Shown piece after piece: positions 1 to 38,358 of a stretch of 38,358 nt of DNA. How positions within the stretch are numbered: the first letter of the stretch is position 1; every line of letters begins with the position of its first letter. The notes beneath the pieces are model-generated. The model saw only the letters and a list, made by a program, of their open reading frames with translations. It was not told the origin of the DNA and searched no databases. The translations under genes and the position numbers were made by a program. Source of the DNA: Clostridiaceae bacterium (GTDB lineage Bacteria > Bacillota > Clostridia > CAYPLH01 > DUMO01); assembly GCA_012839865.1 (NCBI GenBank), contig DUMO01000050.1, forward strand, positions 1 through 38,358. The letters run 5' to 3'.

Positions 1-4
1 AAAA

Positions 5-39
5 CAAAATATGTTCCCTCATACTAACAAAAGGGAACA
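5..39 (-). terminator. Rho-independent terminator of rlmD
   Basis: Perfect 8-bp stem TGTTCCCT (12-19) and AGGGAACA (32-39) with a 12-nt loop. Read on the minus strand, the stem is followed by a T-rich run close to the window edge. It lies about 50 nt past the rlmD stop. Confidence 0.7.
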
Positions 40-91
40 CAAAACATACCTACATATTTACTCGTAATCCTCTAAACGCGGCCTATTCAAG

Positions 92-1648
92 CTATTCCTT
101 CTCTATCAATACTACCGTCTCCACATGTACCGTCCACGGGAACATGTCCACCGGCTGCACCTTTTCCACCTTCATCCCATGCTCTGACAAATATTTTAAA
201 TCCCTTGCAAGGGTTGCCGGATTGCATGAAACATAAACCATTCTTTTGGGCAACATCTCGGCAATGGCCCGCAATAGCTTCTCATCACAGCCCTTTCTTG
301 GCGGATCAACCACCACTACGTCGGCCTTTATACCCTGTTTCAGCATCTTCGGTATAACCTTCTCCGCTTTTCCGAGGGTAAACTTCACATTCCCTGCATT
401 ATTCGCAATAGCGTTTTCTGTTGCATCCTTCACTGCTTCAGGAACCTCTTCCACTCCATAGACCATTTTAGCCTTCCGGGACAAATACAACGAAATTGTT
501 CCAATTCCGCAGTAAAGGTCAAATACTGTCTCGTTGCCATTCAAAGAAGCATATTCCATGACCTTGTTGTAAAGTACTTCAGTTTGTACAGGGTTAACCT
601 GGAAAAAGGATGAAGGTGAGATTTCAAATCTGAAATCCCCTATATAATCAGTTATAGTGCTTTTTCCATATAACTTCACATACACATCGCCAAGCTTCAA
701 ACCGGACTTTTTTGTATTTATATTCAGCATTACGCTTTTAATCCGGGGAAAATTCGAAACCAGTCCTTTTGCCAGCTCCTTAACCCAGGGAAAACTTTTG
801 GCCAATCTTTCAGCAAGCTCGTCACCCTGCGAAAAATGCAAAGTCAATCCTTCTGCAAACTCATCCCCCTGCCGAAAATTCGAAGCCAGCCTTTTTTCAG
901 ACTCATTCCCAACCGGAAAATTCGAAACCAATCCTTCCGCAAGTTCTTCACTGCCGGAAAATCCAGAACCGTTAACGACCAGGACAACCATCACTTCTCC
1001 CGAAGTAAAGCCTGTACGTACAATCAAGTGCCGCACCAGTCCTCTCCCGGTTTTTTCATTGTATGTGTCAATTCCTTTATTAATTAAAAAATTACTTACA
1101 AATTCACGTATATCATTAAAAATTTCAGGTTGAATACCACATTCAAAACCTTCAACAATATCATGGGATTTTGCTGAAAAAAAGCCGATGGCAGGACCGT
1201 TCCCGCCACTCCGTACGGAAAATTGAATGTTGTTTCTGTAATTAAATGGATTTTCCATACCGATTGTTTTATAAACAGCAATCCCGGATAACTTGCCGAT
1301 ACGCCTCAGACAGTCTTTAACAAATCCTGTTTTTATATCAAGCTGTGCGTCATAGTCAAGGTGCTGTAGGGTACACCCGCCACAGCGTTCGTATGCGCTG
1401 CAAAAAGGTTTCCTTCGCAGTGGTGACTCTTCCAATATGTTAATAACAATTCCTTCCGCATAAGATTTCTTTACAAGTGTAATAACAGCTTCGACTTTTT
1501 CACCGGGGAGTGCACCGTCAACAAAGACAATAAACCCGTCCACCAAGCCGATGCCTTTACCTTCGTTAGTCAATGCCGTAATATCTAAAGTGTAGCTGTT
1601 GCCCTTTGTAACCAAATTAATCCTTCGCTCCCTTGGTTTATTTCCCAT
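92..1648 (-). CDS. rlmD: 23S rRNA (uracil-5-)-methyltransferase, RlmD/RumA (TrmA-family) type
   Basis: SAM-dependent RNA m5U methyltransferase, predicted cytoplasmic. Domains in order: an N-terminal TRAM-like beta domain (about residues 15-75), a 4Fe-4S cluster motif with C83, C89, C92 and a later C170, then a Rossmann methyltransferase domain. The latter shows FDLYCGIGT (about 376), VVDPPRKGC (about 446) and the nucleophile motif SCNPATLARD with C475. The 518-residue length exceeds the usual 450-460. The excess is explained by five consecutive 14-residue repeats at residues 235-304. The last unit appears to be the native helix, because it runs into the conserved IKS..LNIN strand. ATG start at 1646-1648. 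Many clostridia carry paralogous RlmD-type enzymes (RlmC, RlmD, RlmCD), so the exact target uridine is not determined here. Confidence 0.93.
   Translation of the reverse strand: MGNKPRERRINLVTKGNSYTLDITALTNEGKGIGLVDGFIVFVDGALPGEKVEAVITLVKKSYAEGIVINILEESPLRRKPFCSAYERCGGCTLQHLDYDAQLDIKTGFVKDCLRRIGKLSGIAVYKTIGMENPFNYRNNIQFSVRSGGNGPAIGFFSAKSHDIVEGFECGIQPEIFNDIREFVSNFLINKGIDTYNEKTGRGLVRHLIVRTGFTSGEVMVVLVVNGSGFSGSEELAEGLVSNFPVGNESEKRLASNFRQGDEFAEGLTLHFSQGDELAERLAKSFPWVKELAKGLVSNFPRIKSVMLNINTKKSGLKLGDVYVKLYGKSTITDYIGDFRFEISPSSFFQVNPVQTEVLYNKVMEYASLNGNETVFDLYCGIGTISLYLSRKAKMVYGVEEVPEAVKDATENAIANNAGNVKFTLGKAEKVIPKMLKQGIKADVVVVDPPRKGCDEKLLRAIAEMLPKRMVYVSCNPATLARDLKYLSEHGMKVEKVQPVDMFPWTVHVETVVLIEKE
737..946 (-). 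repeat. Five in-frame 42-bp tandem repeats inside rlmD
   Basis: 210 bp, exactly 5 x 42 bp. The encoded units begin ELAEGLVSNF, ESEKRLASNF, EFAEGLTLHF, ELAERLAKSF and ELAKGLVSNF. At DNA level the arms GAAAATTCGAAACCA and variants recur. Units have diverged from one another, so the expansion is not a fresh assembly artefact. The gene-terminal unit fits the family-wide sequence; the other four look like added copies. Confidence 0.88.
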
Positions 1649-1702
1649 AAATACAGTTTACACTATCGTGCGGGCTGTTTAAACCCGGTATCTTTTTCAG
1701 GC

Positions 1703-1726
1703 AAAAAAAAATTCCCCGCAGGGAAT
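1703..1726 (-). terminator. Terminator-like hairpin in the rlmD 5' leader
   Basis: Stem ATTCCC (1711-1716) and GGGAAT (1721-1726) with a 4-nt loop. On the minus strand it is followed by eight to nine T residues (1711-1703). It sits 55-78 nt upstream of the rlmD start and points toward rlmD, so it could act as a leader attenuator or end a short RNA. No terminator function is visible for the plus strand. Confidence 0.6.
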
Positions 1727-1781
1727 CAGAAAAAAATTGAATCAGTATGCCTTATGTTAATTGTTCCATTAATTGCTTTTA

Positions 1782-1790
1782 ATTATATCA
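1782..1790 (-). promoter_or_regulatory. Candidate extended -10 promoter for rlmD
   Basis: On the minus strand this reads TGATATAAT, a TATAAT hexamer with an upstream TGn. No convincing -35 is seen at 17 nt. Initiation here would give a leader containing the hairpin at 1703-1726. The surrounding DNA is very AT-rich, so chance matches are likely. Confidence 0.4.
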
Positions 1791-1993
1791 TAAATTTTAA
1801 AATTTTTCCTATTTCCCAAAAAATTTTTAGATTTCCCACATTTGCTTTATGATATATCCTAAACCTGCATAATTTGACTTGTTTACAAAATAAAGCAATT
1901 GGATAAAATAAAAAAATAAGAGGTTAAAATAAATTGAAGAATATGTTAAAATAAATCTCGACTGCTTTAAAAAAAGATAACAAGGAAACAGAA

Positions 1994-2926
1994 ATGACAA
2001 AGGGAAAAACAAAAAAAAACAAAAGATATGTCTCGTTAATACTTGCGCCCCATTATCCGGGCCAAACAAAAATTTACAAGCTGCCTGCAGGATTGTTTAA
2101 ATACATGCGGGTTGCACTTTTAGTTATAATAACTGCACTGATTTGTCAAGGTTTGTGGACATTTCATCTGATACAGAGAGTGAATATGCTTTCCAGGCAG
2201 AGGGACAAGCTTGCGAAAACCGCACAGACGCAGTTGCTTGAGTTAAACGATGCAATTCAAAAATATAATCTTTTGCAATCAAACAATGAGCAAGTGCAGG
2301 AAATAATGAAAGATTACACAGAAAAATACCGGGAAATAACTGAAAACTACATCGCCTCCCAGCTTACCGTAAGCAGGGCGGACAGTGTTGTAAACAGAAC
2401 AAGTGGAAATTTTACCGATGATATCAGGGAACTTCGGGATATCCTGGCCAAGCTGGGCGAGCTTTCAAATATTGACAGCACGACAACTGTTGACTTTTCA
2501 AAACTTCAGGATGACATTGCAATGTTCCTCGGTGCCTTGCCGACCTTATGGCCTGCCCAGGGCAGAATCAGCGACAATTTCGGATACAGAACCCATCCCA
2601 TCAGCTTTCTTTACAAACTACATTCGGGAATTGATATTGCAGCCGACTATGGAGCGGACATTGTCGCAGCAGCCGATGGTACAGTTATAATGTCCGGAAC
2701 AAATGGAGGATATGGCAAATGCATTATTATAGACCATGGCAACGGCCTTAAGACATTATACGCCCATGCGTCAGAACTCCTGGTATCCAACGGAGCAAAA
2801 GTGAAAAAAGGTGAATTGATTGCAAGAGTTGGAAGCACAGGCACCAGTACCGGACCCCATTTGCATTTTGAAGTACAGATGGACGATGTTCCGATAGATC
2901 CACTGATTTATCTCGACCAGGAGTAA
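1994..2926 (+). CDS. Membrane-anchored M23 (LytM/lysostaphin-type) metallopeptidase
   Basis: Predicted peptidoglycan endopeptidase acting outside the membrane. Residues 1-35 are basic and cytoplasmic. One transmembrane helix spans about 38-55, followed by a coiled-coil stalk at about 60-120. The C-terminal M23 domain (about 190-305) has the zinc site H210-x3-D214 and H291 of the HLHFE motif, with H258 (YAH) and H289 completing the active site, so the enzyme looks catalytically intact. ATG start with AAGGA 7 nt upstream. The next gene on the same strand is a bactofilin. In several bacteria, bactofilins and M23 peptidases are genetically and physically linked in localised wall remodelling. A shared role here is inferred from adjacency; the two are separated by about 260 bp and may have separate promoters. 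Confidence 0.9.
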   Translation: MTKGKTKKNKRYVSLILAPHYPGQTKIYKLPAGLFKYMRVALLVIITALICQGLWTFHLIQRVNMLSRQRDKLAKTAQTQLLELNDAIQKYNLLQSNNEQVQEIMKDYTEKYREITENYIASQLTVSRADSVVNRTSGNFTDDIRELRDILAKLGELSNIDSTTTVDFSKLQDDIAMFLGALPTLWPAQGRISDNFGYRTHPISFLYKLHSGIDIAADYGADIVAAADGTVIMSGTNGGYGKCIIIDHGNGLKTLYAHASELLVSNGAKVKKGELIARVGSTGTSTGPHLHFEVQMDDVPIDPLIYLDQE

Positions 2927-3188
2927 AACCGGAGCTGCTGGCAAAACAGGAGGAAAATAATTTAATCTTACACCTTTAAATCAGTATTATACAGAAAAGG
3001 GTGACCTGGGAAGATAAGCAATTGGATTATTACCTCTCAGCAGACAGCTTTTTTTAATATAAACCGGCAGCTTTTACAGAGAGTTTTCAAAAGGCAAACT
3101 CTACGGGCATCAAAAAAAACAATGCTTATATACCCGCTTCAGGCGGTGTTTCCTATATAAACATTAATATATTACCGGAGGTTTTCAT

Positions 3189-3659
3189 ATGTTTGGCAAA
3201 ACCAACAAGTACGTATATGATGATAAAATTGATACGGTAATAGGTGCAAAGACAACACTGGAAGGCAACCTGACCTCTGAAGGTACTGTCCGTGTTGACG
3301 GAATCATTACCGGGGACGTTAAGGCTGAAGGATGTGTCTACATAGGCGAAAGCGCTCTAATAAAAGGCAATGTGTCCGCTACTGATGTACACCTTTCAGG
3401 AACAGTTGAGGGAAATGTTCACGCAAGTGGATTGCTGAAACTTCAATCTACTGCAAGACTATACGGCAACATTAAGGCTCAGAGCCTGGTAGTTGATGAG
3501 GGCAGCATTTTTCAGGGCTCCTGCGATATGATTGGTGACAAAACCATAAGCATGATTGAAAAGCATGCCAAAAACTCATCCAAAAGCCAAAGAAAAGGTT
3601 CGGTGCTTGACGATGTTTATAAAGAAAAGGAACGGGAAAAGCTTGAGACCAACTCCTGA
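3189..3659 (+). CDS. Bactofilin (polymer-forming cytoskeletal protein)
   Basis: 156 residues with the characteristic right-handed beta-helix repeats (about residues 18-120). These are regularly spaced glycine- and hydrophobic-rich rungs such as LEGNLTSEGTVRVDG and IKGNVSATDVHLSGTVEG. A short charged tail rich in Lys and Glu follows. No transmembrane segment is seen, so it is probably a cytoplasmic, membrane-associated filament. The start is set by GGAGG 7 nt before ATG. Family knowledge: bactofilins self-assemble without nucleotide and recruit cell-wall enzymes. The upstream M23 peptidase is a natural partner. The stop codon lies 7 nt from the stop of the convergent yunB, with no terminator between them, so antisense overlap of transcripts is expected. 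Confidence 0.92.
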   Translation: MFGKTNKYVYDDKIDTVIGAKTTLEGNLTSEGTVRVDGIITGDVKAEGCVYIGESALIKGNVSATDVHLSGTVEGNVHASGLLKLQSTARLYGNIKAQSLVVDEGSIFQGSCDMIGDKTISMIEKHAKNSSKSQRKGSVLDDVYKEKEREKLETNS

Positions 3660-3666
3660 AGCCTGC

Positions 3667-4344
3667 TTATATTTTGATTTTTCCATTAAGCTGCAGGAAG
3701 CATTCTTCGTCAATCTTTCCTCTGATAACAGATTCTGCAACCGGAATGTTGGTTACTATTTCAGTTCTTTGGGGTATAAGGGGTATTAAAACCGCAATAC
3801 TGGTTTTCACCTGCAAGTACAGCTTGTGTTTTGTTTGGTCTTCAGAAATCGGTATGACCTCGGACATGAAATCCGTTGCCACATTCCCATAGGGCGTTAT
3901 TTTGATATGCAAATCAGGACCTACGCTGGTAAAAATTGTATCTCCCAGCAAAACTCCAAAGGGAATCACAATACTTTCACTTTCAAGAGCAATAAGCCGC
4001 TTTTGAATATTTGTTGAAATTTGTGCCGACAGGCTGTTCATTGCTGATACATTTGTTTTTATGGACGTGATTACGCCATCTTCGTTCCTCTCCAAAGTTA
4101 CAAGGTCATCATAATGGATTTCTTCTGTAAAGCATTCACTGACTGCATTATATACCGTCATGGTTATAATGGACTTTGCCCTAAATTCGCTTATTTCAAC
4201 CAGGTATGGGATTACTCTTTTCTGCACATATGATACAAGCAAGGCCAGGATTGCAAAGACAGTTGCAATGCTAAGAAAGCGTGACAATGCCTTTAATTTG
4301 CGTTTTCTTGCATATGAAATCCTTCTATACAGGTTTCTCCCCAT
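3667..4344 (-). CDS. yunB: Sporulation protein YunB
   Basis: About 225 residues: a basic N-terminus, one transmembrane helix (about residues 22-42 from this start), then a mixed domain with the family features ITMTVYNAVSEC, TNVSAMNSLSAQI, VGPDLHIKITPYGNV and a near-terminal LQVKTSIAVLIPL stretch. In Bacillus subtilis, YunB belongs to the mother-cell SigE regulon and contributes to efficient sporulation; its biochemical role is unknown. An ATG at 4353 has GGGAG directly abutting it, whereas the ATG at 4344 has the same GGGAG at 9 nt, so the inner start is preferred. It is convergent with the bactofilin gene. No clear SigE promoter was identified. Confidence 0.88.
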   Translation of the reverse strand: MGRNLYRRISYARKRKLKALSRFLSIATVFAILALLVSYVQKRVIPYLVEISEFRAKSIITMTVYNAVSECFTEEIHYDDLVTLERNEDGVITSIKTNVSAMNSLSAQISTNIQKRLIALESESIVIPFGVLLGDTIFTSVGPDLHIKITPYGNVATDFMSEVIPISEDQTKHKLYLQVKTSIAVLIPLIPQRTEIVTNIPVAESVIRGKIDEECFLQLNGKIKI

Positions 4345-5046
4345 GCCAATCATCTCCCGGCTTTAAGAAATCGATAAACAAAAAATTGCATTCCCCCCGG
4401 CAAAGCAGCTGCCCCCGTACAACTATTAATAACCGGTAAGCGTGGCACTATGTTTCACAGGAAAATCAACTTTCCGCACTGTATCAGCATTAGAAATTGA
4501 CAAACGTAAAAACCACACCCCACCGGCAAGGCAACTCTCTGCACCCCACAAATGTCAAAAACCAATAAATGAAATCCAAAATACATTGCAGTCAAAAATC
4601 GGAACAATAAAAAATCAAAATACATCTAAAAAATATAACTGTGGTGTATTAATCGTCCCATATGCATAATAGTGAAAACCATAATATATTTATATGATGG
4701 TCCTGCAAGAAGTATAAGCCCGGGACATGGAAACTTTGGGTTTATTGCGTGAAAACTGTGGCAAATTTAGCAATACTTTTATTGAGTGCCCGGATTTGCG
4801 CTTATGAAGCATCCCAATGGGTCCACGGTATATTTCCACCCTTGCCCTAAGTGTGATATAATAATTCTCGAATTGCATCCAGGATCGCGTGACATATAGG
4901 TAAGAGGTTATAGCCATGGAGTGCCTGCAGAAGAACTTTACAATTAAAAAATAAATGCATCAGACAAAACGCAATATGTGAAATTTCACTAATGTTTTTT
5001 GGGTATTAATCATAAAATGTAAAGTTACCTGTTTAGGAGGATATAT
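4345..5046. other. 702-bp intergenic region between yunB and the class A PBP gene
   Basis: Must hold the promoters of two divergent genes, but no hexamer pair is good enough to name. Short open frames exist (for example 4690-4917 minus), but they lack good ribosome binding sites and resemble nothing known. The PBP ribosome binding site is at 5035-5041. No repeat or structured RNA was recognised. Confidence 0.5.
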
Positions 5047-7491
5047 ATGAAATCAAGAAGGCAACAGGCTGCTGCCGGACAAAAAGCAGCTGCAATAAAA
5101 AGAGGAGTTTATGAATCACCCCGGAAAGCCGGTAAGAAAAAGAAATCCTCTTTTAAAAACTTTTTCAGGATTACAGGAAAAGTTATCAATGTATTGATTA
5201 TAATATTTCTGGCTTTCGGATTTTTGGGGGCAGGTGTGCTGGGAGGCCTTGTTTTCGGCTGGATACGTACCGCAGACCCCATAAGACCCGAGGATTTGAT
5301 GCTGACCAATTTCACAACATTTGTATATGACTGCAATGGCAAGGTTATTACCCAGCTTGACGCAATAAACGAAAACAGGATGTATGCAAGCGACAGTGAA
5401 ATCCCGCAGTATTTAAAGGATGCCTTTGTAGCTATCGAGGATGAAAGGTTTTGGGACCATCCCGGTTTTGACTTGAAACGCACCATCGGAGGCGCTTTAA
5501 GCTATGCTATTGCCAAAATACTGCCAGGCGATCAGGAGTATTATGGCGGAAGCACCATAACCCAGCAGCTTGTTAAAAACCTTACCAACGATACAGATGA
5601 CAGCCCAAGAAGGAAGGTTCAGGAACTGTGGAAAGCCATCAATCTGGAAATGAAGCTGGAAAAGTGGCAAATACTTGAGCTGTACATGAATGTTGCAAAC
5701 ATGGGCGGCAATACTCACGGTGTTAAGGCTGCCGCGTTAAAATACTTCAACAAGGACGTCAGTGAATTATCTCTTGCAGAATGCGCCAGTCTGGCGGGAA
5801 TCACCAACTATCCTGCAAAATATGCACCATCAACCACCCGTGGCCAGGAAAACAATTTAAAACGCCAGAGAATTATTCTTGGCAAGATGCTTGAATTGGG
5901 ATTTATCACCCAGGCTGAATATGACCAGGCAATTTCGGAGGAATTGAAATTTGCCACAGGACAGGCATCAGAAGCAAAAGAAACAAGCAATCAAAGCTAC
6001 TTTGTGGACCAAGTTATCAGCGATATAAAACAGGTCCTTGTAAGTAAAGGTTATTCTGAACAAACCGCCATAAACCTCATATATAATGCCGGTTGGAAAA
6101 TATATACCACCATGGACCCGGATGTGCAGAAGGCAATGGATGAGGTCTACACAAACGATGAGTATTTCCCCGTTCTGGACGAGGAACTTGAACACCCTCA
6201 GTCAGCAATGGTTATTATAGACCCAAAAAACGGCCATGTAAAAGCAATGTATGGAGGCTATGGGGTTAAGAAAGCCGATGCCATATACAACAGAGCCGCT
6301 TCACCCCTGATGAAGAGGCAACCTGGTTCCAGCTTCAAACCTATTGCAGTATATGCACCGGCTATTGACACAAGGAAAATTACAGCTGCGACAATTATTG
6401 ACGATGCCCCGGCTTATATGTTGGGTGTTGATAAAGGCATCTACCCAAACAACTATGACCATACCTTTTCAGGCCTGATTACTATCCGTGACGGAGTGCG
6501 GCAGTCTTTAAACATGGTAGCTGCCAAGGTGTGGAATTATATATTGGGAGCTGATACTTCCCATGAATATCTTCGCAGGGTAAACATAAACAGGGACAAT
6601 GAAAGGTATGTTTCAATTTCCATGGGTGGCTTGAATCAGGGAGTGAATCCCCTTCAGATGGCCGCGGCATATGTACCCTTTGTAAATAAAGGAGTTTATT
6701 TTGAACCCATCACCTTCACAAGAGTAGAAGACAAGGACGGGAACATAGTACTGGAAAACAAACCGGAAAGCCACATTGTTTACGATGAAGCCTCAGCATA
6801 TATAATGACCAATATTCTCCAGGATGTTGTAAAACCAGGAGGTACGGCTTATCCTTACGGCATGATCCGCAATGGTGACCAGGAAATCATACCTACCGCC
6901 GGAAAAACAGGAACAACAAGTGACAATTATGATAAATGGTTTGTAGGTTACTCACCCTATTATGTGGCAGCCACCTGGTACGGGTATGATACGCCTACTA
7001 CGCTAAAGTCTGCAGAATACAGCCAGGCATTGAAAATCTGGAATGCTGTAATGACCAAAGTTCATGAAAATAAAGAACCTGTTGAATTCGAAGAGGCTCC
7101 GGGTATAGTCAGGAAAACCATATGCACTGCTTCAGGCAAAATTCCTACAGAATTGTGCTATCAGGACCCGAGAAGCTCATGGCAGAGCATGATAAGGGAA
7201 GAAATATTCATTAAGGGCACCGAACCCGGCAATAACGATACATGTGATGTACATGTCAAGGCAAAAGTATGTACTGTTGGGAAAGACCAATGGGGAAGAA
7301 ACCTATTGGCCGGACCTGACTGCCCTCTGTCAACAGTGATTGAAAAGGTGTTTATCAGGCGTAAAACTCCCTTTACGCCAATACGCCCCCAAGATCCGCT
7401 TCCGGCGGACTGGGAATATGAGCTTCCCCGTGAATACTGCAATATTCATAGTGCACTGGACAACAATGAAGCTACCTGGTGGGAATATTGA
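5047..7491 (+). CDS. Class A penicillin-binding protein (bifunctional transglycosylase/transpeptidase, PBP1A type)
   Basis: 814 residues. A basic cytoplasmic tail (1-42) precedes one transmembrane helix (about 45-72). The GT51 glycosyltransferase domain (about 90-270) contains catalytic E131 in EDERFWDHPG, plus GGSTITQQLVKN (167-178) and the ELYMNVANMG motif. The transpeptidase domain (about 385-680) has SxxK at S428-K431, SLN at 487-489 and KTGT at 620-623. All catalytic motifs are intact. A C-terminal extension of about 130 residues has several cysteines and ends in an acidic, aromatic tail. The protein polymerises lipid II and cross-links stem peptides at the outer face of the membrane. 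Start: TTTAGGAGG 7 nt before ATG. It is near the M23 peptidase, bactofilin and yunB, forming an envelope-themed neighbourhood, although it is probably transcribed separately. Confidence 0.96.
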   Translation: MKSRRQQAAAGQKAAAIKRGVYESPRKAGKKKKSSFKNFFRITGKVINVLIIIFLAFGFLGAGVLGGLVFGWIRTADPIRPEDLMLTNFTTFVYDCNGKVITQLDAINENRMYASDSEIPQYLKDAFVAIEDERFWDHPGFDLKRTIGGALSYAIAKILPGDQEYYGGSTITQQLVKNLTNDTDDSPRRKVQELWKAINLEMKLEKWQILELYMNVANMGGNTHGVKAAALKYFNKDVSELSLAECASLAGITNYPAKYAPSTTRGQENNLKRQRIILGKMLELGFITQAEYDQAISEELKFATGQASEAKETSNQSYFVDQVISDIKQVLVSKGYSEQTAINLIYNAGWKIYTTMDPDVQKAMDEVYTNDEYFPVLDEELEHPQSAMVIIDPKNGHVKAMYGGYGVKKADAIYNRAASPLMKRQPGSSFKPIAVYAPAIDTRKITAATIIDDAPAYMLGVDKGIYPNNYDHTFSGLITIRDGVRQSLNMVAAKVWNYILGADTSHEYLRRVNINRDNERYVSISMGGLNQGVNPLQMAAAYVPFVNKGVYFEPITFTRVEDKDGNIVLENKPESHIVYDEASAYIMTNILQDVVKPGGTAYPYGMIRNGDQEIIPTAGKTGTTSDNYDKWFVGYSPYYVAATWYGYDTPTTLKSAEYSQALKIWNAVMTKVHENKEPVEFEEAPGIVRKTICTASGKIPTELCYQDPRSSWQSMIREEIFIKGTEPGNNDTCDVHVKAKVCTVGKDQWGRNLLAGPDCPLSTVIEKVFIRRKTPFTPIRPQDPLPADWEYELPREYCNIHSALDNNEATWWEY

Positions 7492-7492
7492 A

Positions 7493-7543
7493 CCGGAAGA
7501 TTAATCCATTGGCTGTATTTTTGTTCATAAAGGAATCTTCCGG
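7493..7543 (+). other. Inverted repeat just after the PBP gene
   Basis: CCGGAAGATT (7493-7502) and AATCTTCCGG (7534-7543) form a perfect 10-bp stem with a 31-nt loop, starting 2 nt after the stop codon. There is no T tract, so it is more likely a 3'-end stabilising or processing structure than a terminator by itself. Confidence 0.5.
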
Positions 7544-7637
7544 ATGCACTGCCGGGAACAGGGGCTAATGTTTGACTGTATTGCTGTTATTGTTAAGATA
7601 TACTGTGCTCATAATAAATCTCGTGAAACAATACAAA

Positions 7638-7710
7638 AAAATGCCTTGTAATTAAGCAATTCTGCCCGCTTCGCGCAAGACACAGACATTACTAAATTAC
7701 AAGGCATTTT
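7638..7710. terminator. Long inverted repeat, probable bidirectional terminator between PBP and proB
   Basis: Perfect 16-bp arms, AAAATGCCTTGTAATT (7638-7653) and its complement (7695-7710), enclose a 41-nt loop. A/T tracts on both outer sides give T runs on either strand. It is placed between two convergent genes. The loop is longer than in typical intrinsic terminators. Confidence 0.6.
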
Positions 7711-7761
7711 CTGTTTTTATGCATCTTAGGGGTTCAAATCTGCTGCTCTACTTTAGATGAG

Positions 7762-8580
7762 CTACTTTCTAGCAACAAATATGGTTCCCACTTCATTTCC
7801 GTTAACTATATCCATAATTATATGCGGGTCACTGCCATTTGCAACTACCATGTCGACCCCCGCCGAGGTGGCAATCTTTGCAGCTTTCAGTCTTGTTATC
7901 ATTCCCCCGGTTCCCCGCTTTGTTCCGGCACCTCCTGCACAATTTTCAATTTCAGGAGTGATTTCATAAATGGTTGAGATAAATTTCGCATTGGGGTTTT
8001 CTTTGGGATCGCTATCGTAAAATCCGTTAACGTCCGATAATATAATCATCAGATCCGCGCCAGTCAATTTGGATACAATAGCTGCCAAAGTATCGTTCTC
8101 CAGAAAAGTGTTGATTTGACCGGCCTTGATTTCCTCAACGGAAACGGAGTCATTTGCATTGACTATTGGAATTATTTCTTTTGCAAGAAGCGTGTTAAAC
8201 GTATTTATTACATTCCGTCTTCCCACTTTATCATTTACAACCGTGCTGGTTAAAAGAATCTGTCCTACAATATGGCCGTATTCAGAAAAAAACTTGCTGT
8301 ATATATGCATAAGCTCACACTGCCCGACTGCAGCAACAGCCTGCCTTTCACGGATACGTTTGGGTTTTTCCTTCATTTTCAGCTTTGAAGTTCCAACTCC
8401 TATTGCCCCTGATGTGACAAGTATGATTTCCCTGCCCTGGTTTACCAGATCCGAAATAACTCTTGAAAGCTTGTCAATGGTTGTCAGGTTAATCTTCCCT
8501 GTGCTATAGGTTAAAGTTGAAGTTCCTACTTTTATAACAATTCTTTTTGCATCCCGCAACCTACTGCGAACATTGTCCAT
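7762..8580 (-). CDS. proB: Glutamate 5-kinase, short form without PUA domain
   Basis: Amino-acid kinase fold enzyme that phosphorylates the gamma-carboxyl of glutamate with ATP, the first step of proline synthesis. About 272 residues cover the kinase domain only: KVGTSTLTY near the N-terminus, LVTSGAIGVG (glycine-rich loop), NANDSVS, FLENDTLAA and SDVNGFYDSDP. It ends after the kinase core, whereas many ProB proteins (about 365 residues) continue into a PUA domain; kinase-only versions occur in some bacteria. The ATG at 8580 is preferred over one 21 nt upstream because GGAGGT lies 6 nt before it. It is the last gene of a four-gene minus-strand run, 24 nt after the UPF0280 gene. No proA lies next to it. 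Glutamate kinase is the best assignment; another amino-acid kinase substrate cannot be excluded. Confidence 0.88.
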   Translation of the reverse strand: MDNVRSRLRDAKRIVIKVGTSTLTYSTGKINLTTIDKLSRVISDLVNQGREIILVTSGAIGVGTSKLKMKEKPKRIRERQAVAAVGQCELMHIYSKFFSEYGHIVGQILLTSTVVNDKVGRRNVINTFNTLLAKEIIPIVNANDSVSVEEIKAGQINTFLENDTLAAIVSKLTGADLMIILSDVNGFYDSDPKENPNAKFISTIYEITPEIENCAGGAGTKRGTGGMITRLKAAKIATSAGVDMVVANGSDPHIIMDIVNGNEVGTIFVARK

Positions 8581-8604
8581 TTGTAAACCTCCCAAATACA
8601 ACTG

Positions 8605-9327
8605 TTACAGTTTTAGAAGTTTAATGTTTCCCCTGACTCCTACCCGGTCGCCCTTGATAACCAACGCGCCTTCCACTCCCTCTACGCCTAAGATAAAATC
8701 CAGGGCTCCAGGTATGTCACCGGGTTTTTTCACCAGGTTTCCCAAGGCAGTAGCGGCTGCATCGGATAAAAACGTATCCTTTGATACAACCACTGCAGCA
8801 TCTGCTTTCCCAAAACTCAAAGAATGGCCTACAGTTCCGGAAGATGTGCATATGCCCACCGGTGTGTCTTCAGAGTTGATTTCCAGAGCGATTCTGCCGC
8901 TTAATGGTGATTCTCCGGCGTAGATACCAACTTTCCTCGGTTCTTTAATCTTCAAGTAAATATCTCCGCCGTTTTCTACAATGATTTCATCAGAATAATC
9001 CAGAAGTTTTTGTCCGACCATTTCACTTATTGCTCCGGCAACGGCTGCCATAGGCCCGGTACCCGCCTTTAATCCTGCCTCTGCCATTCTTCTCACTATG
9101 TAAGGCATGTCTGAACGAATCTCAACCGGTTTTAAGCTCTTCAGAAATTCCGGATGACCTTTAATCCATGTTTCTATTTGCTCCCTGTAGTTTTTGACCA
9201 ACTCAAGGGTTTCATTAAACAAATTTGTCTTTGCGCCAACATACAAATCAGTTTCGTCCTGTACTACACTGAAAAAAATAAGCCCTGAACTTTTAAAAAA
9301 ATCCCGGTAAAATCTTTTTTGATACAT
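8605..9327 (-). CDS. UPF0280 family protein (COG2122, ApbE-like), probable sulfur-trafficking partner
   Basis: 240 residues with the UPF0280 signature: MYQKRFYR at the N-terminus, IRSDMPYIVRRMAEAGLKAG, GPMAAVAGAISE, DEIIVENGGDIYLK and a late SLSFGKADAAVVVSKD. The family is distantly related to ApbE flavin transferases. In methanogenic archaea a COG2122 protein has been linked to sulfide use for cysteine and homocysteine synthesis together with COG1900 (DUF39) and NIL/ferredoxin proteins. Those two are the genes immediately upstream here, so participation in homocysteine formation is a well-supported inference. Start ATG with AAGGTG 7 nt upstream. It lies 36 nt after the NIL/ferredoxin gene. 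No signal peptide is seen. Confidence 0.86.
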   Translation of the reverse strand: MYQKRFYRDFFKSSGLIFFSVVQDETDLYVGAKTNLFNETLELVKNYREQIETWIKGHPEFLKSLKPVEIRSDMPYIVRRMAEAGLKAGTGPMAAVAGAISEMVGQKLLDYSDEIIVENGGDIYLKIKEPRKVGIYAGESPLSGRIALEINSEDTPVGICTSSGTVGHSLSFGKADAAVVVSKDTFLSDAAATALGNLVKKPGDIPGALDFILGVEGVEGALVIKGDRVGVRGNIKLLKL

Positions 9328-9363
9328 TTCATCACACCTTACCCAAGTATTTTGTACGGGGGC

Positions 9364-9771
9364 TTAAATTGATACGCTCATTACTTTAATAGGACATGTC
9401 CTGACACATAGTTCGCACACAACACACTTTTCCTTATTAAAAGTAAGAGACCAGCTGTTCTTGTCCATTGTGAGGGCTTCCGTCGGACAAACAGCCGTAC
9501 AGGCACCACAATGAACACAGCCTTCCTCCTGCCAGATTATTGACCTTGTAAACAGCCTGATATCAACGCCCTGTTCTTTCAAAAACTTAAGACCTTCTTC
9601 TATCTTAGCCTCTTCACCCGTTATGTCCGCTACAAGCTGCCCGATTTTGTTAAGCCCTACATTTGCATTCAGTATGTTAACTTCAAGATCATAATCCTTT
9701 ATCAAATGATATGTTAAGGGTTTTGTCACTATATCCGGACTAAACCTCATGGATACTTTTATTGTTTTCAA
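9364..9771 (-). CDS. NIL-domain / 2[4Fe-4S] ferredoxin protein of the homocysteine pathway
   Basis: 135 residues. The N-terminal NIL domain (about 1-75) is the ligand-binding fold also seen at the C-terminus of MetN. The C-terminal ferredoxin domain has two complete cluster motifs, C85-C88-C91-C95 and C116-C119-C122-C126. Family knowledge: together with a DUF39 protein, such proteins support conversion of aspartate semialdehyde to homocysteine using sulfide in methanogens and some anaerobic bacteria, probably supplying electrons to reduce a sulfur intermediate. Start codon is TTG with GGGAGGGGG 4-6 nt upstream. The start overlaps the DUF39 stop as TTGA, indicating translational coupling and tight stoichiometry. 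Confidence 0.9.
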   Translation of the reverse strand: MKTIKVSMRFSPDIVTKPLTYHLIKDYDLEVNILNANVGLNKIGQLVADITGEEAKIEEGLKFLKEQGVDIRLFTRSIIWQEEGCVHCGACTAVCPTEALTMDKNSWSLTFNKEKCVVCELCVRTCPIKVMSVSI

Positions 9772-10934
9772 TTGTCCCCCTCCCTTATATCCAGGGTATT
9801 TACCTTGTTTTCTCTGGGAAGCTCCGCTACAGCCTGTGCCAAAAGGAATTCGCCTTTCATTATTTGCATCTTTACAAGTTCAGCAATTTCACGGGCTTTC
9901 TTAATGCTTGACAGCGGTGCGGTTGGCACCTTCTTGCCGTTAAGCATTACAAAACCGCTTTTAAGCTCGGCATATGAAACTCTTCCCAAAGCAGGTCTTG
10001 CTCTGCTTGGAACACTCTCATCCATAATGTTTGTAAATATTTCACTGTCCTTTACCGCAGTGTACATTAGCATTTCTTCGTCAAAAACAGGTATTGGAAT
10101 TCCGATTCCCACAAACAATGTAACACCATACTTGGGGAACACTGCTGCCCTTATGAACCGGGTATCCATCTTTTTAAGGTCACCTATTACAGCCAGTGTA
10201 CCTGAGGCTCCAATAGGCACTCCGTTTTCTCCCCGGACCTGCCCGGGATTATGCTGGGTGCCTTCCCACGCAACATAACCTTGAGCACCCCCCAGGAAAA
10301 TCCTGGTACCTACTCCGATGGCCCTGTAATATGGGTCGTTGAGAAGCGGGCTCAATTGTCCGGAGGTAGTATATGTTACATTGGAGCATTTCGGAAGCAA
10401 TGTGCCCATATAGGTATATATGGTTCTGTCACTTGTATTGGTGGCAGCTATATAATTCTGGTAACAATTTCGCGGATTGAACATGAATGCCTGATTGATA
10501 TTGGTCTTGTTGATATAGGTATCAATCTCTTTCCTGGGGTAACAGTCAGTACCGTAGGATTCGGCATAAAGCCTGATATCCTTTCCTGCTATTAAATCCT
10601 CAATAACATGAGCTCCCCCATATTCCATGCCTCTCGTCTCTGAAAGCTCGGTAGCACCGATATATGCATCAACAGCAGCTACTCCTCCGTATGCTGGTAC
10701 GTCATTCAGCCAAACCTTGCACATCCTTATGGGAGGATCCGAATGGCCAAAATTAAGAAATGCTCCGCTTGAACACATTGGTCCGAAGGTAGCAGTAGTA
10801 ACAACATCCACCTCTTTGGCTGCTTGCTTTATTCCCTTTTCCGCTACCACATCAATTATTTCTTCCGCCGTAAATACGACTGCTTTGCCTGATTTTATCT
10901 TTTCATTAATCTCATCAATACTTTTGTACCCCAT
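9768..10934 (-). CDS. DUF39 / COG1900 homocysteine biosynthesis protein
   Basis: 388 residues matching the DUF39 family: KAVVFTAEEIIDVV near the N-terminus, TTATFGPMCSSGAFLNFGH (C54), GGVAAVDAYIGATELSE, SYGTDCYPRKEI (C131), FMFNPRNCYQNY, and a glycine-rich centre with LGGAQGYVAWEGTQHNPG. The two conserved cysteines, C54 and C131, are positioned as the persulfide/transfer cysteines of the family. The archaeal relative carries additional C-terminal CBS domains; this protein ends without them. Known role of the family: sulfur insertion into an aspartate-semialdehyde-derived intermediate to give homocysteine, bypassing O-acylhomoserine. Start ATG with GAGGGTG about 9 nt upstream. It is the first gene of the operon with NIL/ferredoxin, UPF0280 and proB. 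No SAM riboswitch is seen upstream. Confidence 0.91.
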   Translation of the reverse strand: MGYKSIDEINEKIKSGKAVVFTAEEIIDVVAEKGIKQAAKEVDVVTTATFGPMCSSGAFLNFGHSDPPIRMCKVWLNDVPAYGGVAAVDAYIGATELSETRGMEYGGAHVIEDLIAGKDIRLYAESYGTDCYPRKEIDTYINKTNINQAFMFNPRNCYQNYIAATNTSDRTIYTYMGTLLPKCSNVTYTTSGQLSPLLNDPYYRAIGVGTRIFLGGAQGYVAWEGTQHNPGQVRGENGVPIGASGTLAVIGDLKKMDTRFIRAAVFPKYGVTLFVGIGIPIPVFDEEMLMYTAVKDSEIFTNIMDESVPSRARPALGRVSYAELKSGFVMLNGKKVPTAPLSSIKKAREIAELVKMQIMKGEFLLAQAVAELPRENKVNTLDIREGDN

Positions 10935-11076
10935 ATAAATGCACCCTCTTGTTTTGTTGCTTATATTACTGTAATTTAAGGTTGTTTACATAACCACTTT
11001 GAAATTGCCGATAAATATTATTTCTATTATAGGCTTACTTCGGCAATAATTCAACAAAAAAATTCACATGCAAATA

Positions 11077-11664
11077 CTAGACATCAACATCGGTCAGCCA
11101 TTTTGAAGATGGCATGGATGGCGTATAAGAGTCAATATAGTCAAGGGCTTCCTTTATATCATTTGTCGTAAAGTAAAGGGTTGAACATTCACGTTTTGCA
11201 AACTTCAGGGTTATAATCTGTTCAAAGAATTCAATGAGCTTGTCATAGAAGTTGTTAATATTGAGAATGACAATAGGTTTGCAATGATAATGCAATTGCT
11301 TTAAAGTTATTATTTCCAGAAGCTCCTCCAGCGTTCCATAACCACCCGGAAGGGCAATGAAAGCTTCAGAAAGGCTATCCATTTTTGCCTTTCTGGTGCG
11401 CATGTCCTTTGTTATAATCAATTCATCACAGCTCTCATAAACTATGCCTTTGACATTCAAAGCCTCCGGAATGACACCTATGACCTTTCCATTGTTATTA
11501 TGAACAGCTTCCGCAACTGCACCCATTAAACCGGTAAGCCCTCCGCCATACAAAAATATGTCATTTCGGATGGCAATTTCCCTGCCAAGCTTCCTGGCAG
11601 CGTCAAAATATACTTTATCAATCGCGCAGCTTGATGAACTGTAAACACATATTGTTTTATTCAT
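11077..11664 (-). CDS. LOG family protein (TIGR00730; nucleoside-monophosphate phosphoribohydrolase-like)
   Basis: 195 residues from the preferred ATG at 11664, with GGAG 9 nt upstream; an upstream in-frame ATG at 11715 has no such site. Rossmann-like fold with GGGLTGLMG (about 40-48) and the diagnostic PGGYGTLEE (106-114), the phosphate and catalytic motif of LOG enzymes. Family knowledge: LOG proteins hydrolyse the N-glycosidic bond of nucleotide monophosphates, such as AMP or cytokinin nucleotides, and are often mis-annotated as lysine decarboxylase. The bacterial substrate in vivo is generally not known. It is co-directional with the homocysteine operon but separated from it by about 140 bp, so co-transcription is possible but not shown. 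Confidence 0.9.
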   Translation of the reverse strand: MNKTICVYSSSSCAIDKVYFDAARKLGREIAIRNDIFLYGGGLTGLMGAVAEAVHNNNGKVIGVIPEALNVKGIVYESCDELIITKDMRTRKAKMDSLSEAFIALPGGYGTLEELLEIITLKQLHYHCKPIVILNINNFYDKLIEFFEQIITLKFAKRECSTLYFTTNDIKEALDYIDSYTPSMPSSKWLTDVDV

Positions 11665-11783
11665 TGCATCACACTCCAAATCTGTTGTCCAAAACCCCTT
11701 TTTAGCTGGAAGCAAAAGCGGTTATTTGAAAGTTAAACATATTATAACCAAAAAACAAAACATGTCAACGGAAAGTTTATGAA

Positions 11784-11820
11784 GTGGGACAGGGGGTGGG
11801 ACATGTTATCCCACTGTCTC
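11784..11820. repeat. GGGACA-type palindromic repeat, copy 1
   Basis: GTGGGACAGGGGGTGGGACA is followed by TCCCACTGTCTC. GTGGGA (11784-11789) can pair with TCCCAC (11809-11814), with an alternative inner pairing. It belongs by composition to the dispersed family described in the findings. Confidence 0.6.
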
Positions 11821-11832
11821 AACATTATACAC

Positions 11833-11866
11833 CTGAAACAAATGAAATGTGTGCAGAACAATAACA
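11833..11866 (+). repeat. Dispersed 34-bp repeat, copy A
   Basis: Begins CTGAAACAAATGAAATGTGT and ends GCAGAACAATAACA. It matches 33804-33837 at 32 of 34 positions. It is noncoding and lies between two palindromic repeats. Confidence 0.85.
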
Positions 11867-11895
11867 GGGACAATACACCTGTCACCCTGTCCTGC
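11865..11895. repeat. GGGACA-type palindromic repeat, copy 2
   Basis: CAGGGACA at the left and TGTCACCCTGTCCTG at the right are complementary with bulges. On the minus strand it reads GGACAGGGTGACAGG, close to the other copies. It overlaps the end of the 34-bp repeat by 2 nt. Confidence 0.55.
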
Positions 11896-11965
11896 ATTTA
11901 AGAGTAACATAAATTAAATTTACTGAGTAATATATGTATTAGAAAAGCAAGCAGGAGGATTCATT

Positions 11966-12355
11966 ATGAGCGTGGATAAAAGGTTGACTTATATAGCCAA
12001 TGCTATTCATGCAGCAAATAAAATAAACGATACATATCGTAATTTTTATAAAAGCAGGTCTCAAGACAATGAAAATCTGCCTTCCAAAATCGATATGGTC
12101 AGAAGTTCAATGAACGTGGTAACCGATTACTGCCCCGAATCCCACAGGGAAAGGTTTGGAAAAGCATTCAAAAAGACAAACCTCTACACTGATACATTTA
12201 TCAGATTAAGAGAATATATAATGACTGCCAACAGCAGAAGCGACCGCAGAGAACACTTTATAAACCTAATTGGCATATTGCAGCCGGTGGCTGACACAAG
12301 AAGCAGGTATCTCCTTGACAAGATTATAAAGCTTTATGAAATACTGCACAGTTAG
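11966..12355 (+). CDS. Conserved-looking hypothetical protein, small, helical
   Basis: 129 residues. The gene is supported by GCAGGAGG 7-8 nt before ATG and a clean open frame with codon use like its neighbours. The sequence is rich in Lys, Arg, Asn, Ser and Ile, predicted mostly alpha-helical, with no signal peptide, no membrane helix and a single cysteine (in DYCPESHRERFG). I do not recognise a family. It is flanked upstream by palindromic repeats and downstream by the convergent end of the moxR cluster. The cytoplasmic location is inferred from composition only. Confidence 0.75.
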   Translation: MSVDKRLTYIANAIHAANKINDTYRNFYKSRSQDNENLPSKIDMVRSSMNVVTDYCPESHRERFGKAFKKTNLYTDTFIRLREYIMTANSRSDRREHFINLIGILQPVADTRSRYLLDKIIKLYEILHS

Positions 12356-12487
12356 TTCAAAATACCCCAATGGTTTAAGCCATGGACTTTTGGCTGCGCT
12401 TTGCCAGTTAAATTTCAATACGACAGCCAGAGTCATGTTCCTTCGCCAGGTTTTCGCAAATTGCATCCCGACCCCGGACATAACTGC

Positions 12488-13852
12488 TTATTTCAACACC
12501 TCATGGACACTGGAGAACTTGCTTAGGGCATCTTCCACCTCATCGCTGCCGGGCATGCTTTCTCCGTATCTTACATTTTCGTATATTTGAGTAATCCTGT
12601 GAAAGTCTCTTTCAATACCCTCAATCTGAAGGGACTTTCTATAAATTTCTCCTGTCGTGTTGCTGGCATCTATCTGAACACTTTTTCCCGGAAGCATTTT
12701 AAGTATAAGGTAATAAAGGTATCTTATCTTCTTTACAGGATCATTGATTTTCTTGAGAATTCTCAATCCCTTTTTGATATTGTCCGTCTTTTTATATTCT
12801 TTGCTTTCAGCCTTTCTTTCCTCTTTAGGAATAATTGTCTCAATCTGGTCGGTATAATCCGCTTCCCCGGCTTCAGAGCCTGTACCCATTCTAAACAAGC
12901 TTTTTATAAAATTTATAAACCGGCTGGTCAGGCTTCTTACTTTCACTACTAAGTTAGGGAAGAGCTTGATTAGGGCTCTGATTAAGTAATAACCTACTAT
13001 AAAAACTACAACCGCCGTTAAAACTCCATATATAATCTCGGCCAGCAAGCTGGATTCTCCCCCGAGTTCCGCAAATAAATCATTTGTGCCGCCACCGTCT
13101 CCCTGGCCACCTCCACTATCTCCTGCGAGAGGTGACAAAAGAAAGCCGATAAGCCACAATACGAAAAGAATTATGTATCCTCCTATTTTGAACAGGAAAA
13201 TGACCATTGACTGCAAGTTAAAAAGCAGCAGTATAATAGCAAAAAGAACAATTATCAATCCTGTATTGTATCTTCTAATATTCTGCGGAACGCTTGCCGT
13301 GTCTATGTGCTTTTTCTTGAAAATCCTGTCCAGGTTTTGCTGGTTCTTTACAACCATGGCAAGAACCAGTGATGCATACGCAAAATAACTCACCGGAAGG
13401 AAAAAATAACTGCAGATTGCGTAATACTTTGAAACAATAAGGGATGCTGTCAATATTATAATTCCAATACTGATTGTTTTTCTGTCCAAAACGTCTTCAG
13501 CATCGATGAAATGAGTTCTAACCCCGGTTAAATAAATAAAAACCGTGAAAGCTGTTTCTGCAAGCAGTCTCCATATACTGCCGGATGAATGAATAAGGAC
13601 TGTGGCACCAGCAGGAAGGACACACAAAAGAAAAGTAATTGTTTTTCTAATAAGACCATCTTTTTTACCTACTACAAAATATGCAATAAAATATCCCGCA
13701 TACAAATATGCAGCATTAACAAAGTACTCGAACAATCTGGTGTCTTCCTTGAGAATTCCCATCCGGATAATCAGCATGGCAGGATAAAAGAACAAAAACA
13801 TTACAGAAACGGCAGTAAATTTTATAATAAAATTCTTAACATTTGCTTTCAT
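12488..13852 (-). CDS. Polytopic membrane protein with DUF4129-like C-terminus, third gene of the moxR cluster
   Basis: 454 residues. The N-terminal half has about eight hydrophobic helices (residues about 10-245). A Gly/Asp-rich extracytoplasmic loop (SGGGQGDGGG, about 252-262) follows, then one more helix (about 275-300), then a soluble C-terminal region (about 315-454) rich in Lys and Glu. The tail resembles DUF4129, with KIRYLYYLILKM and ITQIYENVRYGE. In this type of cluster the third gene is often a transglutaminase-like membrane protein; here I see no Cys-His-Asp transglutaminase core, so only the membrane and DUF4129-like parts are present. Its ATG overlaps the DUF58 stop by one base (TAATG), indicating coupled translation. 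Confidence 0.78.
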   Translation of the reverse strand: MKANVKNFIIKFTAVSVMFLFFYPAMLIIRMGILKEDTRLFEYFVNAAYLYAGYFIAYFVVGKKDGLIRKTITFLLCVLPAGATVLIHSSGSIWRLLAETAFTVFIYLTGVRTHFIDAEDVLDRKTISIGIIILTASLIVSKYYAICSYFFLPVSYFAYASLVLAMVVKNQQNLDRIFKKKHIDTASVPQNIRRYNTGLIIVLFAIILLLFNLQSMVIFLFKIGGYIILFVLWLIGFLLSPLAGDSGGGQGDGGGTNDLFAELGGESSLLAEIIYGVLTAVVVFIVGYYLIRALIKLFPNLVVKVRSLTSRFINFIKSLFRMGTGSEAGEADYTDQIETIIPKEERKAESKEYKKTDNIKKGLRILKKINDPVKKIRYLYYLILKMLPGKSVQIDASNTTGEIYRKSLQIEGIERDFHRITQIYENVRYGESMPGSDEVEDALSKFSSVHEVLK

Positions 13853-14976
13853 TAATAATCAACTCCGGCGGGATAATATATGTCAATATCCCTCATGATA
13901 TTTTTTGATTCCATTTTCCTTAAGGATACAATTTTTACACTGTTTCTGCCGGACCTCAGCTTATAAACCCTATCATACAGATTTGCATTCATATAAGCCG
14001 TTATAATAATTATATCCGTATTCTTTATTTCTTCCTCAATTATATCCAGGAATTCTTCAAAATCCTTGTTCCGCTTCAGTTCCAGCTGTGCCAGCATGCC
14101 CATGAGCGCCCTTACATGCTCCCTGCCTCCTGCCATGGGAGTCACAATCATACTGTCCGGAATGCTGCTTAAACTGCCGTTGGAAGCAAACCTTACAGGG
14201 ATTCCGTTTTTTAACGCCCTGTCAAACATGGTTGCAGCAACTTTAATGCCCAACTCAATAATGTCTTTGTCCACTGTACCATGATACTCGTTTTCGATAG
14301 ATTGGATGTTCAAAACTACGGTGAGTTCCGGCTGGGCAGTAAAGTCATTTTTCTTGACCATCAGCTTCCCTGCCCTTGCTGTTGAAGACCAGTGTATCTT
14401 GTTCATCGGGTCCCAGGGAGTATACTCCCTGGCGCCGGCAACCATGAACGGGTCATCAATAATCCACCTTCTTATTATGGTATCTCCCTGAAGATATTTT
14501 GACTGTATGAAAATCCTCTCAAAGTCTATTGTTGCCGGATATACTGTAATACGGGCATTAGCGGGAACTGCAATTGAATTTGTGGAAATTCCCAAAGGGT
14601 CGCCGCTCAGCAGGGTAACATTTTTTGTTGTGTAGATACCCCGTTTAAGGCATTTTACCTTCCACCGCCTTATGGTTTTCTGATAGCTTTTCAGAAGAAA
14701 ACTGCTGGTAACATACCTGTTCTCCTGGGCAACTACGGACCGCGTATTGGCAAAATCCAACCACCTGGAGGAGTTTATGTCAACCTTCAACCAGGGAACA
14801 GGCAGCAGCTTTTTGTTGTGTACGGTCTCAACAAGATAAATTTCATCGCCTTCAGAGGCTTCGGTTTTACTGAATTCACATTTATAATCAACTTTCTGAA
14901 GCGCTTTTTTGTAAAAGATATACGACTGAAGCCTGATTGCGACTAGCAGAATAACCACCATAGCAACAAATTCCAT
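13852..14976 (-). CDS. DUF58 domain protein (MoxR-associated)
   Basis: About 374 residues. One N-terminal membrane helix is followed by a domain of beta strands (about 25-140) and the DUF58 core with GDTIIRRWI, TPWDPMNKIHWSSTARAGKL and an adjoining von Willebrand A-like region (LTVVLNIQS). The ATG at 14976 is preferred to a TTG 12 nt upstream because GGGAA lies about 5-6 nt before it. DUF58 proteins are nearly always encoded beside MoxR AAA+ ATPases and are thought to act with them in folding or activating extracytoplasmic or membrane complexes; the substrate is unknown. The gap to moxR is 121 nt and holds a strong hairpin. Confidence 0.9.
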   Translation of the reverse strand: MEFVAMVVILLVAIRLQSYIFYKKALQKVDYKCEFSKTEASEGDEIYLVETVHNKKLLPVPWLKVDINSSRWLDFANTRSVVAQENRYVTSSFLLKSYQKTIRRWKVKCLKRGIYTTKNVTLLSGDPLGISTNSIAVPANARITVYPATIDFERIFIQSKYLQGDTIIRRWIIDDPFMVAGAREYTPWDPMNKIHWSSTARAGKLMVKKNDFTAQPELTVVLNIQSIENEYHGTVDKDIIELGIKVAATMFDRALKNGIPVRFASNGSLSSIPDSMIVTPMAGGREHVRALMGMLAQLELKRNKDFEEFLDIIEEEIKNTDIIIITAYMNANLYDRVYKLRSGRNSVKIVSLRKMESKNIMRDIDIYYPAGVDY

Positions 14977-15043
14977 ACAAATTCCCAACTTTCAAGATAG
15001 AATAAGATTCACGGCACTGTTAACAACCCAATTTTTTAATACA

Positions 15044-15074
15044 GGCATGGTTCAACACCTCCACGAACCATGCC
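15044..15074. other. Perfect 10-bp hairpin between moxR and DUF58 gene
   Basis: GGCATGGTTC (15044-15053) and GAACCATGCC (15065-15074) with an 11-nt loop. On the minus strand it lies within the presumed operon, about 25 nt past the moxR stop. It lacks a good T tract, so mRNA processing, stability or partial termination is more likely than full termination. Confidence 0.6.
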
Positions 15075-15097
15075 CGTTCATTTGCCAATTATCCCTG

Positions 15098-16045
15098 CTA
15101 TTCGACAGGCACCTTGATTTCATTCAATATTCTGCGAATTATGTCTTCAGCAGTATCCGAACCGCTTGTAACCGCATGTCCCTTTATTACAAGCCTGTGA
15201 GAAAGAACATAAGGAGCAAGATATTTTATATCATCAGGTGTGACAAAATCCCTGCCGTTTAGTGCCGCATATGCCTGGGAAGCTTTCATCAGGGCGATGC
15301 TCCCCCTTGGGCTTACACCCAGTATAATATCATCGTGATTTCTTGTTCTCTCCACTATGTTGAGAATATATTCCTTTGCTGCATCGCCGACTTTTACCGA
15401 CAATATCTCATTTTGAGCCTTAATTATATCCGAAGCATTGGCTACTTCTTCTACGCTTGGGTATGGGCTTCCGCTCTGGAATCTATCGAGAATTTCCTTG
15501 CCTTCATCAATTGAGGGATAACCCATCCTTATCCTGACTATGAATCTGTCCATCTGAGCTTCAGGAAGAGGAAATGTGCCTTGTATCTCTACAGGGTTTT
15601 GGGTTGCAATAACAAAAAACGGTTCTGACAGCAGTTTTGTTTCCCCGTCAATTGTGACCTGCTTTTCCTCCATACACTCCAAAAGACTTGACTGGGTTCT
15701 TGGAGTCGCCCTGTTGATTTCGTCTGCAAGAATAATATTTGCAAAAATAGGGCCCTTCCGGAAAACGAACTCCCCCTGCTTCTGGTTGTAATAATTGATA
15801 CCGCTCAAATCAGATGGCAGCAGATCCGGAGTAAATTGTATCCTCTTGAATTCACTGCTGATGGATCTGGCCAAACACTTGGCCAGCATGGTTTTGCCCA
15901 CTCCGGGAACATCTTCTAAAAGCACATGCCCCGAACTGAACAAAGATACAAGGATTATATCAATAACATCTTCCTTGCCGACAATTACCTTTGATATGTT
16001 CTCCCTGATTCTTGTACCAAGGTCTTTTACAAAACTGTCTATCAT
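15098..16045 (-). CDS. MoxR-family AAA+ ATPase
   Basis: 315 residues. The AAA+ core has Walker A DVPGVGKT (45-52), Walker B with IILADEINRATPRTQSSLLE, a sensor-1 region FVIATQNPVEIQGTFPLPEAQMDRF and a C-terminal lid domain (VSPRGSIALMKASQAYAAL). This is the classic MoxR/RavA-type signature. Cytoplasmic, predicted to act as a chaperone-like ATPase on partners encoded downstream (the DUF58 and membrane proteins). Start ATG with GGGGGAG 4 nt upstream. It is probably the first gene of a three-gene operon. Confidence 0.94.
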   Translation of the reverse strand: MIDSFVKDLGTRIRENISKVIVGKEDVIDIILVSLFSSGHVLLEDVPGVGKTMLAKCLARSISSEFKRIQFTPDLLPSDLSGINYYNQKQGEFVFRKGPIFANIILADEINRATPRTQSSLLECMEEKQVTIDGETKLLSEPFFVIATQNPVEIQGTFPLPEAQMDRFIVRIRMGYPSIDEGKEILDRFQSGSPYPSVEEVANASDIIKAQNEILSVKVGDAAKEYILNIVERTRNHDDIILGVSPRGSIALMKASQAYAALNGRDFVTPDDIKYLAPYVLSHRLVIKGHAVTSGSDTAEDIIRRILNEIKVPVE

Positions 16046-16150
16046 TTTTCTCCCCCTGACTGCCGTAATAATAAGACTGTCTTTTTATGGTCTTATTACA
16101 ACTATTTATAATATATACTGCATGAAAATCGGTTTTTCATTTACAAATTA

Positions 16151-17320
16151 CTAACCGTTAAAAACCCTGTCAAATGCAGCAAGTGCATATTCCAACTGCT
16201 CCCTTGTATGGGTCGCCGTATAACTGGTTCTCAAGAGGCAATGCCCCGGTTGAACGGCAGGCGCAATAACAGGATTCACATAAACACCTTCATTTAGAAG
16301 CTTTCTTGTGATAATGAAGGTATTGTAATTTTCCCATGTCATTACCGGGATAATCGGGGTTGTGGAGTTCCCAATGGGAATATTCAATTTTTTGAATCCT
16401 TCCCGCATGAAATTTGCATTATCCCAGAGACGTTTAATTCTTTCAGGTTCAGACTCCAAAATGTTCAGGGCTTCCAGTGCTGCTGCAGCATTGGCCGGTG
16501 GGATTGATGCACTGAAAATGAAGGGACGTGAATTGTGTTTCACATAATGTATGACATCTTCTTTCGCTGCAATAAAACCACCGAGACTGGCCAGGGATTT
16601 GCTGAAAGTACTCATTACTATGTCCACTTCGTCTTCCAGGCCAAAGTATTCGGCGGTACCCCGTCCGTGCTCACCCATGACGCCAAGTCCATGGGCATCA
16701 TCTATCATAATTCTTGCTTCATATTTTTTCGCCAGTCTGACTATTTCAGGAAGATTGCATATATCACCTTCCATGCTGAAAACTCCGTCAACAACAATCA
16801 GTTTTCCATGTTTGTCAGGTATATTGCTCAGAACCCTTTCGAGGTCTTCCATATCATTATGTTCAAACTTGAGCATCTTGGCAAAGCTTAAGCGGCAGGC
16901 ATCAATTATACTTGCGTGATTCTGCCGGTCGCATATAACATAATCATTTCTGCCTGCTATGCATGAAATAATTCCAAGGTTGGTCTGGAATCCCGTACTG
17001 AAGGTAAGTGCTGCTTCAGTTTTCATGAATTGTGCAATTCTTCTTTCCAACTGGTTATGTAGTGTGAGTGTTCCGTTTAAAAACCTGGAGCCTGAGCACC
17101 CGGTACCAAACTTATCCAGAGCTTCTCTGGCTGCTTTAATCACCCTGGGATCTGAAGTAAGACCCAAATAATTGTTGGAACCAATCATAATGGTTCTTTT
17201 CCCGTTAATGATGACCTCTGTGTCCTGTCCTGATTCAAGCTCATGGAAGTAAGGATAAACTCCGGCATTTATTGCTTCTTTGGCAGCAGTATAATTATAG
17301 CATTTCTCAAAAATATCCAA
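16151..17320 (-). CDS. PLP-dependent alpha-oxoamine synthase (serine palmitoyltransferase/KBL/BioF family)
   Basis: 389 residues of fold-type I aminotransferase. Visible motifs: GSNNYLGL (47-54), GTGCSGSRFLNG (72-83), H135 in DRQNHAS that stacks on PLP, VVDGVFSMEGD, DDAHGLGVMGEHGRG (207-221) and the Schiff-base lysine K241 in STFSKSLASLGGF. Enzymes of this family condense an amino acid with an acyl-CoA, releasing CO2. The TFSKSLASLGG form around the lysine is closer to serine palmitoyltransferase-like members than to typical BioF or KBL. No biotin or threonine-degradation gene is nearby, so the amino acid and acyl donor remain open. Start is TTG with GAGGGGG 8 nt upstream; no in-frame ATG fits. 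Confidence 0.88.
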   Translation of the reverse strand: MDIFEKCYNYTAAKEAINAGVYPYFHELESGQDTEVIINGKRTIMIGSNNYLGLTSDPRVIKAAREALDKFGTGCSGSRFLNGTLTLHNQLERRIAQFMKTEAALTFSTGFQTNLGIISCIAGRNDYVICDRQNHASIIDACRLSFAKMLKFEHNDMEDLERVLSNIPDKHGKLIVVDGVFSMEGDICNLPEIVRLAKKYEARIMIDDAHGLGVMGEHGRGTAEYFGLEDEVDIVMSTFSKSLASLGGFIAAKEDVIHYVKHNSRPFIFSASIPPANAAAALEALNILESEPERIKRLWDNANFMREGFKKLNIPIGNSTTPIIPVMTWENYNTFIITRKLLNEGVYVNPVIAPAVQPGHCLLRTSYTATHTREQLEYALAAFDRVFNG

Positions 17321-17376
17321 GTTTTCATCCCCCTCTACAAATATTGCCTGCTTAATCGGCTGTACAATTTTAAAAA

Positions 17377-17421
17377 GCTCTCTCTTTTGCAGATTACCCC
17401 CTATACATTATATCAGAGAGC
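17377..17421. other. Inverted repeat and possible promoter upstream of the alpha-oxoamine synthase
   Basis: GCTCTCT (17377-17383) and AGAGAGC (17415-17421) can form a 7-bp stem with a 31-nt loop. Read on the plus strand it is followed by CTCTTTTTTAATTT, and on the minus strand by a shorter T run. Inside the loop the minus strand reads TGATATAAT (17407-17415), an extended -10 that could drive the synthase gene. The two readings cannot both be primary, and I cannot decide between them. Confidence 0.4.
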
Positions 17422-17588
17422 CTCTTTTTTAATTTCTGGAATTAAACACATTGTAGCATAAAAAATAAAATATTCATAGAGAATTAGAATGGAAATGTAT
17501 TTTCTGTTATAATTAACAATGTTTATTATACTTTCTGGCAATTAAACAAAAGATAGTATTTATCAGCAATTTACGAGGAGTGAGGAAG

Positions 17589-18206
17589 TTGAATTTGCAC
17601 AATGTCAGACTTGAATCCACTGCTGTAAGACCGGAACAATTTCCCGACACTGATATGCCTGAGGTGGCTTTTATCGGAAAATCCAACGTGGGTAAATCCT
17701 CCCTTATCAACTCTCTGCTAAACAGAAAGAAACTTGCCTTTGTTGGTTCAAAACCAGGCCGGACAAGGGTAATAAATTTTTATAATGTGGATGACAGGAT
17801 TCTGCTGGTTGACCTGCCGGGCTATGGCTTTGCCAATGTGCCAAAAACAGAGCAGCTGACATGGAAAAAGTTTATAGAATCTTATCTTTATAAAAGAACG
17901 CAATTGAAGCTGCTGGTCATGCTGGTGGATATCCGCCATAAACCGGGGGAGAATGATATTTTGATGTATGACTGGGTAAGGCATTACAACTTCCCCTGCC
18001 TGCTGGTGGCAACAAAATCCGATAAGCTGCCCAATTCAAAAATTTCCACAAACATTGAAATGATTAGATTTGCTTTGAATGAAGATGCAAACACGAAAAT
18101 AATTCCGTACTCCATTAATAAAAACACAGGAAGGGATATTCTCTGGGAAGAGATATTATCCCGCCTGAGGGACCAGGGGGACGGTTCCTCTGGTTTCCTT
18201 GGGTGA
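17589..18206 (+). CDS. engB: Ribosome biogenesis GTPase EngB/YsxC
   Basis: About 205 residues. TrmE-Era-EngA-EngB-Septin family GTPase needed for late 50S subunit assembly. Motifs: G1 GKSNVGKSS, G2 threonine in KPGRTR, G3 DLPGYGFANV, G4 ATKSDKL and G5 near YSINKNTG. Start: the TTG at 17589 has GAGGAG 8 nt upstream; a GTG at 17580 would have the site abutting it. The C-terminus is odd. After the expected end of the last helix (EEILSRL) come about ten residues, DQGDGSSGFLG, encoded by a copy of the GGGGACGGTT palindromic repeat (18169-18198). The native stop therefore seems to have been replaced by repeat sequence. Confidence 0.94.
   Translation: MNLHNVRLESTAVRPEQFPDTDMPEVAFIGKSNVGKSSLINSLLNRKKLAFVGSKPGRTRVINFYNVDDRILLVDLPGYGFANVPKTEQLTWKKFIESYLYKRTQLKLLVMLVDIRHKPGENDILMYDWVRHYNFPCLLVATKSDKLPNSKISTNIEMIRFALNEDANTKIIPYSINKNTGRDILWEEILSRLRDQGDGSSGFLG
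18169..18198 (+). repeat. GGGGACGGTT palindromic repeat overlapping the 3' end of engB
   Basis: GGGACC, GGGGGACGGTTCCTCTGG and TTTCC make a degenerate palindrome. It is in frame with engB and supplies its last codons before TGA at 18204-18206. Confidence 0.7.
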
Positions 18207-18507
18207 CCCGGGAGAATGACCTAGGGTGGCCAGGGGTAGCCATTCCCATGTCAAAAGTATGTCAGAAGAACAACCATGAAAGAGAGCTTTCACAGTAAAA
18301 TAGATTAAAGTATTTCAACTTTCACATTAACCGTCCCCATGACACGGTCGACAAAAAATCGCATTATAGAAGGAAAATTATGAAAATTAGTCGAATACTT
18401 TAATGTTGATTAGTTCAGCTTTTTGCAAAAGGGTTCTGCAAATCAGGGTAAGTCTTGAAAAAGGCTTTCTGTCAGGTATAAGTAATTAACGATTGGAGGC
18501 AGCGGGA
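18207..18507. other. Intergenic region downstream of engB with nested inverted repeats
   Basis: ATTAAAGTATT (18304-18314) is perfectly complementary to AATACTTTAAT (18394-18404). Between these arms lies AACCGTCCCC (18329-18338), the repeat core in reverse orientation, within a small CCGT/ACGG stem. No gene is seen. The ribosome binding site for the glycerophosphodiesterase gene is at 18495-18499. Confidence 0.55.
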
Positions 18508-19257
18508 ATGAAAAAACCTTTAGTAATAGCCCACAGAGGCGCATCTCATGTTGCACCGGAAAACACAATGGCTGCGTATAAAAAGGCCATTGAGATGGGC
18601 GCAGACGGTATTGAAATTGATGTACAGCTGTCAAAGGACGGACAACTGGTTGTGATACACGACCAGACGCTAAACAGAACAAGCAATAAAACAGGCTTTG
18701 TCCGGGATTTTACATTAAAGGAGCTTAAGTCCTTCGACTTTGGGAGTTGGTTCAGCCCGGATTTTGCAGGCCAAACCATTCCAACCCTGGAAGAAGTATT
18801 GGACCTTTTAAGCCCCACAGGCATGCTGCTCAATATTGAAATAAAAAACGGACCGATATTTTATGACAACATAGAAAAGAAAGTTGCAGACATGGTTTCC
18901 GGATATAACATGCTTGACAGGGCAATAATATCATCCTTCAATCATTATTCTCTTGTTGAAATTAAAAAATACTGTCCCAAGCTGGCCACAGGCGCGTTAT
19001 ATGCCGCAGGCATTTATGAACCCTGGGAATATGCAAAAAGAATAGGTGCGGAGGCTATCCATCCTTTGTTCTACAACATAGTACCGCAAGTAATGGAAGG
19101 CTGCCTTAGGAATGGCATAAAAGTGAATCCATATACTGTTGACCAGCCTGAATATATAAAAAATGTCGCCCTTGCCGGTGTCAGCGGAATTATTACCAAT
19201 GTTCCCGACACTGCTTTAAAGGTGCTGAATGAAATGGAGGTATACCATGAAGCTTAA
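18508..19257 (+). CDS. Glycerophosphodiester phosphodiesterase (GDPD family)
   Basis: 249 residues from the ATG at 18508, which has GGAGG 8 nt upstream; an in-frame TTG at 18493 is the ribosome binding site itself. TIM-barrel GDPD with IAHRGASHVAPENT (catalytic His and Arg), GADGIEIDVQLSKDGQLVVIHD (metal-binding Glu and Asp, catalytic His) and LLNIEIK (metal-binding Glu). It hydrolyses glycerophosphodiesters to an alcohol plus glycerol 3-phosphate. No signal peptide, so cytoplasmic. The next gene, an MFS transporter, starts within its last codons, implying co-translation and a shared substrate theme. Confidence 0.94.
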   Translation: MKKPLVIAHRGASHVAPENTMAAYKKAIEMGADGIEIDVQLSKDGQLVVIHDQTLNRTSNKTGFVRDFTLKELKSFDFGSWFSPDFAGQTIPTLEEVLDLLSPTGMLLNIEIKNGPIFYDNIEKKVADMVSGYNMLDRAIISSFNHYSLVEIKKYCPKLATGALYAAGIYEPWEYAKRIGAEAIHPLFYNIVPQVMEGCLRNGIKVNPYTVDQPEYIKNVALAGVSGIITNVPDTALKVLNEMEVYHEA

Positions 19258-20470
19258 TTACAAGAATACGTTCCTTATCGGTTTAGGTTTTTTTACGGTA
19301 GGAATTGTCTGGAATATATACAACGTGGCAGTTCCCCTATACCTCGATGAACTGGGGCTTTCCGGCTTGATTGTGGGAATAGTCATGGCCATGGACAATA
19401 TTTTCGCAGTAGTCTTTCAGCCGGTTTTCGGCGCCTTGAGCGACAAAACCAGCACACGGTATGGCAGGAGAATGCCGTACCTGCTTATAGGTATACCCCT
19501 TTCGGCATTGTTTTTCTTTTTGGTCCCCTTCGCAAAAGGATCCATCGTGTTGCTTATGATCGTCCTGATTTTCATGAATTTTGCCATGAGTGTATACAGG
19601 GCACCGACTGTAGCCCTTATGCCGGATCTAACTCCCTCTTCCCTCCGCAGCAAGGCCAACGGAATAATTAACTTTATGGGCGGCATAGGTACTTCAGTCT
19701 CTTTTTTGCTGGGCGGCCTGCTTTTTAACATTGCTGAGTATTTGCCCTTCGCGGCAGGTTCAGTCATACTTATTGCGACCATAATCATAATGTACAATTT
19801 TGTACACGAACCTGAATCCATAGAAATTGAAAAAAAGGAACCGGAAAAAACTGCAAACGAATCGAAAGAACAACGTCTTAGTCTGATATTCATGCTTCTT
19901 GCAATTTTCTTCTGGTTTACTTCCTACAACTGTGTGGAAACCTATTTTTCCACCTACGGGCAGGAGATACTGGGAATATCAAAAAGCCAAACCTCTTATC
20001 TTTTGCTTACCGTTTCAGTATCTTTTCTGGTATTTTGCATACCCTCCGGTTTCATAGCAAGCAAAATAGGCCGGAAAAAAACAATATTATCTGGAATTGT
20101 GCTGTTTCTGGCATGCTTTGTAGCCATGATTTTTCTGAGAAACCCTTTATACATGTATCCGGTTCTGGCTCTTGCGGGGTTGGGATGGGCTCTTATCAAC
20201 ATCAGCTCTTATCCCATGGTTGTGGAAATGGGCAAACGTGAAGGCATAGGAAAATATACGGGATATTATTACTTTTTCTCGATGATGGCATCTATTGTAA
20301 GCCCCATTCTTTTCGGCTTCATTAAAGATTACCTGGGAGATGGCTTCCTTTTTATTTACTCAAGCATCGGGTTGGTATTTGCCTTGTTCTTCATGATGCT
20401 TGTCCAGCATGGTGAGGCAAAGCCTGCTATGCAAGCAGGGTTTGAGTCATATGAACATATAGATGAATAG
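19247..20470 (+). CDS. MFS transporter, sugar-type (GPH/SLC45-like)
   Basis: 407 residues with about 12 hydrophobic helices. Features are LSDKTSTRYGRRMPYLL (motif A-type loop between helices 2 and 3), PDLTPSSLRSKANGIINFMG in the middle of the N-half, and a central charged loop at about residues 190-210. The combination recalls sugar:cation symporters of the GPH/SLC45 type; the substrate cannot be read from sequence. ATG at 19247 has GGAGG 6 nt upstream and overlaps the glycerophosphodiesterase gene by 11 nt. The pairing suggests import of a glycerophospho-compound or of a related glycerol or sugar moiety, which is inference. Confidence 0.88.
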   Translation: MKLNYKNTFLIGLGFFTVGIVWNIYNVAVPLYLDELGLSGLIVGIVMAMDNIFAVVFQPVFGALSDKTSTRYGRRMPYLLIGIPLSALFFFLVPFAKGSIVLLMIVLIFMNFAMSVYRAPTVALMPDLTPSSLRSKANGIINFMGGIGTSVSFLLGGLLFNIAEYLPFAAGSVILIATIIIMYNFVHEPESIEIEKKEPEKTANESKEQRLSLIFMLLAIFFWFTSYNCVETYFSTYGQEILGISKSQTSYLLLTVSVSFLVFCIPSGFIASKIGRKKTILSGIVLFLACFVAMIFLRNPLYMYPVLALAGLGWALINISSYPMVVEMGKREGIGKYTGYYYFFSMMASIVSPILFGFIKDYLGDGFLFIYSSIGLVFALFFMMLVQHGEAKPAMQAGFESYEHIDE

Positions 20471-20673
20471 TTCCTTTTTCTCGCATTCATACATTTCGGC
20501 ATCCACAATATACCGGTTAGCATAAAAAATAAAACGTGGGAAGAGGATTTAATATTTAAAGGTTCATTTGCTCCAAGCCAAAAGCGAGTTAATACGAAAT
20601 TTAATTATTTTACTTTACATTTTCTGTCTCCCTTTTGAGGACATTATATCAACCGCATGGTTATCCAATATCC

Positions 20674-20714
20674 CCTATATTCATTAGTGCCTCTGCTTTA
20701 CGAATGTAGGGGTA
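20674..20714. other. Hairpin downstream of uvrC
   Basis: CCCCTATATTC and GAATGTAGGGG are complementary with one G-T position. It lies 27 nt or more past the uvrC stop and between convergent genes. There is no clear T tract, so a terminator role is weakly supported. Confidence 0.4.
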
Positions 20715-20740
20715 ATTTATTATGCTTCAGTTTACATAAT

Positions 20741-22831
20741 TTAATGAAAATAATCGTATATCTTCCGAGCCACTTTTTCGCTTATTCCCTCTACGGCGGT
20801 CAAATCGTCAATCCCGGCAGCCTTTATGGCGCTGACGGAGCCAAAATGCTTCAGAAGCAGTTTCTTTCGCTTTGAGCCTATGCCTTCTATTTCATCCAGA
20901 GCAGATTTGGAATACCTTTTACTCCTCAATTTTTTATTGTATTCAAGGGCAAAACGGTGGGCTTCGTCCTGTATCGCCGTTACCAGCCTCAAGACCGGCA
21001 TGTGCCCATATAAATCGATTTCCTTTCCGTTTACAGCAAGTCCCCTGGTCTTGTGCTTGTCATCCTTAACCATGCCCAGAACGGGAATGGAAAGATTAAA
21101 GTCTTTCAGTACACTTTGCACGGAATTTACATGTCCCACTCCCCCGTCCACCAAAATCAAATCAGGCATTTTGGAAAACTTACCTGGTTTTTCTCCTTCT
21201 TTCACCATCCTCAACAAATCTTCTTTGTTTATCTTTGCTTTCCCGGAGCGGACTTTCCCTGCATTTTCCTTCGAGTTCTCCTTTGTGTTCTCCTCCATAT
21301 TTTCCTTTATGTTTTCATTTTTATTCTCTGCTGCATTCTTCCCTGCACTTCTCATTACATTTTCCCTTGCATTTGCCCCCACAATCTCCATTGCATCTTC
21401 CTTTACATTTTCTTTCTTATTTTCCCCTGGGTTTTCCTCTGCATTTTCCATTGCTTCTTCAATCGCATGCCTGAACCTTCTTGCAGTTGCCTCCTGCATG
21501 CTTTTGTAATCATCCTGCGAGGCTGTGGATTTTATTTTAAACCGCCTGTAATCCCTCTTTGACGGTTTCCCTTTTTCAAATACAACCATGGATGCGACAA
21601 TATCGGATGAACCGGTATTTGAAATATCATAAGCCTCAATTCGTTCCGGTATTTTATTAAGACCTGCCAGTCTCGCAAGGGTTTCCAATCCTTCCTCGCT
21701 CTTTGCCAATTCATTTTTATTTTGTTCCAACGATATCCTGGCATTTTCCTCAACCATTTTCACCATTTCAAGCTTCTGCCCGCGTTTTGGAACCGTAATG
21801 GCTACCTTTGAGCCCTTCATTTGGGAAAGCCAGTCACCAATGATGTTCAATTCTCCTAAAGCATCTTCATCAAGATATTTCCCCTGTACAATTATTTCCC
21901 TGGGCAACGTTTGAGCAGCTCCATAAAACTGCTTTAGGAATGAAATTATGAATTCCCCTTCCTGGGCTTCGGTCTGGTCAAACAAAAAATGCTCCCTTCC
22001 CAGGAGCTTACCGCCCCTCACAAAGAACACCTGAATACATGAATCTGTCGCATCGCTTACCGCTGCAATAATATCCTGGTCCTCCATATTTGTGGACAGC
22101 ACTTTTTGCTTCTCTGCAACCTGCTTCAGACTGTTTATTTTATCTCTTAGAACTGCCGCTTTTTCAAATTCCATATTTTCCGAATATTCCTGCATCTGTG
22201 CTTCCAGTTTTCGCATTATTTCTTCATGCCTGCCGCCCAGAAAAAGGCAGATGTCCTTCATTATATTACGGTATTCTTCCTTGTTGACATTTCCCTGGCA
22301 CGGGGCAATGCATTGACCTATGAAAAAATTAAGGCACGGTCTTTCTTTTCCAATATCCCTTGGCAAAACCTTTTTACAGCTTTTTACCGGAAACAGTTTT
22401 CTTAAAAGGCTTATTGTATCGTTAATCACTCCCACGTTCAGATAAGGGCCGAAATATTTTGCTCCGTTCTTGTCAATCCTGCGGGTTTTCAGTATCCTGG
22501 GATATTCCTCGTTCATGGTGACTTTTATATACGGGTAATGCTTGTCGTCCTTTAGCAAAATGTTAAATCTCGGCTTGTATTTTTTAATAAGGTTGCACTC
22601 CAAAATCAGGGCTTCCATTTCACTGTCGGTTACAATGTACTCAAACTCCTTGATGTATGAAACCATGGCAGCTACCTTGGGAGTATGCTTCACCGCATGA
22701 AAGTATTGCCTTACTCGGTTTTTCAGCACAACCGCCTTGCCTACATATATAACTTCGCCCTTGTCGTCCTTCATTATATAGACTCCGGGCTTTTCGGGCA
22801 AATTTTTCAGTTCTTCCTGTATATCAAACAT
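20741..22831 (-). CDS. uvrC: Excinuclease ABC subunit C with a repetitive insertion
   Basis: Dual-incision nuclease of nucleotide excision repair. Domains in order: GIY-YIG nuclease (KPGVYIMKDDKGEVIYVGKA, 14-33), a Cys-rich region (C152, C166, C174, C178), a UvrB-binding UVR motif (about 200-235), the RNase H-like endonuclease domain (about 385-625, with EAYDISN at 399 and VDGGVGH at 561), and tandem helix-hairpin-helix motifs (about 645-696). At 696 residues it is longer than the usual 600-620. The excess sits inside the RNase H-like domain at residues 457-552, a Glu/Asn/Lys-rich insert (ENIKENMEENTKENSKENAG). Both flanks of the insert are conserved and catalytic residues are kept, so the enzyme is probably active. 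Start ATG with AAGGTGG 6 nt upstream. Confidence 0.95.
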   Translation of the reverse strand: MFDIQEELKNLPEKPGVYIMKDDKGEVIYVGKAVVLKNRVRQYFHAVKHTPKVAAMVSYIKEFEYIVTDSEMEALILECNLIKKYKPRFNILLKDDKHYPYIKVTMNEEYPRILKTRRIDKNGAKYFGPYLNVGVINDTISLLRKLFPVKSCKKVLPRDIGKERPCLNFFIGQCIAPCQGNVNKEEYRNIMKDICLFLGGRHEEIMRKLEAQMQEYSENMEFEKAAVLRDKINSLKQVAEKQKVLSTNMEDQDIIAAVSDATDSCIQVFFVRGGKLLGREHFLFDQTEAQEGEFIISFLKQFYGAAQTLPREIIVQGKYLDEDALGELNIIGDWLSQMKGSKVAITVPKRGQKLEMVKMVEENARISLEQNKNELAKSEEGLETLARLAGLNKIPERIEAYDISNTGSSDIVASMVVFEKGKPSKRDYRRFKIKSTASQDDYKSMQEATARRFRHAIEEAMENAEENPGENKKENVKEDAMEIVGANARENVMRSAGKNAAENKNENIKENMEENTKENSKENAGKVRSGKAKINKEDLLRMVKEGEKPGKFSKMPDLILVDGGVGHVNSVQSVLKDFNLSIPVLGMVKDDKHKTRGLAVNGKEIDLYGHMPVLRLVTAIQDEAHRFALEYNKKLRSKRYSKSALDEIEGIGSKRKKLLLKHFGSVSAIKAAGIDDLTAVEGISEKVARKIYDYFH
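21176..21463 (-). repeat. Low-complexity repetitive insert coding region in uvrC
   Basis: Encodes residues 457-552. Short units of 12-15 bp built around AARGAAAAY are repeated irregularly, giving xxEN/KEN runs. On the plus strand it reads as a T/C-rich tract with CATTTTCC recurrences. No stop codons or frameshifts are present despite the repeat content. Confidence 0.85.
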
Positions 22832-23093
22832 TTAAGACCACCTTGAAAAATTTTACGGTAAAGAGCATTCGCATGTAATGTATTCATTATAGCATGGTGA
22901 TTATTTTCACATCAACTTATGTAAAGTTTTAACAAATGGGATAGGGAGACAGGTACACCAAAAAAGACAGAGGGACAGGTGACTTGTTCCGCCATCTTCC
23001 GCCAAAACAGGAAAAGGAACCTGCTCCCTGTCCCCTTGTCCCCTTTCCCAAAATGGGACAATGTACCCGTCCCCCTGTCCCAGCCTAATGATA
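22832..23093. other. Intergenic region uvrC/groEL carrying a cluster of palindromic repeats
   Basis: No gene is seen. The region after 22937 is almost entirely made of GGGACA/TGTCCC repeat units. The uvrC promoter must lie here or just upstream but is not clear. Confidence 0.6.
22937..23083. repeat. Cluster of GGGACA-type palindromic repeats
   Basis: At least three units. The best is 23054-23082, with arms TGGGACA (23054-23060) and TGTCCCA (23076-23082) around a centre that on the minus strand reads GGGGACGGGT. Left units (GGGATAGGGAGACAGG, AGGGACAGGTGAC) can also pair with the right half, so the whole 147 bp could fold into one long structure. Confidence 0.75.
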
Positions 23094-23128
23094 AAAAGAG
23101 CCAGGTTTTTATGCTTCCTGGCTCTTTT
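23094..23128. terminator. Terminator of groESL (bidirectional form)
   Basis: AAAAGAGCCAGG (23094-23105) and CCTGGCTCTTTT (23117-23128) form a 12-bp stem with an 11-nt loop. T runs occur on both strands. It lies 23 nt past the groEL stop. Confidence 0.88.
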
Positions 23129-23150
23129 GAAAATTTCCTGCTTATTTATA

Positions 23151-24794
<1,644 letters not shown>

Positions 24795-24816
24795 TTACTA
24801 TATACTGCATATTAAA

Positions 24817-25104
<288 letters not shown>

Positions 25105-25141
25105 TTATACCTCCTCTTTTGAACAATTTATATCTAATTTA

Positions 25142-25168
25142 TTAGCACTCACTTTAATTGAGTGCTAA
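25142..25168. promoter_or_regulatory. CIRCE operator (HrcA binding site)
   Basis: Exact consensus TTAGCACTC, 9 nt, GAGTGCTAA. It lies just downstream of the -10 of the groES promoter and 41 nt before the start codon. It predicts heat-inducible repression by HrcA; hrcA itself is not in this window. Confidence 0.97.
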
Positions 25169-25176
25169 TCATGAAT

Positions 25177-25204
25177 ATTATAATAATATAATAACCAAAA
25201 ACAA
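25177..25204 (-). promoter_or_regulatory. groESL promoter
   Basis: On the minus strand: -35 TTGTTT (25204-25199), 16-nt spacer, -10 TATAAT (25182-25177). Transcription would start at about the CIRCE boundary, the normal arrangement for HrcA-regulated genes. Confidence 0.7.
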
Positions 25205-25307
25205 AGCAAATATGCACAGTTTAGAAATTTGGTGATTTGTGCTTATTAATCAGGATTATCTTTATATCACTGCTATATTTCTCCGATTTTCTTCCAATTG
25301 CTTCATT

Positions 25308-26057
25308 TTATCTTCTTTTCTTAAGTTCATTGTATATATCTTCCGGTTTTACACCGCTATGGACCATCAGGACAAAAAGGTGGTAATACAGATCCGCTAT
25401 TTCGTATATGATTTCACCCGGAGCATTATTTTTCGCTGCAATAATTACTTCGGCGGCTTCCTCTCCTATTTTTTTACATATCTTGTCTATACCCTTGTCA
25501 AAAAGGTAATTTGTATACGAGCCCTCTTTTGGGTTCTTCTTTCTGTCCGAAATAACCTCGTACAATTCCTTCAGAATACCATAGCCGCTTTCAATTTCCC
25601 CGTTATTCGCATTCACGGTTACTTTTTCATAAGCAGTTTTTCCGCCCATGCATTCTGGTTCTGAGGATGCATCATTATTTTTTTCAGTATCTTCAGTTCC
25701 AAAACCCCTGCTTTCGATTTCTACAAAATCACCATCTTTTACTTCTCTGAAATAGCATGAATAATGCCCGGTATGGCATGCATTCCCTACCTGTTCCACC
25801 TTAATCAGGAGCGAATTGTCCTCGCAGTTTATATAAATCGACTTGACGTATTGAAAATTGCCGGAGGTTTCACCCTTAAGCCATAACCTGTTCCGGCTGC
25901 GGCTCCAGTAGTGTACTTTGCCTGTTTCCAATGTTTTGAGCAGTGCTTCCCTGTTCATAAAGGCCAGTATCAAAACCTCTCCCGACCTTGAGTCCTGGGT
26001 TGCAACCGGTATTAAACCTTTTTCATCAAACTTTATTTTTTCAATTATACTATTCAT
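25308..26057 (-). CDS. hisIE: Bifunctional phosphoribosyl-AMP cyclohydrolase / phosphoribosyl-ATP pyrophosphatase
   Basis: 249 residues from the ATG at 26057, which has GGGGAG 8 nt upstream; an in-frame start 75 nt earlier lacks such a site. The HisI domain (1-105) has LAFMNREAL, HYWSRSRNRLWLKGETSGN and the zinc motif ACHTGHYSC (93-101). The HisE domain (161-249) has LYEVISDRKK, KKIGEEAAEVIIAAKN and ELADLYYH-type IADLYYHLFVL. Together these catalyse steps 2 and 3 of histidine synthesis. The linker (about 105-160) is long and acidic, with TEDTEKNNDASSEPE, where most HisIE linkers are short. No other his gene lies in the window, so this is a solitary his locus or a detached operon end. Confidence 0.94.
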   Translation of the reverse strand: MNSIIEKIKFDEKGLIPVATQDSRSGEVLILAFMNREALLKTLETGKVHYWSRSRNRLWLKGETSGNFQYVKSIYINCEDNSLLIKVEQVGNACHTGHYSCYFREVKDGDFVEIESRGFGTEDTEKNNDASSEPECMGGKTAYEKVTVNANNGEIESGYGILKELYEVISDRKKNPKEGSYTNYLFDKGIDKICKKIGEEAAEVIIAAKNNAPGEIIYEIADLYYHLFVLMVHSGVKPEDIYNELKKRR

Positions 26058-26839
26058 TTCAGGTACTCCCCACAAATAATTTTCCAGGATTGAACACAGA
26101 GCTTCAAACCGAAGCTCCGCCATCATTGACATTATATATATTTTACCAGTATTTTTGAAATGTACAAATTTTTTTTATCTGTTATATGCTACTATTCGGG
26201 TTTTATTTTGAACAATCAGCCATGATGCAGCAATTTACTGCAATCTGTTAGCGGTTTTGTCAGTCCTTGTTTTCTATAATTTGCTTAAATCAAAGAGCGC
26301 TTATTACCAATATTCGCTTATACATCCTTGTCTTATCTTTGCAGCGCATCAGGATGGTCCCGAATATGTATCCCGCTACAGGGAAAAAGATCCATGAGCA
26401 CAAGGGAAACCATGTATTTTCCCAACTGGCCCATATTAGTCCTGCCAATGCGTCAATTACAAGAATCGACCCCGGATACCTACCGAACTGTTATCCGGGA
26501 TGCTTTAAATATCACTGTGGTCTGGGATGGTGGTATCATGTTGAAATGGTTTTATGACAGGGATTACCGTATTTTCGTTTTCGGGTATTTTTGCGGATTG
26601 TCATGCTTGCTGTTGCTGAACAAGGTGGGTATGTTGAGCCTGGAGTTTTTTGAGAGGGTTGCAGGGTGGATTAGATGAGAGATAAAGGGCTATCCATGCT
26701 GCACCTTAGCCGGTACAGCATGGATAGCCACTTAAAATTTTCACAGTCTGTTGAATGTGATAATTCTCGCAATTAAACAGTGCTTAATCTAATTCCTGTT
26801 ATAGGGAACAATGAAATAAGGTGTCCCTTTACGCTGTTA
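26058..26839. other. Long region between hisIE and the DUF1540 gene without a recognisable gene
   Basis: About 780 bp. On the plus strand an open frame spans 26328-26678 (116 codons; an inner ATG at 26394 has a weak AGGGA). Its product resembles nothing I know, and a second plus frame is open over much of the same stretch. A strong hairpin follows at 26688-26729. Base composition is like coding DNA, so a decayed gene is possible. Confidence 0.4.
26688..26729. other. Perfect 14-bp stem-loop
   Basis: GGCTATCCATGCTG (26688-26701) and CAGCATGGATAGCC (26716-26729) with a 14-nt loop. Neither side has a long T tract. It lies 10 nt after the stop of the unassigned plus frame and 110 nt past the DUF1540 stop. 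A terminator or an inserted palindromic element are both possible. Confidence 0.65.
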
Positions 26840-27028
26840 TCACATATTCCCTTGCGCCTGGTCCTCAGGAATAAATGTTGCACAGTCGGTATCCTGTGAA
26901 TCACTTGCATTCCTTGGAGTAACTTCAATTTTTTCAGCGCTGCAATAGTCTCCTGACATGTAGTAATGGCATGTATTAACCATGCATTTAATTCCTTCAT
27001 TGGGACGATTCATTTTATTTACCTTCAT
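26840..27028 (-). CDS. DUF1540 domain protein (small cysteine-rich)
   Basis: 62 residues with the DUF1540 pattern: IKCMVNTCHYY (C15, C20), SGDYCSAEKIEV (C29) and a late DCATF (C49). The four cysteines suggest a metal site. The family is widespread in clostridia, often as tandem domains, and has no assigned function. Start ATG with CAGGAGG 9 nt upstream. It stands alone about 80 nt after the thioesterase gene and in the same direction, so the two may be co-transcribed. Confidence 0.87.
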   Translation of the reverse strand: MKVNKMNRPNEGIKCMVNTCHYYMSGDYCSAEKIEVTPRNASDSQDTDCATFIPEDQAQGNM

Positions 27029-27111
27029 AATTATGCAACCTCCTGTTTAATTTTGCCGCTCTATTATTTTTCGCAAACATTTTATATTAATACACAGGAG
27101 TGCATACCAAT

Positions 27112-27507
27112 TTATAGCTCGGAACCCAATTTATAACCTAATGCAGATACTCTTGCAACCAAAACCTTATCTTCGTCAAAGATGTCCACGTTAAACCCGC
27201 AGATTTTCCTGCCGGAAGAAATTTCTTTAGCTTCTGCTGTTATAACTTTTCCTTTGGGCGATTTAAAATATGAAATATTTACATTGATGCCCAGAGTAAC
27301 AATTCCTCCTGAATTTGAGGCCGCTGCAAAAGCAAAATCAGCCAACGTAAATATTGCTCCGCCCTGAACCCTGTTTACACCGTTCAAATGATTTTCGGTA
27401 ATTTCCATCCTTGCCACGGCAAAACCCGGTTCAGCCCTGACAAGCTTTATTCCGGCTAATGCGGCAAATCTGTCATTCTCCAAATATTTCAACGCATTTT
27501 GTTCCAC
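27112..27507 (-). CDS. PaaI-type hotdog-fold thioesterase
   Basis: 131 residues. Single hotdog domain with ENHLNGVNRVQGGAIFTLADFAFA, the helix and active-site region, and strand ILGINVNISYFKSPKGK. PaaI-like enzymes hydrolyse acyl-CoA or aryl-CoA thioesters, usually as tetramers. The common HGG of the family is QGG here, a known type of variation, so activity is not excluded. GTG start with AAGGTG 7 nt upstream. Substrate unknown; neighbours give no clear pathway. Confidence 0.86.
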   Translation of the reverse strand: MEQNALKYLENDRFAALAGIKLVRAEPGFAVARMEITENHLNGVNRVQGGAIFTLADFAFAAASNSGGIVTLGINVNISYFKSPKGKVITAEAKEISSGRKICGFNVDIFDEDKVLVARVSALGYKLGSEL

Positions 27508-27604
27508 TTTTTATCACCTTTTCATCTTTATTTGCTCTCATATGACTTCAGGTACAGTTCAGGTGAAGCTTGATATTAATTGAAGGAGCCTTGATTTGCC
27601 GGTG

Positions 27605-28138
27605 TCACATTCTGGCATATGCTATTAAATCGTTGATTTTTTCTTTCCTGGTATAATCAACAGGTTTGTCATATATGCTTAGCATGCCCTTTTCATCCGG
27701 CGTTAATTTTCCACCTTTTTTCTCTTTGATTTTTATTTTCATTTTTAAAAGGGACATTAAAAATTTGTCAAAGGGCGGAAGTTTGGCATAGTTAAATCCA
27801 CCTCTAAAGTAGAAAAACCGTATTTGCTCTCTTTGCTCCGGAGTAAAATTTTTCTCAGTAACTTCATCGGTTACGTTTTCTCTGAACGGCGAGGCTCCTG
27901 TTGCAAAAACAATAATCTTTTTCCCTTTAAGCCTGTCAAAATTCCGTTTAATGAATTTAATACCGTCAATTCCGACAGCATGCAGACTTCCTCCATAAAT
28001 TACCGTATCATAATCTGAAAGGGTGCTTATTTCAACCGTTGAAACATCAAATAAATCGGCCTTCAACTCTTTTGCTATCCATTCTGCATATTTTTTGGTA
28101 TAGCCTGTTTTGGACTTGTAAATTACAACTGCATTCAT
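27605..28138 (-). CDS. Flavodoxin-domain protein (Flavodoxin_5 / HemG-like)
   Basis: About 177 residues from the ATG at 28138, with GGAG 12 nt upstream; earlier in-frame starts lack a usable site. FMN-binding phosphate loop YKSKTGYTKKYAEWI (about 7-21), YDTVIYGGSLHAVGIDG (isoalloxazine loop) and VFATGASPF. This short-chain, HemG-like group reduces or oxidises small substrates or proteins; in anaerobes the role is usually unknown. The C-terminal half (about 110-177) is Lys-rich and not distinctive. No haem synthesis gene is near. Confidence 0.85.
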   Translation of the reverse strand: MNAVVIYKSKTGYTKKYAEWIAKELKADLFDVSTVEISTLSDYDTVIYGGSLHAVGIDGIKFIKRNFDRLKGKKIIVFATGASPFRENVTDEVTEKNFTPEQREQIRFFYFRGGFNYAKLPPFDKFLMSLLKMKIKIKEKKGGKLTPDEKGMLSIYDKPVDYTRKEKINDLIAYARM

Positions 28139-28261
28139 AAGTCTTTGCATCTCCTTTAATATGTAAAATATAAGAAAAATCTGCACCCCTTGTTGTTTTT
28201 CTGCTGCATGCCGCCAGGGTCAATCTGTTCCCCGGTAATTACAATTATAATTTATGCAACA

Positions 28262-29045
28262 TCATCTTTGACCGTCAGGTTCAGGCGGTTCAATTTTGCC
28301 TTGCCCGTCGGATAAATCAGGTGGAGTAATCCTTCCCGGCATATCCGGCGGTATTGTTATTCATCTTTGACTGTCGTCAGTTTCACCGGGCGGTATTATC
28401 CTCCATTGACCGTCTTCACTTTCGCCCGGTGGTATTATCCTCCATTGCCTGTCTGACATATCAGGCGGTACTATCCACCTTTGCCCGCCAGAATTATCGG
28501 GTGGCACAATCCTCCATTGACCGTCTGGTATATCCGGTGGTATTATACTTCTTTGATTGTCGTTAGTTTCGTCCGGCGGTATTACCCTTCTTTCAGAGCC
28601 TTCTTTTTTATTTTCCCCTCCGATGCATATACCATCATCTATTTTGGGAGCAGGAATCCCTATTTTATCGTTGGTTTCCGGTGGCGGGAGCAATATAATG
28701 GAACACTCTTTCCCAAAGGTATTGGCTGAATACCTCACCACATCCTCCCTTTCAACAGAAGGTATCTGCAAAGGTTTCCTTTCATCTGTTGTATTCTCAT
28801 TCGTTGCATTTTCATCTGTTGCGCTTTCATCAGGCGTGTTTTCCAAAAGAGTCTTGCCCGGGTCTGCAAACTGGCTGCAGAGAATCTTTTCCCCAGGCAT
28901 CCACTCTTTTTCACTGAAACAATCTTCCGTAATATCCGTATCCTGTCCTGGAGTGTCCCCGGCATCCTGTGCCTGAATTGAATATGAAGGAACAAATATC
29001 ATTAATACAAGCAAAAAAAACAATAAGTTTCTTCACTGTCAACAT
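28262..29045 (-). pseudogene. Probable full extent of the IPPD-repeat gene, interrupted by a frameshift and a TGA
   Basis: ATG at 29045 follows AAGGAGG by 8 nt and encodes MLTVKKL, a fitting signal-peptide N-region. The frame shifts at an eight-A run (29013-29020 on the plus strand). With seven A residues, the reading would continue directly into the hydrophobic core and repeats. At the other end, after the TGA at 28361-28363, the same frame stays open for 32 codons that continue the repeats (ITIPPDMPG, RITPPDLSDG, IEPPEPDGQR) to a TGA at 28262-28264. The first TGA follows QR where another unit has QRW, consistent with TGG to TGA. Decay, phase variation or sequence error are the options. Confidence 0.65.
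28361..29023 (-). CDS. Secreted repeat protein with IPPD repeats (frame as it stands)
   Basis: 220 residues in the uninterrupted frame. It begins with a hydrophobic stretch (FFLLVLMIFVPSYSIQA) that looks like the back two thirds of a signal peptide, followed by an acidic spacer with DESATDENATNENTTDE. From about residue 140 come repeats of 11-13 residues of the form R-I-[IV]-P-P-D/G-x-x-D-x-Q-W. The only start for this frame is a TTG at 29023 without a ribosome binding site. The good site AAGGAGG lies before an ATG at 29045 in another frame (see the longer entry). No enzyme motif is visible; a surface or matrix role is only a guess. Confidence 0.6.
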   Translation of the reverse strand: MFFLLVLMIFVPSYSIQAQDAGDTPGQDTDITEDCFSEKEWMPGEKILCSQFADPGKTLLENTPDESATDENATNENTTDERKPLQIPSVEREDVVRYSANTFGKECSIILLPPPETNDKIGIPAPKIDDGICIGGENKKEGSERRVIPPDETNDNQRSIIPPDIPDGQWRIVPPDNSGGQRWIVPPDMSDRQWRIIPPGESEDGQWRIIPPGETDDSQR

Positions 29046-29143
29046 ATCCGGCACCTCCTTGAAAAATGGCATTGGCTGGTTTTCCCAGACTATTTGTTAA
29101 TCCACTTCCACATAAGAGACGCTTAATTTACAAAATTTGTTCC

Positions 29144-30130
29144 TTACCTGCCCGCATGCTCCTGTATTTTCAAGGTATCCCTTGTTACTCTGAAAACGCT
29201 TTCGGTATCTATATAAGTTTTTTTGCCCTTAAGTTCATCTAAAAACACGCTTAGGCAATCCCCGGTATCAATATCGGGAGCCGTAATGATTTCCGAACCC
29301 GGCTTGCCATCCAGGGCAACTAAAATATCCCTTGAAACCGATGAGAATTCCATGACCCCTTTGGTTCCCCAGAACGTAAAGCGCCAATAAAACGGCAGTG
29401 TGTAACCTGAACTGTTTGGTGCTGCATAGGATACATCAGCCATCAAGCCTGCGCCATTTGAAAGCTCTGCCATGAACTGGGCACAATCCTTAAATGACGG
29501 CACTTCTTTTGCAAAAGCGTTCCAGCAGCGAGCTGCAATTACTCTCTTTAATGAAAGTCCGGTCAAATACTCAACCAAATCAATACCATGAACTGCGATA
29601 TCATTTATGGTACCGCCATGTTTCCCTTCTTCAAAATACCATCCTGCCCTTGTGCCATACATTAAAGGATGCTGCCCACCGAAAAATATCGCATGAATTT
29701 CTCCAAGGTTTCCACCTCTGATAAAGTCATAAACCGGCTGGACAACCTTGTTCTGCCTTAAGTCCAGCATACAGCCAACCTTCAGTCCTTTTTGCCGGGC
29801 CAAATCTTCAATTTCATCAAGCTCCGTTTGGGAAATACATAAAGGCTTGTCAGCGTATACATGTTTTCCCGCTTTGAGAGCAGCAATTGCTATGGGTCCC
29901 CTTGCAGAGTAATAATCACCGATTGCCACCACGTCAATATAATCTTCTTTTAACATTTCATCCATGTTGTCATGGGTAAATTTTACATTCAGCTCAGCTT
30001 GAGCGGCAGCCCGCGCCGCCGGGTCCTTCTCATACGCTGCAACAATCTCCACATCCGGATTATTCTCAGCATATTTATACAATAAGTTTATGTGTGGATG
30101 TCTGAATCCCGCAAATGCAATTCTCACCAT
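29144..30130 (-). CDS. Gfo/Idh/MocA-family NAD(P)-dependent oxidoreductase
   Basis: 328 residues. N-terminal Rossmann domain (1-120) with VRIAFAGFRHPHINLLY in place of the usual GxGxxG, DVVAIGDYYSARGPIAIAALKAGKHVYADKPL (family motif DKP), and a C-terminal alpha/beta dimerisation domain with GGTINDIAVHGIDLVEYL (conserved His of the active site). The family oxidises or reduces sugars, inositols or related polyols. Substrate cannot be read here. Start ATG with AAGGA about 12 nt upstream. No sugar-uptake gene is adjacent; it is followed by the IPPD-repeat gene. Confidence 0.9.
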   Translation of the reverse strand: MVRIAFAGFRHPHINLLYKYAENNPDVEIVAAYEKDPAARAAAQAELNVKFTHDNMDEMLKEDYIDVVAIGDYYSARGPIAIAALKAGKHVYADKPLCISQTELDEIEDLARQKGLKVGCMLDLRQNKVVQPVYDFIRGGNLGEIHAIFFGGQHPLMYGTRAGWYFEEGKHGGTINDIAVHGIDLVEYLTGLSLKRVIAARCWNAFAKEVPSFKDCAQFMAELSNGAGLMADVSYAAPNSSGYTLPFYWRFTFWGTKGVMEFSSVSRDILVALDGKPGSEIITAPDIDTGDCLSVFLDELKGKKTYIDTESVFRVTRDTLKIQEHAGR

Positions 30131-30317
30131 TTAATTCACCATTCCTTGTACGTAATATTTTTGTTTTGCAGTGGAATCCGTGGATCTGCTGATAAATGCC
30201 CTTTTTTCAAAATCACCAGAAAAATTTTGGGCTTTTATGGTTAAATCACCCGAAGAAAGGCTGTTTTTCAGCAGTCTCGAATCCCCTGCCATCCGATCTT
30301 ATGCCCGCTTCAGAATA

Positions 30318-32969
30318 CTACTTCTTAAGCGAATTTATTCTTTCAACTACTTTATTATACATACTCGTATACTTTTCCTTCTTCTCCCGCTCTTCCTGAA
30401 CTATATTGGCAGGAGCTTTTTCGACAAAGTTGGGGTTGCCCAGCTTTTTATCAACCCTATCAATTTCACTTTGCAAATTGTTCTTCTCTTTTTCAAGCCT
30501 TTCAATTTCTTTATCAATATCGATCAGCTCTTCCAGAGGTATGAATATTTCTGCTCCCTCAACAACACATGATGCTGCATTGGAGGCAATTCCCGATTTA
30601 TCCCTTTGTACCAGCATGCTTGAAGCCCCTGCAAGGCGTTCAAAGAAGATTTTGCCTTCCTTAAATATATTACCCGTTTCCGGATTTGCAACAACAATAA
30701 ATATTTTGGTCTTCCTTGTGGGAGGAACGTTCATTTCTGCCCTTACATTCCTTATGCTTCTTATTGCATCCATGATTAGCATGGTTTTGCTTTCATCTTC
30801 AGGGAAATTGAACTTCTCACTATAAACAGGCCATTCAGATATCATAATGCTTGCATCGTCGTTTATCAAATGCCTGTAAATTTCCTCAGAAATGAAGGGC
30901 ATGAACGGATGCAAAAGCTTCATGGATGTCCCAAGGACATAATTTAACACATACTGGGCTTCAAGCCTGGATTGGCTCTCCCGGTCAAAAAGCCTTGGCT
31001 TTGTAAGCTCTATATACCAGTCGCAGAATTCTTCCCAGATGAATTCATAAATTTTCTGCAGGGCTATTCCAAGCTCAAACTTTTCAAGGTTTGATGTGAT
31101 CTCGGCAGTAATGCTGTTAACCCTGCTTAAAATCCACCTGTCTGCAAAGGTCAGTTTGTCAAAATCAACTTTTGAGAAATCAAGCTCCTCATCAAAGTTC
31201 ATAAGCACAAACCTGGACGCATTCCAGATTTTATTTGCAAAATTCCTTCCCGCCTCAAGCTTGCTTTCAGAGAACCTCAGGTCATTTCCGGGCGAAACGC
31301 CTATAGTCAGTGCAAATCGGAGAGCATCAGTTCCATACCTGTCAATTACCTCGAGGGGGTCAATCCCGTTCCCCAGGGACTTGCTCATTTTCCGCCCCAA
31401 TTCATCTCGCACGATTCCATGGATGAACACATATTTGAAAGGCTCCCTGTCCATATGCTCCATACCTGAAAAAATCATGCGGGCAACCCAGAAGAATATT
31501 ATGTCGTAACCAGTAACCAGCACACTTGTAGGATAGAAATATTTCAAATCACCGGTTTCCTTTGGCCAGCCCAGAGTTGAGAAAGGCCACAAAGCTGAAC
31601 TGAACCAGGTATCCAGTGTATCCGGGTCCTGCTCGATGTTTGAACTGTTACACTTTGGGCATTTTCCCGGTGTTTCTCTTGAAACAATCATCTCTCCGCA
31701 ATCCTTGCAATAATATGCGGGTATCCTGTGTCCCCACCATAATTGTCTGGAAATGCACCAGTCCTGAATGTTTTCCATCCAGTTGAAATATATCTTTGAG
31801 AACCTGTCGGGAACAAACCGGATGGTCCCGTCCTTTACAACTTCTATAGCTCTTTTGGCCAGAGGCTTCATTTTAACAAACCACTGCATTGAGACGGCAG
31901 GCTCAATATCCGTACTGCAGCGGTAGCATTGGCCTACATTATGCTTAATGCTTTCAATTTTCAACAAAAATCCAAGTTTCTCAAGGTCTGCTACAACTTT
32001 TGCACGGGCTTCATAGCGGCTTTGACCTTTGTATATCCCTGCGTTTTCAGTCATTGTGGCATCGTCCCCGATAACCTTGATTTGTTTGAGGTTATGCCTT
32101 AAGCCAATCTCAAAGTCATTGGGGTCATGGGCGGGTGTAATTTTAACCGCACCGGTGCCAAATTCCATTTCAACATAATCATCCGCTATTATTGGTATCT
32201 CCCTGTTCATAAGAGGAAGTATTACTGTCTTTCCAACAAGGTGTTTGTACCTTTCGTCATCGGGATGTACCGCTACCGCCGTATCCCCAAGCATGGTCTC
32301 CGGCCTTGTTGTAGCTACCGTAATAAACTCATCACTGTCCTTAACCGGGTATTTTATATACCAGAGCTTTCCTTCCTTCTCCTCATATTCAACTTCAGCG
32401 TCTGAAATTGACGTATTGCATTTGGGGCACCAGTTGATTATCCTCTCTCCCCTGTAAATCAGACCTTTTTCATAAAGCCTTACAAAGACCTCCTTAACGG
32501 CTTCCGACAGCCCCTCATCCATGGTAAAGCGCTCCCGGTCCCAGTCACAGGAGCTGCCGAGCTTCTTAAGCTGCTCCACAATACGTCCTCCGTAGTGTTT
32601 CTTCCATTCCCATGCCCTTTCAAGGAACTTTTCACGGCCAATCATTTCCTTGGTCAGGCCTTCCTTCGCCATAGCCTCTACAATCTTGGCCTCAGTGGCA
32701 ATGCTTGCATGGTCTGTTCCGGGAAGCCACAGGGTGGAATACCCCTGCATCCTTCTCCAGCGAATCAGAATATCCTGAAGGGTATTATCCAGTGCATGCC
32801 CCATGTGAAGCTGCCCTGTAATATTCGGAGGGGGTATCACAATTGTAAAAGGAGTCTTGCTTTCATCAATTTCAGCATGAAAATATCCTTTTTCCATCCA
32901 CTCGTTATACAGTCTGTCTTCAACCTTTTTAGGGTCGTAGACCTTATCAAGAATCTTATTGTTTTCCAT
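30318..32969 (-). CDS. valS: Valyl-tRNA synthetase
   Basis: 883 residues, normal bacterial size. Class I signature HMGH (55-58) within PPPNITGQL, the editing (CP1) domain (about 200-350) with [12 protein letters not shown], a zinc-knuckle region (C421, C424, C437, C440), KMSKS (527-531), the anticodon-binding domain (about 650-780) and a C-terminal coiled coil (about 815-883). It charges tRNA-Val and edits mischarged threonine. ATG start with GGAGGT about 9 nt upstream. Transcribed after a small membrane-protein gene and a valine-type T-box leader. Confidence 0.98.
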
Positions 32970-33121
32970 TATATTCTAACCTCCAATCAAGTTCATACTT
33001 CAATTAAGAATAAACTGCTGCAAATCTATTTAAGAAAAGCAAATATCAATTTAAACGTATTTTCCGCCGGTACACCTGAATCGCCGCAAGTTACCGGGAT
33101 TATGCATAGAGCTTTTGCAAA

Positions 33122-33364
33122 TCACCTGAAAACTATAAACACCAATATAAATCCAGGTAGTGCAATCAGCATGCCCAGCATCTTGGTGTTGATAACAGCC
33201 TTGTTGTACTTGTATAAATTCAGTTCTTCTTCTCTCATTTCAAAGCTGAAATCACATTTTGTATTCTTATCAAGCTGAAAATGCTCGACAATTTTCCCTG
33301 CTCCGAATACAATTCCCAGTCCTGCTGCAAGCAAGGCAAATGCGATAATTTTTAGTGCCGCCAT
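33122..33364 (-). CDS. Small two-helix membrane protein in the valS T-box operon
   Basis: 80 residues. Helix 1 (about 4-26, IIAFALLAAGLGIVFGAGKIV), a polar middle (about 30-58) with one cysteine and several Glu/Lys, and helix 2 (about 60-79, MLGMLIALPGFILVFIVF). The start is supported by GGTGG 4-7 nt before ATG. It lies directly behind the T-box terminator and 152 nt before valS, so its expression should follow uncharged tRNA-Val. I do not recognise a named family. Possible roles (amino-acid uptake partner, unrelated passenger) are open. Confidence 0.78.
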   Translation of the reverse strand: MAALKIIAFALLAAGLGIVFGAGKIVEHFQLDKNTKCDFSFEMREEELNLYKYNKAVINTKMLGMLIALPGFILVFIVFR

Positions 33365-33387
33365 AATTCCACCACCCGCTTTATAAA

Positions 33388-33667
33388 CTAAAAAAACCTT
33401 TCATCTAAAAACATGGACGAAAGGTATCTTCCGCGGTACCACCAAAATTCCCGTAAGGGCCCTCAATAAAATGTGCATGCCAAAAAAGCAGCTCACATTT
33501 TTAATTTTAACGGATTTACCGCCGCGACCTACCGCATCTTCAGCCGCAGAACTCCCAAGCGACATTCAACAGCCTGTTTCCCGGAGAATCTCTCAGCCGG
33601 TGAATTCTCCTCTCTTTTGGGCATAACTGCCTACTCCTCTTGTTCATCGTGTTTGTTATATAAGCTT
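33388..33667 (-). promoter_or_regulatory. T-box leader, valine specifier
   Basis: On the minus strand: stem I with AGTA and a GGAGAAT/ATTCTCC apical stem, then GTTGAATGTC, where GTC (33563-33561) sits in the specifier position after GAAT and is a valine codon. The T-box core GGTGGTACCGCG (about 33444-33433) follows, and then the terminator. The region controls the membrane-protein gene and valS by binding tRNA-Val, with uncharged tRNA stabilising the antiterminator. Confidence 0.93.
33390..33425 (-). terminator. T-box regulatory terminator
   Basis: ACCTTTCATC (33396-33405) pairs with GACGAAAGGT (33416-33425) with one mismatch; on the minus strand seven T residues follow. It competes with the antiterminator formed by the T-box core. 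Confidence 0.88.
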
Positions 33668-33673
33668 TCATAT

Positions 33674-33703
33674 ATAATACAGCAATATTTTGAAACAAGT
33701 CAA
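33674..33703 (-). promoter_or_regulatory. Promoter of the T-box valS operon
   Basis: Minus strand TTGACT (33703-33698), 18-nt spacer, TATTAT (33679-33674). It lies just upstream of T-box stem I, with a predicted start near 33667. Confidence 0.75.
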
Positions 33704-33803
33704 GGGTTAAATTGCGTTTGGGGAATTCCAACATGGCATGGTGTTATTGTTCAGGGATTATTGATGTAATTGACACAATTCATGAACATTAACAGCATGG
33801 TAA

Positions 33804-33837
33804 CTGAAAAAAATGAAATGTATGCAGAACAATAACA
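33804..33837 (+). repeat. Dispersed 34-bp repeat, copy B
   Basis: Matches 11833-11866 at 32 of 34 positions in the same orientation. Weaker similarity extends to both sides (AACATTA upstream in both). Confidence 0.85.
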
Positions 33838-33955
33838 AATGGCTCATGTCATCACACATTGTACTTTTTGGAAATTAACCATTGAATATCAATATTAATT
33901 TCTATATAATTTAGTTAACATCAAATACTAATACACAGCGGAATACACTTATAAA

Positions 33956-34090
33956 GCCATAGTTTATGATATCGAAGGTTGCTTCATTTTACAAAGACAG
34001 CATGGTTTATGATATATCATAAGCCGCTTCATTTTTTTACAGAAGTGCATGACTTATGACATATTTTTAAACCGCTTTACTTTTCAAAGG
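33956..34090 (+). repeat. Three imperfect 44-47-bp tandem repeats upstream of argJ
   Basis: Units start at 33956, 34000 and 34047. Each has GCATGGTTTATGATAT (or variant), then a CCGCTTCATTTT-like part and a CAAAG/CAGAAG end. The middle unit contains the 16-bp perfect palindrome TTATGATATATCATAA (34007-34022). The last unit ends 38 nt before the argJ start. Confidence 0.8.
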
Positions 34091-34127
34091 CAACAACTAT
34101 GGGATTCTTTGCTGTAAGGATACTGGA

Positions 34128-35333
34128 GTGAAAATTTTGCAAAATATCGGCGTAACCTTCCCAAAAGGTTTCAAAGCTGCAGGCGTTGCATGCGGAATTA
34201 AAAAAAACGGAGGAAAGGATCTTGCGGTTGTTTGTTCGGACGTGACGGCAACTGCTGCAGCAGTCTTTACAACTAATATTGTGAAGGGGCATTCCCTTCA
34301 GTTATCAATGGAACATATAAAAAATGCCACTGCCAGGGCTATTGTCATAAACAGCGGCAACGCCAACGCATGTGTTGGTGAAATAGGGTTTCAGAGCGCC
34401 CGCACAATTACCGGCAGTGTCTCAACGCTCATAGGCTGCACCCCGGAAGAAGTATTAATCAATTCTACCGGTGTAATAGGTGTTCCGCTGAAAACAGATT
34501 TGATTTTGCAAGGCGTTAAAACAGCATTTGAAAAGCTCTCATACAGTGGCGGACCTGAAGCCGCCGAAGCCATAATGACAACCGATACTTTCCCCAAGCA
34601 GGAGACAGTGGAATTCGAACTTGATGGCTGCAGGGCAAGAATTGGCGGCATGGCCAAGGGCTCAGGCATGATTCACCCCAACATGGCTACCATGATTGGC
34701 GTTATAACGACTGATATAAATATATCAAAACCTCTTCTTCATAAAGCTTTGAAACAGGTAATAAAATCAACCTTCAACCGCACCTCCGTTGATGGAGATA
34801 CAAGCGTTTGTGACATGGTCGCAATGCTGGCAAACGGTATGGCCGGGAATAGAAAAATTGAAGAAGAGAATGAAGATTTCGAAAAATTCGTAATGCACCT
34901 TAATAGCGTTTGCACAAATCTTGCACGATTGATAGCCAAAGACGGCGAAGGTGCAACCAAGCTTATAGAAATAAAGGTAAACGGCGCGCCTTCTGAGGAG
35001 GATGCTTACAAAATAGTCAGCGCCGTTGCAAAATCACCCCTTGTAAAAACCGCAATATTCGGGGAGGATGCAAACTGGGGGCGTATCATTACCGCAGCAG
35101 GATGCTCGGGAGCAGTTTTCAATCCTGAAAAAGTGGATATATATATTGGGGATTTAATCGTATGCAATAAAGGTACTGCAGTAAATTTTGACGAAGACAA
35201 GGCAAAGAATATTTTAAGTAGCAAGGAAGTTTGCATTACTATCGACCTGAACCAGGGCAATTGTTCGGACAGAATGTGGACCTGCGACTTTTCCTATGAT
35301 TATGTAAAAATTAACGGTAGTTATCGTTCTTAA
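34128..35333 (+). CDS. argJ: Bifunctional ornithine acetyltransferase / N-acetylglutamate synthase
   Basis: 401 residues. N-terminal nucleophile-type enzyme of the arginine pathway that transfers acetyl from N-acetylornithine to glutamate. The autocleavage site is in GMIHPNMATMIGV, between A187 and T188. Other motifs: GFKAAGVACGIKK, INSGNANACVG, TDTFPK, KGSGMIHPNMAT, GEDANWGRI and a C-terminal DLNQG. GTG start has AAGGA 7 nt upstream; an inner TTG at 34137 with GGAG 8 nt before it is an alternative. No argC, argB or argD is adjacent, so it is an isolated arg gene. The tandem repeat array in front may contain an operator, but no standard ARG box was recognised. Confidence 0.96.
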   Translation: MKILQNIGVTFPKGFKAAGVACGIKKNGGKDLAVVCSDVTATAAAVFTTNIVKGHSLQLSMEHIKNATARAIVINSGNANACVGEIGFQSARTITGSVSTLIGCTPEEVLINSTGVIGVPLKTDLILQGVKTAFEKLSYSGGPEAAEAIMTTDTFPKQETVEFELDGCRARIGGMAKGSGMIHPNMATMIGVITTDINISKPLLHKALKQVIKSTFNRTSVDGDTSVCDMVAMLANGMAGNRKIEEENEDFEKFVMHLNSVCTNLARLIAKDGEGATKLIEIKVNGAPSEEDAYKIVSAVAKSPLVKTAIFGEDANWGRIITAAGCSGAVFNPEKVDIYIGDLIVCNKGTAVNFDEDKAKNILSSKEVCITIDLNQGNCSDRMWTCDFSYDYVKINGSYRS

Positions 35334-35339
35334 AGAGAA

Positions 35340-35356
35340 GGGACGGTTCAATGTCC
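35340..35356 (+). repeat. Short GGGACGGTT palindromic repeat after argJ
   Basis: GGGACGGTTCAATGTCC: GGGAC and GTCC arms, with the core shared with the engB copy. It begins 7 nt after the argJ stop. Confidence 0.6.
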
Positions 35357-35513
35357 AGGCCATAAGGCAAGTACTTGAATATCAGCGGCAGGTTCTTAAG
35401 GCTTGCCGGCAGGTTTAAAAACGTTAGACCCACTTTCAGATAAACGTTTATACTTTGCAAAAATAGAAATATGGACTTTTAAATAACAAAATAATATAAA
35501 GGAGTTGCGGCTT

Positions 35514-36605
35514 TTGCTATATAAGAAATACGGAAAAACAGGCAAGGATATTTCAATCATCGGATTTGGCGGAATGCGCTTTCAAAAGGACGGAGAAGAA
35601 TATGACCTTGAAAAATGCGCGCAAATGGTGACACGGGCTTATGAACTGGGAATCAACTATTTTGATACCGCACCCGGTTATTGTGGCGGAAAGAGCGAAG
35701 AAATCTTTGGAATCGCCTTCAAACAAATTCCCGGAAAATTTTATGTATCCACAAAAAGCAGCGCCCGCACAGGAGACAAACTTCGTGAGGACCTGGAACG
35801 CTCCCTTAAACGGATGGGAGTTGAAAAAATAGACTTCTTTCATATCTGGTGCGTCCTCACAATGGAGGACTACAGAAAACGCCTGGTAAAGGGAGGCCCT
35901 TATGAAGCGGCATTAAAGGCAAAAGAAGAAGGCTTGGTTGAGCATATTACCATTTCCACCCACTGCAACGGAGAAGAAATTGAAACAATTGTGAAGGAAG
36001 GCTTGTTTGAAGGAATAACCCTGGGGTACAACATATTGAACTTCCCCTATCGCAGAAGTGGCCTTAAGGCTGCCTTTGACAACGGAATGGGGGTTGCAAC
36101 AATGAATCCCTTAGGTGGAGGGGTAATACCGCAAAATGCCGAGTATCTGAAGTTTATGATCAATGAAGAGGATCAATCAATCGTAGAGTCGGCAATCAAG
36201 TTTAACGCCTCCCACAAAGAGATAACCACTGTGCTCACAGGCATGAGCAGCTTGAGGGATGTTGAAGAAAACGCGGCAGTCGGCAACAAAATCAGCCCCT
36301 TTACCGAGGAGAAGCTTAAGGAAATCGAAAACAAACTTTCAGCATCCATGAACGAGTTGTGCACTGGATGCCGGTATTGTGAGAAATGTCCACAAGGCGT
36401 CAGCATTCCAAAGTTCATGCTGGCTTATAATGAAAGCCTTATACGTAAAGATAAAACTGCAACCATGAATGCCCTGAAATGGACTTATGGCTTAAGTCCA
36501 AAGGAAGCAAATGAATGCATTGCCTGCGGGGCTTGCGAAAAGAAGTGCACCCAGCATTTAAATATTATTGAAAGATTGAAGGAAATTTATTCCTGGAGCA
36601 ATTAA
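35514..36605 (+). CDS. Aldo/keto reductase with C-terminal 4Fe-4S domain
   Basis: About 363 residues. TIM-barrel aldo/keto reductase (about 1-270) with SIIGFGGMRF, INYFDTAPGYCGGKSEE (Asp and Tyr of the tetrad), STKSSAR (Lys) and DFFHIWCV (His). A C-terminal ferredoxin-like segment carries two cysteine groups: CTGCRYCEKCP (about 285) and CIACGACEKKC (about 338). Such COG1453 proteins are common in anaerobes; the Fe-S domain suggests electron exchange with ferredoxin instead of, or along with, NAD(P)H. The preferred start is TTG at 35514, with AGGAG 9 nt upstream; a TTG at 35505 overlaps that site. Substrate unknown. Confidence 0.92.
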   Translation: MLYKKYGKTGKDISIIGFGGMRFQKDGEEYDLEKCAQMVTRAYELGINYFDTAPGYCGGKSEEIFGIAFKQIPGKFYVSTKSSARTGDKLREDLERSLKRMGVEKIDFFHIWCVLTMEDYRKRLVKGGPYEAALKAKEEGLVEHITISTHCNGEEIETIVKEGLFEGITLGYNILNFPYRRSGLKAAFDNGMGVATMNPLGGGVIPQNAEYLKFMINEEDQSIVESAIKFNASHKEITTVLTGMSSLRDVEENAAVGNKISPFTEEKLKEIENKLSASMNELCTGCRYCEKCPQGVSIPKFMLAYNESLIRKDKTATMNALKWTYGLSPKEANECIACGACEKKCTQHLNIIERLKEIYSWSN

Positions 36606-36870
36606 ACAGACTTTAAGGCTTCATTTCTGTAAATTGAACATACATTGGTTGCATGCCTGCACGAGCTGCAACTAAATATTTGCCTGCCCATAAGAATAGC
36701 AAGCGTAAGGGGATGGCATTGGCATATTATAGAATAAGCCAAAGGGTTTGGTCATTCCGGCAGTCAGCAATCCTGACAGCAGCATTGGTTATCCTGCTGA
36801 TAACCATCCCGGGCATGGTTCTGATATAAGCAGTGCATAAAATTTTCTACCGATAAGAGGGGGATTTATA
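36606..36870. other. Intergenic region before cheW
   Basis: 265 bp. Contains a TGGTTATC/GATAACCA stem (36786-36806) and no recognised promoter. No gene is seen. Confidence 0.4.
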
Positions 36871-37290
36871 ATGAACAAACAGGTCCTGGTGTTCAAAATC
36901 TGCAATGACGAATTTGGATTGGATATCGATAACATAACCCAGATAATTACACCTGTAGAATCTACCTTTATTCCTGATGCTCCGGATTATATGGAAGGTG
37001 TAATCAACTTTCTGGACTCAGTTTATGTTTTGATCAATGTCCGCAAAAAATTCGGGTTTCCGGACAAGGAACAGGATGAGGCCACAAGAATAGTAATTGT
37101 TGAAAAGGACAAGGTAAAAGCCGGTTTAATTGTTGACGAGGCTTATAACATAATATCAATTGATACTATTGAGGGAAAACCGGCATCTTCAGAAATTCGG
37201 GAAAAATATGGAGCGAACGTGAAGAGCGTTATCGAAAAGAATAATAAAGAGATTTTGCTTCTTGACCTTGACCGGTTTTTTCAAATATGA
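36871..37290 (+). CDS. CheW-like chemotaxis adaptor
   Basis: 139 residues, one CheW domain: QVLVFKICNDEFGLDIDNI, the TFIPDAPDYMEGVINF region, RIVIVEKDKVKAGLIVDEA and the final EILLLDLDRFF. CheW proteins bridge chemoreceptors and CheA, in the cytoplasm at receptor arrays. Start ATG with GAGGGGG 7-8 nt upstream. No cheA, receptor or flagellar gene lies in the window, so this is a detached copy that may serve a specific receptor or a non-chemotactic pathway. It is followed at 37304 by a terminator, so it appears to be monocistronic. Confidence 0.92.
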   Translation: MNKQVLVFKICNDEFGLDIDNITQIITPVESTFIPDAPDYMEGVINFLDSVYVLINVRKKFGFPDKEQDEATRIVIVEKDKVKAGLIVDEAYNIISIDTIEGKPASSEIREKYGANVKSVIEKNNKEILLLDLDRFFQI

Positions 37291-37303
37291 AAAATAACGC
37301 ATG

Positions 37304-37328
37304 ATGCCCTGATATGGGGCATTTGCTT
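37304..37328 (+). terminator. Terminator of the cheW-like gene
   Basis: ATGCCC (37304-37309) and GGGCAT (37317-37322) with a 7-nt loop, followed by TTGCTTTTT. It lies 14 nt past the stop. Confidence 0.75.
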
Positions 37329-37425
37329 TTTATCATGGCGTCTCTATATACAAGATAATTTTCACAGGCATAAAACAAGTTACTGTTTGGCTTTTGCCGC
37401 TTTTTCGCAAACAATAATGTTAAAT

Positions 37426-37950
37426 CTATCCTTTTCTCACACCCAGTATGTGCAAAAACCTTATATTTCTCCAACTGTAGTTGGATAACGGATAGTTATC
37501 CCTGTCAATGGTGTGGGTTGCAATCAGTATATTGCTTACAGAAGGGACAGCTCCGGTACTAACAATGACAGGAGAATGATTGAAATGGCTGCCTCCCTGG
37601 AATGACAATTGCACAATGTCTCCCGGTTCAACATCCTTGACATCCACTTCTTCTGCAAAGGGTCCCGGACCATCTTTATTTCCCGTAAGAAATTTATGCA
37701 GATAATTTACCCCCGTCCAGGATGCTGTCCTTTTAAAAGAATTAACATAGTACCAACCATGTATTGGAGTAAAGTTCATGATACCGCTTCCTGCATAAAT
37801 CACTTGTGATGCAAAGTTGGTGCAATCGCCGCCCAATTTTTCAAAATTCAGATACTTCGGGTTGCGCCCAAATGCCCATTGATGCGCATATGCAACTGCT
37901 TTTGCCCTGTCATAGGGCACAACATTCAGCCTTCTTACAGCAGAATTCAT
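37426..37950 (-). CDS. Putative amidase-domain protein (Amidase_6 type, papain-like)
   Basis: 174 residues. N-terminal YDRAKAVAYAHQWAFGRNP and then GGDCTNFASQVIYAGSG, with likely catalytic C43, are typical of the Amidase_6 family. A later HFNHSPVIVS supplies the candidate catalytic histidine, and NYPLSNYSWRNIRFLHI forms the family end. No signal peptide is seen, although relatives are often exported. The likely activity is cleavage of an amide or peptide bond in wall or peptide substrates; this is inferred from family. ATG with GGGGAG 6 nt upstream. Convergent with cheW. Confidence 0.87.
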   Translation of the reverse strand: MNSAVRRLNVVPYDRAKAVAYAHQWAFGRNPKYLNFEKLGGDCTNFASQVIYAGSGIMNFTPIHGWYYVNSFKRTASWTGVNYLHKFLTGNKDGPGPFAEEVDVKDVEPGDIVQLSFQGGSHFNHSPVIVSTGAVPSVSNILIATHTIDRDNYPLSNYSWRNIRFLHILGVRKG

Positions 37951-38246
37951 GCAAATCTCCCCTTTTTACGGTTTATAAGGTCAACAATCGCTGCCAGGCG
38001 GTTTTTCACAAAAAATCATCCCTATTGGGAAGTGGTTATTTTAATCAATATCTGGTATAATATATATGTCTTTAGAAGTCTTCTTTACATTATGTTAACA
38101 AACTTCGTACAGTTAACGTATTGGTTGAACTTCACATTTAATAAAGGGCCGAAGTTATCTATCCCGCAGTATATGTGCTTTTTGTGGAATAACCATAATA
38201 TATATATACTGAAACGGACTGATAAATGTGAAAGGAGTTTTAATAA
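37951..38246. other. Divergent intergenic region, amidase / USP-like gene
   Basis: AT-rich, no gene. A TGGTATAAT extended -10 on the plus strand at about 38052-38060 could serve the downstream gene. GTTAAC recurs at 38096 and 38116 in an inverted arrangement. Confidence 0.45.
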
Positions 38247-38358
38247 TTGCCTAGGAACGTTATGGCATGCGTAACACAGCAAAAAACCTGCGAAAGGTTG
38301 ATCAGAAAAGCTGCTGAGATAAACAAGAAGGAAAAAGGCTCGTTATACGTAATTCATG
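38247..38358 (+). CDS. Universal-stress-protein-like protein, 5' end only
   Basis: 37 codons visible before the window ends. TTG start at 38247 with AAAGGAG 9 nt upstream. The product begins MPRNVMACVTQQKTCERLI and continues to GSLYVIH. This pattern (a short strand, ACVTQQKTCERLIRKAA helix, then a LYVIHV-like strand) matches the beginning of UspA domains, including those related to the KdpD sensor. Function cannot be refined without the rest. Confidence 0.65.
   Translation, partial: MPRNVMACVTQQKTCERLIRKAAEINKKEKGSLYVIH

Follow-up and report, generated by a model that had tools for sequence, protein, structure and literature searches.

A T8 run parts an orphan IPPD-repeat frame from its probable start signals in a Clostridiaceae bacterium

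On the minus strand of the 38,358-nucleotide stretch of Clostridiaceae DNA analyzed here (the window), an ATG with a strong Shine-Dalgarno (SD) sequence leads into a run of eight Ts, beyond which a long coding-like frame continues one base out of register (Table 1). We read this locus, with about even confidence, as the inactivated (OFF) allele of a lineage-specific gene for a secreted protein that was broken by one slippage insertion. The product would have been a small Sec-secreted protein of about 230 residues, signal peptide included, with a C-terminal array of IPPD repeats. Ordinary replication slippage would have inserted one T into the T-run within the signal-peptide codons and thereby turned the gene off, so that ribosomes initiating at ATG 29045 would now produce an out-of-frame peptide of 44 residues. 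In the repeat frame, the first stop would probably be a copied array end (or a point mutation), and the last 32 codons would be remnants of the array. The loss looks recent, since neither codon use nor the 220-codon frame has eroded.

Table 1. Positions of the features of the repeat-protein locus in the window
Feature	Position	Strand	Remark
Shine-Dalgarno sequence AAGGAGGTG	29052..29060	-	9/9 match
ATG, probable true start codon	29043..29045	-	
T8 run (A8 on the + strand)	29013..29020	-	Point of loss of the signal-peptide frame
Main open frame, 220 codons	28361..29023	-	TTG 29023 to TGA 28363-28361
Short 15-nt repeat, about 3.5 copies	28780..28831	-	DESATDENATNENTTDE region
IPPD units u1-u6, 12-13 residues each	28364..28585	-	36/39-nt period
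CAAAGATGA	28361..28369	-	First in-frame stop, end of unit 6
32 more open codons, units u7-u9	28262..28360	-	Ending in second CAAAGATGA (28270-28262)

Read on the minus strand, the start region has the order AAGGAGGTG-CCGGAT-ATG TTG ACA GTG AAG AAA CTT ATT G TTTTTTTT GC. The frame opened by ATG 29045 encodes MLTVKKLIVFFACINDICSFIFNSGTGCRGHSRTGYGYYGRLFQ* and closes after 44 codons, with many stops beyond, and the main frame lies one base off it. The initial annotation had described a good ribosome binding site and an ATG running into an eight-base A/T run, and had proposed that seven bases would give a perfect signal peptide. Its coordinates and description are correct, and a T7 run would indeed link the ATG to MLTVKKLIVFLLVLMIFVPSYSIQA-QD, which reads from the sequence as a canonical Sec signal peptide. 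A 9/9 SD match at proper spacing is found at just 7 of the 38,353 ATGs in a sample of 60 stretches of the same genome (0.99 Mb). The length of the T-run, which separates the ATG frame from the main frame, sets the reading frame, as in phase-variable genes; equally, a coding-like frame is severed from its own start signals, as in pseudogenes.

The main frame consists of a putative signal-peptide core, an acidic and Thr-rich region with four cysteines, and then the repeats. Its coding character was scored with codon log-odds from a training set of 496 long ORFs in this genome, a measure whose median at 90 codons is 0.195 for coding and -0.152 for off-frame sequence. The main frame reached +0.25 bits per codon at positions 29012-28740 and +0.17 at 28739-28560, with the other five frames negative in both segments, and the repeat part, which has an odd composition, scored about zero in every frame of its strand. 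Judged by the rarity of the SD and by codon use, the ATG with its SD and the pair of frames are more than chance. No decay beyond the T-run and the TGA is visible in the gene.

The repeat frame stays open for 32 codons past the internal TGA, up to a second TGA at 28264-28262, as had been noted before. The internal TGA sits in CAAAGATGA, which is the gene's own last nine bases and occurs in the window at these two sites only. Over the last 15 bases, the end of unit 6 (GACAGTCAAAGATGA) and the gene end (GACGGTCAAAGATGA) agree at 14, the second best match among the unit ends compared (u2 and u5 match at 15). The resemblance suggests that unit 6 may derive from the terminal unit, with the stop codon copied too, or the terminal unit from unit 6. 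Because the internal TGA shares CAAAGATGA with the gene end, a damaged Trp codon is not required to explain it; the earlier description, a TGA where a repeat Trp would stand, is right about the TGA, and the lost Trp is just one of two readings. Organism-wide use of TGA as Trp was rejected, since Trp is encoded by TGG across the organism and 143 of the 496 long ORFs, with 2204 TGG codons in them, stop at TGA.

Nine IPPD units were counted, six ahead of the internal TGA and three behind it, in agreement with an earlier estimate of about nine. Units are 12-13 residues long, apart from the shorter u7 (9) and u9 (11), and the repeat copies are 61-83% alike. The periods of the array (36 and 39 nt) and of the other short repeat (15 nt) are all multiples of three, so a change in unit number leaves the reading frame as it is, and the suggestion that the repeats are themselves a contingency-type feature is not supported. 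Of 36 rows of tandem arrays that lie in coding segments of the genome sample, 34 have a period divisible by three, which is what selection for frame would produce. Among u1-u6, pN/pS was 0.49 (column bootstrap 0.26-0.93, an interval that nearly reaches 1), and over all units the differences per codon were highest at position 3 (0.51 versus 0.33 and 0.21). This excess at synonymous sites among the units suggests that the protein was probably once constrained. Elsewhere in the sample, a coding segment at L101:8270-8526 is dense in the six-base tandem repeats TCGGGC/TCGGAC.

Homologues of the 220-residue frame were sought in its own genome, the 60 nearest genomes, 391 genomes of the class and 398 of the phylum, as well as in GTDB contigs, IMG/VR, plasmids, PDB, Pfam and NCBIfam, and these searches returned nothing but low-complexity matches. 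One match (G531, E 1.1e-4) was rejected as repeat-region similarity with two internal stops. No second tract-length allele appeared in the own-genome, class, phylum or GTDB contig searches. Synteny through the neighboring Gfo/Idh gene led to four loci with 73-76% identity (L004-L007), whose downstream genes are unrelated, and the closest genome by ValRS (G392, 77%) gave no match to the target or to its flavodoxin neighbor. The genome is the sole member of its order among those in the collection used, and the gene is a lineage-specific orphan present in no other genome searched. Since no relative was found, comparison does not separate phase variation from RNA slippage, or either of them from decay or a sequencing error; we infer the ancestral state of the run, because no intact allele or relative was seen. 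At singleton orphan frame transitions, gene overlaps, sequencing errors or indel mutations are expected (PMC3711429).

Long A/T runs are avoided in the genes of this genome. With synonymous codons shuffled within each gene, 31 T8 runs were expected in long genes and 7 were seen, a roughly four-fold avoidance that is an upper estimate, as the long genes were picked as intact and frame-breaking runs were thus already removed. By the same shuffle and under the same limit, T9 or longer was seen once (about 11 expected) and A9 or longer three times (about 24 expected). The T8 depletion fits a mutation-prone run, as expected. Within the 0.99 Mb, 53 A/T runs of at least 8 lie wholly inside one coding segment. 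A scan of the same 0.99 Mb, from which some start-proximal frameshifts could escape and in which 21 runs at segment edges were read singly, yielded no second start-to-coding frame broken at an A/T run of at least 8. One of these edge runs, at L111:5096, is a T8 that keeps the frame of another, intact signal peptide; the A8 at L114:8512, close to an overlap that involves a TTG start, is ambiguous. The broken T8 is neither a genome-wide artefact nor a member of a visible switch family. The junctions called by a frameshift HMM, judged as a list and not case by case, were mostly ordinary gene neighbors. Five junctions (L079:7606, L093:17777, L118:1971, L128:1524 and L127:2894) show a change of coding frame without a normal stop or start and are candidate frameshifted genes.

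A slippage insertion is the most economical account of the locus, followed in likelihood by a sequencing error. The contrast in SD sequences, the coding-like frame, pN/pS, the T8 depletion, the lack of another broken frame in the sample and the orphan status all speak for slippage inactivation; the lack of any intact allele or relative in the searches, the lack of further decay and a pN/pS interval that nearly touches 1 speak against it, as does the identical picture that an error in sequencing or assembly would leave. Under such an error, which we consider somewhat unlikely, the chromosome would carry T7 and the gene would be intact as far as the first TGA. The assembly is a draft of 89 contigs, one T fewer restores a textbook signal peptide, codon use in the main frame is healthy, and single frameshifts in orphans are partly sequencing errors (PMC3711429). 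However, the 53 runs inside coding segments of this same assembly and the in-frame T8 at L111:5096 argue that such lengths are not generally misread. A start at TTG 29023 would remove the frameshift altogether. It is the start that an automatic ORF caller would choose, and the frame open from it begins with a hydrophobic stretch, but it has neither an SD upstream nor a positively charged n-region, whereas an ATG with a 9/9 SD and two lysines lies 22 nt upstream in a different frame; of all the readings we find this one the hardest to credit.

Replication slippage between seven and eight Ts could also toggle a secreted or surface protein. Listeria inlA, in which short A/T tracts close to the 5' end are reversible (PMC2831843), and a Bifidobacterium G-tract that links a Sec signal to a pilin (PMC9187656) offer precedents alike in logic and location; against phase variation stand the shortness of T8, the avoidance of long T runs in this genome, the lack of a second gene of the kind in 0.99 Mb and the single known allele, and we hold it to be unlikely. 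The initial annotation had offered decay or a phase-variable or slippage-controlled gene, which the data bear out in part: early decay fits everything seen, and switching or slippage control, a live option, finds no support, the run being shorter than in known slippage genes and the sample showing no second such frame. That this isolated clostridial lineage uses the T8 in the signal-peptide codons as a deliberate on/off or leakiness device for the secretion of its lineage-specific repeat protein seems slightly less probable again. RNA polymerase slippage or a ribosomal +1 shift on U8 would allow the T8 gene to yield some product in frame; U8 is homopolymeric, a Phe tRNA in the P site could pair again at +1, and slippage on an A11 tract rescues the broken tssM gene of Citrobacter (PMC4256274). 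Transcriptional slippage is nonetheless less likely at T8, because selection against it is visible at nine A/T in many bacteria (PMC1088944) and because a one-base deletion or two-base insertion would be required, transcript deletions in homopolymers being rare in E. coli (PMC5574713). The run, at 8, is shorter than the nine or more A/T associated with such slippage, and the searches gave no relatives in which it could be conserved. An RNA structure that stimulates ribosomal frameshifting is likewise unsupported, structure around the run being unremarkable (z -1.0 and -0.4), and we rate rescue at the RNA or ribosome level as quite improbable.

The locus resembles several known systems. As in the A6/A7 alleles of Listeria monocytogenes inlA, which encodes a surface protein, a short A/T tract lies near the 5' end and one base alters the frame, but there alleles and reversion were measured (PMC2831843), whereas this locus offers a single allele and no relative. 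The sortase-pilus switch of Bifidobacterium breve, also acting on a surface protein, similarly places a tract between a Sec-signal frame and the remainder; it involves a G-tract, several loci and measured length variation (PMC9187656), in contrast to a T8 at one locus known from its sequence. Thermus dnaX (A9; PMC1088944) and Citrobacter tssM (A11; PMC4256274) share with this locus a homopolymer between two frames of one protein, although their tracts are at least nine long, compared with eight here, and have proven products. If the tract varies in the population, an environmental clostridial lineage would join the bacteria that switch secreted proteins via A/T tracts in signal peptides; unless such allele variation is demonstrated, the locus is ordinary. 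The present data record an orphan gene with a broken frame in a genome in which long coding T-runs are avoided rather than used.

Other genes of the window, all on the minus strand, have features of their own. UvrC (20741-22831) contains a long degenerate repeat insertion (ENAEENPGENKKENVKED...KENSKENAGK) right ahead of its PDLILVDGG motif, and a 23S rRNA m5U methyltransferase-like protein (92-1648) contains an internal degenerate repeat of about 60-70 residues (ELAEGLVSNFP...). The gene at 9768-10934 matches methanogenesis marker 16 below the cut-off, in a bacterium, and the next gene after it (9364-9771) carries ferredoxin-like Cys motifs.
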